Assembly: GCF_016811995.1 (NCBI RefSeq)
Contig: NZ_CP069159.1
Coordinates: 1,302,001-1,366,000 of the forward strand
Length of the DNA: 64,000 nucleotides
DNA from: Citrobacter sp. R56
Lineage (GTDB): Bacteria > Pseudomonadota > Gammaproteobacteria > Enterobacterales > Enterobacteriaceae
Direction of reading: 5' to 3'
Part shown: positions 1 through 64,000 of the stretch, piece after piece
Numbering within the stretch: the stretch's first letter is position 1
Layout of the letters: every line of letters begins with the position of its first letter
Notes under the pieces: model-generated
Seen by the model: only the letters and a program-made list of their open reading frames with translations
Databases searched by the model: none
What the model was told of the DNA's origin: nothing
Position numbers and translations under genes: made by a program

Positions 1-1
1 T

Positions 2-322
2 CACCCGGATGATGCGAAGGCTCGCGGTATTTCCGATGGTGATTTGGTTCGGGTATGGAACGGTCGCGGACAAGTGCTGGTGGGGGCGCGCGTCAGTGAT
101 GGAATCAAACCCGGGATTATCTGCATTCATGAAGGGGCCTGGCCGGATCTGGAGAATGGGATCTGTAAAAATGGCGGCGCTAACGTACTGACTGCGGATA
201 TTCCGACTTCCCGACTGGCGAACGGTTGCGCGGGTAATACGTCACTGGTCTACGCAGAAAAATTCACCGGCGAAGCGCCAAAACTGACCGCGTTTGACGA
301 GCCTGCGATTGTCACTTTGTAA
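2..322 (+). CDS. TorA-like molybdoenzyme, C-terminal end (partial)
   Basis: Only the last 106 codons are present; the start lies left of the window. The translation opens with [20 protein letters not shown] and ends in a segment containing [20 protein letters not shown] followed by LTAFDEPA. This is the C-terminal molybdopterin-dinucleotide-binding domain of the DMSO/TMAO reductase family, which caps the cofactor and carries no catalytic residue of its own. The ending resembles periplasmic TMAO reductases (TorA type) more than BisC or DmsA as I remember them. Such enzymes reduce TMAO or related S/N-oxides during anaerobic respiration. The family is clear; the substrate is inferred. A terminator follows within 30 bp, so this is the last gene of its transcript. 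E. coli K-12 does not have a molybdoenzyme gene next to yfgG. Confidence 0.75.
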
Positions 323-350
323 AACGGTGCATTGTCAGTTTATCTGAACA

Positions 351-378
351 AAACGGGAGTCTGCGTACTCCCGTTTTT
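351..378 (+). terminator. Rho-independent terminator after the molybdoenzyme gene
   Basis: Perfect 10-bp inverted repeat AAACGGGAGT / ACTCCCGTTT with a 6-nt loop (CTGCGT), followed by T residues. It lies between the molybdoenzyme gene and the converging yfgG. The flanking A and T runs would let it work in both directions. Confidence 0.85.
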
Positions 379-451
379 ACTGCCCAATGCCAGGGTTGAA
401 TAAAAATATATTAAATTACAACGATGTGGGGAGTTTTTAGTCGCGAACAGA

Positions 452-643
452 TTATGACTGTGATGGCGTTTCAGTCGTCAGGGTTGATTGTTGTGATTCT
501 TTTTTATCCTGATGATGATGCCAGGCGCCAATAGAAGAGTAGACGAAACGTCCAAAAAAGAAGAGAAAACTGATAAGCAGTACGATACGGGTCATGCGAG
601 TGTTAAATCGATGTCGTTTTCGCATACTGGTTGCCTGACTCAC
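452..643 (-). CDS. yfgG: YfgG, small DUF2633 membrane protein
   Basis: This 63-residue protein matches E. coli YfgG in length and sequence. It has a basic N-terminus (SQATSMRKRHRF), one hydrophobic segment at about residues 18-34, and a polar, charged C-terminus. I chose the GTG at 643 over the upstream ATG at 745. It gives exactly the E. coli length and sits just behind an AAGGA ribosome-binding site, and the residues between the two starts are not part of the known protein. It is probably a single-pass inner-membrane protein. Its role is poorly understood. It is divergent from pdeF, as in E. coli. Confidence 0.85.
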   Translation of the reverse strand: MSQATSMRKRHRFNTRMTRIVLLISFLFFFGRFVYSSIGAWHHHQDKKESQQSTLTTETPSQS

Positions 644-996
644 AAAAGGTTCCTTAGGGTGGGCCCAACGCGTGGGCGATAATGACATTAAGGCACACTG
701 TGAGGCGATGGTCAATTCTTCATTATGTAAAAATACGTCAGTCAATTTATCTTTTAATGTTATGAGAAATAAATTTAATATTTAAATAAATAATAACTTA
801 ATGATAAAACAGCAGAAATAAAGGAATAATTAATTAGTGATAAGTGAGTTATTTGACATAAGTCAAATGTTACGCGCTGACGATAACTAAAATCTATGCT
901 CCACAATTGTGATGAGTTTTTCATCATTGTTCTGACGTCAGGTGGGATGCCTGTCTGAATAAAGCCTTCAGGAAACGGAGGTTCTGCTGAGCATCT
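644..996. other. AT-rich divergent intergenic region yfgG/pdeF
   Basis: This 353-bp region has no credible gene. The part from about 745 to 845 is very AT-rich and low in complexity, the kind of DNA that H-NS often binds (inference). It holds the FNR-type palindrome and a -10 box for pdeF (listed separately), and yfgG's promoter must also be here. The yfgH and yfgI genes that sit near yfgG in E. coli K-12 are not in this gap. Confidence 0.6.
852..893 (+). promoter_or_regulatory. FNR-type promoter for pdeF
   Basis: TTTGACATAAGTCAAA (852-867) is a near-palindrome that fits the FNR consensus TTGAT-N4-ATCAA with symmetric T-to-C changes (TTGAC-N4-GTCAA). A -10-like TAAAAT lies at 888-893. The implied start site near 900 puts the FNR site centre at about -40.5, a class II position. 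E. coli yfgF (pdeF) is known as an anaerobically expressed, FNR-activated gene. The promoter geometry is inferred from sequence. Confidence 0.65.
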
Positions 997-3237
997 ATGA
1001 GCCTTAAGAAATTATATATTCGTATCAGAGATAAATGGTGGGCACTGCCTCTTGTCTTGCCCTCTTTGTTATTACCCATATTGAGCAATACCAATACCTT
1101 TGCAAGTACTGCAACAGGTAATGTCGTGCTGTTTTATCTGCCTTTGGCATTAATGTTAAGCCTGATGCTATTTTTCGGCTGGGCGGCGTTACCCGGAATT
1201 GCAATTGCCATCTTCTGGTATAAATTTTCGCAGGTAGGATGGTATGAGACGCTGCCCATTATCATTCACTTTGTGGTAACGGTAGTGCTCAGTTGGGGAG
1301 GGTATCATGTGTTCGCCCCGCGGCGTGGGCATGTCTATCATGGCGATGTGCGATTAGTCTTTCAGCGAATGTTCTGGCAGGTAGTTTTCCCGGCATCGCT
1401 GTTTTTAGTCATATTTCAATTTGCCGCCTTTGTAGGAATGTATGATAGCAAACCCCATCTGATGGGAGTCATGCCTTTCAATATTAACGCATTGATTGAT
1501 TATCAGGCGCTACTGGTCGGAAATCTTGTCGGGGTTCCTCTGTGCTATTTGATCATTCGCATTATTCGAAATCCTTGTTATTTATATGGTTATTTTTCGC
1601 AGCTTAAACTACAAATTGATGCAAAAGTAACGAAAAAAGAAATAGCTATCTGGCTGATAGTATTGGGTATGCTGATGGTTTTGTTATGCATGCCTTTAAA
1701 TGAAGATAGCTCAATACTTAGCACAAACTATACGTTGTCACTCCTGCTACCCGTTATGTTATGGGGGGCAATGCGCTACGGTTATAAATTTATTTCGCCG
1801 TTATGGGCGATAATACTCATAGTATCGATAAATTATTATCACCGTTATATGCCGTTGTATTCCGGATACGATACCCAACTGGCTATTACCTCTTCGAGCT
1901 ATCTGGTTTTTTCATTTATTGTGAATTATATGGCGATACTGGCGACGCGCCAGAGGATTGTCAGTAGCCGCGCTCGCCGTCTCGCTTACCTTGATCCTGT
2001 TGTGCATCTTCCCAATTTACGCGCTCTGAATCGGGCTCTCAAAAGCGCACCCTGGTCTGCCCTCTGTTATTTGCGTGTGCCAGGAATGGAATTACTCATT
2101 AAAAATTATGGGATTATGTTGCGCATTCAATACAAGCAACAACTATCTCACTGGATCTCCCCCTTGTTGGCGCAAGATGAGGATGTGTTTCAGTTGTCCG
2201 GCAACGATTTGGTGCTGCGTCTGAATACCGAATCCCACCAGCAGCGGATAGAAGCACTGGATAACCATATAAAGCAATTTCGCTTTGCATGGGATGGAAT
2301 GCCAATGCAGCCGCAGATTGGGGTTAGTTACTGCTATGTTCGTTCGCCGGTAAGCCATATCTACTTATTATTGGGGGAATTAAGTACAGTTGCCGAACTT
2401 TCGATTGCGACAAACACGCCAGAGAATCTACAACGTCGCGGTGCCATGAATTTGCAGCGCGGACTGAAAGACAAAGTGGCGATGATGAATCTTCTGCAAC
2501 GGGCGCTGGAGTACGATCGCTTTTGTCTGATGGCTCAACCTATTCAAGGCGTTCGCGGCGATGTCTATCATGAAATTCTGCTGCGGCTTAAAGACCAGAA
2601 CGGCGGGATGATTAATCCCGACATTTTTCTGCCTGTCGCCCATGAATTTGGTTTGTCTTCCAGTATCGATCTCTGGGTTATCGAACATACATTGCAGTTT
2701 ATGGCGGTGAATCGGCAAAAAATGCCTGCCCGGCGTTTTGCCATCAATCTGTCGCCGACATCAGTGTGTCGTGCCCGTTTCCCCATTGAGGTGAGTAAGC
2801 TGCTGACTCATTATCAGGTTGAAGCCTGGCAGCTGATATTTGAGGTTACGGAGAGTAACGCACTTGCCGATGCCGAGCATGCGCAAACGACTCTGTTGCA
2901 ATTACAGCAACTGGGCTGTCAGATTGCTATTGATGATTTTGGTACCGGGTATGCCAGCTATGCGCGTCTGAAAAACGTGAACGCAAATATTCTCAAAATT
3001 GACGGCAGTTTTATTCGCAATATCGTCTCGAACAGCCTCGATTATCAGATTGTGGCTTCCATTTGCCATCTGGCGCGCATGAAAAAGATGTTGGTGGTGG
3101 CTGAGCACGTGGAAAGTGAAGAGATACGCAACGCGGTGATCTCGCTGGGTATCGATTACCTGCAGGGTTATCTGATCGGGGAGCCGCAGCGACTGGAAGA
3201 TACCCTGGAGAAACAAGCGCCGGAGTCCGGCGCCTGA
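997..3237 (+). CDS. pdeF: PdeF (YfgF), membrane c-di-GMP phosphodiesterase
   Basis: A 746-residue protein (E. coli YfgF is 747). Residues 1 to about 320 are a hydrophobic MASE1-type sensor with many membrane segments. At about 330-480 there is a degenerate GGDEF domain: SGNDL near residue 400 replaces the catalytic signature, so it should not make c-di-GMP. The EAL phosphodiesterase domain fills about 490-735, with EILLR near 524 in place of the strict ExLxR and an intact DDFGTGYAS near 646. The E. coli enzyme hydrolyses c-di-GMP to pGpG and acts anaerobically in cell-surface remodelling and oxidative stress. The ATG at 997 is the only start that gives the family length. The FNR box upstream fits the anaerobic role. 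pdeF converges on ppx with a 7-bp gap. Confidence 0.93.
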   Translation: MSLKKLYIRIRDKWWALPLVLPSLLLPILSNTNTFASTATGNVVLFYLPLALMLSLMLFFGWAALPGIAIAIFWYKFSQVGWYETLPIIIHFVVTVVLSWGGYHVFAPRRGHVYHGDVRLVFQRMFWQVVFPASLFLVIFQFAAFVGMYDSKPHLMGVMPFNINALIDYQALLVGNLVGVPLCYLIIRIIRNPCYLYGYFSQLKLQIDAKVTKKEIAIWLIVLGMLMVLLCMPLNEDSSILSTNYTLSLLLPVMLWGAMRYGYKFISPLWAIILIVSINYYHRYMPLYSGYDTQLAITSSSYLVFSFIVNYMAILATRQRIVSSRARRLAYLDPVVHLPNLRALNRALKSAPWSALCYLRVPGMELLIKNYGIMLRIQYKQQLSHWISPLLAQDEDVFQLSGNDLVLRLNTESHQQRIEALDNHIKQFRFAWDGMPMQPQIGVSYCYVRSPVSHIYLLLGELSTVAELSIATNTPENLQRRGAMNLQRGLKDKVAMMNLLQRALEYDRFCLMAQPIQGVRGDVYHEILLRLKDQNGGMINPDIFLPVAHEFGLSSSIDLWVIEHTLQFMAVNRQKMPARRFAINLSPTSVCRARFPIEVSKLLTHYQVEAWQLIFEVTESNALADAEHAQTTLLQLQQLGCQIAIDDFGTGYASYARLKNVNANILKIDGSFIRNIVSNSLDYQIVASICHLARMKKMLVVAEHVESEEIRNAVISLGIDYLQGYLIGEPQRLEDTLEKQAPESGA

Positions 3238-3244
3238 ATGAGGA

Positions 3245-6860
<3,616 letters not shown>

Positions 6861-7032
6861 TACAACTTTTACTCCGTTTCAATCACGGGACACTGCCGGG
6901 TTATTATGGCGAGCATTAGTGTCAGATGTCCAACTGCGCCAGAAGAGTATGACAATAAACCGTCTGTGGCATGTGAGCAACTGACGCATTTTTGCGAAAA
7001 GGATGGGGAGACGAACAAGAGATAATGGAGCC

Positions 7033-7062
7033 GTTCCCCGTCAGTGGTTACTAACGGGGAAC
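7033..7062 (-). terminator. Stem-loop after purMN
   Basis: Perfect 9-bp inverted repeat GTTCCCCGT / ACGGGGAAC with a 12-nt loop, starting 10 nt beyond the purN stop codon. There is no clear U-run on the minus strand, so it may be a weak terminator or a 3'-end stabilising hairpin. Confidence 0.5.
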
Positions 7063-7071
7063 AGAGAGACG

Positions 7072-7709
7072 TTACTCGTCTGATGCGTATCCCTGAGGAG
7101 AGAGTTTGATGCCGTCAAGCCATGCTGCGTTTTCGCGCATTTCAAGACGCCCATCGACAAACCAGCTAACCACTAACGGGTAAATTGCATGCTCCTGCAC
7201 CTGAACGCGTGCGGTGATGTCATCTTCGCTATCGCCTTCAAAAACCGGAATTTTAGCCTGGAGAATGACCGGGCCGCCATCCAGTTCATCAGTAACAAAA
7301 TGCACAGAAGTGCCGTGCTCTTCGTCGCCGTTTTCCAGCGCCTGACGATGCGTATGCAGGCCAGGGTACTTTGGCAACAGGGACGGGTGAATATTGAGCA
7401 AACGCCCTTCGTAGTGCGTGACAAACGCCGGACTGAGGATTCGCATATAGCCTGCCAGTACCACCACATCGGGGGCATAAGCATCAATTTCCCGCATCAG
7501 TTCGCGATCGAACGCTTCACGGTTGGCAAATTGACTGGCGGTCAGCGCATGCGCTGGAATGCCTGCTTCCCGGGCACGTTCAAGGCCGAACGCGTCGGCC
7601 TTGTTACTGAATACTGCCCTGAGGGTGCCTTTAATTTTCTGCTCTTTGCAGGCGTCGATAATTGCCTGCAAATTGCTTCCGTTACCGGAAATAAGCACCA
7701 CAATATTCA

Positions 7710-7710
<1 letters not shown>
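7072..7710 (-). CDS. purN: Phosphoribosylglycinamide formyltransferase PurN
   Basis: A 212-residue GAR transformylase. It moves the formyl group of 10-formyl-THF to GAR, the third step of purine synthesis. Seen are ISGNGSNLQAII (phosphate-binding loop near the N-terminus), the catalytic Asn-His pair in RLLNIHPSLLPKYPGLH at about residues 106-108, and the catalytic Asp in the DELDGGP stretch at about 144. Two ATGs lie side by side (7713 and 7710). I chose 7710: it gives the E. coli start MNIVVLISG and overlaps the purM stop as TGATG, which suggests translational coupling. Confidence 0.96.
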
Positions 7711-10464
<2,754 letters not shown>

Positions 10465-10475
10465 TCCGTGCAGAT

Positions 10476-10508
10476 AGCGGTCAGCATGGGTTGGCCGCTC
10501 TCCCTTTT
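10476..10508 (+). terminator. Weak stem-loop after the bgl gene
   Basis: AGCGGTCA / TGGCCGCT form an 8-bp stem with one G-U pair and an 8-nt loop, followed by CTCCCTTTT. The T-tract is interrupted, so termination may be partial. Confidence 0.45.
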
Positions 10509-10579
10509 CGTTTTCATGCCCAGCGCTGAGATATTCGTCTGTCGAATATTTGCTCTATTCGCACTAACCCCTCCTATGC

Positions 10580-10593
10580 TTGATCAACATCAA
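10580..10593. promoter_or_regulatory. Consensus FNR box upstream of upp
   Basis: TTGATCAACATCAA fits TTGAT-N4-ATCAA at every fixed position. It lies 11 bp upstream of the -35 element of the predicted upp promoter, with its centre at about -52 from the expected start site. That is not a standard class II activating position. I do not recall upp being an FNR target, so a functional site is inference. Confidence 0.55.
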
Positions 10594-10604
10594 GTAAATA
10601 AATG

Positions 10605-10632
10605 TTGCCCACTAAAAGAATGGCGGTATAAT
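10605..10632 (+). promoter_or_regulatory. Sigma-70 promoter of upp-uraA
   Basis: TTGCCC (10605-10610), a 16-bp spacer, and a perfect TATAAT (10627-10632). Transcription should start near 10639, giving a leader of about 38 nt before the upp ATG with its AAGGAGA ribosome-binding site. Confidence 0.75.
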
Positions 10633-10676
10633 CCGTCGATTTTTTTTGTGGCTGCCCTATTCAAAGGAGAAAGAGA

Positions 10677-11303
10677 ATGAAGATTGTGGAAGTGAAACAC
10701 CCACTCGTCAAACACAAGCTGGGCCTGATGCGCGAGCATGACATCAGCACTAAACGCTTCCGTGAACTCGCCTCCGAAGTTGGCAGCCTGCTGACTTATG
10801 AAGCCACTGCGGGTCTGGAAACAGAAAAAGTGACTATCGAAGGCTGGAACGGCCCGGTAGAAATAGACCAGATCAAAGGCAAGAAAATTACCGTTGTGCC
10901 GATCCTGCGCGCAGGTCTGGGCATGATGGACGGCGTACTGGAAAACGTCCCGAGCGCGCGTATCAGCGTTGTGGGCATGTACCGTGACGAAGAGACGCTG
11001 GAGCCGGTACCGTACTTCCAGAAACTGGTTTCTAACATCGATGAGCGTATGGCGCTGATCGTTGACCCGATGCTGGCAACTGGCGGTTCCGTTATCGCCA
11101 CCATCGACCTGCTGAAGAAAGCAGGCTGCTCCAGCATCAAGGTGCTGGTACTGGTTGCGGCGCCGGAAGGTATCGCGGCGCTGGAAAAAGCGCACCCGGA
11201 CATCGAGCTGTACACGGCGTCGATTGACCAGGGACTCAACGAGCACGGATACATTATTCCGGGCCTCGGCGATGCCGGCGATAAGATCTTTGGTACGAAG
11301 TAA
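10677..11303 (+). CDS. upp: Uracil phosphoribosyltransferase Upp
   Basis: A 208-residue protein, identical in length to E. coli Upp. It salvages uracil by joining it to PRPP to make UMP. The PRPP-binding loop is in [20 protein letters not shown] at about residues 127-146. The uracil-binding C-terminal region contains [20 protein letters not shown]. It is transcribed from a strong promoter and followed by a hairpin and then uraA, so uptake and salvage are linked. The N-terminus [19 protein letters not shown] is conserved, which fixes the start. Confidence 0.97.
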
Positions 11304-11319
11304 ACGAAAAAATAAAAAG

Positions 11320-11347
11320 AGCCGACTTTTAGAGTCGGCTTTTTTTT
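11320..11347 (+). terminator. Terminator between upp and uraA
   Basis: An 8-bp stem AGCCGACT / AGTCGGCT with a 5-nt loop and a long T-run. It lies between two genes that form one operon in E. coli, so read-through of this hairpin probably sets uraA expression below upp. Confidence 0.85.
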
Positions 11348-11389
11348 GAATAAAACATCAATAACATACAACACTCAGAGGAAAACACT

Positions 11390-12679
11390 ATGACGCGCCG
11401 TGCTATCGGGGTGAGTGAAAGACCGCCGCTTTTACAGACTATCCCGCTTAGTTTGCAGCATTTGTTTGCCATGTTTGGCGCAACCGTGCTGGTGCCAGTC
11501 CTGTTTCATATCAACCCGGCCACTGTCCTGCTGTTTAACGGCATTGGCACCTTGCTGTACCTCTTTATTTGTAAAGGTAAAATTCCTGCCTATTTAGGTT
11601 CAAGCTTTGCCTTTATCTCTCCGGTTCTGCTGTTGCTGCCTCTGGGATATGAAGTCGCGTTAGGCGGCTTTATTATGTGCGGCGTCCTGTTCTGCCTGGT
11701 ATCAGTGATTGTGAAGAAAGCGGGGACCGGCTGGCTGGATGTGATGTTCCCGCCTGCGGCGATGGGCGCAATCGTTGCCGTCATCGGTCTGGAGCTGGCG
11801 GGTGTTGCTGCAGGGATGGCGGGATTACTGCCTGCCGAAGGCCAAACGCCGGACTCGAAGACCATCATCATTTCTATGGTCACCCTGGCGGTAACGGTGT
11901 TCGGCTCCGTGCTGTTCCGTGGCTTTATGGCGATCATCCCGATTCTGATCGGTGTGCTGGCGGGCTATGCGCTGTCGTTTGTGATGGGCGTTGTGGATAC
12001 CACGCCGATTGCACAGGCACACTGGTTTGCGCTGCCGACCTTTTATACTCCGCGTTTTGAGTGGTTCGCCATTCTGACGATTCTGCCTGCGGCGCTGGTG
12101 GTTATTGCGGAACACGTCGGTCACCTGGTGGTCACGGCGAATATCGTGAAGAAAGATCTGATCCGCGATCCGGGTTTGCACCGCTCGATGTTTGCTAACG
12201 GCCTGTCGACCGTCATCTCCGGGTTCTTCGGCTCCACGCCAAACACCACTTACGGTGAGAACATCGGCGTGATGGCGATTACGCGCGTGTACAGTACCTG
12301 GGTTATCGGTGGCGCAGCCATTATTGCGATTCTGCTTTCCTGCGTAGGTAAACTGGCCGCCGCCATTCAGATTATCCCACTGCCGGTGATGGGCGGCGTG
12401 TCGCTGCTGCTGTACGGGGTGATCGGCGCATCGGGTATCCGCGTATTGATCGAATCAAAAGTGGATTACAACAAAGCGCAAAACCTGATCCTGACCTCGG
12501 TCATTCTGATCATCGGTGTCAGCGGCGCGAAGGTGCACATTGGCGCGGCAGAACTGAAAGGTATGGCGCTGGCGACCATTGTTGGGATTGGCCTGAGCCT
12601 GATTTTCAAAGTGATCTCGCTGTTACGTCCGGAAGAAGTCGTATTGGATGCGCAGGACGCGGATCGTCCTCAGCACTAA
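11390..12679 (+). CDS. uraA: Uracil:H+ symporter UraA
   Basis: A 429-residue inner-membrane transporter of the NAT/NCS2 family, the E. coli length. It imports uracil with a proton. Most of the chain is hydrophobic, in the 14-segment pattern of the family. The conserved glutamates lie in VIAEHVGHLVVTANIVKKD (about residue 241) and TPNTTYGENIGVMAITRVYS (about 290). The ATG at 11390 has a GAGG ribosome-binding site. It is the second gene after upp, whose product uses the imported uracil. A strong hairpin follows the stop. Confidence 0.97.
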   Translation: MTRRAIGVSERPPLLQTIPLSLQHLFAMFGATVLVPVLFHINPATVLLFNGIGTLLYLFICKGKIPAYLGSSFAFISPVLLLLPLGYEVALGGFIMCGVLFCLVSVIVKKAGTGWLDVMFPPAAMGAIVAVIGLELAGVAAGMAGLLPAEGQTPDSKTIIISMVTLAVTVFGSVLFRGFMAIIPILIGVLAGYALSFVMGVVDTTPIAQAHWFALPTFYTPRFEWFAILTILPAALVVIAEHVGHLVVTANIVKKDLIRDPGLHRSMFANGLSTVISGFFGSTPNTTYGENIGVMAITRVYSTWVIGGAAIIAILLSCVGKLAAAIQIIPLPVMGGVSLLLYGVIGASGIRVLIESKVDYNKAQNLILTSVILIIGVSGAKVHIGAAELKGMALATIVGIGLSLIFKVISLLRPEEVVLDAQDADRPQH

Positions 12680-12686
12680 CTCTCTG

Positions 12687-12712
12687 ACCGGGCAGCGACG
12701 CTGCCCGGTTCT
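12687..12712 (+). terminator. Terminator after uraA
   Basis: A 10-bp perfect GC-rich stem ACCGGGCAGC / GCTGCCCGGT with a 3-nt loop (GAC), followed by a short TCT tract. The hairpin is very stable even though the U-run is poor. Confidence 0.7.
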
Positions 12713-12774
12713 ATCGCGACGGAATTCTGTGGTAAACTCACTGCGATTTTGTGAAATCCTGGGTTGAGGTATCT

Positions 12775-13476
12775 CTGAACACACCGGCACAGCTCTCTCT
12801 GCCACTTTATCTTCCTGACGATGAAACGTTTGCAAGTTTCTGGCCGGGGGATAACGCCTCTTTACTGGCCGCGCTGCAAAACGTGCTACGTCAGGAACAT
12901 AGCGGATATATTTATCTCTGGTCGCGCGAAGGTGCGGGCAGAAGCCATCTGCTGCATGCCGCGTGCGCCGAGTTGTCGCAGCGTGGCGATGCGGTCGGTT
13001 ATGTCCCGCTGGATAAACGTACCTGGTTTGTGCCGGAAGTGCTCGACGGAATGGAACATTTGTCGCTGGTATGCATTGATAATATTGAATGCGTAGCGGG
13101 GGACGAATTGTGGGAGATGGCGATCTTTGATCTCTACAACCGTATCCTGGAGTCGGGGAAAACCCGCTTACTGATCACCGGCGATCGCCCTCCGCGTCAG
13201 TTAAACCTCGGGCTGCCCGATCTGGCCTCTCGCCTGGACTGGGGGCAAATCTATAAACTTCAGCCGCTCTCAGATGAAGATAAACTTCAGGCTTTACAGC
13301 TGCGGGCAAGATTGCGTGGTTTCGAACTGCCGGAAGATGTGGGGCGTTTCCTGCTGAAACGACTGGACCGAGAAATGCGTACGCTCTTTGATACGCTGGA
13401 TCAGCTCGATCATGCCTCCATTACCGCACAACGTAAGCTGACGATCCCCTTCGTCAAAGAGATCCTCACGTTGTAA
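12775..13476 (+). CDS. hda: Hda, regulatory inactivator of DnaA (CTG start)
   Basis: A 233-residue AAA+ protein. With the DNA-loaded beta clamp it triggers ATP hydrolysis on DnaA after initiation (RIDA). The clamp-binding motif AQLSLPL is at the extreme N-terminus. Next come a P-loop-like [11 protein letters not shown] at about residue 50, a Walker-B-like VCIDNIE, and an arginine-rich sensor region. I chose the CTG at 12775: it gives the E. coli length, follows a GAGG ribosome-binding site, and starts just before the clamp motif. E. coli hda is also reported to start at CUG. The GTG at 12751 would add eight residues (KSWVEVSL) that are unlike the known N-terminus and would put the GAGG site inside the reading frame. 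Confidence 0.92.
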
Positions 13477-13480
13477 TCTT

Positions 13481-13509
13481 GCCGGGCGGAGGTTTCGCCT
13501 TACCCGGCT
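13481..13509. repeat. REP (palindromic unit) after hda
   Basis: GCCGGGCGGAGG then TTTCGCC then TTACCCGGC: an imperfect palindrome of the enterobacterial REP/PU type. It lies between the converging hda and M17 peptidase genes, a usual REP location, and marks the left edge of the accessory island. Confidence 0.7.
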
Positions 13510-13518
13510 ACACACAGC

Positions 13519-14949
13519 TCACGCCTGACGCATATCCTCCAGGAGATGCTCTACCAGCAGGGGAATCGGCCTGCCTGAGGCAACACTCTTCCCGTTTTCC
13601 CGCCATAGCGCCGTACCGCTAATATCCAGATGCGCCCAGGGAATTGTCGGCGGGCAAAAGTGGTGTAGCAACCAGGCGGCGGAAGCGCTGATCGCCGCGT
13701 TATTGCCGGGCGTATTGCACAGATCGGCAATGGCGCTTTCGGTCTGTTTTTTCAACCGCGCATCAAGCGGTAGCGACCAGACTTCATCTCCGCACTGTTT
13801 TCCGGCTACGTTTAGCGCCTGACGCAAAGGTTCATCCTGAGTCATGAGTCCGTTCAGTTCATAGCCCAGCGCTTTCACTACCGCACCGGTTAAGGTTGCC
13901 ATATCAATAAGATACCTGGCCTGTGGATGTCGCTGGCTGGCCCAGGCAATCGCGTCTGCCAGCACCAGTCTTCCTTCTGCATCCGTATTATTGATTTCCA
14001 CCGTCAGACCGTTGCAGGCGCGCGCCACGCTACCCGGCTGCATGGCGTCAGGGCCGATGGCGTTTTCAGCCAGCGCCAGCACGCCCATAATGCGAACCGG
14101 TAAATGTAACTCTGCAACCGTCAGCAGCAATCCCAGCACATTGGCTGCGCCGCACATGTCGTACTTCATGGTGTACATACCCGCGCCTTCTTTCAGCCAC
14201 AGGCCGCCGGTATCAAACGTAATACCTTTTCCCACATAGCAGCGTACCGGACCCTCGGCGATGCCATCGTAGTGAATGGCAAGCAAATGCGGCGGACAGG
14301 TTGCCCCTTTACCGACGGCATGAAGCAGACCCAATTGCTGTTCAATAATCTGTTTTTCATCAAGTGCTTCGCAGCGAAGGGCAGGGTAGTCGGAGCACAG
14401 CCTTTGTGCTTCTGTCACCACAAACTGCGGCGTACAGCGGTCTGACGGAATATCGGCCAGGCGGCGAGCGGCAAGCATGCCATTGGCAATCGCCTGCTGT
14501 TGGCGAAATAGCGCCTCTAATCTTTTTTGCTGCGCGGGCAGACAGAGTGCATCTATATGGCAAACTCGCACTGACGCATGGTCTGCCTTTTTGAGCTGTA
14601 AATCGCTGAGCCGGTGCGCCTGATTGAACAAAAAACGCAATAACTGCATCAGGACGGTGTCATTGATGTCCGTCACATCAATGACCACACGGGAACTGAC
14701 AGGCTCTGCCAGCACCGGACGCAACGCGCCCAGCAAACTTTCGGTCAGCGGATCGTGCCAGAAGGCTTCGGGGAGTAACGTAATACGTGCAAACGGCGCG
14801 CAACCGAAACACGTATCGGCTGTTTTATCCTGCTGGCGCATCTCGTTGATGAGCGGGGTATCGGGTAGCAGCGGGCAGGATGCGCGTGCAATAAGATGGC
14901 TTTCCGGTTGCGTCTCTGTGAGTGAATGAATTAGCTGCCAGGTAATCAT
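13519..14949 (-). CDS. M17 leucyl-aminopeptidase-family protein
   Basis: A 476-residue cytosolic metallopeptidase of the M17 (PepA/PepB) family, which removes N-terminal residues from short peptides using two metal ions. Every active-site residue can be placed: K241 and D246 in VGKGITFDTGG, K253 in WLKEGAGM, D264 in KYDMCGAA, and D323, E325 and R327 in NNTDAEGRL. It should be active. I start it at the ATG at 14949, which overlaps the previous gene's TAA as TAATG with a GAGGAGGAA ribosome-binding site directly upstream, so translation is coupled. The 17 extra codons upstream lie inside the previous gene. It is not the E. coli PepA or PepB orthologue by position. Third gene of the island operon; substrate unknown. 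Confidence 0.88.
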   Translation of the reverse strand: MITWQLIHSLTETQPESHLIARASCPLLPDTPLINEMRQQDKTADTCFGCAPFARITLLPEAFWHDPLTESLLGALRPVLAEPVSSRVVIDVTDINDTVLMQLLRFLFNQAHRLSDLQLKKADHASVRVCHIDALCLPAQQKRLEALFRQQQAIANGMLAARRLADIPSDRCTPQFVVTEAQRLCSDYPALRCEALDEKQIIEQQLGLLHAVGKGATCPPHLLAIHYDGIAEGPVRCYVGKGITFDTGGLWLKEGAGMYTMKYDMCGAANVLGLLLTVAELHLPVRIMGVLALAENAIGPDAMQPGSVARACNGLTVEINNTDAEGRLVLADAIAWASQRHPQARYLIDMATLTGAVVKALGYELNGLMTQDEPLRQALNVAGKQCGDEVWSLPLDARLKKQTESAIADLCNTPGNNAAISASAAWLLHHFCPPTIPWAHLDISGTALWRENGKSVASGRPIPLLVEHLLEDMRQA

Positions 14950-15905
14950 TATTCCTCCTCTATCGGGGCACGAATTCGCGCAGCGTAGGCCTGCATCCAT
15001 TCTTCATCGACCGGCTGATAATGCGTCTTTTCGCGTTGGCGCTCAGCGCGATAAACGGTAAGCGGATGGTGGGCGGAGGCCACCGTGAATGAAAAGGTTT
15101 TAATATTGGTGGCGGCGCCAAACTCACCTTTATTGTTCATACAGACAACAGAGAGATCGCCCGCGCGGCCAAAGCGCGACATCAGCTTGTCTTCCAGTTC
15201 GAACACCACAGAATCGGCGGCGTGTTGCGGCGTCATCCCCTGCGCCATGCGGCGCACGATTTCATAACTGACGCAGCCTTTCATCAGGTCTTCTCCGACG
15301 CCTGTTGCGGTCGCCGCGCCTGTCTCACTGTCGCAGTAGAAACCGGAACCCATGATTGGCGAGTCGCCAATACGTCCGCGTTTTTTCATAAACAGGCCAC
15401 TGGTGGAGGTCGCGACGCTCATTGAACCGTGTTTATCAAGCCCGATAATTCCGACCGTATCGTGGCCGTCATAGGGGCCCAGACCTTTATCCAGCGTTTC
15501 GCGACAGCGCTTGCGATAATGTTGCATAGCGCGGTCAGTCAGCATGGTTTTGCTCGCAAATCCCTGATTCAGCGCCCACTCGCGAGCACCCTGACCCACC
15601 AGCAAATTGTTATAGCGCTGGCGGCTTAACGCGTGGGCCACCCGCACCGGGTTGGCGATATCGACCAGATTGCCCACCGCGCCAAACGCCAGCGTGTCGC
15701 CATCCATAAAGGCAGCGTCCAGTTCGACATCGCCATTTTCAGTGGGCAAACCGCCGTAGCCAACGGATTTATACAACGGGAAGTCTTCAACGGCGGCAAT
15801 GGCGTCGACGACGGCAGAGGCCGCGCGTTTTCCTGCCGCCAGCGCAGAGGCAGATTCCGTGACGCCCTCAAGCGCCATTCGCCAGGTGGCGATAATTCCC
15901 CACAT
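14949..15905 (-). CDS. Glycosylasparaginase/isoaspartyl-peptidase family Ntn hydrolase
   Basis: A 318-residue protein of the Asparaginase_2 family, which matures by self-cleavage before a threonine that becomes the nucleophile. Here that residue is T150 in GHDTVGIIGLD, followed by GRIGDSPI (177-184) and a GVGEDLM segment. The HDT form of the nucleophile motif, the N-terminal ATW, and the segment VGYGGLPTENGDVELDAAFM look like glycosylasparaginases rather than isoaspartyl peptidases such as IaaA, which have HGTVG. Glycosylasparaginases split GlcNAc-Asn into aspartate and the amino sugar. There is no signal peptide, so it should act in the cytosol. It lies 3 nt after the EIIC gene and overlaps the peptidase gene by 1 nt. 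The exact substrate is inferred. Confidence 0.85.
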   Translation of the reverse strand: MWGIIATWRMALEGVTESASALAAGKRAASAVVDAIAAVEDFPLYKSVGYGGLPTENGDVELDAAFMDGDTLAFGAVGNLVDIANPVRVAHALSRQRYNNLLVGQGAREWALNQGFASKTMLTDRAMQHYRKRCRETLDKGLGPYDGHDTVGIIGLDKHGSMSVATSTSGLFMKKRGRIGDSPIMGSGFYCDSETGAATATGVGEDLMKGCVSYEIVRRMAQGMTPQHAADSVVFELEDKLMSRFGRAGDLSVVCMNNKGEFGAATNIKTFSFTVASAHHPLTVYRAERQREKTHYQPVDEEWMQAYAARIRAPIEEE

Positions 15906-15908
15906 GGT

Positions 15909-17228
15909 TTACTCCTGTTTAGCCAGCGTGGCTTCGGTTTGCGTAAGAGACGCGATTTCTGCAGCGCGGTATTGCTTGTCCAGAATACGCAGGAAAGGCA
16001 GATACAGCATGGCGCCAATCAGCAGGTTGATAAGCTGCATGATGCTACCGCTGATATGCCCGGTAACGATAAAGCCGCTGATGACCGGTGGCAGCGTCCA
16101 GGGGATAAACACCCCGGTCGTCACCGCCACCATGCCGATTTTCATGGCCGCGTACTGGATAGTCACCAGCACCAGCGGTACCAGATTGAATGGAATCAGC
16201 ATGATCGGGTTCATGATCACCGGCAGGCCAAACAGAATCGGTTCATTGATATTGAACAGTGATGCGCCCGCGCCCAGTCGGGCCACTTCCCGCATGTTTT
16301 TGCTACGGGCGAAAATCAACATGGCGATAACCAGCGACAGCGTCGCGCCTGCGCCACCCATCCAGATCATGTCAAAAAATTGTTCGGTGATAATGTGCGG
16401 CGGCGTGATGCCCGCCTGAATCGCGGCGATGTTATCGGTCTGATTTTCCATCCATGACGGACGAATAATACCGTTGACCATCGAACCAGAGTTGATCCCC
16501 ACCGACCACAAAATGGTAATGCTAAATACCGTCAGCAGCGCGCCAATGTAAGAGGTGCCGAAGTGGCGTACCGGGGTGGCGACGACTTCGTATATAAACT
16601 GATGAATTGTCTGATAATGGGTGTTCTGGAAGAGAATACGAATGGCGAGCACCAGAATCATCACCAGCAATGCCGGAATCAGCGCGGCGAAGGACTCCTG
16701 CACGGCTGGCGGCACGCCATCGGGCATTTTGATCACCAGCTTTTTACGCTTCAGCCAGCAGAATAGCTCTGTCCAGAGCAGCGAGCCAATCATGGCCACG
16801 AACAGCCCTTTGCTGCCGATCCACTCAACCGGCATCACCGTAATACCGCCGTTTTCGGCGACTTTAATAAACGGGGTGAGGATAAGAAAACTGACCAGCG
16901 ACAGAATCCCGCAGGAGAGACGGTCATCGCCATAATGTTCTGCCAGTCTGAAGCCGACCAGAAAGCAGATAAACAGCGACATGGTAGAGAAAACGGCATT
17001 AAACGGGATCTCAACGATGTTGCCCCAGTTTTCGCCAAAGGTGCTGGACATGAAATGCTGATAGCCCTCATTGGGAAACGACGAGATCACCAGCAGGATA
17101 GAACCGACGATAATAAATGGCATGAACGAGACGTATGCGCCGCGAATCGCACCTAAATGACGCTGCTGCGCCGTTTTTGCTGCGATGGGCATCAGTTTCG
17201 CTTCAAGAAATCCCAGAACATTGTTCAT
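15909..17228 (-). CDS. PTS EIIC membrane component, lactose/cellobiose family
   Basis: A 439-residue polytopic inner-membrane protein with about ten hydrophobic segments. It is the sugar-translocating IIC unit of the Lac family (CelB/ChbC-like). Diagnostic segments are GINSGSMVNGIIRPSW, IWMGGAGATLSLVIAML and LFNINEPILFGLPVIMNP; the NEP motif is part of the substrate site. EIIC proteins need EIIA and EIIB to pass phosphate from HPr, but neither domain is fused to it or encoded anywhere in this window, so partners must act in trans. First gene of the operon with the glycosylasparaginase-like and M17 genes, which suggests it brings in their substrate. The start ATG gives MNNVLGFLEAKLMPIAAK, a normal N-terminus for the family. 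Confidence 0.9.
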   Translation of the reverse strand: MNNVLGFLEAKLMPIAAKTAQQRHLGAIRGAYVSFMPFIIVGSILLVISSFPNEGYQHFMSSTFGENWGNIVEIPFNAVFSTMSLFICFLVGFRLAEHYGDDRLSCGILSLVSFLILTPFIKVAENGGITVMPVEWIGSKGLFVAMIGSLLWTELFCWLKRKKLVIKMPDGVPPAVQESFAALIPALLVMILVLAIRILFQNTHYQTIHQFIYEVVATPVRHFGTSYIGALLTVFSITILWSVGINSGSMVNGIIRPSWMENQTDNIAAIQAGITPPHIITEQFFDMIWMGGAGATLSLVIAMLIFARSKNMREVARLGAGASLFNINEPILFGLPVIMNPIMLIPFNLVPLVLVTIQYAAMKIGMVAVTTGVFIPWTLPPVISGFIVTGHISGSIMQLINLLIGAMLYLPFLRILDKQYRAAEIASLTQTEATLAKQE

Positions 17229-17270
17229 TGTGAACTCCGTACAAGATCAAGTGACGTGAAGTGTGTTATG

Positions 17271-17320
17271 TCTGCGGATTATCAGTGAAGCATGGCGACT
17301 GAAAGGTGAATCAGGTCACA
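17271..17320 (-). promoter_or_regulatory. Class II CRP promoter of the island operon
   Basis: On the minus strand, GATAAT (17283-17278) is a 5/6 match to the -10 box. It implies a start at 17271 and a 42-nt leader before the EIIC ATG. A CRP-type site, GGTGA-N6-TCACA on the plus strand at 17305-17320 (9 of 10 core bases), is centred at -41.5 from that start. That is the exact class II activation distance. A poor -35 element is expected for such a promoter. The prediction is from sequence only. Confidence 0.65.
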
Positions 17321-17383
17321 ATGTAATCGCTGTATTACTATAAATCTCACATGATTAGTTGCGGAAATGCGGAAATTCTTACG

Positions 17384-18229
17384 ATGGAAATCAAATTACA
17401 CGCCAATGCCACGACCACACCACGTATTCGCCGTTATCTCCAAAATTCGGATAAAAGTGACAGAGAACTCGCCGCTGAGCTTGGCATATCGGTGACTACC
17501 GTGAGGCGCTGGCGTTGCCGCGAAGAGGTTTTAGACAAAAAAACGACGCCCGCTGTGATACACAAAGCGATGAGACAAGAACAGGTGTCTCTGGTCAATG
17601 CATTGCGTGATGTGTCGGGCGCACCGCTGGATGAACTGCTGTTGCTGGTGAATGACGTGTTGGGGATACCGGTCTCCCGAGCGACGCTGAACCGGTATTT
17701 AAAACCGGTTGCGCCTAAACACCGGGACGCGCCGTTACAAGGGAAAAAAGCGTTAAAAGCGGGGCTGTTGCCACATCGACTGGAGGTGCATCACCTTCTG
17801 CTGTCATTGCATATGGACGATGGCGGCGAGCATCATTTGCTGTGGGCGCGTGAACCGTTAAGCGGATGGTGTTTTGCCAGACTGTATGCCGGGATCTCAC
17901 CGCAGCGGGTGGTGAACTGGCTGGAAGAATTACTGAGTGAATGTCCGGCTGATATACAATCTATTGAGACTTTTCTTTTTGAGACTGACAGCGCCAGCGT
18001 GAGAAGCGTGCTAAAGCAACGTGGAATTGAGCACAAAATCAATCCGGGTTCACCCGTCAGGGCGCAGGTGGCTGTTCCGTTAATGACGATAATTCCGCGA
18101 TTGCAGACAGAATCCGCCAGTCAGTTACTGATTCAGATATGCGAATTTTATAACGCAGGGCGGGCGCAAAAAAAATTGGGCGATAAGACGCCGCAGGCTT
18201 TTCTTGAGGCGCTGCGGCGTGAGGATTAG
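17384..18229 (+). CDS. Transposase-derived HTH protein, putative regulator
   Basis: A 281-residue protein. Its N-terminus (ANATTTPRIRRYLQNSDKSD, then RELAAELGISVTTVRRWRC) is a helix-turn-helix like that of IS481/IS3-type transposases. The C-terminus FYNAGRAQKKLGDKTPQAFL resembles the end of an rve integrase core. In between, the DDE triad is not convincing: a TD remains in FETDSAS, but the region where the catalytic Glu belongs reads RAQVAVPLM. There are no terminal inverted repeats nearby. I infer a domesticated transposase that works as a DNA-binding regulator of the divergent EIIC operon. The start at 17384 fits a TATAAA box at 17339-17344, whose transcript would begin near 17351; the frame is open from the ATG at 17351. 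It overlaps yfgD tail-to-tail by 4 bp. Confidence 0.7.
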   Translation: MEIKLHANATTTPRIRRYLQNSDKSDRELAAELGISVTTVRRWRCREEVLDKKTTPAVIHKAMRQEQVSLVNALRDVSGAPLDELLLLVNDVLGIPVSRATLNRYLKPVAPKHRDAPLQGKKALKAGLLPHRLEVHHLLLSLHMDDGGEHHLLWAREPLSGWCFARLYAGISPQRVVNWLEELLSECPADIQSIETFLFETDSASVRSVLKQRGIEHKINPGSPVRAQVAVPLMTIIPRLQTESASQLLIQICEFYNAGRAQKKLGDKTPQAFLEALRRED

Positions 18230-18585
18230 CGGACGATGTCCAGTACCTGTTCTGGTGGGCGACCGATACGTGCCTGGCCGTTGGCAACCACAATCGGGCG
18301 CTCCATCAGTTTCGGGTTTTCTACCATTGCCTGAATCAGCGCCTCTTCGCTCAACTGGCTGTCTGCCAGGTTGAGCGAAGCATAAAGATTTTCTTTCTGG
18401 CGCATAAGCTCACGCGCGCTGGACATCCCCAGCATTTTTAGCAGCTCACGCAGGGTAGCGGCATCAGCGGGGCTTTCCAGATAGAGCACCACTTCCGGCT
18501 CCACGCCGTTTGATTTCAGCAGGCTAAGCGTCTCGCGGCTCTTCGAGCAGCGAGGATTATGGTAGATTTTTACCGTGTCAGACAT
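18226..18585 (-). CDS. yfgD: ArsC-family thioredoxin-fold protein YfgD
   Basis: A 119-residue protein of the ArsC/arsenate reductase family, matching E. coli YfgD (also called ArsC-like). The active-site cysteine is C13 in YHNPRCSKSRETL. The C-terminal RPIVVANGQARIGRPPE contains the conserved arginine region that holds the oxyanion in arsenate reductases. No ars operon genes lie nearby, so a role in arsenate reduction is family inference; a general glutaredoxin-linked oxidoreductase is equally possible. It lies 11 bp downstream of bepA on the same strand and probably shares its transcript. Confidence 0.93.
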   Translation of the reverse strand: MSDTVKIYHNPRCSKSRETLSLLKSNGVEPEVVLYLESPADAATLRELLKMLGMSSARELMRQKENLYASLNLADSQLSEEALIQAMVENPKLMERPIVVANGQARIGRPPEQVLDIVR

Positions 18586-18596
18586 GAGTTCTCCTT

Positions 18597-20060
18597 TTAC
18601 ATCTTTTCATACGGCTTGAAGCGCTGCTGTAGCTGGCGCAACTGGTCGATGCGGGCATCGTAACGTGCCTGCTGCTGACTCCCCAGTTTGACCTGAGAGC
18701 TTGCGTTGCTGAGCATGGTGATCGCCTGATCCAGACGCCCCGACAGTGCATACACTTCAGCACGCGCAGCCAGTTCTTGATCGCGGTTATTTATCGCCGC
18801 TTCCACCTGCGCCAGCAGGTCCCAGCCGTTGCTGTCATCTTTATTATTGAAGGTATAGCGATTGAGTATGGTTGCGGCCTCTTTCGCTTGTCCTCCCTGC
18901 AACAAGGCATTGGCCAGGTTGAGTTGCAGGACGGGGTTAACGCGCAGATCGCGGGCGCTTTTCAGCCGGTTAATGGCGTCGTTGGGTTTCTTCTGACCGA
19001 GATCGATATCGGTTGCCAGGTCGAGATACCACGCATTGTTCGGCTCTGCGCTCAGCAATGGCTGCAGCGTTTTACGCGCCTCGTCATATTTATTGGCTTC
19101 CATCGCCTGTAACGCTTTGCCGTATTGCGCAGCGCGTTGCTGACGAACGTTGCCTTTGCTCCATTCATCCAACAGGTCGCTGGTTAACTGGTTGCGCCCT
19201 GAATTGTACATCCCCAGCGTACGCGCTTTCGCCAGATAAAAGTCTTCTGAAGATTGCACCACGGCTGGCCGCATCTGGTTCGCACGGTTACGGGCGTCCG
19301 CGAGACGGCTTTCCGGCAAGGGGTGAGTGAGCAAAATTTCAGGCGGTCGGGTGGAGTAACGTGCCTGATCGAGCAGTTTTTCCAGGAACGTCGGCATTGC
19401 CTGGGGATCGAAGCCCGAACGTTGCAGAACCTGAATACCGATACGATCGGCTTCCTGCTCGTTTTGCTGCGTGAAGCTGATCATCCCCTGGCGCGTACCT
19501 GCCAGAGTACCGGTGAGCGCCGCCATACCCGCCTGTGGGCTGGCCATCGCCAGTAATATTGAGCCTAACGCGCCAACCCAGGTGAGCGGGGCGCTACGCT
19601 GTTGATCTTCCATCGCACGCGCCAGGTGACGCTGGGTCACGTGGGAGATTTCGTGCGCCATAACGGAAGCCAGCTGGCTTTCGTTGTCGGAATAGCGAAA
19701 AAGCGCGGAATGCAGAACGACGTTGCCGCCGAAGAAGGCAAAGGCGTTAATTTCGTCGTTATTAATCAAAAAGAAATGGAAGGGAGTTTTCACCGAATCG
19801 GCATGAGAGACCAGGCGCATCCCGAGGGTATTGATGTACTGTACCAGCAGCGGATCGTTAATCAGCGGCGCGCTGCCTCGCAGCTGGCGAACATAATAAT
19901 CGCCCATCTGCATTTCCTGACCGATGGAAAGCGTGCTGGCTGCCGAGGTCCCCATATCGGGCAGTGTGTCCGTTGGATCTGCAAACGCGGGCGCTATCTG
20001 ACCGAGGGTCAGCGCAGCGATGAGGGTAGCAACCAGGTTTTTTTTAAACTGCCTGAACAT
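18597..20060 (-). CDS. bepA: BepA, periplasmic OM-assembly protease/chaperone
   Basis: A 487-residue M48-family metallopeptidase, the E. coli length. A signal peptide ends at about AFA-DPTD (residue 27). The zinc site is HEISH at about residues 136-140, and the third ligand is in EQEADRIG at about 201. The C-terminal 180 residues are TPR repeats that bind the Bam complex. BepA helps assemble LptD and degrades misassembled outer-membrane proteins. I start it at the ATG of MFRQFKKNL (20060). The frame stays open for 64 more codons upstream, but that part is not conserved and would destroy the signal peptide. It is divergent from perM. Confidence 0.96.
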
Positions 20061-20284
20061 GACCTCTGTCCTGTATTCTTTAAGATAGCCATTTGACCGA
20101 TGCTGCGAAATATCGTTCCCGCTTCGGTGACATTGGGAGTGTAACTGCGAAACCCGCCAATGAACACCCGGACCAGGACGCTTCTCAGTTTCCTGAATCA
20201 GCCATAAAAAGCGAAGTCTTTTTTGAGACATTTCGATACAATTCGGGATCACAATCCCGCTATTGAGTTCAGGGAAGGGTTTTT

Positions 20285-21349
20285 ATGCTCGAAATGTTGA
20301 TGCAATGGTATCGCCGTCGCTTTAGCGACCCGGAGGCGATTGCTTTGCTGGTTATTCTGGTGGCTGGTTTTAGCATCCTGTTCTTTTTTAGTGGGCTTTT
20401 AGCGCCGCTGCTGGTGGCGCTTGTGCTGGCTTATCTGCTCGAGTGGCCGACAGTGCGTCTGGAGGCCATTGGCTGTTCCCGGCGATGGGCGACCTCGATT
20501 GTGCTGGTGTTCTTCGTCGGCATATTGCTGTTGATGGCATTTGTGGTGATGCCGGTGGCGTGGCAGCAGGGGATCTATTTAATCCGCGACATGCCGGGCA
20601 TGTTGAATAAGCTCTCCGATTTTGCGGCGACATTGCCGCGTCGCTATCCGGCGCTGATGGATGCCGGGATCATCGATGCAATGGCGGAAAATTTGCGCAC
20701 CCGAATGCTCTCAATGGGCGATTCGGTGGTTAAATATTCGCTGGCGTCACTGGTGGGGCTGTTGACGCTGGCGGTCTATCTGGTACTGGTGCCACTAATG
20801 GTTTTCTTCCTGATCAAAGATAAAGATCAGATGCTGAATGCCGTACGTCGGGTTCTGCCGCGAAATCGGGGTCTGGCAGGCCAGGTCTGGAAAGAGATGA
20901 ACCAACAGATTACCAACTATATTCGCGGTAAAGTGCTGGAAATGGTGGTCGTTGGCGTGGCAACGTGGCTTGGATTTTTACTGTTTGGCCTGAACTACTC
21001 ATTGCTGCTGGCGGTCCTGGTTGGATTCTCGGTGCTGATCCCCTATATCGGCGCATTTGTGGTGACGATTCCGGTGGTGGGGGTGGCGCTGTTCCAGTTT
21101 GGTTTAGGGACGGAGTTCTGGAGCTGTTTTGCCGTGTACCTGATTATTCAGGCGCTGGACGGCAATCTGCTGGTGCCGGTGCTGTTCTCTGAAGCCGTGA
21201 ATCTTCACCCCTTAGTGATCATTTTGTCGGTGGTCATTTTTGGCGGTCTGTGGGGATTCTGGGGCGTCTTTTTTGCCATTCCACTGGCAACGTTAATCAA
21301 AGCGGTGGTTCACGCCTGGCCAGACGGACAGACCACTCTCGAAGAGTAA
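20285..21349 (+). CDS. perM: PerM, AI-2E-family membrane protein
   Basis: A 354-residue protein with about eight hydrophobic segments, of the AI-2E exporter/UPF0118 (PerM) family (E. coli YfgO/PerM is 353). It starts MLEMLMQWYRRRFSDPEAIA. It has the family's conserved C-terminal loops (FSVLIPYIGAFVVTIPVV and IIQALDGNLLVPVLFSEAVN). The function is a putative permease; the substrate is not established. It is next to bepA in E. coli too. A GC-rich hairpin after the stop separates it from the converging focB. Confidence 0.93.
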   Translation: MLEMLMQWYRRRFSDPEAIALLVILVAGFSILFFFSGLLAPLLVALVLAYLLEWPTVRLEAIGCSRRWATSIVLVFFVGILLLMAFVVMPVAWQQGIYLIRDMPGMLNKLSDFAATLPRRYPALMDAGIIDAMAENLRTRMLSMGDSVVKYSLASLVGLLTLAVYLVLVPLMVFFLIKDKDQMLNAVRRVLPRNRGLAGQVWKEMNQQITNYIRGKVLEMVVVGVATWLGFLLFGLNYSLLLAVLVGFSVLIPYIGAFVVTIPVVGVALFQFGLGTEFWSCFAVYLIIQALDGNLLVPVLFSEAVNLHPLVIILSVVIFGGLWGFWGVFFAIPLATLIKAVVHAWPDGQTTLEE

Positions 21350-21366
21350 TCTTTAGTCCATAAAAT

Positions 21367-21394
21367 AGCCCGGCGGTCATTTGCGCGCCGGGCT
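21367..21394. terminator. Bidirectional terminator perM/focB
   Basis: Perfect 9-bp stem AGCCCGGCG / CGCCGGGCT with a 10-nt loop between converging genes. The T-run is short on both sides. Confidence 0.65.
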
Positions 21395-21425
21395 ACCCTT
21401 CATCTCCCTGTACTTGCGTTAATAT

Positions 21426-22277
21426 TTAGTGTTTTTCTTTACGCAAATAAATGATCCAGTACGTCACGCTGACCAGCAAACCGCCGCCAATAATATTGCC
21501 GATGGTCACGGGAATCAGATTATCGGTAATGAAATTGCTCATTGTTAATGCCGGGAAATTATCCGCTGTGGTTTGCGTAAGATTCCAGAATGCATCCGGT
21601 GAAAAATTGCGAATCAGGATGGCCAGAGGGATAAGAAACATATTGGCGATGCTGTGCTCGAAGCCGCTGGCGACAAACATGCTGATCGGTAATAACATGG
21701 CGGCAATTTTATCGGTGAGCGAATGGCCGGAATAACTTATCCAGACTGCGAGGCAGACCATTAAATTACACAACGTGCCCAGACAAACGGCTTCGATAAA
21801 GGTGTGATGCATTTTGTGATCGGCGGTTTGTAAAACGTTGAGCCCCCACAAACCGTTGCTGGTCATCGCCTGCCCGGAAAACCAAATCAGGCACACAAAA
21901 AAGAGCGCGCCGACCAAATTACCGCAATAGACGATAAACCAGTTGATGATTAATTGTCGCCAGCTGATCAGCCCACTGGCTTTGGCCATGACCGTCATTA
22001 CTGTCGACGTAAACAAGTCAGCACCACAAACGACGACAAAAATAAGACCGAGAGAAAAACAGAGACCGCCAACCAGTTTGGTTAATGCTGTCGCTGGCTC
22101 TGCGCCAGTGGTTACGGTGATATAAAAGACAAAGGCAATAGAAATGAACACACCGGCAGTAATTGCCAGAAAAAATGCCAATTCCTTTTTCTTTGTCACC
22201 TTATAGACGCCGGCCTGTTCGGCGACTTTTGCCATTTCTGCAGGCATTCTCAAATCTAAAGAAACGCTGTTCTTCAT
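21426..22277 (-). CDS. focB: Formate channel FocB (hyf locus)
   Basis: A 283-residue formate/nitrite transporter with six hydrophobic segments. Conserved motifs include LVGGLCFSLGLI, VVCGADLFTS, WGLNVLQTADHKMHHTFIEA and FVASGFEHSIANMF. It lies directly after hyfR, where E. coli has focB. By eye, the sequence is closer to E. coli FocA than FocB (for example AKVAEQAGVYK, CGADLFTSTVMTV and NFITDNLIPVTIGNIIGGG). It should move formate across the inner membrane, supplying or balancing the formate oxidised in the hydrogenase-4 complex. The symbol follows position; a focA-like name could be argued. Confidence 0.88.
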   Translation of the reverse strand: MKNSVSLDLRMPAEMAKVAEQAGVYKVTKKKELAFFLAITAGVFISIAFVFYITVTTGAEPATALTKLVGGLCFSLGLIFVVVCGADLFTSTVMTVMAKASGLISWRQLIINWFIVYCGNLVGALFFVCLIWFSGQAMTSNGLWGLNVLQTADHKMHHTFIEAVCLGTLCNLMVCLAVWISYSGHSLTDKIAAMLLPISMFVASGFEHSIANMFLIPLAILIRNFSPDAFWNLTQTTADNFPALTMSNFITDNLIPVTIGNIIGGGLLVSVTYWIIYLRKEKH

Positions 22278-22394
22278 AAGATACTCCTGAATAGCACTGA
22301 GATATCAAAGACTGCATACCTTTATGCACAGTGCGTACCAGAGTGAGAGCCTCTTACGAGAATGAAATGTGAATCCCTTCACAGAGTTGCAGCG

Positions 22395-24413
22395 TTATAA
22401 GACCTCACGCGCGGTAATGCCCAGCCGTTGCATACGCGATAATAAGGTTGTGCGTTTCATGCCCAGTCGCGTAGCGGCGCCACGAGGTCCGGCGACAATG
22501 CCGTTTGTTTCCCGTAGAACCTGAATAATACGCTGGCGCTCCTCTTCATCATTTTCTGGCGTGGCGGGATTAAGCATTTCCGACATCGGCCCGGAAACGG
22601 GGGAATCGCTTCCCAGCGGCGGCAGCAGCCGGGTCTGGCGGGTATTAAGATGCAAATTCAGGCTATTACCTCGGGTGAGCAATACAGCACGTTCGATCAC
22701 GTTTTCCAGTTCACGCACGTTCCCAGGCCAGTCCCATGTCATCAGTTGACGTAGCGCTTCCGTCGGGATCACCTCAATGTTCCGGTTCATCCGTTTCGCC
22801 ATCTTTTGCGTAAAGTGTTTCGCCAGTAGTGGAATATCTTCCGGGCGTTCGCGCAGCGGCGGTATCTCAAGGGGAAAAACGTTCAACCGATAAAACAGAT
22901 CGCTACGGAATTGCCGGTCTTCGACCATTTGCCAGAGATCGCGGTTGGTGGCGGCAATCATTCGCACGTTGACCGGTATTGTTTTGTTTCCGCCCAGACG
23001 TTCGATCTCCCTTTCCTGCAGCACACGCAGCAGTTTGGGCTGTAACTCGAGAGGAAGGTCGCCGATTTCATCGAGAAATAAGGTTCCGCCGTCGGCAATT
23101 TCAAACCGGCCGCGATGAGTATTGATCGCGCCGGTAAAGGCCCCTTTATCGTGTCCGAAGAGTTCGCTTTCCAGCAGGCTGGCGGGGATCGCGGCGCAGT
23201 TAATCTTTACCAGCGGCTTATCCCGACGCAGACTTAACTGATGGATCGCGCGGGCAATCACCTCTTTCCCCGTCCCCGTTTCACCGCAGATCAACACGGT
23301 GCTGTCGCTCTGCGCCACAATGTTGATCTGCGAAAGCAGGTCATCCATTGCCTGGCTTTGATAAATAATATTACCGGCGCCCTGGCTGGCAAACAGTTGC
23401 TCACTCAGCTGAAAATTTTCCTGTTTCAGGCTCTCTTTCAGGTCAGTCATGCTGCGCCAGGCATCGGCATTATCTACGGCGATAGCAACGCGGTCGGCAA
23501 TATGTTGGAGAAGTTCGCAATTCTCTTCGCTGAACTGCGATCGCGAAGGGTGGGCGAGAAGTAAGACGCCCGGCGTATGGCTGCCAAAGGTCAGTGGCAG
23601 AAAGAAGGCGCTTCCGACGTGGTTGTTTTTCAGATCCAGCAGCAGCGGGTCGTGCTCCCACAGAACGGGATCGTCTGCCAGATGCAGCAAACAGGCGTGC
23701 TTGTCGCGCAGCGTTTGCATCAGCATGATGCTCTGTTCCTGCAGGATAAACTGCAGGCGTTCCGGCTGTTCTTCCTGAGAGAAATCGGTACTCCATGCGC
23801 AGAACTTGTCTGTCCGCCGGGTATCCCGCAAAACCATGCTGACGAAAGTAATACCGAAGAAGTGGTTAATCTCTCTGGCAACATCGTCGATCAGCTCATC
23901 AAGATTTAAATGGGAGAGCACCGAGTTGGTAATATCGACCAGCACACGATGATGATCGCGTTCTTTCGAGACGGTCTGAAGGGATTCCTGTTGACTCGAC
24001 TGGGTAAGCATAGATTCCAGTACAGGCGTCATAATGCGAACTAACCAGTTGAATAAGCTGGTGTCCTGGCGGGTAAACGTGCCTTTATCCGTGCGAATGA
24101 AGCGCAACTCCGCCATCAGCGTATCGCCGAGCTGCGTGGCGTGTAGCGAAAAGTCGCTGACGTCGCGCAGGTAAGGTTCTTCGACAATCTCGTCGGTTCC
24201 ATCGTCGAAGCAGCGATAATAAAAGCTGCTTTCCGGGATGTGGAGTTCAATAAGTTGTATTGGGCTGAAGGGCGGGGGGAGCGGAACGAAGGCGTGCAGT
24301 ATAGAGGCCTTATCATTCTGCCGAGTCAGAGAGTGCATAAGTGAACTGACTACATCATCCAACAACTTACCTACAGGCGGGGCAAAAATTGCCTCGTCAA
24401 ACTTTGTCATCAA
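22395..24413 (-). CDS. hyfR: HyfR, sigma-54-dependent activator of hyf
   Basis: A 672-residue FhlA-like enhancer-binding protein (E. coli HyfR is 670). The N-terminal part includes a GAF-type domain that may sense formate. The AAA+ core has GETGTGKE (Walker A), GAFTGA (the sigma-54 contact loop) and GTLFLDEIGDLP. The C-terminus is a Fis-type HTH with RGAATRLGMKRTTLLSRMQR. All key motifs are intact, so it can be expected to activate a -24/-12 promoter; one lies ahead of hyfA. ATGs at 24413 and 24410 are both possible starts. It follows hyfJ by about 105 bp on the same strand. Confidence 0.94.
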   Translation of the reverse strand: MMTKFDEAIFAPPVGKLLDDVVSSLMHSLTRQNDKASILHAFVPLPPPFSPIQLIELHIPESSFYYRCFDDGTDEIVEEPYLRDVSDFSLHATQLGDTLMAELRFIRTDKGTFTRQDTSLFNWLVRIMTPVLESMLTQSSQQESLQTVSKERDHHRVLVDITNSVLSHLNLDELIDDVAREINHFFGITFVSMVLRDTRRTDKFCAWSTDFSQEEQPERLQFILQEQSIMLMQTLRDKHACLLHLADDPVLWEHDPLLLDLKNNHVGSAFFLPLTFGSHTPGVLLLAHPSRSQFSEENCELLQHIADRVAIAVDNADAWRSMTDLKESLKQENFQLSEQLFASQGAGNIIYQSQAMDDLLSQINIVAQSDSTVLICGETGTGKEVIARAIHQLSLRRDKPLVKINCAAIPASLLESELFGHDKGAFTGAINTHRGRFEIADGGTLFLDEIGDLPLELQPKLLRVLQEREIERLGGNKTIPVNVRMIAATNRDLWQMVEDRQFRSDLFYRLNVFPLEIPPLRERPEDIPLLAKHFTQKMAKRMNRNIEVIPTEALRQLMTWDWPGNVRELENVIERAVLLTRGNSLNLHLNTRQTRLLPPLGSDSPVSGPMSEMLNPATPENDEEERQRIIQVLRETNGIVAGPRGAATRLGMKRTTLLSRMQRLGITAREVL

Positions 24414-24519
24414 CGGTCCTTTTTACTGAAGAGACATTGGGTGTAGCGAGTGCGTTTCGGTAGCGATCATGGCAACGCGACACTTTACCTTATCCCTTCA
24501 CTTCGTAATGTTATCCGTC

Positions 24520-24933
24520 TCACGAGATCTTCCGCGCCATCAGATAAATGGCGGGCTCACGAACAATATCATCCAGCAGATGAATCAATTGGATACTCAG
24601 ATTACGCCACGGTTCCGCGGCGTCATCGGCGAGGGGGGAAAAGGCGCGGCTGAGCATGTTAACGTGACTGGCATCGATAACAATCTCGTCAAAGCGGAGT
24701 ACGCCCGACATTTTGCGGCGCGCCTCTTCATCTTCCACTTGCGCTATCCATTGGTTGTAGTCTGCCAGCGGGCAGGTTAACGCCACGTTCAGGCAGTCGA
24801 TGACACCAACGTGATGGCCTATCGCCAGTGAGTAGTACATGACCTGGCGACTTTTTTCCGGCATGGCGACCGTACTGTCGAGAAACTTCTTTCGCAGCGT
24901 CCAGAAGACGATTTCGCCGCGCTGATTAACCAT
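24520..24933 (-). CDS. hyfJ: HyfJ, hydrogenase-4 HycH-like maturation protein
   Basis: A 137-residue protein of the HycH/HyfJ family, the E. coli length. It starts MVNQRGEIVFWTLRKKF and contains EKSRQVMYYSLAIGHHVGVID, a conserved family stretch. HycH is needed to mature the hydrogenase-3 large subunit, and HyfJ is thought to do the same for HyfG; it is not a subunit of the final enzyme. It begins 1 nt after the hyfI stop, which indicates translational coupling. Confidence 0.93.
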   Translation of the reverse strand: MVNQRGEIVFWTLRKKFLDSTVAMPEKSRQVMYYSLAIGHHVGVIDCLNVALTCPLADYNQWIAQVEDEEARRKMSGVLRFDEIVIDASHVNMLSRAFSPLADDAAEPWRNLSIQLIHLLDDIVREPAIYLMARKIS

Positions 24934-24934
24934 G

Positions 24935-25693
24935 TTACCCCCTGAGAGTCAGTAATAACTGGTGTACGATATCGGTCAGGCGCGGATCGTCCGCCTCTTG
25001 TAACCAGCTTGCCACCTGTTGACCGGAAGGATCCTGAGTCAGCACCCGTAAGAGCTGGTCGCAGATCTCCCGTCCCTGGCGATAACCTGCCAGGCGGCGC
25101 GCCTCTCTCTCCACGGCGATACGCTGAGCGGGAGGGATCTGCGGCCACAGCGGTTGAGACGGTTCGGCTGCGGCATCGACATAATCCACACCATGAATTT
25201 TCTGCTGCAGTAATCCCAGCGCCACGGCAAAACCGTGGATCGTAGCGGCTGGCGTGGGCGGACACCCCGGTATCCACACGTCGATAGGCACAATCGTGTC
25301 ACTGCCTCCCCACACGCAGTACAGATCGTGGAAAATCCCGCCACCGACGCCGCATGCGCCGTAGGAGACACAAATCTTATGGTCTGGCGCGGAGTGGTAC
25401 GCGCGCAGCGCAGGCATGCGCATTGCACGGGTAACGGCGCCGGTAAATAACAAAATATCGGCATGCCGGGGAGAAGCCACCACCTTAATACCAAATCGTT
25501 CAGCGTCGAACACCGGGGTGATCGCAGAGAAGATCTCGATTTCGCAGCCATTACACCCACCACAGTCAACGCGATAAACATACGCTGAGCGGCGAATATC
25601 CTTCAGGAGGCGCTGCTTCATTTGTTGTGCCTGGTCGTCCAGCGTAATGGGCTGACTGACGTGGTGGCGATGCGTTGCCGTCAACGAAGTCAT
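24935..25693 (-). CDS. hyfI: HyfI, hydrogenase-4 small [4Fe-4S] subunit
   Basis: A 252-residue NuoB/HycG-like subunit of the complex-I-type hydrogenase. It holds the proximal [4Fe-4S] cluster next to the NiFe site. Cluster cysteines are in [21 protein letters not shown] and PGCPPTP, all intact. Its start overlaps the hyfH stop by 4 nt (ATGA). It is a cytosolic-side peripheral subunit that passes electrons from formate oxidation to HyfG. Confidence 0.95.
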
Positions 25694-26238
25694 TGCTTCT
25701 CCTTAATGGCAAAAGATATATTTTCGCAGCCGCCATGAAACAGCGCGGCGCGTTGTTTACACTCCGGGCATACGCCTGCCTGCTGACGCAGCAATTCCAG
25801 GTTTTGCGGCGCATTTTGCTGTTGCACCAGTAACGCGATAGCCATCTCGATCGACTTTTCTGGCGCAAACGGCCGCTGACACTGAGTGCAGTGTTGCAGA
25901 CGGAACGTTGCGCGGGTGTACAGGTCCGCCTTACAGGTGACCGCCAGCTCGAAGTTTTCAGACAGCCGTATCGCCCGGGTTGGACACACCTCTTCGCAAC
26001 GACCGCAATAAATACAGCGCCCCAAATAGAGCTGCCAGGTGCGGGTGTTATCCTGCGCGGAGGTTTCCATGGTCAGGGCGTTGGCCGGGCACGCCGACGT
26101 ACAGGCCGCACACGCGATGCACTGGCGTGGGTCCAGCTCCGGCTTGCCGCGAAAGCCAGGGCTGACCTCCAGCGGCGCAAAAGGGTATTTCACCGTGGGC
26201 TCTCCAGCCCGCATGATGGTTTTGAGTAATTTCAGCAT
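25690..26238 (-). CDS. hyfH: HyfH, hydrogenase-4 two-[4Fe-4S] ferredoxin subunit
   Basis: A 182-residue NuoI/HycF-like protein. Two 4Fe-4S motifs are seen, [13 protein letters not shown] and [13 protein letters not shown], plus two C-terminal CxxC pairs (LQHCTQCQ and CPECKQ) that are typical of HycF/HyfH. It relays electrons between HyfA and HyfI. It lies 10 bp after hyfG and overlaps hyfI by 4 nt. Confidence 0.95.
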
Positions 26239-26248
26239 TTTTCTGTCC

Positions 26249-27976
26249 TTACTTCAGCGGCGAACGGCTACGGTCAATGCTGTAGCGCTCGATCTCTTTA
26301 TACGGCACGGTTTTCGACTTGCGCTTACGCACATCAATCAGCGTCACGCGGTCAGTGCAGGAATAGCAAGGATCGAGGCTGCCGATAATCAGCGGCGCAT
26401 CAGAAATGGTGTTGCCACGCAGCATGTAGCGCAGAACTGGCCAGTTCGCATAGGTCGCGGCGCGGCAGCGCCAGCGGAACAGCTTCTGGTTGTCGCCGAG
26501 CATGCTCCAGTGCACATCTTCGCCGCGTGGTGCCTCTACAAAACCGAGTGCAAAAGCATGCGGGCGATAGGTGAAGCCTTCGGTGAGCAGCGGCGTATTC
26601 GGCATCATGTCGAGGGCGTATTCGATCATCGCCAGCGAGTCGAAGGTCTCTTTCACGCGTACCATCACGCGGGAGAACACATCGCCACCAGGGAAGCTGA
26701 ACAGCGTTTTCGGGATGTTGGCGTAGTCAGAATACGGGTGGTCAAAACGCAGGTCGCGGGCAAAACCGCTGCCGCGAATCAACGGTCCTACGGGACTAAA
26801 GTCGCGGGCAATTTGTCGGTCGAGAATACCGACGCCCTGGGTGCGTTGTTCCATATTGGGGGTCGCGAGCAACATTTCGACGAGATCCGAAACCTCTGCG
26901 CGCATCTCCCGGACCAGCTTCAGCGTTTGCAGACGCTGCTCTTTGAGAATATCGCGGCGAACGCCGCCGATCAGGTTGAGACCATAGGTTTTACGCGAAC
27001 CCGTCAGCAGTTCCGCCATCGTCATCGATTTTTCGCGCACGCGGAAAAACTGCATAAAGCCGGTATCGAAGCCGACAAAGTGGCAGGAAAGACCCAGATT
27101 AAGCAGATGGCTGTGCAGGCGCTCTACTTCCAGCAATATCGAACGGATGGTATGCGCACGCTGCGGGACGTGGATCCCAAGCGCATTTTCGACGGACGTG
27201 GCGTAGGCCACGCTGTGGGCAAATCCACAAATGCCGCAGACCCTGTCCGACAAAAATGTCACTTCGTTGTAGCCCATCCGCGTTTCCGCCAGTTTTTCCA
27301 TGCCGCGATGCACGTAAAACAGGCGATAATCGGCGTCGACGATCCGCTCACCATCGACAAAAAGGCGGAAATGGCCGGGTTCGTCGGAGGTAATATGCAG
27401 CGGACCGATGGGGATCACGCGCGCATCATCACCGCCGTCGTTAATAAACGGATAGGTTTCGCTATCGGTCGTCGGTCCTGGGCGCAGGCGATAATCCATG
27501 GCGTCTTTACGCAGCGGATGCATATCGTCAGGCCAGTCGTCTGGCAGCACCAGTCGGCGCTGATCGGGCAAACCGACCGGAATAAGGCCATACATATCGC
27601 GAATTTCCCGCTCGCCCCAGACCGCAGCAGGGACGCGTGGCGTGACCGATGGGAACTCACGACTGTTGGCATCGACCAACGCCTTCACCACAATCCAGCA
27701 TTTTTCCGCGCCTTCAATCGAGAGCGCATAGTAAACCGCATAGTGTCCGTTCAGGCTTCGTTCGTCGTTACCAAACAGCACCGGTAGCCAGCCTTCATGC
27801 TGGTAGTAAAGATAATGCACGATGTCGGGCAGCAGATTCGTTTTTACCGTAATCGTCACCTGCGTCGGTGTTTGTCGCTCTTCGTCCAGCACCGCGCCAG
27901 GAAACTGATTTCGTACTGCGGCCAGACAGGCTTCGCCGCGGATTGACTGGTTATTAACGCTGTCTGAATAATTCAC
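26249..27976 (-). CDS. hyfG: HyfG, hydrogenase-4 large NiFe subunit
   Basis: A 575-residue fusion of a NuoC-like domain (about 1-150) and a NuoD/NiFe large-subunit domain. The NiFe cysteine pairs are intact: [12 protein letters not shown] (C247/C250) and DPCYSCTDR (C537/C540). About 32 residues follow the last pair, the C-terminal peptide that is cut off on Ni insertion in the related HycE. The start is the GTG at 27976, with GGAGAG eight bases upstream; the ATG 45 nt upstream lies within hyfF and is not conserved. hyfF and hyfG overlap by 23 nt. This subunit reduces protons to H2. Confidence 0.94.
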
Positions 27977-29546
27977 TTTTACTCTCCGGTACCGATGCAG
28001 TAGTGGGGTTAACAAAATCACGCCAGCCGTTTAGCTGAATAGGGCGTTCAGAGGAGCCTGAAAGCACGATCGCGGAGGCATTTTCCAGAATTCGGCTTAC
28101 CGGTTGCGGTATGTGGGTACCCATGACCAGCATCATGACCAGCAGAACCACCATGGGTAGTGTCGTCAGCCAGCCCAGTTCACCGCGACTCACCGCCTCT
28201 GGTGGGCGAGCAAACAGAACCCGGGCGACCATGCGGATCAGACCCGCCAGCACCACCGTCAGCAGCAGCAAGAGCACAATGGTGAGCACGATATGATCAC
28301 GGGCAAGACCCGCCGTGACGGTCATAAATTCACTGAGGAAGATATTGAACGGAGGCATGCCCGCGAGCGCCAATGCACCGCCCGCAAACAGGACGGCGGT
28401 AAACGGCATGATTTTTAGCATGCCGCAGACCACATCAATATTTCGCGTGCCGTATTTCAGCAGTACGTTGCCGGAACCGCAGAACAGCAGGGTTTTCGCC
28501 AGACTGTGGTTTAACGTATGCAGCAACGCCGCCAGAATACCCAGCGGCCCGCCGATACCCAGCGCGACGGCGACCAGCCCCATATTTTCCACGCTGGAAT
28601 AGGCCAGCAGACGTTTCATGTCCTGCTGCACGAGAATAAAGAAGGCGGCAACCCCGACGGACAACAGACCGAAGATCAACAGCAGCGTATTGGGGAAATC
28701 ACTGCCGATGGCGTTGCAGATAATGATGTAATAACGGATCAACACCAGCAGCGCACAGTTAAGCAGTACCGCAGAAAGCAGGGCGCTCACCGGGCTTGGC
28801 GCCTCACTATGCGCATCCGGCAGCCAGGCGTGCATCGGGAACAGACCGGTTTTGGTACCGAAACCAATCAGGACAAACACAAACGCCAGCAGCATCAGTG
28901 TCGGATCAAGCAGCGTCGCCTGCTTCAATACGTCGGTCCAGAAAATCGCCAGATTAGGATCGGACATGATGCTCGCGGCGTTGGCGTATACCAGAACGGT
29001 GCCAAACAGACCGAAAGCGACACCAACGGTACAGATGATGATGTACTTCCAGGCCGCTTCCAGTGAGGAGCGCTGGCCGTAGATACCCACCAAAAACGCG
29101 GAACTGAGGGTGGTGGCTTCAATCGCCGCCCACATCACGATCAGGTTATTGCTGGTCACCACCAGCAGCATCGTGAACAAAAACAAATGGAAGAAACCGT
29201 AATAGTTACAGAGCGTAGGCTCGGTGATTTCTCCGTGTTTCACCTCATGATTCATATAACCGATTGAATAGAGGCCCGTGAGAAAACCAATGACCCCCAG
29301 AATGGCTAAAAACAGTCCACTCAGGCTATCAATATGCAGCCAGCGATGCCCGGCGAAAATCTCGCCTTCGCTCAGCGCTTCTTTTACCGTCCAGAGCGTC
29401 AGAATCAGCAGTAATGTGATCCCCACGGTATGAATCAGGGTGACCGCGTTGCGTGCTGACCCGCCCGTCATGCGACAGGCGAAACAGATCAATGAGATAA
29501 CCAGTGGCGTCAGCAACAGTAAGGTGAACATGACAGAATGACTCAT
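27954..29546 (-). CDS. hyfF: HyfF, hydrogenase-4 antiporter-like membrane subunit
   Basis: A 530-residue protein with about 14 membrane segments (E. coli 526). It is of the NuoL/M/N antiporter-like type found in group-4 hydrogenases. It has [20 protein letters not shown] and [17 protein letters not shown], which contain the helix-broken lysine/histidine motif of the proton path. It is one of three such subunits (with HyfB and HyfD), whereas hydrogenase-3 has one; this suggests that hydrogenase-4 can pump protons. It starts 4 bp after hyfE. Confidence 0.95.
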
Positions 29547-29550
29547 TTCA

Positions 29551-30201
29551 TTATCCCTTCAACGCAGTCAGGTTGTTCACGTCCAGCGTGCCATGGGTCC
29601 GCCAAATCTTTCTGGCCAGCAGCACCATCACGATAACGGCGAAAATAGCGTCGGTCGCAATGCCTATTTCGACCAGCTCCGGCGCGCGCCAGGCAATCAG
29701 CGCCAGCACCAGATGGGAGCCGTTCTCCATCAGGCAGTAACCGAAAATCTGCCGCAAAATATTGCGTTGGCTGATAATGCACAGCAGTCCGAGGAGGAAA
29801 TGCCCCAACGCGACTGCCAGTGCAGGCTTCAGGTCCGCCGCCATCGGTAATTTCACCGGCTGTACGACGAAAGCGCAGAGCAGCACAATGAGTGCGGCCA
29901 GTAACGCCATGGTTGCCGGGCCGAACAAGTTCTTCTCTGTGCTGACCGGGGCGATTTTGCGTACGGCAAAACTCATAATCAGCGGCACCATCACCACTTT
30001 GGTGACGAAGGCGCTGACCGACCACATCATCAATTGTTCTGCCGCAAACACTCGCGAGAGCGTCACGAAAATGGACACCAGAACCAGCGACTGGACGGCA
30101 TAAAAAATACATGAGAGGCGATAGCCTTTGACGCAGATCACCAGAAGTGACGTCAGCATCATCAGTCCCGCCAGATTATTTACGAGCGTTGTTCCCGTCA
30201 T
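29551..30201 (-). CDS. hyfE: HyfE, hydrogenase-4 membrane subunit
   Basis: A 216-residue hydrophobic protein with about seven membrane helices, the E. coli length. It starts [20 protein letters not shown]. Its middle resembles NuoK-type subunits ([22 protein letters not shown]). It has no counterpart in hydrogenase-3 and belongs to the membrane arm specific to hydrogenase-4. It lies 11 bp after hyfD. Confidence 0.93.
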
Positions 30202-30212
30202 CCTTCACCTCC

Positions 30213-31652
30213 TTACTGAAGCCAGGTTGCGGCGATGACGCTGGACACAAGCGACATCACAATCAGTACCATCAACACCAGACGCATTGAGAGCGGCAGC
30301 GGCACTGCCTGCGCAACGTCGTCACTCGGTTTGCCCGGCACGACGCGACCAAACCAATAAATAAACCAACCGAAGCTGGCGACCGATTCAATCAGCACCA
30401 GAACCAGGACAGGTATCAGCAACCAGTACTGACTGGAGAGCATGAAACCGGCGGCGAAAAGCGGGTACTTGCTGAAGAAACCGTTGAATGGCGGTACGCC
30501 GGTGATGGCCAGCGCCGCCACGCAGAAACCAATTCCCACCAGCGGCAACGTGCGCAATATGCCGCGCAGGCGCGGCAGCAGACGTGTTCCGCAGCTATAG
30601 CTCAGAGAACCCGCGACCAGGAAGAACAGGCTTTTGGCAAAGGCGTGGTTGACGATGTAAGCAATACCGCCCTCGAAAGCGAGATGAGAACCGAAGGTGG
30701 CAAGCGACAGCGCGAGAAAGATATAGGCCAGTTGGGTAATGGTCGACCAGGCCAGCAGGCGCTTCATATCGTGTTGCGGCAGATACATCATGAAACCGTA
30801 GATCAGCGTCACCAGCGCCATCACCACGCCCGTCCAGCCAATGGCAGGCGGGATCTGACCGCCGTCGAGGATCGCGCGGGCAAAAATGTAGACCCCCACT
30901 TTGACCATCGAGGCCGCATGCAGATACGCACTGACCGGCGTTGGCGCTTCCATCGCATCCGGCAACCAGGCCTGGAGCGGCAGCTGTGCCGATTTCCCCC
31001 ATGCGGCGAACAGAATGCCGCCGTAAACCAGATAGCGGGCGTCACCTTGCACTTCACTCAGCGCGCTGAGCGCAAAGGTACCGGTCTGTAAAAACAGCGT
31101 TGCGGCGGCGAGGTACAACCCCAGTGAGGCGATGTGCGTAATCAACAGCGCCTTTAATGCAGAACGCTGTGATTTTGCTGTCTGGTAGTAGCTGATCAGC
31201 GCCCAGGAACAGCCGCCAGTGATTTCGAAAAACAGCAGTTGCCCCAGAATGGTGGAAGAGAGGACCAGCCCGGACATTGCGCCGATAAAAATCAACAGAA
31301 AGGCGTAATAGCGGTTGCTGCCGTTATGCGGGTGTTCGCGGTTTTTTTCGGTCAAATAGCCGTTGGAAAAAAGTGAAACCAGCAGGCCGAGAAAAACAAC
31401 CACAAATAGGATTAACGTACTGACGCGATCGATCACCAGTCCAAACAGCGCAATGTCATTGACGCTCGCCAGCGGAAGAACAACCGTCGCTTTCCCGGCC
31501 TGGTAAAACATGACCTCCAGCGCCAGCATACTGAGCGTCGCCAGTCCGGCAAAGAGCGTCCCCAATGTGGCGGCCTGGCGCTGTGGGGCAAGCGAAACGA
31601 CCAGCGCGCCGATAAACGGTAGCAGCAGCGTCGTTAGAGCAAGAGATTCCAT
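30213..31652 (-). CDS. hyfD: HyfD, hydrogenase-4 antiporter-like membrane subunit
   Basis: A 479-residue protein with about 14 helices, the E. coli length. It has the NuoM/N-type core LQAWLPDAMEAPTPVSAYLH and DMKRLLAWSTITQLAYIF. With HyfB, HyfE and HyfF it makes the extra proton-pumping arm of hydrogenase-4. It starts with MESLALTTLLLPFIGALV, 16 bp after hyfC, with a ribosome-binding site in between. Confidence 0.95.
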   Translation of the reverse strand: MESLALTTLLLPFIGALVVSLAPQRQAATLGTLFAGLATLSMLALEVMFYQAGKATVVLPLASVNDIALFGLVIDRVSTLILFVVVFLGLLVSLFSNGYLTEKNREHPHNGSNRYYAFLLIFIGAMSGLVLSSTILGQLLFFEITGGCSWALISYYQTAKSQRSALKALLITHIASLGLYLAAATLFLQTGTFALSALSEVQGDARYLVYGGILFAAWGKSAQLPLQAWLPDAMEAPTPVSAYLHAASMVKVGVYIFARAILDGGQIPPAIGWTGVVMALVTLIYGFMMYLPQHDMKRLLAWSTITQLAYIFLALSLATFGSHLAFEGGIAYIVNHAFAKSLFFLVAGSLSYSCGTRLLPRLRGILRTLPLVGIGFCVAALAITGVPPFNGFFSKYPLFAAGFMLSSQYWLLIPVLVLVLIESVASFGWFIYWFGRVVPGKPSDDVAQAVPLPLSMRLVLMVLIVMSLVSSVIAATWLQ

Positions 31653-31668
31653 GGTATGTCGATGCTCC

Positions 31669-32616
31669 TTACAGACCGGTTAACCAGAAAACATACGACA
31701 GCGCGGCGAGACTAAAACCGAGCCAGGTAACGTGGTGCGTCAGCAGGAATCTGCCGCGCGCCAGAGTATTTTCGACGAAAGATGCCAGTACGAAGAGCAG
31801 CAGAACTTTGCCCAGTGTCACGACCAGCGAGATCAGTAAGCTGCTGAAAGTCAGGGTTGTTGCGTTACCAAACGGCAGGAACAGCGAGATGAACAACGCG
31901 GCCATCACCACCTGTTTCAACCCAAGCCCCCACTTCACCAGCGCCAGTCCGGCACCGGAATACTCTGTTAACGGCCCTTCCTGAAGTTCCTGCTCGGCTT
32001 CTGCAACATCAAAAGGAATTTTTCCCATTTCAATGAAGCAGGCAAAACCGCAGGCGAGCAACGCCAGCAGTGTGGCGACCGGCGATGCCCAACCTGCCGC
32101 CAGTACGTTGCTAATGACGGCGATATGCGTAGAGCCGGCCATCAGCGCGATAACGAGCAGAGAGAGGATCAGAATGGGTTCCACCAGGATACCCATCGTC
32201 ATTTCCCGGCTGGCACCAATCCCTGAGAACGGACTTCCGGTATCCAACCCGGAAAGGGCAAAAAAGAAGCGGAATAAGGCAAAGAGATAGATCAGGGTTA
32301 TCAAATCGCCGCCGCCCGCGAGGGGCGACGTACGGATGAAGAGTGGCAATGCCATTGCCACCACCAACATGCTGCTGAGCAATACCCATGGCATGACGCG
32401 AAACATCAGACCCGATGAAGAGGGCGCGACTTCCTGACGCTTTAACAGTTTGTTGATGTCGCGGTAGTCCTGCCAGATCCCCGGTCCCGTGCGTGAGTGC
32501 ATACGGGCGCGGATCTGCCGGGAGATCCCGGTGAATAACGGCGTCAGTGCCAATAAAATGACGGCCTGCAACAACGCAAAACCTGCCAGATATCCGTCGA
32601 AGAGTGTGGGTGTCAT
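31669..32616 (-). CDS. hyfC: HyfC, hydrogenase-4 NuoH-like membrane subunit
   Basis: A 315-residue protein of the NuoH/HycD family with about eight helices, the E. coli length. The conserved segment FDVAEAEQELQEGPLTEYSG is the quinone-chamber-like loop of NuoH homologues and couples the peripheral and membrane arms. RMHSRTGPGIWQDYRD near the N-terminus is also diagnostic. It lies 10 bp after hyfB. Confidence 0.95.
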   Translation of the reverse strand: MTPTLFDGYLAGFALLQAVILLALTPLFTGISRQIRARMHSRTGPGIWQDYRDINKLLKRQEVAPSSSGLMFRVMPWVLLSSMLVVAMALPLFIRTSPLAGGGDLITLIYLFALFRFFFALSGLDTGSPFSGIGASREMTMGILVEPILILSLLVIALMAGSTHIAVISNVLAAGWASPVATLLALLACGFACFIEMGKIPFDVAEAEQELQEGPLTEYSGAGLALVKWGLGLKQVVMAALFISLFLPFGNATTLTFSSLLISLVVTLGKVLLLFVLASFVENTLARGRFLLTHHVTWLGFSLAALSYVFWLTGL

Positions 32617-32626
32617 GGTCGTTTCC

Positions 32627-34651
32627 TCAGACGGCGATAATCAGTAACAGAATGACCAGCGCAGCCACGACATACAGGCAATACAGGCGGAAGTCGCCGC
32701 TTTGCAGATACTGTATTTTGTGCGCCAGGCGCTGTGTCATACGAACGATGGGAGCGATGATGTACTCATCCCAGAACGGTTCCGTGTTCCGCGCAGCGGT
32801 CGTGGCGTGGAGTAAACCACTGGCGAGCGGTGGTGACGGATCGAGCTGTTTGCGTAACCGATAGAGTGTGGAGAACATCACCCGCAACGGCTGAGTGAAG
32901 CTGCCAGCAGAAGGCGCCATCGCACTTTCCCAGCCGTAGCCGCAGGCCCAGGCATCCCCGGCGCGGCGAAACGCGCCACGTCTGGAGCGATAGACCCACC
33001 AGTAAAGACCCGGCAGGAGAGGCAAGGCGAGAAGCAACAGGAAAACGGTTGATGGAGTCATCAGGGTTTCATGCATTTCACCCGGGATCAGCGAAATGCC
33101 CTCTGCCACAGGCGCGGTGCTGGCCGCCGTAAACGAGAGCACAATCTGCATGATTTGCGGCGCGACCCAGCTTGCGCCGATGCCGGTAAAGACGCACAGC
33201 GCGGCGAGCACAATCATCGCCACCACCATCTGCCAGGGCGCTTCCTGCGCCTGTTCCGCTTTTTCGCTGCGTGGTGCGCCGCAGAAACTGATTCCGTAGA
33301 CTTTTACGAAACACATGGCGGCCAGCGCACCCGTAATGGCGAGCATCACGATGGCGATGGGGCCCGCCAGACGCAATGCCACATCGTCAAACCGGGTCAT
33401 GGCAAATAACGACTGGTAGGTGTACCACTCACTGATAAAACCGTTCAGCGGCGGCATTGCGGAAATGGCCAGACAGCCAATCAGAAACGCGCCTGCGGTC
33501 CAGGGCATCCTTTTCGCCAGCGCGCCCATTTTTTCCATATCGCGGGTGTGCAAACGCCAGATGATGGCCCCGGCGCCAAGAAACAGCAGACCTTTAAACA
33601 AGGCGTGATTGAGCAGGTGAAAGAGAGCGCCCAGCAGGCCGACCGCCGCCAGGATTGGCTGGTGTATCGACAGGCCAATCATGCCGACCCCGACCCCGAG
33701 CAAAATAATGCCGATGTTCTCAACGGTGTGCCAGGCCAGCAGGCGCTTAATGTCATGCTCCGCCAGGGCATAAAGTACGCCGAGCACGGCAGACACGGCG
33801 CCAAACGCCAGCACGATGATGCCCCACCACAGCGGAATGCCGCTATGCGCGAGGAGATCGATACCGACTTTGAGAATGCCGAAAATACCGATCTTCACCA
33901 TCACACCTGACATCAGCGCGGAAGCATGTGACGGTGCGGCAGGGTGAGCGCGGGGCAACCAACTGTGCAGCGGCAGCATCCCCGCTTTGGCGCCAAAACC
34001 AAAAAATGCCAGCAGGAAGACGGCAGAAGCCAGACCGGGCGAGAGTGACAATTCCCGGAAGCTGGCGAAGTCGAGGCTGCCGCTTTGTCGCCACATCAGG
34101 AAGAAGGCGATCATGATCAGAACTGAACCGGCGTGGGCGATGAAGAAGTAGAGCATGCCAGCGCTGACGGATTCGTCATCCTGTTCGGCAATCACCAGGA
34201 ACCATGAGGCCAGCGACATGATTTCGAACAGCACAATAAACCAGAAGGCGTTGTCCATCACCAGCAAACCGACCATCGAGGCGATAAAGAGGTTCATAAA
34301 GAACCCCATCGCGGCTGCACCCTTGCCGACATATTCGCGCATGTAGGCCAAAGAGTAGAGCGCACAGACGGTGACCAGCAGTGAAATCACCAGCACCATA
34401 AAGGCGGACAGACTGTCCATTCGAACCGTCAGCGCGGCAAATGAGAAGGGGGTCTGAATAGCCCAGGTGAGCGTCGCGCCGGTTTTCAGCTGCGTTATCG
34501 CACTGCCGATACCGGTAAGTCCCCCTAAAACCCCCGATAAACCGGCGATATTAATGGCAGCCCGATCGCGTCCTGAGAATAACAATGACATCACGCCGCC
34601 GGCGACATAGAGCGCCAGCGACCACATCAATAATTGCAGGGCATCCATCAA
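32627..34651 (-). CDS. hyfB: HyfB, hydrogenase-4 antiporter-like membrane subunit
   Basis: A 674-residue protein (E. coli 672) with about 16 membrane segments, of the NuoL/HycC family. It has PLHSWLPRAHPAAPSHASAL and DIKRLLAWHTVENIGIILLG, with the conserved ion-path residues. The long C-terminal tail (about 570-674) runs through AFRRAGDAWACGYGWES, a HycC-type extension. Its start overlaps the hyfA stop by 4 nt (ATGA). Confidence 0.95.
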   Translation of the reverse strand: MMDALQLLMWSLALYVAGGVMSLLFSGRDRAAINIAGLSGVLGGLTGIGSAITQLKTGATLTWAIQTPFSFAALTVRMDSLSAFMVLVISLLVTVCALYSLAYMREYVGKGAAAMGFFMNLFIASMVGLLVMDNAFWFIVLFEIMSLASWFLVIAEQDDESVSAGMLYFFIAHAGSVLIMIAFFLMWRQSGSLDFASFRELSLSPGLASAVFLLAFFGFGAKAGMLPLHSWLPRAHPAAPSHASALMSGVMVKIGIFGILKVGIDLLAHSGIPLWWGIIVLAFGAVSAVLGVLYALAEHDIKRLLAWHTVENIGIILLGVGVGMIGLSIHQPILAAVGLLGALFHLLNHALFKGLLFLGAGAIIWRLHTRDMEKMGALAKRMPWTAGAFLIGCLAISAMPPLNGFISEWYTYQSLFAMTRFDDVALRLAGPIAIVMLAITGALAAMCFVKVYGISFCGAPRSEKAEQAQEAPWQMVVAMIVLAALCVFTGIGASWVAPQIMQIVLSFTAASTAPVAEGISLIPGEMHETLMTPSTVFLLLLALPLLPGLYWWVYRSRRGAFRRAGDAWACGYGWESAMAPSAGSFTQPLRVMFSTLYRLRKQLDPSPPLASGLLHATTAARNTEPFWDEYIIAPIVRMTQRLAHKIQYLQSGDFRLYCLYVVAALVILLLIIAV

Positions 34652-35265
34652 CGTTGCTCCTGAGTCAATGAAAGAGGATCCAGCGCGAGGTCTGGCATCG
34701 CGTCGACAGCCAGCTGCTGTTTCAGTCTGGTCTGCTGGCGCAGGACATCATCGGTGACCAGGTGCAACGCCTGAGTGACGCAGGTGGCGACGCACGCCGG
34801 ACCTTCGGGGAGGAAATAGCAGAGGTCGCACTTAACGGCGATGGCTTGTACCCCGGCATCCCAGCGTAAGAAGGGGCTGAGCGCCGGCGCGCTTTCCGGT
34901 ACGTCATTGAGTTGTCCTTCCGCCTGATGGGCAAACTGTGTGGGAACGTCAACAGGACGACTGCCGGAAGGGACAATGGCGCCAAACGGGCAGACAAGGC
35001 CGCAAAGTTTACAGCCAATGCAAAGGCTTTCATTGAGCTGAATGGCGTCATCATGGCGCGTGATCGCATTGACAGGACACACCTGCTTGCAGGGGGCGTC
35101 TTCGCAGTGACGACAAAGCACAGGCGCGGTGTGTGTGGGGGTTCGCACCAGAGCAAGTCGTGGATGTTGCTGCAAGCCTTGCTTTTTATGTACATCCGAA
35201 CACGCAGCAAGACAGGTATTGCATCCAATACACCACTGAGGATCGGCTATCACAAAGCGGTTCAT
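34648..35265 (-). CDS. hyfA: HyfA, hydrogenase-4 electron-carrier protein
   Basis: A 205-residue HycB-like ferredoxin with four [4Fe-4S] sites. Cysteine clusters are CIGCNTCLAACSD, CRHCEDAPCKQVCP, CIGCKLCGLVCP and, later, KCDLC with GPACVATC. It carries electrons from formate dehydrogenase H to the hydrogenase. I start it at MNRFVIADPQWC (35265), the E. coli start; an upstream ATG at 35310 would run past the predicted transcription start. First gene of the hyf operon. Confidence 0.95.
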   Translation of the reverse strand: MNRFVIADPQWCIGCNTCLAACSDVHKKQGLQQHPRLALVRTPTHTAPVLCRHCEDAPCKQVCPVNAITRHDDAIQLNESLCIGCKLCGLVCPFGAIVPSGSRPVDVPTQFAHQAEGQLNDVPESAPALSPFLRWDAGVQAIAVKCDLCYFLPEGPACVATCVTQALHLVTDDVLRQQTRLKQQLAVDAMPDLALDPLSLTQEQR

Positions 35266-35303
35266 GTGGCTCCTTGAGACAAAACAAAACGTTACGCCTG
35301 TTA

Positions 35304-35319
35304 TGCACAAAGGATGCCA
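35304..35319 (-). promoter_or_regulatory. Sigma-54 promoter of the hyf operon
   Basis: On the minus strand the sequence is TGGCATCCTTTGTGCA: GG and GC are separated by exactly 10 bases, as sigma-54 needs (consensus TGGCAC-N5-TTGCW). The transcription start should fall near 35293, giving a leader of about 28 nt before hyfA. HyfR and FhlA are the known activators of this promoter class in E. coli. Confidence 0.85.
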
Positions 35320-35443
35320 TCTTTTTAATTATCTTAAAATCAACTGGTTACGTGGTTTTTGTTGCGAAAACAGAACAAAAGTGATGGTCAATACCGTCCG
35401 CGATTTGGTGTGTCGGCATTAGTGTCGGCAGGGAAAATAACAC

Positions 35444-35459
35444 TGTGATATTAGTCACA
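35444..35459. promoter_or_regulatory. Perfect-core CRP site upstream of hyfA
   Basis: TGTGATATTAGTCACA has both consensus half-sites TGTGA and TCACA with a 6-bp spacer. It lies about 158 bp upstream of the predicted hyf start site and downstream of bcp. cAMP-CRP control of hyf is my inference from the site's position. Confidence 0.7.
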
Positions 35460-35484
35460 TTGGGGGGTGTTACGCAGAGAAACA

Positions 35485-35510
35485 CGGCGCTGGCGCCAAA
35501 GGTGCCGCCG
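35485..35510 (-). terminator. GC-rich hairpin after bcp
   Basis: An inner stem GGCGCC / GGTGCC with an AAA loop, extended by CGGC / GCCG after a 3-nt bulge. On the minus strand it is followed by GTGTTTCTC, a weak U-tract. It separates gcvR-bcp from hyf. Confidence 0.5.
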
Positions 35511-35526
35511 GCGCGGGGAAGAGGAG

Positions 35527-35997
35527 TTACGCGTTTTCTTTTAACCAGTTCAGCACCACATCGTGGTGATTGCTGGTTTTAAAGTCATCGAACACATGCT
35601 CAATTTTCCCGTCGGGATCGACCAGGAAACTGATGCGATGGATGCCATCGTAGGTTTTGCCCATAAAGGATTTTTCACCCCAGATGCCGAATTGTTCGCA
35701 AACCTTATGATCTTCATCTGACAGCAGCGTGAAGTTAAGGACTTCTTTCTCAGCAAATCGGGAGAGCTTCTCAGGTTTATCGGTGCTGATCCCCAGCACT
35801 TCAACACCTGCTTTTTTTAACTCGTCCATGTTATCGCGTAAGCCACAGGCTTGAACGGTACAGCCGGGCGTCATGGCTTTGGGGTAGAAATAAACCAAAA
35901 CTCGCTGTCCCTGGAAGTCGGTTAAATTTACTTGTTCTCCGTCTTGATCCGGCAAGCTAAATTTCGGTGCGGTATCACCGGCTTTCAGTGGGTTCAT
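35527..35997 (-). CDS. bcp: Thiol peroxidase Bcp (PrxQ)
   Basis: A 156-residue peroxiredoxin of the Bcp/PrxQ type, the E. coli length. It reduces peroxides using thioredoxin. The peroxidatic cysteine is in AMTPGCTVQACGLRD (about residue 45) and the resolving cysteine is five residues on (about 50). It starts MNPLKAGDTAPKFSLPDQDG and overlaps the gcvR stop by 1 nt (TAATG). Confidence 0.97.
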   Translation of the reverse strand: MNPLKAGDTAPKFSLPDQDGEQVNLTDFQGQRVLVYFYPKAMTPGCTVQACGLRDNMDELKKAGVEVLGISTDKPEKLSRFAEKEVLNFTLLSDEDHKVCEQFGIWGEKSFMGKTYDGIHRISFLVDPDGKIEHVFDDFKTSNHHDVVLNWLKENA

Positions 35998-36569
35998 TAC
36001 TTAACTCCGTCCTGTTCATCATGTTGTGAGTAATTGACAACGTTTATACTGCCTTGCGCATTGAGTTCTGTACATAGTGCTTTAAACGCTTGTTCAATAT
36101 TTACCGAAACCTGCGATGCCGGGCTATGTGCGGTAATTTGAATAAAAAGCTGCGCAGCCTTTTCGTTTTCAGCGGGTTGAGTGCGTGAAACCAGTTCGGC
36201 GATGTTCATTTGGTGGTTGTCGAACAGGGCGGTAAAACGCTCAATCAAATGCGGAGAGTCTGGCACGTCGACCTGCACCCATACAGTGGCGGGCATTGCC
36301 GGGCGAGGACGGGCGGTCGTGCGCTTCATCACAATCAATAAATCCAGCTCTGCGCCTTTCAACGGCAAGGTCGATTCAATCAGGGTGATGGCGTTCCAGG
36401 AACCCGATAACAACATAATAAACGTAAACTCATCCCCCAGCATCGCCAGTCGACTGTCTTCGATATTACAGCCGCAGCTGCTGACATGGCGGGTGATAGT
36501 GTTCACAATTCCCGGGCGATCGGCACCCAGCGCAGTGATGACCAGATAATGTTGCGATGACGATGTCAA
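35997..36569 (-). CDS. gcvR: GcvR, regulator of the glycine cleavage system
   Basis: A 190-residue protein with two ACT domains (about 7-85 and 95-180). It represses gcvTHP by binding GcvA when glycine is low. The glycine-binding N-terminal region starts SSQHYLVITALGADRPGIVN. I chose the TTG at 36569, which gives exactly the E. coli length and N-terminus (TSSSQHYLV against TLSSQHYLV). ATGs at 36635 and 36602 would add residues that E. coli does not have. The ribosome-binding site before the TTG is only moderate (GGAAG at about -12), so the start is the least certain point. It is divergent from dapA. Confidence 0.9.
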   Translation of the reverse strand: MTSSSQHYLVITALGADRPGIVNTITRHVSSCGCNIEDSRLAMLGDEFTFIMLLSGSWNAITLIESTLPLKGAELDLLIVMKRTTARPRPAMPATVWVQVDVPDSPHLIERFTALFDNHQMNIAELVSRTQPAENEKAAQLFIQITAHSPASQVSVNIEQAFKALCTELNAQGSINVVNYSQHDEQDGVK

Positions 36570-36714
36570 TCCTGTTCTTCCTTTCAGAGGTGAGGTAATC
36601 ATAAGGAAAGCATAAAAAAAACCTGCATACAACAATCAGAACGGCTCTGGTCACTTGCTTTTATTGTCGTACCAAACGTACCATTGAGACACTTGTTTGC
36701 ACAGAGGATGGCCC

Positions 36715-37593
36715 ATGTTCACGGGAAGTATTGTCGCGCTTGTTACACCGATGGATGATAAAGGTAATGTCTGCCGGTCAAGCCTTAAAAAACTGATTGA
36801 TTATCATGTCGCTAGCGGCACTTCGGCGATTGTTTCTGTTGGTACCACCGGCGAGTCCGCCACGCTGAGTCATGATGAGCATGCCGACGTGGTGATGATG
36901 ACGGTGGAGCTGGCTGATGGACGTATTCCGGTGATCGCCGGAACGGGCGCCAATGCGACTGCGGAAGCCATTAGCCTGACTCAGCGTTTCAACGACAGCG
37001 GTATTGTCGGTTGCCTGACGGTGACGCCGTACTACAACCGTCCGACGCAGGAAGGGCTGTTCCAGCATTTCAAAGCCATCGCTGAGCACACCGACCTGCC
37101 GCAAATTCTGTATAATGTGCCATCCCGTACTGGCTGCGATATGCTGCCGGAAACCGTTGGTCGCCTGTCGAAGGTGAAAAATATTGTCGCAATTAAAGAG
37201 GCGACAGGGAACTTAAGTCGCGTTCACCAGATCAAAGAGCTGGTTTCAGATGATTTCGCGCTGCTTAGCGGCGATGATGCGACCTCGATGGACTTTATGC
37301 AGCTCGGTGGTCATGGCGTGATTTCTGTAACGACTAACGTTGCAGCGCGCGATATGGCTGAAATGTGCAAACTGGCGGCAGAAGGGCGTTTTGCCGAGGC
37401 GCGTGTGATCAACCAGCGTCTGATGCCGTTACACAACAAACTATTTGTCGAACCCAATCCTATCCCGGTGAAATGGGCATGTAAGGAGTTGGGTCTTGTG
37501 GCGACCGATACGCTGCGCCTGCCAATGACGCCGATCACGGATAATGGTCGTGAGATTGTCAAAGCGGCGCTTAAGCATGCCGGTTTGCTGTAA
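36715..37593 (+). CDS. dapA: 4-hydroxy-tetrahydrodipicolinate synthase DapA
   Basis: A 292-residue TIM-barrel enzyme that condenses pyruvate with aspartate semialdehyde, the first step unique to lysine and diaminopimelate synthesis. The Schiff-base lysine is in VAIKEATGN (about residue 161), the catalytic tyrosine in LYNVPSRTG (about 133), and the threonine pair in GTTGESATL (44-45). The start is the ATG of [12 protein letters not shown] (36715); the frame open from 36697 adds residues not in the family. It is followed after 16 bp by bamC, as in E. coli. Confidence 0.97.
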
Positions 37594-37609
37594 AGTTTAG
37601 GGAGATTTG

Positions 37610-38644
37610 ATGGCTTACTCAGTACAAAAGTCGCGCCTGGCCAAGGTTGCGGGTGTTTCGCTTGTTATGCTGCTCGCTGCCTGTAGTTCTGACTCGCGCT
37701 ACAAGCGCCAGGTGAGCGGTGATGAATCCTATCTGGATGCCGCACCGCTTGCTGAACTTCATGCCCCTGCAGGAATGATTCTGCCGGTGCAAACAGGCGA
37801 CTACAACATTCCGGTGACCAACGGCAGCGGTGCTGTGGGTAAAGCGCTGGACATTCGCCCGCCAGCTCAGCCGTTAGCGCTGGTCAGCGGCGCGCGTACC
37901 CAGTTTACTGGCGATACCGCAACTCTGCTGGTGGAGAATGGTCGTGGCAACACGCTGTGGCCACAGGTTGTTAGTCTGATTCAGTCTAAAAACTACCCGA
38001 TTGACAAACGTGACGATGCCACTCAGACGCTGACGACCGGTTGGGTTGACTGGAACCGTCTGGATGAAGACGAGCAGTATCGCGGACGCTATCAAATCTC
38101 TGTTAAACCGCAAGGTTATCAACAGGCTGTCTCAGTGAAACTGGTTAACCTGGAACAGGCGGGTAAACCGGTTGCCGATGCGGCGTCGTTGCAGCGTTAC
38201 AGCGCTGAGATGATGAACGTTATCTCTGCGGGCCTCGATAAGACGGCCACTGACGCGGCGAATGCGGCGCAGAATCGTTCTGCTGCGACCATGGACGTAC
38301 AGAGCGCGGCCGACGACACCGGTCTGCCAATGCTGGTGGTACGTGGTCCGTTTAACGTCGTCTGGCAGCGTCTGCCGGCAGCGCTTGAAAAAGCGGGCAT
38401 GAAAGTGACCGACAGCACGCGCTCGAAGGGTAGCCTCGCCGTGACCTATAAACCGCTTTCTGACAGTGACTGGCAGGAATTGGGCGCAAGCGATCCGGGA
38501 CTGGTTTCCGGCGATTATAAATTGCAGGTCGGTGATTTAGATAACCGCAGCAGCTTGCAGTTTATCGATCCGAAGGGGCATACCCTGACGCAATCGCAAA
38601 ACGATGCCCTGGTTGCCGTATTCCAGGCTGCATTCAGTAAGTAA
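37610..38644 (+). CDS. bamC: BamC (NlpB), outer-membrane assembly lipoprotein
   Basis: A 344-residue lipoprotein, the E. coli length. The signal peptide ends in the lipobox LLAAC with the lipidated cysteine at residue 25. Next come the unstructured BamD-binding stretch ([20 protein letters not shown]) and two helix-grip domains. It is part of the BamABCDE complex that inserts beta-barrel proteins. The start ATG at 37610 has GGGAGA upstream. Its terminator overlaps the purC promoter. Confidence 0.97.
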
Positions 38645-38650
38645 TAAAAC

Positions 38651-38677
38651 AGGGCTGGAGATATCCGGCCCTTTTTT
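38651..38677 (+). terminator. Terminator after bamC
   Basis: A 9-bp stem AGGGCTGGA / TCCGGCCCT (one G-U pair) with a GATA tetraloop and a run of T residues. Its T-run ends only 5 bp before the purC -10 box. Confidence 0.85.
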
Positions 38678-38681
38678 CTGA

Positions 38682-38703
38682 TATGATACGCAAACGTGTG
38701 CGT
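38682..38703 (+). promoter_or_regulatory. purC promoter -10 and PurR operator
   Basis: The -10 box TATGAT (38682-38687) directly adjoins ACGCAAACGTGTGCGT (38688-38703), a PurR operator with one central deviation from the consensus. PurR bound here would cover the transcription start. PurR control of purC is known in E. coli. Confidence 0.9.
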
Positions 38704-38754
38704 CGGCAGAAAAACGCAATTTTTATCGTTAATTCACACCCAGGAGTGTTAAAG

Positions 38755-39468
38755 ATGCAAAAGCAAGCTGAGTTGTATCGTGGTAAAGCGAAAACCGTAT
38801 ACAGCACGGAAAACCCGGACCTGTTGGTGCTCGAATTCCGCAATGATACGTCAGCAGGGGATGGCGCGCGCATTGAACAATTTGATCGCAAAGGGATGGT
38901 GAACAACAAATTCAACCATTTCATTATGACCAAACTGGCAGAAGCGGGTATCCCGACCCAGATGGAGCGACTGCTTTCCGACACCGAGTGTCTGGTGAAA
39001 AAGCTGGATATGGTGCCGGTAGAGTGCGTAGTACGTAATCGCGCGGCAGGCTCTCTGGTGAAACGCTTAGGCGTAGAGGAAGGCATTGAACTGAACCCGC
39101 CGTTGTTCGATCTGTTCCTGAAAAACGACGCTATGCATGACCCGATGGTCAACGATTCCTACTGCGAAACCTTTGGTTGGGTGAGCAAAGAGAATCTGGC
39201 ACGGATGAAAGAGTTAACCTACAAAGCCAACGATGTGCTGAAAAAGCTGTTTGATGATGCGGGTCTGATTCTGGTCGACTTCAAACTGGAATTCGGTCTG
39301 TACAAAGGCGAAGTGGTACTGGGTGATGAGTTCTCTCCGGACGGCAGCCGTCTGTGGGATAAAGAGACGCTGGATAAAATGGACAAAGACCGTTTCCGTC
39401 AGAGTCTTGGCGGCCTGATCGAAGCCTATGAAGCCGTCGCACACCGCCTGGGTGTAAAGTTAGACTAA
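38755..39468 (+). CDS. purC: SAICAR synthase PurC
   Basis: A 237-residue phosphoribosylaminoimidazole-succinocarboxamide synthase that joins aspartate to CAIR using ATP. It starts [16 protein letters not shown], with the nucleotide-binding GKAKTVY. Conserved substrate-binding segments are [36 protein letters not shown] and VDFKLEFGL. The frame extends 24 codons upstream through the PurR operator, so I chose the ATG at 38755, which has an AGGAG site ahead of it. It is PurR-controlled like purMN at the other end of the window. Confidence 0.97.
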
Positions 39469-39480
39469 CATCTTCTCTGA

Positions 39481-39507
39481 AACCGGAGGGTTAAAAACTC
39501 TCCGGTT
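39481..39507 (+). terminator. Hairpin after purC
   Basis: An 8-bp perfect inverted repeat AACCGGAG / CTCCGGTT with an 11-nt loop. There is no U-run after it, so it is at best a partial terminator. Confidence 0.5.
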
Positions 39508-39606
39508 CATCCCGAACAGCCGATTCTGGTAGCTGTTTCCTATGGTAATCCTCTCCCTGAGCGCCTACGATCATCACTATAACGAATATATTGATGAGGT
39601 ATGACT

Positions 39607-40473
39607 ATGCGCTGGCAAGGGCGTCGTGAAAGTGACAATGTGGAAGACAGGCGCAATAGCACCGGTGGTGGCCCCTCTATGGGCGGTCCTGGCTTTCGTT
39701 TGCCAAGTGGCAAAGGCGGCATCATTCTGCTGATTGTGGTGCTGGTAGCGGGTTATTACGGTGTGGATTTAAGCGGATTAATGACCGGTGAACCGGTCTC
39801 GCAACAACAATCGACACGTTCCATCAGCCCGAATGATGATGAAGCGGCAAAATTTACCTCGGTGATCCTGGCAACAACAGAAGACACCTGGGGGCAACAG
39901 TTTGAAAAGATGGGGCGTACCTACCAGCAACCGAAGCTGGTGATGTACCGTGGCGCGACGCGTACCGGGTGCGGTGCGGGCCAGTCGGTAATGGGGCCGT
40001 TTTACTGCCCGGCGGACGGTACCGTCTATATCGATCTCTCGTTCTATGATGACATGAAGAACAAACTGGGCGCTGATGGCGATTTCGCTCAGGGCTATGT
40101 GATCGCCCATGAAGTGGGACACCATGTGCAAAAACTGCTGGGCATTGAGCCGAAAGTGCGTCAGTTGCAGCAGAACGCAACGCAGACAGAAGCAAACCAG
40201 CTTTCCGTACGTATGGAATTACAGGCGGATTGTTTTGCCGGCGTCTGGGGCAACAGCATGAAACATCAGGGTGTGCTGGAATCGGGTGACCTGGAAGAAG
40301 CGCTGAATGCCGCTCAGGCGATTGGCGACGATCGTCTGCAACAGCAAGGGCAGGGGCGTATTGTCCCGGACAGCTTTACGCACGGTACATCTGAGCAGCG
40401 TTACAGCTGGTTTAAACGCGGATTTGATAGCGGCGACCCGGCACAATGTAATACCTTTGGCAAAGGCTTTTAA
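39607..40473 (+). CDS. ypfJ: YpfJ, neutral zinc metallopeptidase-like protein
   Basis: A 288-residue protein (E. coli 287). The N-terminus is glycine-rich and polar, then one membrane segment ([17 protein letters not shown], about 40-58) and a large domain with the zinc motif HEVGHH at about 165-170 ([13 protein letters not shown]). It belongs to the YpfJ/KPN_00710 zinc-metallopeptidase family (DUF, formerly UPF0). The substrate is unknown. Two ATGs are close (39601, 39607); the GAGGT site is spaced better for the second, which also gives [11 protein letters not shown] as in E. coli. Confidence 0.92.
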
Positions 40474-40488
40474 ACGACCGGGGCAGGG

Positions 40489-42504
40489 ATGTCGGAAAAC
40501 AATGTGCTGAGTACCTTAACTGCGCAAATGGCGCAGGAGGGCATTCGTCGTCTGTTGGTGCTCAGTGGTGATGAACGCTGGTGCGCTGAACAGGCGCTCA
40601 TGCTTCGCGACGCGTTAGCGGGCGACTGGCTGTGGGTCGCGTCTGAAGCACCCGTTGAGCCGCACTGTCGGCCTCAGGCGTTGCAAACATTACTGGGGCG
40701 AGAGTTTCGTCATGCGGTGTTTGATGCGCGGCAGGGATTTGACGCTGCCGCGTTTGCCGCGTTGAGTGGTACGCTTCAGGCGGGAAGCTGGCTGGTATTA
40801 CTGACGCCTTCTTATGCTACCTGGGAAAATCACCCTGACGAAGATTCGCTACGCTGGAGCGACTGTCCACAACCGATCCCTACTCCCCATTTTGTACAAC
40901 ATTTTATGCGATGCATCGCCAGCGATGAGCAGGTGTTGCACTGGCAACAACATCAGCCCTTCTCGTGGCCGCACTTTCCTGCCCGTGACGACTGGCAACC
41001 CGCGTCGGGTGAGCCGCAGCCTGAACAAGCCGAAATTTTGCAGCAGTTGTTGCAAATGCCTTCCGGTGTGGCCACCGTCACCGCCGCACGTGGTCGGGGA
41101 AAATCGGCGTTGGCAGGGCAGTTGATCCGGCGAATCGGCGGTACGGCGATTGTGACGGCACCGGCAAAAGCGGCAACGGACGTGCTGGCGCAGTTCGCGG
41201 GTGACAAATTTCGTTTTATTGCGCCGGATGCGTTGCTGGCGGGCGCTGAGTCCGCTGACTGGCTGATTGTTGATGAAGCTGCCGCACTGCCCGCTCCGCT
41301 ACTTCATCGTCTGGTGGCGCGGTTTCCGCGCACGCTGTTGACCACCACCGTTCAGGGTTACGAAGGTACAGGTCGCGGCTTTTTACTGAAGTTTTGCGCT
41401 CACTTTGCACATCTGCAGCGTTTTGAGCTGCGCCAGCCAATTCGCTGGGCGCAAGGATGCCCGTTGGAAAAAACAGTCAGCGACGCACTGGTTTTTGATG
41501 ACGAAACATACGCGCAGACCCCGCGGGGCAATATTCGTATCTCAGCGTTTGAACAGGATGTCTGGCGCACAAATCCGGAACTGCCGCTGGCGGTATATCG
41601 ACTGCTCTCCGGCGCGCACTATCGTACATCGCCGCTCGATTTACGCCGCATGATGGATGCTCCCGGTCAGCATTTTCTTCAGGCCTCGGGGACCGACCGT
41701 GTGGCTGGCGCCGTCTGGCTGGTGGATGAAGGCGGATTATCCGCCCGTCTGAGTCAGGCGGTCTGGGCGGGCTACCGCCGACCCCGAGGCAATCTGGTTG
41801 CTCAATCGCTGGCGGCGCATGGAGGTTACCCGCTGGCGGCAACGCTGACAGGGCGACGCGTGAGCCGCATTGCTGTACATCCCACACGGCAACGTGAAGG
41901 CCTTGGTCAACAGTTGATCGCGCAGGCCAGTGCCGACGCGTCTCGACTGGATTATCTCTCTGTCAGCTTTGGCTTCACCGCGACATTGTGGCGCTTCTGG
42001 CAACGCTGTGGATTCATCCTCGTCCGGATGGGGAACCATCGGGAAGCGAGTAGCGGGTGTTTTACGGCGATGGCTATTTTGCCAATCAGCGAGGCGGGGA
42101 AACAGCTGGCAGAGCGTGAACATCACCGTCTGCGACGGGATGCGGTGGCGTTGTCTCACTGGAACGGTGAAGCGGTTCCGGTTATCCCGCTGAAAGAGGC
42201 TACGCTTAATGATGATGACTGGCAGGCGCTGGCAGGTTTTGCTTTTGCCCATCGTCCGCTGCTGACGTCGCTAGGCAGCCTTAGTCGTCTGCTGGAGACC
42301 TGCTGTCTCCCGCTTCCTGCGTTACGTGGACGTCTGCGGGACAAAGACAGTGAAGTGCAATTGTGCGCCAGACTGGCTCTGTCAGGGCGTAAAGCGCTGC
42401 TGGCCATGCAGAGAGCGGAAGTCGCGCAGGCGCTGGCAACGCTGGATGCCGGACGCGCGCAGCGGTTACATGATCGTATTTTGCAATGGCAATTTTTTCA
42501 CTAA
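40489..42504 (+). CDS. tmcA: tRNA(Met) cytidine acetyltransferase TmcA
   Basis: A 671-residue enzyme, the E. coli length. It acetylates the wobble cytidine (C34) of elongator tRNA-Met with acetyl-CoA and ATP. The RNA-helicase-like module has AARGRGKSALAGQLI (Walker A, about 197-211) and WLIVDEAAALPAPLL (Walker B). The GNAT acetyl-CoA-binding motif is RIAVHPTRQREGLGQQLI at about 462-479. The N-terminus MSENNVLSTLTAQMAQEG differs from E. coli in its first few residues. It starts 15 bp after ypfJ. Confidence 0.96.
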   Translation: MSENNVLSTLTAQMAQEGIRRLLVLSGDERWCAEQALMLRDALAGDWLWVASEAPVEPHCRPQALQTLLGREFRHAVFDARQGFDAAAFAALSGTLQAGSWLVLLTPSYATWENHPDEDSLRWSDCPQPIPTPHFVQHFMRCIASDEQVLHWQQHQPFSWPHFPARDDWQPASGEPQPEQAEILQQLLQMPSGVATVTAARGRGKSALAGQLIRRIGGTAIVTAPAKAATDVLAQFAGDKFRFIAPDALLAGAESADWLIVDEAAALPAPLLHRLVARFPRTLLTTTVQGYEGTGRGFLLKFCAHFAHLQRFELRQPIRWAQGCPLEKTVSDALVFDDETYAQTPRGNIRISAFEQDVWRTNPELPLAVYRLLSGAHYRTSPLDLRRMMDAPGQHFLQASGTDRVAGAVWLVDEGGLSARLSQAVWAGYRRPRGNLVAQSLAAHGGYPLAATLTGRRVSRIAVHPTRQREGLGQQLIAQASADASRLDYLSVSFGFTATLWRFWQRCGFILVRMGNHREASSGCFTAMAILPISEAGKQLAEREHHRLRRDAVALSHWNGEAVPVIPLKEATLNDDDWQALAGFAFAHRPLLTSLGSLSRLLETCCLPLPALRGRLRDKDSEVQLCARLALSGRKALLAMQRAEVAQALATLDAGRAQRLHDRILQWQFFH

Positions 42505-42576
42505 CTCCTTCAATTTCCTGGCATGGTCATTGTGATTAAGCGGCGTAGAATCGACCCATCAGTTAAGGAGATTGCC

Positions 42577-43275
42577 ATGAAACATGACCATTTTGTTGTT
42601 CAAAGTCCTGCCCAACCCGCACAACAGTTGTTGCTGCTGTTTCATGGCGTGGGTGACAACCCGGTTGCGATGGGGGAATTGGGGCGCTGGTTTATTCCCC
42701 TGTTCCCGGACTCGCTGATTGTCAGCATTGGGGGCGCAGAACCCTGTGGCCCGGCACCGGGACGCCAGTGGTTTTCCGTGCAGGGCGTGACGGAAGAAAA
42801 TCGTCAGGCGCGGGTAGACGCTATCATGCCGGTATTCGTTGAAACGATCCGCTACTGGCAACAGCAGAGCGGGGTGGATGCGAAGGCTACGGCGCTGATT
42901 GGCTTTTCACAAGGCGCAATTATGTCGCTCGAAAGCGTGAAAGCGCATTCAGGGCTGGCCTCCAGAGTGATTGCGTTTAATGGTCGCTACGCCAGTCTGC
43001 CGGAAACGGCGACAACCGCGACCACCGTGCATCTGATTCACGGCGGTGAGGATCGGGTGATTGAGTTATCGCATGCGGTGGCGGCCCAGGAAGCCTTATT
43101 ACGGGCGGGGGGCGATGTCACGCTGGATATCGTGGAAGGTTTAGGGCACGCCATTGATGACCGCAGTATGCAGTTCGCGCTCGATCATTTGCGCTTTACC
43201 GTGCCGAAGCATTACTTCGATGAAGCGCTGAGTGGCGGTACGCCCCATGATGATGACGTGATTGAGATGATCTGA
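42577..43275 (+). CDS. ypfH: YpfH, serine esterase
   Basis: A 232-residue alpha/beta hydrolase of the carboxylesterase type, the E. coli length. The nucleophile serine is in IGFSQGAIM (about residue 111). The acid and histidine are in HLIHGGEDRVIEL and VEGLGHAIDD. E. coli YpfH hydrolyses acyl esters in vitro; the natural substrate is not known. I use the ATG at 42577, which has AAGGAG upstream, not the earlier in-frame codons. REP elements follow it. Confidence 0.94.
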   Translation: MKHDHFVVQSPAQPAQQLLLLFHGVGDNPVAMGELGRWFIPLFPDSLIVSIGGAEPCGPAPGRQWFSVQGVTEENRQARVDAIMPVFVETIRYWQQQSGVDAKATALIGFSQGAIMSLESVKAHSGLASRVIAFNGRYASLPETATTATTVHLIHGGEDRVIELSHAVAAQEALLRAGGDVTLDIVEGLGHAIDDRSMQFALDHLRFTVPKHYFDEALSGGTPHDDDVIEMI

Positions 43276-43283
43276 TAGGTAAG

Positions 43284-43309
43284 GCCTGATACGCGTAACG
43301 CCATCAGGC
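43284..43309. repeat. REP (palindromic unit), first of a pair
   Basis: GCCTGAT / ATCAGGC ends with a 12-nt centre: a REP unit. It and the next unit form a BIME between the converging ypfH and ypfN genes. Confidence 0.8.
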
Positions 43310-43315
43310 GCGAGT

Positions 43316-43348
43316 GCCGGATGGCAACGCTACGCGTGCTATCCGGCC
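43316..43348. repeat. REP (palindromic unit), second of a pair
   Basis: GCCGGAT / ATCCGGC ends with an 18-nt centre. It lies 6 bp from the first unit; such pairs (BIMEs) can bind gyrase and stabilise mRNA 3' ends. Confidence 0.85.
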
Positions 43349-43354
43349 TGCGGG

Positions 43355-43555
43355 TTACTTCTTCGGTTGATCTTTCTTCGGCCAATCGTCGTCATCGTCC
43401 CACTTGTCGTTAAAGTCACGATGTGGGGGAAGATCCGGCTTATTGGCGAGGAATTTTTTATGGTCGACGCGCTTGAGATCTTTGATCACGTTCAGCAGTA
43501 CGCCTACCAGAAAAACCAGTATCAGAACCCACCAATATTGTGCCAGCCAGTCCAT
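43355..43555 (-). CDS. ypfN: YpfN, small membrane protein (UPF0370)
   Basis: A 66-residue protein, the E. coli length, starting [20 protein letters not shown] (one transmembrane segment) and ending in a charged tail with [15 protein letters not shown]. The function is unknown. I start it at the ATG at 43555; 8 more codons upstream are open but not conserved. It lies 27 bp after dapE on the same strand, so it is the last gene of the yffB-dapE-ypfN transcript. Confidence 0.92.
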
Positions 43556-43582
43556 GCTTATTTCCTCTTTTGGGAGCACTCA

Positions 43583-44710
43583 TCAGGCGACGAGTTGCTC
43601 CATGATACGTTGATACATACGGGCAAGCAGTTGCAGATCGGCCGCATTCACACATTCATTAATTTTATGAATGGTGGCGTTGACCGGCCCAAGTTCCACC
43701 ACTTGTGCTCCCATACGTGCAATAAACCGCCCGTCGGATGTTCCACCCGTCGTGAGCAGTTGGGGTTTGATCTCATTATAGTGCTCAATGGCATTCACCA
43801 CCGCATCCACCAGTTTGCCGCGTGCCGTCAGGAAAGGTTGGCCGGAAAGCCACCAGTCGACGGTGTAGCGCAACTGATGTTTGTCGAGCAGTGCCTGCAC
43901 GCGGGACTTGATCATCTCGTCGTTCAGTTCCGTGCTAAAACGGAAATTGAACTGGACAAAGAGTTCACCTGGGATCACGTTATTGCTGCCGGTGCCCGCC
44001 TGGATGTTGGCTATCTGCATACTGGTGGCAGGGAAGAATTCATTGCCCTGATCCCACTCAATGCCCACCAGTTCGTTCAGCATGGGCGCTGCACGGTGAA
44101 CGGGGTTATCTGCCAGATGCGGGTAAGCTACGTGGCCCTGGACACCGTGAATCGTCAGATTACAGGTCAGTGAACCACGACGACCATTTTTCACCACGTC
44201 GCCGACGATTTCAGTGCTGGAAGGCTCGCCCACCAGACAATAATCGAGTCTTTCGCGGCGCGCCATCAGCGCTTCAACCACTTTAACGGTGCCGTTCTGC
44301 GCGCTGGCTTCTTCATCTGAGGTGATCAGGAATGCCAGACGCCCACGGTGATTAGGATGCTGAGCCACAAAGCGCTCTGCCGCCACAACCATCGCCGCCA
44401 GTGAACCTTTCATGTCTGCCGCGCCGCGGCCGAACAGCATACCGTCACGGATCGTTGGCTCGAAAGGCGGGTTAATCCACCTATCGACATCTCCGACCGG
44501 TACCACGTCGGTGTGGCCGGCAAAGGCGAGGGTTTCACCTTGTCCGCGCCATGCCCAGAAATTCTGTGTGTCACCAAAATCCATGCGCTCGACGGTAAAA
44601 CCGATAGCGCGCAGGCGTTCAATCATTAACGCCTGACATCCCGCATCATCCGGGCTCAGGGAAGGGCGGCGAATAAGCTGCTGTGTCAGCTCAATGACCG
44701 GGCACGACAT
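43583..44710 (-). CDS. dapE: Succinyl-diaminopimelate desuccinylase DapE
   Basis: A 375-residue M20-family dinuclear zinc enzyme, the E. coli length. It removes succinate from N-succinyl-LL-DAP in lysine and peptidoglycan synthesis. Metal and catalytic residues are in [12 protein letters not shown] (His about 66), [10 protein letters not shown], and [13 protein letters not shown] (the catalytic/metal Glu pair about 134-135). It works in the same pathway as dapA, 6 kb away. It begins 3 nt after the yffB stop. Confidence 0.97.
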
Positions 44711-44713
44711 AGA

Positions 44714-45070
44714 CTACACCTCATTAAAAAACTGCTGATAACTGGATTCGCTAAAGCCAAGCAGCATAGGCTTACCGGGCGTCCAGAGCAATGGTCGTTT
44801 TATTATTGCTGGCGTTTCTGTCATCAATGCGGCAGCGGCATTAGCATCGGTAATGCTATTACGCGTCGCTTCATCAAGTTTGCGCCAGGTGGTGCCACGC
44901 GTATTCAGTAACGCTTCCCAACCTAACTCAGCAATAAAGGTATTCAATAATTCACTCTCTAATCCGTCTGCACGGTAATCGTGGAAACGGTAGTCAATGC
45001 CGTGCGCCTCCAGCCAGCGCCGCGCTTTCTTGATGGTGTCACAGTTTTTGATGCCGAAGACGGTAACCAT
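44714..45070 (-). CDS. yffB: YffB, ArsC-family protein
   Basis: A 118-residue thioredoxin-fold protein of the ArsC/Spx family, the E. coli length. The single conserved cysteine is in [15 protein letters not shown] (C10). It lacks a second redox cysteine beside it (CDTI, not CxxC). The structure of a homologue suggests glutathione-dependent reduction, but no substrate is established. It is the first gene before dapE. It is the second ArsC-like protein in this window besides YfgD. Confidence 0.93.
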
Positions 45071-45243
45071 TTTTGAATCCTTTTACGCGAATTTCGAATA
45101 ATTAAGCAATATTATCGCAGTGCATGACCACGCGGAATAGTCATCATCGCTGTTATTTCTCAGGTAATTATGATCGTAAAATATAACATTGTTGAATGTA
45201 TTGTGAATAATGATACATGAATGTTCTTGAATATTCCGCAGAG

Positions 45244-45263
45244 GTGATAATTCAGATTATCAC
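45244..45263. other. Perfect inverted repeat GTGATAAT-N4-ATTATCAC
   Basis: GTGATAATTCAGATTATCAC: two 8-bp arms around TCAG. It could be an operator for a dimeric regulator or an RNA hairpin. Its core half-site GATAAT recurs in a similar repeat upstream of acrD. Confidence 0.5.
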
Positions 45264-45423
45264 TTGTTGCAATTGACTGTTTTTACATCAAAATTGAGAA
45301 AGTAGTAGATGATGTATGATTGTTGCAAAATATTGCAGTTGGTCACATAAAGTTTATGAGTATAGAACCATAGTGATGACATAGTCTCGTTTTCCGAAAC
45401 ATGTAATTGCACCAATCGGTTAA

Positions 45424-45451
45424 ATTATCTTCTCCTGAAGATAATGTTTTT
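45424..45451 (+). terminator. Terminator-like hairpin upstream of ypfM
   Basis: A 9-bp perfect stem ATTATCTTC / GAAGATAAT with a TCCT loop, followed by GTTTTTG. It ends 33 bp before the ypfM start, so it may end an upstream short transcript or act in the ypfM leader. Confidence 0.5.
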
Positions 45452-45483
45452 GTAGAATACCCATAATAATAAGAGAGGTTGTT

Positions 45484-45543
45484 ATGATTGAACGTGAACT
45501 GGGGAACTGGAAAGACTTTATCGAAGTGATGCTTCGTAAATAG
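45484..45543 (+). CDS. ypfM: YpfM, 19-residue small protein
   Basis: The reading frame MIERELGNWKDFIEVMLRK is the same length and, as far as I recall, nearly or fully the same sequence as the E. coli small protein YpfM. Its expression in E. coli was shown by epitope tagging. An AGAGAGG ribosome-binding site lies just upstream. It is amphipathic, not membrane-spanning, and its function is unknown. Its location between yffB and acrD is conserved. Confidence 0.9.
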   Translation: MIERELGNWKDFIEVMLRK

Positions 45544-45596
45544 TTTTCAGGAAGAAATAAGCAGTGAAATAATCATAGTGTGAAGGTTTCACACAG

Positions 45597-45628
45597 AAAA
45601 GGCGACCCGTTGGCAGGTCGCCTTTTTT
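45597..45628. terminator. Bidirectional terminator ypfM/acrD
   Basis: A 7-bp stem GGCGACC / GGTCGCC with an 8-nt loop, flanked by AAAA on one side and TTTTTT on the other, between converging genes. It serves both strands. Confidence 0.9.
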
Positions 45629-45637
45629 ATGGCGCGA

Positions 45638-48600
45638 TTATTCTGGTCGTGGTTTTAGCGGAAAACGCCGACGCACCAGCACGAAGAACAAGGGGACGAA
45701 GTAGATCGCCAGAATCGTTGCGGAGATCATTCCGCCCATCACACCGGTTCCCACGGCGTGCTGACCGCCGGAACCTGCGCCATTGCTGATCGCCATCGGC
45801 AACACCCCGAAGATAAACGCCAGCGAGGTCATCAGAATCGGTCGTAAGCGCTGACGACAGGCATGCAGGGTGGCCTCCAGCAGATCGTGCCCTTTCTCAT
45901 TCATCTCGTTAGCGAACTCGACAATCAGAATGGCGTTTTTCGCCGAGAGACCAATGACCGTGAGTAACCCCACCTGGAAATAGACGTCGTTTTCCAGGCC
46001 GCGCATCCACGTGGCGAGCAGGGCGCCGATAACGCCTAATGGCACTACCAGCATCACCGAGAACGGCACCGACCAGCTTTCATACAACGCCGCCAGACAC
46101 AGGAATACCACCAGCAACGAGATGGCGTACAGCGCTGGCGCTTGTGCGCCAGAGAGGCGTTCCTGATATGACATTGCGGTCCACTCCAGACCAAAACCCG
46201 TCGGCAATTCGCGTACCAGCGACTCCATAATATCCATCGCGGTGCCGGTGCTGACACCGGGGGCAGCTTCCCCCACAATCTCTACCGCAGAGTAGCCGTT
46301 GTAGCGCTCCAGACGCGGTGAACCGGTCTCCCAGTGGGAGGTTGCAAAGGCGGAGAAAGGCACCATCCCGCCCTCTTTATTGCGCACATACCAGAGATTA
46401 ATATCGCCTGGCAGCATGCGATATTTTGCCGCCGCCTGAACGTACACTTTCTTCACGCGGCCTCGGTCCATAAAGTCGTTGACGTAGCTCGACCCCCAGG
46501 CCGTTTGCAATGTATCGTTGATATCGTCGATAGAGACGCCAAGCGCCTGCGCTTTACGTTGGTCAATTTCAATTTGCAACTGCGGGCTGTCGTCCAGACC
46601 ATTGTGGCGGACACGGGTCAACAGACTGTCTTTCCCGGCGAGCTCAATCAGTTGGTCGCGCGCAGCCATTAATGCGTCATGCCCGGCACCGGCGTGATCC
46701 TGAAGCTCCATATCAAACCCAGCGGAACTGCCAAGGCCGCTGATCGCGGGGGGGCTACTGGCGAACACCCGGGCTTCTTTAATCTTGCTAAAGGCTTTTG
46801 TTGAACGCTCGATAATGGCAAACGACGTTCCGGTTGTGGTGTCTCGTTCGTCCCAGTCTTTTAAACGGACAAACATTCGAGCCACGTTCTGCCCGTTTCC
46901 ACCCGGTCCTGAGCCGACGGTAGAGAAGACGGACATGATGTTGTCTTTCTCATGGGTAAAGAAATATTTCTCGACTTCCTCCACCACTTTCAGGGTCTGT
47001 TGCTGCGTTGAACCGCTGGGTAACTGGACGGAGGTCGTGAACATGCCGCGATCTTCCAGCGGCAAAAATGAGGTTGGCAGGCGCAAAAACAGGAACACCA
47101 TACCGCCAAGCAGCAGCACGTAGATCAGTATCCAGCGCAGGCTGCGATGCAGAATTCTCGCGACCCCTTTTTCGTAACGTTCAGCATTGCGGTTAAAGCT
47201 GCGGTTAAACCAGCCGAAGAATCCTTTTTGCCCGTGCTGTTCGCCTTTATGCAATGGCTTCAGCAACGTGGCGCACAGGGCAGGGGTCAGGATCATCGCT
47301 ACCAGCACGGAGAGCACCATCGCGGCCACAATGGTGATAGAAAACTGTCGATAAATCGCGCCGGTTGTCCCGCCGAAGAAGGCCATCGGCACAAATACTG
47401 CGGAAAGCACCATCGCGATACCGACCAGTGCCCCCTGAATTTGCCCCATCGATTTGCGTGTTGCTTCGCGCGGAGTGAGCCCTTCCTCGCTCATTATTCG
47501 CTCGACGTTCTCCACGACCACGATGGCGTCATCGACCAGCAGGCCGATCGCCAGCACCATCGCGAACATCGTCAGCGTATTGACACTGTAACCAAACGCG
47601 TAGAGGACGGAGAAGGTGCCCATCAATACCACGGGCACCGCAATGGTCGGGATCAGCGTCGCACGGAAGTTTTGCAGGAACAGGTACATGACCAGGAACA
47701 CCAGCAAGATAGCTTCCAGCAGCGTTTTTACCACGTCTTCAATAGAGGCTTTTACGAAGGAGGTCGTTTCATAGGCCACCTTGTATTCCAGCCCATGCGG
47801 GAAGTACTGCGCCAGCTCATCCAGACGGTGAAGCACCAGACTGGCAGTGGCCATTTCATTGGCACCAGAGGCCAGTTTCACCCCGAGACCAGAAGCAGGA
47901 TTGCTGTTAAAGCGGCTGATGTAATCGTATTTTTCCGCCCCCATTTCGACGGTAGCGACATCCGCCAGTTTAACTTCGGAACCGTCCTGATTGACGCGCA
48001 GCGTAATGGCGCGGAATTGATCGGGCGTTTGCAGCAGCGATTGCGCATTAATGGTGGCGTTCAGCGCCTGTTTGTCTACCGAGGGCGTACCGCCAAGCTG
48101 CCCGACGGCGATCTGCGCATTCTGCGACTCAATGGCGTCGGTCACGTCTTTGGCGGTCATCTGAACGCTGTTCAGTTTGGCGGGGTCCAGCCAGATTCGC
48201 ATTGAGTACTGTGAACCGTAGGCATCAATGTCCCCGACGCCATTCACGCGGCTCAGCGGGTCCTGAATATTACTGGCGACATAGTCGGCGATATCCTGCT
48301 TATCCATTGAGCCATCGGTAGACACAAACGCGATAGTCAGGATGTTGGTATCCCCGGTTTTTCGCACGGTGACGCCCTGATCCTGTACCGCCTGCGGCAA
48401 CTTGCGCATCGCGGATTGCAGCTGGTTTTGTACCTGCTGCACCGCTTCATCCGGGTCGGTCCCGGCGATAAAGCTGAGTGTGATCGACGCTTGCCCTGTT
48501 CCGCTGCTCTGCGACGACATGTACATCAGATTATCGAGACCAGTCATATTCTGTTCGATAACCTGAGTGACGGTATTTTCCAGCGTTTGTGCGGACGCGC

Positions 48601-48751
48601 CCGGATAGTTTGCGGTGATTCGCACGTTCGGAGGTGCCAGATCGGGGTATTGTTCAACGGGCAAAGATAAGATGGCCAGGGTTCCTGTCAGGCACAACAG
48701 TATTGCCAGCACCCAGGCAAAAATGGGGCGATCGATGAAAAAATTCGCCAT
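45638..48751 (-). CDS. acrD: AcrD, RND aminoglycoside efflux pump
   Basis: A 1037-residue inner-membrane RND transporter, the E. coli length. It works with AcrA and TolC and exports aminoglycosides and other hydrophilic drugs, using the proton gradient. It starts [20 protein letters not shown]. The proton-relay aspartates are in the fourth membrane helix ([20 protein letters not shown], about residues 400-420), with two large periplasmic loops between helices 1/2 and 7/8. A BaeR-like box lies 70 bp upstream. It converges on ypfM and is next to narQ. Confidence 0.97.
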
Positions 48752-48821
48752 TAAAAGAGGACCTCGTGTTTCTACGTATCGTTATGGGTATGACTTGCAT
48801 CACTGTAGCGGCAAGGCGTCA

Positions 48822-48839
48822 GGCAAACGTGGAGAAAAA
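48822..48839 (-). promoter_or_regulatory. BaeR-like box upstream of acrD
   Basis: The minus strand reads TTTTTCTCCACGTTTGCC, which matches the reported BaeR consensus TTTTTCTCCATDATTGGC at 15 of 18 positions. In E. coli and Salmonella acrD is activated by BaeSR (with help from CpxR). The site lies 70 bp upstream of the ATG. Confidence 0.7.
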
Positions 48840-48935
48840 AAGGAGATAATGTAAATTATCATGCCCATTTACAGCGTACGTTTTGTGCCTGTCGCGTCTG
48901 GCCTGTATTCAGGTTTTCTGACGCTTTGCCATTAT

Positions 48936-50636
48936 TTACGTCAGTTGACTCTCTTCAGTATCTGAAGACCGGAAACTGATACTCACCAGCGTACCTCCTC
49001 CGGAAGGTTGTGAAAAAAGTAAGGTACCGCTGAGTCTTTCAGCACGCTCACGCATAATGTTCAGGCCGTAGTGCCCCGGTGGTTCGTTTGGTTCACCGAT
49101 CCCCACGCCATTATCCCGAATGTAGACGGTATGATTTCCGTCCGGTGCGGTGACGCAACTGACGGCAATCTCGGTGGCGTCGGCATGTTTAATGGCGTTT
49201 AACACCGCCTCCCGGATAATCTGCAGCAAATGCACCTGCATTTGCGCATCCAGCGCCAGCGTGGGCAAGCGACAGTCCAGAGACAGTTTAGCGGAGGTTT
49301 GATTTTGCAGGGTATCGAGCATTTCGTGCAATGCCGAGGGCAAATCGGCCTGCTGCAATGTCAGACGGAAGGTGGTGAGCAGCTCACGCAATTGACGCCA
49401 GGCATCATTTAACGCGACGGAAAAATCGGAGAGGATCGATTGTGCTACCGCGTTCTCTTCCGCCACCGAGCGTTTTAGCAGGGTGAGCTGAATGCGTAAA
49501 TAGGAGAGCATCTGCGCCAGCGAGTCGTGCAGTTCGCGGGCGATGGTCGCGCGTTCTTCCATCAACAGCAACTGCTGGAAGTGTTTCTGCGCCTGGTTAA
49601 AGTACAACCCGCGCCCCAGCATACTTGAAACGCTGTTCAGCAGCGGTGCGGAGGCATTAATGTTGGGGCTTTGCCAGTGCAACTCACCGTAGACCGTCTC
49701 CTGCATGGTGACGGGCAAGATTTGCAACGGGAGGGAGGCGCTCAGCGTCCCTTCGCTGATGCGCCAGTTGTCGCCGACGGTCAACTCCAGATAATACGCG
49801 GCGTCATTTTCCCGCACGATCTTCAGAATATGACGGAAACAGTGCACATCGATCTGACTGGTATTCAGCGCCTGCGAGCACTGATAGAGCACCTCAAGTT
49901 GACGGTTGGCTTCATGCAGGTCGTGGGTTTTCTCTTCGACAGAGGCCTCGAGCGAACGATAGAGTTTATACAGTTCGCTCGACATCTGATTAAAGGTTTT
50001 TGCCAGCAACCCCAGTTCGTTGGGTAAACCGGTATCCAGCGGCGGAGTGTCAAACTGTCCGTGCTCTATACGCTGGCTCGCCATCACCAGTTGATTGAGC
50101 GGCCGCACGACCTGTTGGCGAATCCGCCGCAGCGTAAAGAAGACCAGCGTAAAAATCCCAATCCCGCCCGCCAGTGAGATGCCGACGACCAGCATCATTT
50201 TCCGCTCGGCGTAGCGCTGGAGCGCCAGCACATACAAATCTATCTGATCGACATACGCGTTGATGTTTTTTTGATACCACGGTAAATCGCCGTCGACCAG
50301 TCGTGCGTCCATTTCCAGCCAGTTAGCATGCAGTCGCGCGTAACCGCTTTTTACCGCGTCCGGAACGTACCAGGTATTCAGTTTTTGCAGCACTGGCGAG
50401 TTCAGGGTCTGCTGGAACAGCTGGCGGTGCGCATTCAACTGGGGGCTGCGGCTTTGCAGGTCGTAGCCCAGCCGATAGCTTTGCATACGCAGTGAGCCAG
50501 AAATATTGATGGCTTCGGCATCCTGCAAACTGCTGGCAAGCGTCAGCAACGCGACACCGGTAGAAAGTATCGACAGCAAAACAATGTAAAAAAATGCCCG
50601 GGCCAGGCTGGCCGAGACGGGGCGTTTGACCGTCAC
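48936..50636 (-). CDS. narQ: NarQ, nitrate/nitrite sensor kinase
   Basis: A 566-residue membrane histidine kinase, the E. coli length. There are two membrane segments (about 15-35 and 147-167) around a periplasmic sensor whose P-box (SGSLRMQSYRLGYDL) binds nitrate. Next come a HAMP linker, a signalling helix, and a HisKA_3 kinase with the phosphorylated His in ARELHDSLAQML (about 370) and an ATPase with RDNGVGIGEPNEPPGHYGL. It controls NarP and NarL and so anaerobic respiration genes. It is divergent from aegA. Confidence 0.96.
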   Translation of the reverse strand: MTVKRPVSASLARAFFYIVLLSILSTGVALLTLASSLQDAEAINISGSLRMQSYRLGYDLQSRSPQLNAHRQLFQQTLNSPVLQKLNTWYVPDAVKSGYARLHANWLEMDARLVDGDLPWYQKNINAYVDQIDLYVLALQRYAERKMMLVVGISLAGGIGIFTLVFFTLRRIRQQVVRPLNQLVMASQRIEHGQFDTPPLDTGLPNELGLLAKTFNQMSSELYKLYRSLEASVEEKTHDLHEANRQLEVLYQCSQALNTSQIDVHCFRHILKIVRENDAAYYLELTVGDNWRISEGTLSASLPLQILPVTMQETVYGELHWQSPNINASAPLLNSVSSMLGRGLYFNQAQKHFQQLLLMEERATIARELHDSLAQMLSYLRIQLTLLKRSVAEENAVAQSILSDFSVALNDAWRQLRELLTTFRLTLQQADLPSALHEMLDTLQNQTSAKLSLDCRLPTLALDAQMQVHLLQIIREAVLNAIKHADATEIAVSCVTAPDGNHTVYIRDNGVGIGEPNEPPGHYGLNIMRERAERLSGTLLFSQPSGGGTLVSISFRSSDTEESQLT

Positions 50637-50769
50637 ACGCGTAATCCTCTGTACAAAGGCAATGGGTAAAGCGCAGGTGATGAAATGATAGAGAAAGTCC
50701 TTAATTAACTAAAACGCAATTTCACCTGCCATGAAATAAATTGATCTGCCACAGGTTCTGGAGAAATAG

Positions 50770-50786
50770 TTGCCCATCCTGGGCAA
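50770..50786. promoter_or_regulatory. Inverted repeat between narQ and aegA
   Basis: TTGCCCA-TCC-TGGGCAA is a perfect 7-bp repeat with a 3-bp spacer, about 90 bp upstream of aegA. It has the shape of an operator; I cannot name the protein. It is not followed by a T-run. Confidence 0.45.
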
Positions 50787-50872
50787 ATGGACATTGCCGA
50801 CCTTTGTCGGGTCGGTTAATAACATTGTTCCTATAAAGAATAAGGTTTTTACAACCAAAACAGAAGGTCGCC

Positions 50873-52852
50873 ATGAATCGTTTTATTATGGCTAACAGCC
50901 AGCAGTGCCTGGGATGCCATGCCTGTGAGGTCGCCTGCGTGATGGCCCACAATGCAGAGCAACATGTACTGAGCCAACAACATTATCAACCCAGGATTAC
51001 GGTTATCAAACATCAGCATCAGCGCAGCGCGGTGACCTGCCACCACTGCGAAGATGCACCCTGCGCCAAAAGTTGTCCTAACGGCGCGATAAGCCACGTC
51101 AACAACAGCGTGCAGGTGAACCAGCAGAAATGCATCGGCTGCAAATCCTGCGTAGTCGCCTGTCCGTTTGGCACCATGCAAATTGTGCTGACGCCGGTCG
51201 CCCGCGATCAGGTTAAAGCCACGGCGCACAAATGCGATTTGTGTCAGGATCGTGAAGGCGGTCCGGCCTGCGTAGAAAACTGCCCGGCCGACGCGCTGCA
51301 ACTGGTGACGGAGTCGTCCCTCGCCAGCTTGTCAAAAGCGCGCCGTTTGCGTACGGCACGTCAGGAAAGTCAGCCCTGGCATGCTGAGGCCACCGGGATG
51401 AAGCCTTACGTCATGAGCAAAGTTGAGCAGATGCAGGCGACGCCGCCGCGCGGTGAGCCGGACAAGCTGGCGATTGAGGCGCGAAAAACCACCTTTGAAG
51501 AAATTTATCTGCCATTTCGCACGGCACAGGCCCAGCGTGAGGCGTCGCGCTGCCTGAAGTGCGGCGAACACAGTATCTGCGAATGGACCTGCCCATTGCA
51601 CAACCATATTCCGCAGTGGATTGAACTCGTCAAAGCCGGAAACATCGACGCGGCGGTGGAGCTCTCCCACCAGACTAACTGCCTGCCGGAAATTACAGGG
51701 CGCGTTTGCCCCCAGGACAGGTTGTGTGAAGGCGCGTGTACCGTTCGTGACGAGCACGGCGCGATCACTATCGGCAACATTGAGCGCTACATTTCCGATC
51801 GGGCGTTGAGTAAAGGCTGGCACCCCGACCTGAGGGGGGTTCAGAAGGTCGACAAACGTGTCGCCATCATCGGCGCGGGGCCGGCAGGTTTGGCCTGTGC
51901 CGATGTGCTGGCGCGTCATGGCGTGAGTGCGACGGTGTTCGATCGTCATCCGGAGATCGGCGGTTTGCTGACATTTGGCATCCCGGCCTTCAAGCTGGAT
52001 AAATCTCTGCTGGCGCGTCGTCGGGAAATCTTCAGCGCAATGGGGATCCATTTTGAGCTGAATTGTGAAGTGGGCAAAGAGGTGACTCTTGAAGCGCTGC
52101 TGGACGATTTCGATGCCGTCTTCGTGGGGGTGGGAACCTATCGCTCCATGAAAGCCGATCTGCCGAACGAAGATGCGCCGGGGGTTTACGACGCGCTGCC
52201 GTTCCTGATCGCCAATACGAAAAACGTGATGGGAATTGATGAATCGCCGGATGAACCCTTTATTGATACCGCAGGGCTGAATGTCGTGGTGTTGGGCGGC
52301 GGCGACACGGCAATGGATTGTGTGCGTACAGCGTTGCGCCATGGAGCCAGTCAGGTCACCTGTGCTTATCGCCGTGATGAAGTCAACATGCCGGGGTCGA
52401 AGAAAGAGGTGAAAAACGCCAGGGAAGAAGGGGCAAACTTCGAGTTCAACGTACAGCCGGTTGATCTGGTGCTCAACGATGAAGGACGCGTGAGCGGCGT
52501 GCGCTTCCTGCGTACTCAACTGGGTGAACCCGATGCGCAAGGACGACGTCGTCCGGTGCCTGTCGCAGGCAGCGAATTTGTCATGCCGGCGGACGCGGTC
52601 ATTATGGCGTTTGGTTTTCATCCTCACGGCATGCCGTGGCTGGAAGCGCACGGGGTGAAAGTTGACGACTGGGGACGGATTGCGGCTAACGTCGAAAGCA
52701 CTTTCCGTTATCAGACCACCAATCCGAAAATCTTCGCCGGAGGCGATGCGGTACGCGGTGCCGATCTGGTGGTCACGGCAATGGCGGAAGGGCGGCATGC
52801 CGCGCAGGGGATGATCGACTGGTTGGGGATAAAATCAGTCAAATCTCACTAG
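50873..52852 (+). CDS. aegA: AegA, Fe-S/flavin oxidoreductase
   Basis: A 659-residue protein, the E. coli length. The N-terminal 190 residues are a HycB/HydN-type ferredoxin with four [4Fe-4S] motifs (CLGCHACEVACV, CHHCEDAPCAKSCP, CIGCKSCVVACP, CDLC). The rest is the glutamate-synthase small-subunit fold: cysteine ligands in CLKCGEHSICEWTCPLHNHI, FAD-binding VAIIGAGPAGLACADVL at about 329-345, and NAD(P)H-binding VVVLGGGDTAMDC. It likely moves electrons between NAD(P)H and an anaerobic partner (E. coli AegA has been linked to anaerobic urate use). It is divergent from narQ. Confidence 0.95.
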   Translation: MNRFIMANSQQCLGCHACEVACVMAHNAEQHVLSQQHYQPRITVIKHQHQRSAVTCHHCEDAPCAKSCPNGAISHVNNSVQVNQQKCIGCKSCVVACPFGTMQIVLTPVARDQVKATAHKCDLCQDREGGPACVENCPADALQLVTESSLASLSKARRLRTARQESQPWHAEATGMKPYVMSKVEQMQATPPRGEPDKLAIEARKTTFEEIYLPFRTAQAQREASRCLKCGEHSICEWTCPLHNHIPQWIELVKAGNIDAAVELSHQTNCLPEITGRVCPQDRLCEGACTVRDEHGAITIGNIERYISDRALSKGWHPDLRGVQKVDKRVAIIGAGPAGLACADVLARHGVSATVFDRHPEIGGLLTFGIPAFKLDKSLLARRREIFSAMGIHFELNCEVGKEVTLEALLDDFDAVFVGVGTYRSMKADLPNEDAPGVYDALPFLIANTKNVMGIDESPDEPFIDTAGLNVVVLGGGDTAMDCVRTALRHGASQVTCAYRRDEVNMPGSKKEVKNAREEGANFEFNVQPVDLVLNDEGRVSGVRFLRTQLGEPDAQGRRRPVPVAGSEFVMPADAVIMAFGFHPHGMPWLEAHGVKVDDWGRIAANVESTFRYQTTNPKIFAGGDAVRGADLVVTAMAEGRHAAQGMIDWLGIKSVKSH

Positions 52853-52919
52853 GTCGGGCTGACGACAAATCCGGTTTCACGGCGTAGTATGGTGATTCAC
52901 TTCTCGCTGTGGAGCCGGT

Positions 52920-53495
52920 ATGTCGCAAAAAATTACCCTCATCAAAGATAAAGTCCTCTCTGATAACTACTTCATCCTGCGCAATATCACCTACGATCTG
53001 ACTCGCCAAAATGGTGACGTCATCCGCCACAAACGTGAGGTGTACGATCGTGGAAACGGCGCGACGATTCTGCTGTACAACGCAGAGAAAAAAACGGTCG
53101 TTCTGATCCGCCAGTTTCGTGTTGCCACCTGGGTTAATGGCAATGAAACGGGTCAATTGATTGAAACCTGTGCCGGATTGCTGGATAACGACGAGCCGGA
53201 AACCTGTATCCGCAAAGAAGCGATCGAAGAGACCGGGTACGAAGTGGGGGAAGTGAGGAAACTGTTTGAGCTGTATATGTCGCCGGGTGGGGTGACGGAG
53301 CTTATCCACTTCTTTATTGCTGAATACAGCGATAGCCAGCGCGCCAATGCTGGTGGAGGCGTGGAAGATGAAGATATTGACGTACTGGAGCTGCCCTTTA
53401 CCCAGGCGCTGGAGATGATCAAATCTGGCGAAATACGGGACGGTAAGACGGTATTATTACTCAACTATTTACAGTCATCGCATTTAATGGACTGA
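52920..53495 (+). CDS. nudK: NudK, GDP-mannose pyrophosphatase
   Basis: A 191-residue Nudix hydrolase, the E. coli length. It splits GDP-mannose into GMP and mannose-1-phosphate. The Nudix segment is at about residues 82-104 ([12 protein letters not shown], then [13 protein letters not shown]), with the metal-binding glutamates in EAIEE. It starts [18 protein letters not shown], 67 bp after aegA. It has no close functional tie to its neighbours; the order aegA-nudK-ypfG is as in E. coli. Confidence 0.95.
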
Positions 53496-53619
53496 TTAAT
53501 AAATGTTATAAATATTTACATTTATTAACGTAATCCGATAAATCTGATTGAGCCGGATGGGAACCCCAACGAAGATACTCACTGTGTAGGTTGTTTGACT
53601 TCTGGGGTTCGTACCGTCC

Positions 53620-54663
53620 ATGCGCTATCGCGTTATTTTCATTTTCCTGCTCAGCGTCATCGCGGCCCGACTTGCGTGGGCGGCGCCAGCACAACAGTCG
53701 TTTTCCGACTGGCAGGTGACCTGTAATAATCAAAATTTCTGCGTGGCGAGAAACAGCGGTGAGCATCATGGCCTGGTCATGACCCTGAGTCGCAGCGCTG
53801 GCGCGCGCACGGATGCCGTTTTACGCATCGATCTGGGTGGATTGACGCCCCCCGACGCGAACGAAGCGGATATTGCGCCGCGTCTATTGCTGGAAGGAAA
53901 GCCGCTGACACTGGACGCGCAAAACTGGCAGATCTCACCGTGGCATCTGATGACGGGCGATGCGACAACTATCACGTCATTTTTGCAGACCATTCAGCAA
54001 GCCCGGGTGATTACTCTGAGCGGAGGGCCACAGATCCTTTCGCTGGAGGGATTAAAGGCTGCCTTACTGTTTATCGATTCTCAGCAAAAGCGCGTGGGCA
54101 GTGAAACGGCATGGATTGAAAAAGGCGACGATCCGCCGCTCAGCGTGCCGCCTGCGCCTGCGCTAAAAGGGGTGGCTGTGATTAACCCAACGCCGACCCC
54201 CCTGTCTGATGAAGAACGCAGCGATCTACTGGAGTACGCCAACTGGCGAATGAATGGTTTTCGCTGTTCGCTGGACCCGATGCGTCGCGAGGTTCGGGTC
54301 ACCGCTCTGACGGATGACAAAACGCTGATGATGATAGGCTGCGAGGCTGGCGCTTATAACACCATTGATCTGGCGTGGATTGTTTCGCGCAAAAAACCGC
54401 TGACCTCCCGATCGCTGCGTCTACGCCTGCCGTTTAATTCCGGTGCGGAAAGTAACGATATGGAACTGATGAACGCCACGTTTGATGAAAAATCGCGTGA
54501 GCTGGTGACGCTGGCAAAAGGGCGGGGGTTGACCGACTGCGGCATTCAGACCCGCTGGCGTTTTGACGGCCAGCGTTTTCGTCTGGTGCGCTATGCCCAG
54601 GAGCCAAGCTGCGACAACTGGCATGGGCCAGACGCGTGGCCCACACTGTGGATCACGCGTTGA
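53620..54663 (+). CDS. ypfG: YpfG, DUF1176 periplasmic protein
   Basis: A 347-residue protein, the E. coli length. It begins with a signal peptide (MRYRVIFIFLLSVIAARLAW; cut after about AWA-AP) and carries four or more cysteines in the mature part (CNNQNFCVAR, RCSLDPM, GCEAGAYN, SCDNW), so disulfides are likely. The function is unknown. It is in the DUF1176 family. It converges on tktB. Confidence 0.92.
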   Translation: MRYRVIFIFLLSVIAARLAWAAPAQQSFSDWQVTCNNQNFCVARNSGEHHGLVMTLSRSAGARTDAVLRIDLGGLTPPDANEADIAPRLLLEGKPLTLDAQNWQISPWHLMTGDATTITSFLQTIQQARVITLSGGPQILSLEGLKAALLFIDSQQKRVGSETAWIEKGDDPPLSVPPAPALKGVAVINPTPTPLSDEERSDLLEYANWRMNGFRCSLDPMRREVRVTALTDDKTLMMIGCEAGAYNTIDLAWIVSRKKPLTSRSLRLRLPFNSGAESNDMELMNATFDEKSRELVTLAKGRGLTDCGIQTRWRFDGQRFRLVRYAQEPSCDNWHGPDAWPTLWITR

Positions 54664-54706
54664 CCGTTATGGTAAGAAAACACGAAGCGTCGGTTTCTGA
54701 CCTCAT

Positions 54707-56701
54707 CTACCGACTCAACACCTGATGTGCCTTCGCCACGATATTGTCGACCGTGAAACCAAAGTGGGGGAAAAGTTTTTCCGCAGGCGCCGATTCCCCG
54801 TAACTGGTCATCCCGACAATGGCCCCTTTCAGCCCGACATATTTGTACCAGTAGTCGGCAATTCCCGCCTCGATAGCCACGCGTGCGCTGACGTTCGAGG
54901 GCAAAACCGATTCCCGGTACGCGTCATCCTGCGCGTCGAAAATATCCGTTGAAGGGAGGGAAACAACGCGGACATTGCGGCCTTCTCCGGTCAGCTTTTC
55001 TGCAGCCTGTAGCGTTATCTCCATTTCGGAACCGGTCGCTATCAGGATCACATCCGGTTTTCCTCCGCTGTCTTTCAACACATACCCGCCACGGGCGATG
55101 TCTTTGACCTGCTCGGGTGTGCGCTCAATCTGAGCCAGGTTTTGGCGGGAGAGGATCAGCGCCGTCGGGCCGCTGCGACGCTCAACGGCCAGTTTCCAGC
55201 CGACTGCCGCTTCGACCTGATCGCACGGACGCCAGGTGCTGAAGTTTGGCGTCAGTCGCAGGCTCGCTAGCTGCTCCACCGCCTGGTGCGTCGGACCGTC
55301 TTCGCCCAGACCAATAGAGTCATGGGTATAGACCATGATTTGCCGGGCTTTCATTAGCGCTGCCATTCGGGCTGCGTTGCGGGCGTATTCAACAAACATC
55401 AGGAAGGTGGCGGTGTAGGGTAAGAATCCGCCGTGATGGGCGATGCCGTTGGCAATGGCGGTCATGCCGAATTCGCGTACGCCGTAGTGGATATAGTTGC
55501 CAGCCAGATCCTCAGTCAATGACGTGGAGCCTTTCCAGATGGTCAGGTTGCTGGGGGCGAGATCGGCCGACCCACCGAGCAGTTCCGGCAGCAGTGGGCC
55601 GTAGACATTCAATGTGTTCTGCGAGGCTTTACGGGTAGCGATTTTAGCCGGACTAGACTGGAGTTCGGCGATATATTTCTGGGTGGTCTTTTCCCAGGAT
55701 TTTGGCAGGTCGCCGTTCATCCTGCGGGTAAACTCTGCCGCCAAATCGGGGTAAGCTTTTGCATAGGCGGCGAACTTCTCTTGCCACGCCTGCTGCGTTT
55801 TCCCGCCTTTTTCATGGGCATCCCAGGCCTGATAAATCTCTTTAGGGATCTCAAAGGCAGGATGATGCCAGCCCAGTTTCTGGCGAGACAGTGCTACTTC
55901 TTCCTGGCCAAGCGGCGCGCCGTGCGCCTCTTCTTTACCGGCTTTATTCGGTGAGCCAAAGCCAATCACCGTCCGGCAAAGAATCAGCGACGGTTTATCT
56001 TTCACGCTCTGCGCTTGCAAAATCGCTTTTTTCACCGCTTCCGGGTCATGGCCGTCGATCTCCTCCACCACATGCCAGTGATACGCCTCAAAGCGTTTTG
56101 CCGTGTCATCGGTAAACCACCCTTTGGTTTCGCCATCAATGGAGATGCCGTTGTGATCGTAAAAACCGATCAGTTTACCGAGTCCCAATGTGCCCGCCAG
56201 CGAACACGCCTCGTGGGAGATCCCTTCCATCAGGCAACCGTCGCCCATAAACACATAGGTGAAGTGATCGACAATCTCATGACCGGGCTGATTAAACTGC
56301 GCCGCCAGCGTACGCTCGGCGACAGCCATCCCGACGGCATTGGCCAGGCCCTGGCCCAGCGGTCCCGTTGTGGTCTCGACACCCGACGTATAGCCGATCT
56401 CCGGGTGTCCCGGCGTTTTGGAGTGCAGTTGTCGGAAGTTCTTTAACTCTTCTAACGGCAGGTCGTACCCGGAAAGATGCAGGAGACTGTACAGCAGCAT
56501 GGACGCGTGACCGTTGGACAAAATAAAGCGGTCACGATCGTGCCAGCCGGGGTCAGCGGGATTGTGGCGGAGAAAATCATTCCACAGCACTTCGGCAATA
56601 TCGGCCATCCCCATTGGTGCACCGGGATGTCCGGAATTGGCTTTTTGCACGGCATCCATACTCAGCGCACGAACAGCATTGGCAAGATCTTTACGGGTCA
56701 T
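54707..56701 (-). CDS. tktB: Transketolase TktB
   Basis: A 664-residue thiamine-diphosphate enzyme of the pentose phosphate pathway (E. coli TktB is 667). The ThDP motif starts at about residue 155 with [18 protein letters not shown] and includes the Asn in [12 protein letters not shown]. Substrate residues include the His in SGHPGAPMG and the conserved [20 protein letters not shown]. Position next to talA identifies it as TktB, not TktA. In E. coli talA-tktB is RpoS-controlled; the sequence here does not show that. It lies 20 bp after talA. Confidence 0.96.
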
Positions 56702-56721
56702 AAATCACTCCGTGGCAAGGT

Positions 56722-57672
56722 TTACAGTTTGGCAGCAAGCAGGTCTTCCAGTTTGCGTTGGTCAACGGCGAACAGACGAATGCCGTCCGATAATTTTTCT
56801 ACTGCCATCGCGTCCTGATTGTGTTCCCAGCGGAATTCCGCTTCCGTCATTGGCGTTGGGCGGGGGAGCGCCTGGGAGGATGGCACCAGTTTGCGGACAA
56901 CCGGCTCCTCGTTATCCTGTAGCGCTTTTAGCAGGTTAGGGGCGATAGTCAGGCGATCGCAACCGGTCAGCGCCAGAATTTGTTCGGTGCGACGGAAGCT
57001 GGCGCCCATGACGATGGTGTCATAGCGATGCTGCTTGAAGTAGTCGTAGATGTTACGCACTGATTTCACGCCTGGATCTTCATCGACCACGTACGGATCC
57101 ATCGGGCTGCGCGCCTGATACCAGTCGTAAATACGACCGACAAAGGGCGAGATCAGAAATACGCCCGCTTCGGCGCAGGCACGTGCTTGCGCAAACGAAA
57201 ACAGCAGCGTCAGGTTGCAGTTGATCCCCTCTTTTTCAAGCTGCTCGGCGGCACGAATGCCTTCCCAGGTTGAAGCCAGCTTGATAAGGATCCGTGACTT
57301 TTCGACACCTTGTTGTTGGTAGAGGTCTACCAGATGGCGCGCTTTCTGAATGCTCTTTTCTTTATCGAAAGAGAGACGCGCATCCACTTCGGTCGACACG
57401 CGACCGGGAATGCTGTTCAGAATTTCCGCACCGAAATTCACCGCCAGTTTGTCGCAGGCTTCGGCCACCTGCTCCCGCTGGGTTTTTCCATGGTGTTTGC
57501 CCCAGACAACCGCGTCGTCAACCAGATGACCGTACTGGTCAAGCCCGGCGGCCTTCAGCAACAGCGAGGGGTTGGTCGTGGCATCCTGGGGGTGATAATG
57601 ACGAATAGACTCAATATCACCACTGTCGGCTACGACTGTCGTGAATTGTTTGATACCGTCTAACTGGTTCAT
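56722..57672 (-). CDS. talA: Transaldolase TalA
   Basis: A 316-residue transaldolase, the E. coli length. It moves a dihydroxyacetone unit between sugar phosphates in the pentose phosphate pathway. The Schiff-base lysine is in [12 protein letters not shown] (about 132). Other conserved segments are [11 protein letters not shown] and [10 protein letters not shown]. It is upstream of tktB on the same strand. The intergenic 272 bp to maeB holds both promoters. Confidence 0.97.
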
Positions 57673-57944
57673 AAGAAATACTCCTTGAAAAGTAAAGTGT
57701 TAGCTGAGTGCTGTGATTCACACTTCTGAGAAATTCATGGGGTATATCACAAAAAAGCATAGCAGACGGGCATGGTATTGCTGGTTTAAGCAGGTAACAT
57801 GACAGTTATAAATTGATAACAAATTCTTTCTTTGAGTAGTGAGAGTTTGGTGACGTTCAAAGTTTGTGCCGCCCAGTAAGGCGATAATGTGCGGCTCAGT
57901 TGAACCGCGCCACTTTTTTGATCGATACGTGAAAGGAACAACAA

Positions 57945-60224
57945 ATGGATGACCAGTTAAAACAAAGCGCTCTTGATTTCCACGAATTTCCTGTGCCGGG
58001 TAAAATCCAGGTGTCCCCGACCAAACCCCTCGCCACTCAGCGCGATCTTGCACTGGCCTACTCGCCAGGCGTGGCGGCTCCCTGTCTTGAAATTGCAAAG
58101 GATCCGCTGGCGGCCTACAAATACACTGCGCGTGGTAACCTGGTCGCGGTGATCTCCAACGGTACGGCGGTGCTTGGGCTGGGCAATATCGGCGCCCTGG
58201 CAGGTAAACCGGTAATGGAAGGCAAAGGCGTTCTGTTTAAAAAGTTTGCCGGTATTGATGTCTTCGACATTGAAGTGGATGAACTCGACCCGGATAAATT
58301 TATCAATGTCGTCGCGGCGCTTGAACCAACGTTTGGCGGAATTAACCTTGAAGACATCAAAGCGCCCGAATGTTTCTACATTGAGCAAAAACTGCGCGAG
58401 CGCATGAATATTCCGGTATTCCACGACGATCAGCACGGTACTGCGATCATCAGCACAGCCGCCATTCTGAATGGCCTGCGCGTGGTAGAGAAAAACATCT
58501 CTGACGTGCGCATGGTGGTCTCCGGCGCAGGCGCGGCGGCGATTGCCTGTATGAACCTGCTGGTGGCGCTCGGGATGCAGAAGCACAACATTGTCGTCTG
58601 CGACTCGAAAGGCGTTATCTACAAAGACCGCGAACCGAACATGGCAGAAACCAAAGCGGCTTACGCGGTGGAGGACGACGGCAAACGTACGCTGGATGAT
58701 GTGATTGACGGGGCGGACATTTTCCTCGGCTGTTCAGGGCCAAAAGTCCTCACGCCTGAGATGGTGAAAAAAATGGCCCGCGCGCCGATGATTCTGGCGC
58801 TGGCCAACCCGGAACCTGAAATCCTGCCGCCGCTGGCGAAAGAGGTTCGTTCGGACGCCATTATCTGTACCGGTCGTTCTGACTATCCAAACCAGGTGAA
58901 CAACGTTCTGTGCTTCCCGTTCATCTTCCGCGGCGCGCTGGATGTGGGCGCTACGGCGATCAACGAAGAGATGAAACTGGCGGCGGTGCATGCCATTGCT
59001 GAACTGGCGCATGCAGAGCAAAGTGAAGTCGTGGCTTCCGCCTATGGCGACCAGGATCTGAGCTTCGGCCCGGACTACATTATTCCAAAACCGTTCGATC
59101 CGCGTCTGATCGTCAAGATCGCCCCTGCGGTGGCGAAAGCGGCGATGGATTCCGGCGTGGCGACGCGTCCGATTGCTGATTTTGATGCCTACATCGATAA
59201 ACTGACCGAGTTTGTTTATAAAACCAACCTGTTCATGAAGCCTATCTTCTCTCTGGCCCGCAAAGCGCCAAAACGCGTGGTGCTGACGGAAGGGGAAGAG
59301 GCGCGAGTCCTGCATGCCACGCAGGAGTTGATCACACTGGGGCTGGCGAAACCGATCCTTGTTGGCCGTCCGAGCGTGATCGAAATGCGCATTCAAAAAC
59401 TGGGTTTGCAGATCAAAGCCGGCGTCGACTTTGAGATCGTCAACAATGAATCCGATCCGCGTTTTAAAGAGTACTGGAGCGAGTACTACCAGATCATGAA
59501 GCGTCGGGGGATCACCCAGGAGCAGGCGCAGCGTGCGGTGATCAGTAATACGACGGTGATTGGCGCAATCATGGTGCAGCGTGGCGAAGCGGATGCGATG
59601 ATCTGCGGGACTATCGGCGACTATCACGAACATTTCAGCGTGGTGAAGGATATCTTCGGTTATCGCGAAGGTGTACACACGGCAGGCGCGATGAACGCTT
59701 TGCTGTTGCCAAGCGGTAACACCTTCATTGCAGACACCTATGTCAACGATGATCCAGGCCCGGAAGAGTTGGCTGAAATTGCCCTGATGGCGGCGGAAAC
59801 CGTGCGTCGTTTTGGCATCGAACCGAAAGTGGCGCTGCTGTCACACTCCAACTTTGGCTCCTCTAACTGTCCATCCGCGGGCAAAATGCGCACGACGCTG
59901 GAGCTTATCAAAGCGCGGGCGCCTGATCTGATGATCGACGGCGAAATGCACGGGGACGCCGCGTTGGTGGAGAGTATCCGTAATGACCGGATGCCGGACA
60001 GCCCGCTGAAAGGGTCGGCCAATATTCTGGTGATGCCGAACATGGAAGCCGCCCGCATTAGTTACAACTTACTGCGCGTCTCCAGCTCCGAAGGCGTTAC
60101 GGTGGGACCTGTGTTGATGGGCGTCTCTAAACCGGTTCACGTATTAACGCCGATCGCCTCTGTTCGCCGTATTGTGAATATGGTGGCGCTGGCCGTGGTG
60201 GAAGCGCAAACACAACCGCTGTAA
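57945..60224 (+). CDS. maeB: NADP-dependent malic enzyme MaeB
   Basis: A 759-residue fusion, the E. coli length. Residues 1 to about 425 are a malic enzyme (malate to pyruvate, CO2 and NADPH) with [17 protein letters not shown], the NADP-binding [17 protein letters not shown] and the metal site HDDQHGTAI. Residues about 430-759 resemble phosphotransacetylase ([31 protein letters not shown]); in E. coli this half has a regulatory role that senses acetyl-CoA. It starts [20 protein letters not shown] after an AAGGAAC site. A terminator follows. Confidence 0.97.
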
Positions 60225-60244
60225 TTTCACTTTAATTAATTCAG

Positions 60245-60269
60245 GCGCGGGTTTCTCCCGCGCTTTTTT
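60245..60269 (+). terminator. Terminator after maeB
   Basis: A 7-bp stem GCGCGGG / CCCGCGC with a 5-nt loop and a run of six T residues, separating maeB from eutS. Confidence 0.9.
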
Positions 60270-60283
60270 ATATCCCCATTCTT

Positions 60284-60299
60284 AGTGATCCATCTCACC
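60284..60299. promoter_or_regulatory. CRP-like site upstream of eutS
   Basis: AGTGATCCATCTCACC has the form TGTGA-N6-TCACA with one mismatch in each half. It lies 85 bp upstream of eutS, where the operon promoter must be. In Salmonella the eut operon is induced by EutR with ethanolamine and B12 and needs CRP. Confidence 0.5.
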
Positions 60300-60383
60300 T
60301 TTTAAACCAGCTTGCCGAATTTTGTTATTTACTCTGACGAAAAATTGCCACGATGAGGAAAGTTTCAGCACAGGCGACGGGTC

Positions 60384-60719
60384 ATGGATAAAGAACGCAT
60401 CATTCAGGAATTTGTACCGGGAAAACAGGTCACGCTGGCGCATCTCATTGCACACCCCGGTGACGAACTGGCGAAAAAGATCGGCGTTCCCGAAGCCGGA
60501 GCCATCGGCATTATGACGCTGACACCAGGAGAAACCGCGATGATCGCCGGTGACTTAGCCATGAAAGCGGCTGATGTACATATCGGTTTTCTCGACAGAT
60601 TTAGCGGTGCGCTGGTGATTTATGGGTCTGTCGGCGCGGTAGAAGAGGCGTTATTGCAGACGGTCAGCGGCCTGGGACGTCTATTAAATTTCACGTTGTG
60701 CGATCTGACAAAAAGCTAA
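60384..60719 (+). CDS. eutS: EutS, ethanolamine microcompartment shell protein
   Basis: A 111-residue bacterial-microcompartment shell protein, the E. coli length. The BMC fold is circularly permuted in this family; [20 protein letters not shown] and [14 protein letters not shown] are typical. Its bent hexamers form facet tiles of the compartment that holds acetaldehyde. First gene of the eut operon. Start [16 protein letters not shown] is conserved. Confidence 0.96.
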
Positions 60720-60731
60720 TGAGAGGCGGCC

Positions 60732-61211
60732 ATGAAACGAATTGCGTTTGTCGGCACCGTCGGCGCGGGGAAAACAACGCTTTTTAACGCATTACAGGGA
60801 AATTATTCCCTCGCCAGAAAAACGCAGGCCGTGGAATTTAATGAAAACGGCGATATCGACACCCCTGGGGAATATTTTAGCCATCCTCGCTGGTATCACG
60901 CCTTAATTACCACGCTGCAGGATGTCGATACGCTGATTTATGTTCATGCAGCAAATGACAAAGAAAGTCGCTTACCTGCCGGGCTGTTGGATATCGGTGC
61001 CAGTAAACGACACATCGCCGTGATCAGCAAAACAGACGTACCGGATGCCGACGTCGCCGCAACGCGACAATTACTGCACGGATTAGGGTTTCAGGACCCC
61101 GTTTTCGAACTCAATACGCATGATCCGAACAGCGTGCAGCATCTGGTGGATTATCTGGCAGCACTTACCGAACAGGAGGAAGGGGCAGGTGAAAAAACTT
61201 ATCACAGCTAA
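60732..61211 (+). CDS. eutP: EutP, ethanolamine-utilization GTPase-like protein
   Basis: A 159-residue protein of the EutP/PduV family. It has a P-loop GTVGAGKTTLF (residues 8-18) and an SKTDVPDADV segment that resembles the NKxD base-binding motif. A homologue was shown to be an acetate kinase-like/GTPase-fold enzyme; its exact role in the microcompartment is not fixed. It starts 12 bp after eutS; its 3' end overlaps eutQ by 23 nt. Confidence 0.94.
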   Translation: MKRIAFVGTVGAGKTTLFNALQGNYSLARKTQAVEFNENGDIDTPGEYFSHPRWYHALITTLQDVDTLIYVHAANDKESRLPAGLLDIGASKRHIAVISKTDVPDADVAATRQLLHGLGFQDPVFELNTHDPNSVQHLVDYLAALTEQEEGAGEKTYHS

Positions 61212-61905
61212 TGACATTCGTGCGGCTCACGCACGTGGCGAACAGGCATTGTCGGTTGTTCTGCGCGCCAGCATCATCACCCCGGAGGCCCGCGAAGTTG
61301 CGGAGCTACTGGGCGTCACAATCACCGAATGCGACGAATCTACCCCGGTAGCCGCCGCGGCATCCATTCCCGCGACATCCACTCCGGTGGATGACGGCAA
61401 AACGGACAGCCAGCGTATTCGTGAAACCATCATCGCCCAGTTGCCGGAAGGGCAGTTCACCGAAAGCCTCGTCGCGCAGTTGATGGACAAAGTGATGAAG
61501 GAAAAACAGTCGCTGGAACAAGGCGGTATGCAGCCGAGCTTTACCTCGGTCACCGGCAAAGGCGGCGTGAAAGTGATTGACGGCAGCAGCGTGAAGTTTG
61601 GCCGCTTTGACGGTGCTGAACCCCACTGCGTCGGCTTAACGGATTTAGTGACGGACAAAGACGGTAGCAGCATGGCCGCTGGCTTCATGCAGTGGGAAAA
61701 CGCCTTCTTCCCGTGGACGCTGAATTACGACGAAATCGACATGATTCTGGAAGGGGAACTCCACGTTCGTCACCAGGGCGAAACCATGATTGCCAAAGCC
61801 GGGGATGTGATGTTCATCCCGAAAGGCTCCAGCATTGAATTTGGTACGCCATCGACCGTGAAATTCCTGTATGTGGCCTGGCCTGCGAATTGGCAGTCCT
61901 GCTAA
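61189..61905 (+). CDS. eutQ: EutQ, ethanolamine-utilization cupin protein
   Basis: A 238-residue cupin-fold protein (E. coli 233). In Salmonella EutQ has acetate kinase activity. The C-terminal cupin includes MILEGELHVRHQGETMIAKA and DVMFIPKGSSIEFGTP. The region at about 50-65 is rich in Ala, Thr and Pro and a few residues longer than in E. coli. I use the GTG at 61189 (KKLITANDIRAAHARGEQA), which has GGAGGAAGGGG upstream; this overlaps eutP by 23 nt. The frame is open 23 codons further up, but only inside eutP. Confidence 0.94.
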   Translation: MKKLITANDIRAAHARGEQALSVVLRASIITPEAREVAELLGVTITECDESTPVAAAASIPATSTPVDDGKTDSQRIRETIIAQLPEGQFTESLVAQLMDKVMKEKQSLEQGGMQPSFTSVTGKGGVKVIDGSSVKFGRFDGAEPHCVGLTDLVTDKDGSSMAAGFMQWENAFFPWTLNYDEIDMILEGELHVRHQGETMIAKAGDVMFIPKGSSIEFGTPSTVKFLYVAWPANWQSC

Positions 61906-61914
61906 GGCGGATGT

Positions 61915-62724
61915 ATGAAGGATTTCATTACTGAAGCATGGCTGAGAGCGAATCACACGCTGAGCGAAGGAGCTGAAATTCACCTCCCCGTTGATGCTCG
62001 CCTGACGCCATCTGCCAGGGAACTGCTGGAAAGCCGCCACCTGCGCATTAAGTTTCTGGATGAACAAGGAAGTCTGTTTGTCGATGACGAGGAGCAGCAA
62101 CCGCAGCCGGTACACGGTTTGACCAGCAGCGACTCGCACCCGCAGGCGAGCTGTGAGTTGTGCCGTCAGGAAGTGACGAAAAAGCCCGACACGTTGACCC
62201 ATCTGACGGCGGACAAAATGGTCGCCAAAAGCGACCCACGGCTGGGGTTTCGCGCCGCGCTGGATAGCACCATTGCCCTGACGGTGTGGTTACAAATTGA
62301 GTTGCCGGAACTCTGGCAACCCTGGCTTGCGGACATTCGCTCGCGTCTGGGCAACATCATGCGCGCCGATGCGATGGATGAACCGCTGGCGGAGCAGTCC
62401 ATCGTGGGACTCAACGAGGAACAACTGCACCGGCTTTCTCATCAGCCGCTGCGCTACCTTGACCACGATCACCTGGTGCCGGAAGCCAGCCACGGTCGCG
62501 ATGCTGCGCTGCTCAATCTGCTGCGCACCAAAGTCCGTGAAACGGAAGTGGTGGCGGCCCAGGTCTTTATTACCCGCGGCTTCGACGTACTGCGACCGGA
62601 TATCCTGCAGGCGCTGAACCGTCTCTCGAGTACCGTCTACGTGATGATGATCCTGAGCGTAGCGAAGCATCCGCAGACGGTCAGCCAAATTCAACAACGA
62701 CTGGGAGGTGGCAATGATCATTGA
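61915..62724 (+). CDS. eutT: EutT, cobalamin adenosyltransferase
   Basis: A 269-residue ATP:cob(I)alamin adenosyltransferase (E. coli 267). It makes adenosylcobalamin for the ethanolamine ammonia-lyase. The metal-binding motif of Salmonella EutT is H67-X11-CC-X2-C83. Here H67, C80 and C83 are present, but residue 79 is Ser ([13 protein letters not shown]). It starts [19 protein letters not shown], 9 bp after eutQ, and its end overlaps eutD by 11 nt. Confidence 0.94.
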
Positions 62725-63730
62725 ACGTTGCCGTGAGTTGGCAAAAAACTCGCCTGCCCGGGTGGTCTTCCCGGACGCGCTGGATGTACGCGTGTTGAAA
62801 GCGGCGCATTACCTGCAACAGCAGGGGCTGGCGCAGCCGATTCTCGTGGCCAGCCCGTTTGAGATGCGCCAGTTTTCCCTGACGCACCGTATTGCCATGG
62901 ACGGTCTTCGCGTAATTGATCCACAAAGCAATCTGCAGATGCGTGAAGAATTTGCGCAGCGGTGGCTGGCGCGGGCCGGTGAGAAAACGCCGCCGGATGC
63001 GCTGGAGAAACTCAACGATCCGCTGATGTTCGCCGCCGCCATGGTCAGCGCAGGCAAGGCGGATGTCTGTATCGCAGGCAACCTGTCGTCAACTGCGAAC
63101 GTACTGCGTGCCGGGCTGCGCCTCATTGGTTTACAACCGGGCTGTAAAACGCTGTCGTCCATTTTTCTGATGCTGCCGCAGTACACCGGACAGCCATTAG
63201 GGTTTGCCGATTGCAGCGTGGTGCCGCAGCCAACGGCGGCGCAGCTGGCGGACATCGCCATTGCCAGCGCCGACACCTGGCAGACGATTACCGGCGTTGA
63301 GCCGCGCGTGGCGATGCTGTCATTTTCCAGCAACGGCAGCGCGCGTCACCCCAACGTGGCCAACGTGCAGCAGGCGACGGATATCGTGCGTGAACGTGCG
63401 CCGCAGCTGGTGGTGGATGGCGAATTGCAGTTTGACGCCGCGTTTGTGCCGGATGTCGCGGCGCAAAAAGCGCCAGCCAGCCCGTTACAGGGGAAAGCCA
63501 ATGTGATGGTCTTCCCGTCGCTGGAGGCGGGCAACATCGGTTACAAAATCGCACAGCGTTTGGGCGGTTATCGCGCCGTCGGGCCATTGATTCAAGGGCT
63601 TGCCGCGCCGCTCCACGATCTTTCCCGAGGCTGTAGCGTGCAAGAAATTATCGAACTGGCGTTGGTGGCAGCTGTGCCGCGCCAGACTGACGTGAGCCGT
63701 GAAAACGCCTCGCACACACTGGTTGTATAA
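62714..63730 (+). CDS. eutD: EutD, phosphotransacetylase
   Basis: A 338-residue enzyme, the E. coli length. It converts acetyl-CoA to acetyl phosphate in ethanolamine catabolism. Conserved segments are [32 protein letters not shown] and [20 protein letters not shown] use the ATG at 62714 ([10 protein letters not shown]), with GGGAGG ahead of it; the GTG at 62708 would add two residues. It is homologous to the C-terminal half of MaeB 3 kb upstream. Confidence 0.96.
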
Positions 63731-63766
63731 GGTCCCGTTCTGGACCCTTTAAACGAGGAAAACACA

Positions 63767-64000
63767 ATGGAAGCATTAGGAATGATCGAAACCCGGGGCC
63801 TGGTTGCACTGATTGAGGCTTCTGACGCAATGGTTAAAGCGGCACGCGTGAAGCTGGTTGGCGTGAAGCAGATCGGTGGCGGCCTGTGTACTGCCATGGT
63901 TCGTGGCGATGTGGCAGCCTGCAAAGCGGCGACCGACGCCGGTGCTGCCGCAGCGCAACGTATTGGTGAGCTGGTTTCTGTGCATGTTATTCCGCGTCCG
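63767..64000 (+). CDS. eutM: EutM, microcompartment shell protein (partial, cut by window end)
   Basis: The first 78 codons of a BMC hexamer protein (about 97 residues when whole). It starts [20 protein letters not shown] and includes [20 protein letters not shown] and the start of the C-terminal strand. EutM is the main flat-hexamer tile of the ethanolamine compartment. A short imperfect hairpin at 63729-63749 lies in the 36-bp gap after eutD. The end is outside the window. Confidence 0.95.

Follow-up and report, generated by a model that had tools for sequence, protein, structure and literature searches.

What might explain why Citrobacter sp. R56 carries, between hda and yfgD, a sugar permease component next to a glycosylasparaginase-like hydrolase, a peptidase and a transposase-like gene? 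Open reading frames and profile searches place four genes here in the window (the whole 64,000-nucleotide stretch of DNA analyzed), three in a minus-strand operon and one divergent on the plus strand. The operon starts with a Lac/cellobiose-family PTS EIIC (15909..17228, minus strand, 439 amino acids), followed after a gap of 3 nt (TAA-ACC-ATG) by a cytosolic glycosylasparaginase-like Ntn-hydrolase (14949..15905, minus strand, 318 amino acids, predicted nucleophile Thr150), whose stop overlaps as TAATG the start of an M17 leucyl-aminopeptidase-like gene (13519..14949, minus strand, 476 amino acids). The longest M17 ORF extends to 15000, but translation probably begins at 14949, with the ATG that forms the overlap. 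The divergent gene (17384..18229, plus strand, 281 amino acids) encodes a catalytically degenerate, IS481-transposase-derived HTH protein and a putative regulator; its longest ORF begins at 17351, and 17384 is the likely start because the N-terminus MEIKLHANATTTPR is conserved. An earlier note had described the same four genes, gap and overlap, and had called the block an island. That name suits the comparison with E. coli: hda adjoins arsC/yfgD in E. coli Nissle 1917, the operon is found in 0 of 5426 E. coli genomes (megablast with 13480-17350 gives no match), and of the short blastn matches to 13519-17228 in 236 E. coli genomes none reaches 80% query coverage, the five listed being chbC with a coverage of 2-3%. 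Many Enterobacteriaceae, however, have the block at the same site, with hda within 3 kb in 40/52 gammaproteobacterial loci.

The four genes are a conserved unit. EIIC, hydrolase, M17 peptidase and IS481-like gene are together in all 52 gammaproteobacterial loci examined, among them loci of Citrobacter, Enterobacter, Klebsiella oxytoca, Kluyvera, Lelliottia, Hafnia and Serratia, so that the three operon families whose linkage the earlier note had put forward are indeed co-conserved. One locus at a contig end (L039) has yfgD, and in 11/52 the unit has neither hda nor yfgD nearby. In Firmicutes, an EIIC lies near the hydrolase in 22/28 loci, and an M20 dipeptidase replaces the M17 enzyme in the loci scanned. 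An EIIC within 3 kb of the hydrolase is missing from 6/28: the scanned neighbors in four of these (L055, L060, L071 and L072) include no PTS genes, another (L058) has an EIIA, and in all six the hydrolase keeps R9/M10. Annotated relatives of the hydrolase in Enterococcus (52% identity) and L. curvatus (50%) lie in dipeptidase and PTS clusters, and in genome G264 a 46% identical hydrolase shares its locus with a NagB-like deaminase and an EIICB of another kind (Glc-type).

The earlier note knew of no described pathway with these genes; this was wrong, because loci combining a glycosylasparaginase, a transporter and a dipeptidase are already in print. As described in PMC11160706, the E. faecalis ega locus of Combret et al. 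2023/24 serves GlcNAc-Asn and combines a glycosylasparaginase and a dipeptidase with the EIIB and EIIC of a Lac/cellobiose PTS, and clusters in E. gilvus and E. raffinosus have the ega content plus EIIA. As in ega, the window locus links a glycosylasparaginase-like hydrolase to a Lac-family EIIC, but ega has an M20 Sapep dipeptidase and a GntR protein where the window has an M17 peptidase and an IS481-derived protein, and its EIIB lies in the locus, whereas the window operon has no EIIB or EIIA and the host is Gram-negative. The L. casei alf-2 genes (AlfH, AlfC, AsnA2, PepV, SugK), as the available text of PMC6960285 presents them, likewise link a cytosolic, signal-less glycosylasparaginase to a peptidase. 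Unlike the window locus, which has a PTS component and lacks kinase and fucosidase, alf-2 imports fucosylated GlcNAc-Asn by an MFS transporter and includes a sugar kinase. The operon is best read, by analogy, as an enterobacterial variant of the ega pathway that is related to alf-2. The Salmonella fra (fructose-asparagine) locus has a sugar kinase and a deglycase beside the asparaginase, and no such kinase or deglycase is among the four genes here.

We think it likely that CRP controls this operon and that it serves, as it might in a gut bacterium, the breakdown of GlcNAc-asparagine or a closely similar N-glycosyl-asparagine; substrate, order of phosphorylation and role of the peptidase are predictions from gene content and motifs. 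The EIIC, with EIIB and EIIA supplied in trans in this genome, would import GlcNAc-Asn and phosphorylate it at position 6. The cytosolic hydrolase would then cut the beta-aspartyl-glycosylamine bond, giving aspartate and 1-amino-GlcNAc-6-P, which would lose ammonia to become GlcNAc-6-P for NagA and NagB, whose genes are assumed to be in this genome. The M17 enzyme would trim short glycopeptides to leave the Asn free, and the divergent gene product, derived by domestication from an IS481 transposase and lacking the catalytic acids, would bind a dyad at the EIIC promoter and regulate the operon. Import of a sugar-Asn conjugate, release of aspartate and trimming of peptides had been proposed in the earlier note, and linkage and the agreement with ega and alf-2 speak for this core, in which the part of the peptidase is tentative; it had missed the PTS-delivered, 6-phosphorylated substrate and the absence of EIIB and EIIA.

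How far does the EIIC fix the sugar? It scores 444.6 bits against TIGR00410 (cut-off 236) and matches 3qnq with 380 bits. Its Asn246 occupies the position of bcChbC His250, a residue that we take to have a role in substrate handling. Asn is found there in 78/78 hydrolase-linked EIICs besides the window's own, a count that leaves out L079 with its split EIIC, whereas the ChbC histidine is kept in 47 of 50 other Lac-family EIICs (30 loci and 20 regions chosen from a longer list, with several from one genome and some incomplete). We considered whether the Asn-type EIIC arose twice independently and set the idea aside: the tree has two clades, but a single clade is not rejected (p-AU 0.125) and the branches are long. 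The shape of the pathway could be right and the sugar something other than GlcNAc, the substrate then being Glc-Asn, GalNAc-Asn, a glycated peptide or another glycosylated amino acid. The sugar cannot be fixed from sequence, the operon itself has no nagA or nagB, and the EIIC narrowly passes TIGR00359, which names it a cellobiose EIIC (the same 444.6 bits, cut-off 434.45). Against this, relatives lie in ega-type clusters reported for GlcNAc-Asn by Combret et al., according to the title cited in PMC12502629 and PMC11160706, and the pairing of the G264 hydrolase with a NagB-like deaminase again points to GlcNAc. We regard another sugar as unlikely.

EIIB and EIIA lie downstream of the M17 gene in 7/52 gammaproteobacterial loci. 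Of the 31 hydrolase genomes, 27 have an unlinked EIIB at least 87% identical to the one near rpoC in this genome, and the other four have EIIB and EIIA inside the operon. Similarity does not settle which system the unlinked EIIB belongs to: its identity is 47-50% with five gammaproteobacterial operon EIIBs and 44% with chbB. It is also present in 38/263 other genomes, and in G056 a His-type EIIC adjoins it, so it may serve another sugar; the idea of a dedicated unlinked EIIB/EIIA is weakened by both observations. For the EIIA and the location near rpoC, the analysis covered this genome and, judged from ORF sizes, G056.

The hydrolase is nearest, by sequence and by fold, to the solved glycosylasparaginases of the Ntn-hydrolase fold. 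Its nucleophile Thr follows HD and the pocket Trp, Arg and Asp are present; the HDT and ATW motifs and the lack of a signal peptide reported before are all seen again, the last by reading the N-terminus by eye. W8, T150, G170, R178, D181 and G202 are found in 40/40 operon-type rows of the alignment (17 gammaproteobacterial, being the window and 16 of the 52 loci, and 23 of the 28 Firmicutes loci), and W8, T150, R178 and D181 correspond to Trp-11, Thr-152, Arg-180 and Asp-183 of EmAGA as named in the available text of PMC13204146. The Elizabethkingia (Flavobacterium) glycosylasparaginase shares fold, nucleophile and pocket residues with the window hydrolase, but has N12/F13 and, at the K175 position, Met, where the window hydrolase has R9/M10/K175. 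R9/M10 distinguish the operon hydrolase from the secreted enzymes, and Trp8/M10 from an IaaA-like paralogue; R9 alone does not discriminate from IaaA, because it aligns with an Arg there. R9 and K175 might, as a hypothesis only, form a 6-phosphate pocket; the G264 hydrolase has Asn at 175. We take the protein to be a glycosylasparaginase-like hydrolase with predicted activity on GlcNAc-Asn.

Could the operon instead serve isoaspartyl dipeptides, the hydrolase being a beta-aspartyl peptidase of the IaaA type known from E. coli, with an M17 enzyme that finishes the peptides and an EIIC that is there by coincidence? An IaaA-like paralogue with 31% identity is encoded separately in this genome and has His at the position of the invariant Trp8, and EIIC linkage in two phyla, together with the Glc-type EIICB in a third context, is hard to see as coincidence, which makes this explanation very unlikely. 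In a GlcNAc-Asn pathway, the M17 protein would be the trimming enzyme. It scores 336.3 bits against PF00883 (on the longer ORF), and its metal and catalytic motifs match 8pz0 in the alignment, so that the complete M17 active site noted before is borne out. Against a necessary trimming step, a pepV mutant of L. casei grew on 6'FN-Asn like the wild type, according to the available text of PMC6960285.

The divergent gene is a different kind of partner. The protein shares an N-terminal HTH sequence and an integrase-like fold with IS481-family transposases, but scores 41.9 bits against the IS481 NCBIfam model (cut-off 224) and, as judged from the alignment, has lost the catalytic triad: the first D is present in 2/45 operon-type rows, the second D in 0/45 and the E in 1/45, whereas four IS rows in the same alignment keep all three. 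The HTH block is conserved over the 45 rows, a subset of the loci that leaves out L038 (split gene), and dN/dS of 0.05-0.44 in six pairs indicates purifying selection. The predicted structure has two HTHs and an integrase-like RNase H fold; Foldseek ranks IstA first, at low TM-scores over the whole chain (0.30/0.24), and the VIA rows for the model span mainly residues 126-281, so no novelty is claimed for the N-terminal part. There is one copy in this genome, and no convincing pair of terminal repeats brackets it within 17100-18600. The gene is found in 31/31 hydrolase genomes, a sample that overlaps the 52 loci and whose co-occurrence P values ignore phylogeny, and at E 1e-5 the 263 other genomes gave only a single 28% match; the gene accompanies the operon at 11 further sites, and also where the locus has been rearranged. 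Such a gene travels with the system, a point the earlier note had missed, and it is highly improbable that it is merely the remnant of an IS, retained by accident and without a regulatory role, even if the outside relatives are IS481-type transposases (six near-identical copies, with TGT ends, in G555) and the L038 copy is split.

Where might the protein act? We infer its DNA binding, and the sign of its effect, from the conserved promoter site and from linkage. An imperfect, conserved dyad, AACTAATCATGTGAGATTTATA (17339..17360, minus strand), is the putative operator; its pattern is found in 50/52 gaps, and this genome contains no second exact match. The divergent protein is probably the operon regulator, because in L183 and L184, where the gene has changed place, the dyad remains in front of EIIC. 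The L184 dyad scores 14.9, however, barely more than an unrelated site in the AT-rich Firmicutes locus L062, which reaches 13.4. The dyad of L044, a locus whose start reads VEIKLH and which the gap alignment leaves out, scores 26.9. A CRP-like site, TGTGA-N6-TCACC (17305..17320, minus strand), is present in 52/52 gaps versus 9/2000 shuffles, and a -10-like GATAAT (17278..17283, minus strand) belongs to the EIIC promoter; in 52/52 its ATAAT lies exactly 29 nt from the center of the CRP-like site. CRP would therefore sit near -41.5 of the inferred start, presumably class II spacing. Descent of the operator from an IS end was also considered: compared by eye with the G555 and G382 IS ends, the dyad shares a short, unconvincing ATCATAT.

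New here are a divergent transposase-like protein without its triad, under purifying selection, invariably accompanying the hydrolase and with a candidate dyad beside the CRP-like site at the promoter, and the Asn that sets hydrolase-linked EIICs apart from other Lac-family members. Our literature search returned no report of the operon in Gram-negatives nor of an IS481-derived regulator, which is weak evidence of absence because subscription papers were mostly outside the search. If the pathway is right, common Enterobacterales can feed on the aspartyl-glucosamine left over from host N-glycoproteins, and in the literature found this niche has so far been described for Enterococcus faecalis and Lactobacillus casei. 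The divergent protein would then be a clear example of how a bacterial DDE transposase became a local regulator of metabolism with a defined operator, and a single residue would help to predict which of the many "cellobiose" EIICs carry glycosyl-asparagine. A bolder proposal, which we offer tentatively, as possible rather than probable, is that Enterobacterales domesticated an IS481 DDE transposase as a dedicated one-component transcription factor: HTHs that once bound transposon ends would now read a single operator, with one exact site in this genome, and the dead integrase domain would sense a GlcNAc-Asn metabolite. In parallel, the His-to-Asn change in the sugar site of EIIC would be the mark of glycosyl-asparagine transporters in both phyla. 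TldR regulators are derived from TnpB. These RNA-guided regulators, the subject of work in Enterobacter (PMC13418256), are likewise mobile-element proteins turned regulators, whereas the protein here would be a DDE transposase with HTHs of its own.

The EIIC, hydrolase, M17 and IS481-like genes form a conserved unit. In the 4.71 Mb enterobacterial genome that carries the window, genes for a Lac/cellobiose-family PTS EIIC (15909-17228), a glycosylasparaginase-like hydrolase (14949-15905) and an M17 aminopeptidase-like protein (13519-14949) lie on the minus strand between hda and yfgD, with junctions of 3 nt and then TAATG, and the transposase-derived IS481-like gene (17384..18229, plus strand) diverges from them in the same interval. 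The best 80 of 215 hydrolase relatives found in genome contigs, among which the closest named one is from Citrobacter sp. (97% identity), were divided by hydrolase score, 52 loci being taken as gammaproteobacterial and 28 as belonging to Firmicutes. Titles concur by eye save for L054, titled Chryseobacterium sp. yet holding the enterobacterial block at hda/yfgD, an assembly that is probably mislabelled or contaminated. EIIC, M17 and the IS481-like gene lie within 3 kb of the hydrolase in 52/52 gammaproteobacterial loci, and the linkage of three families that the earlier note had wanted sought in other genomes is found in all of these. hda is within 3 kb in 40 of the 52, L039 stops short of hda and has yfgD, and neither gene occurs in the available DNA of the remaining 11, from Klebsiella, Serratia, Hafnia, Atlantibacter, Izhakiella, Cedecea and Providencia. 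The block is absent from E. coli (megablast/blastn, 5426 genomes), and in E. coli Nissle hda adjoins arsC/yfgD. The IS481-like gene of Trabulsiella L038 (5739-6523) and the EIIC of L096 (2458-3777) each consist of two ORFs, a split that may reflect pseudogenes or errors in sequencing.

The catabolic part is an enterobacterial version of an already known type of system. The earlier note knew of no described pathway with this trio; PMC11160706 already describes the E. faecalis ega locus, with the glycosylasparaginase EgaG, Lac/cellobiose EIIB and EIIC, GntR and a dipeptidase. EIIC lies within 3 kb of the hydrolase in 22/28 Firmicutes loci, and M17 in 0/28. L062, the only Firmicutes locus scanned gene by gene, has as neighbours a PRD regulator, EIIA, EIIB, a GrdB-like protein, an M20 Sapep/PepV-like dipeptidase (also in L056 and L059), CutC (also in L055, L056 and L064) and YitT. 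The replacement of M17 by M20 in these Firmicutes loci suggests that the pathway includes some peptide cleavage, although an L. casei pepV mutant is reported to grow like wild type on 6'FN-Asn (PMC6960285). Glycosylasparaginase clusters of Firmicutes repeatedly include a short GrdB-like (glycine reductase B-like) protein and a member of the CutC family (e.g. L062:7418-7939 and L062:10076-10810). An alternative cluster (L182, genome G264) combines a Glc-type EIICB, a NagB-like deaminase, a glycosylasparaginase relative (46%) and a LacI regulator.

The window EIIC can be aligned to bcChbC (3qnq), and counting along that alignment places Asn246 at the position of bcChbC His250. Asparagine occupies it in 54/54 gammaproteobacterial and 21/21 Firmicutes hydrolase-linked EIICs (split L079 excluded), and in 3/3 annotated EIICs from Enterococcus and L. 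curvatus. The clusters of E. gilvus, E. raffinosus and L. curvatus were taken from PLSDB, whose gene table has gaps. The comparison set of 50 Lac-family EIICs from elsewhere in Enterobacteriaceae genomes has 47 His, 2 Ser and 1 Asn. The NINEP-motif glutamate (bcChbC E334) is retained in the linked EIIC rows printed. Linked EIICs form two clades in the tree, and a single origin is not rejected (p-AU 0.125). The asparagine would be a marker of these EIICs, new as far as searched.

What might control the unit? A dyad, AACYAATCnnRTGAGAYTTATA, lies in the 155-bp gap between EIIC and the IS481-like gene. Of 52 such gaps, that of the window plus those of 51 loci, 50 match the pattern, and the other two, L032 and L057, have variants, judged by eye. 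A CRP-like site is present in 52/52 gaps versus 9/2000 shuffles, with ATAAT constant at 29 nt from its centre; in every one of the 52, the dyad and the CRP-like site are 35-36 nt apart. Where the IS481-like gene has relocated to the operon's far end, in L183 and L184, the dyad persists upstream of EIIC (scores 25.4 and 14.9), and none of the five best dyad matches is near the relocated gene. The best of 20 shuffles of L183 reaches 9.5. The L184 score is only slightly higher than that of an unrelated site in AT-rich L062 (13.4), so the moved-gene argument rests on L183. The own genome has a single exact match, the one at the EIIC promoter, and 13 sites with at most 2 mismatches versus 9 for a control pattern. 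The IS481-like gene is therefore probably the operon's regulator, and such a regulator is new as far as searched. Host regulators of Xre, RHH and antitoxin origin are listed in a review on prokaryotic exaptation (PMC8987985), whose passages at hand name none derived from a DDE transposase, and literature searches in a limited library found no report of one.

EIIB and EIIA are absent from the window operon; both lie downstream of M17 in 7/52 gammaproteobacterial loci. This genome also encodes two Lac-type EIIB/EIIA pairs as free-standing units: chb, and a pair (L179:6445-7072) that is flanked by a GGDEF-like ORF and rpoC and has no EIIC alongside. An EIIB at least 87% identical to the rpoC-side one occurs in 65/294 family genomes, among them 27 of the 31 that carry the hydrolase; the other four (G126, G228, G171, G286) have EIIB and EIIA inside the operon, G171 and G286 being the genomes of L048 and L049 and hence no additional cases. 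This EIIB is not exclusive, occurring also in 38/263 other genomes, and in G056 its homologue lies beside a His-type EIIC. Elsewhere in the window, a lone GH1 6-phospho-beta-glucosidase gene (9034-10464, plus strand) lies between purM and upp, which adjoin in E. coli Nissle; an ORF of the same size adjoins upp in L004 and L057.
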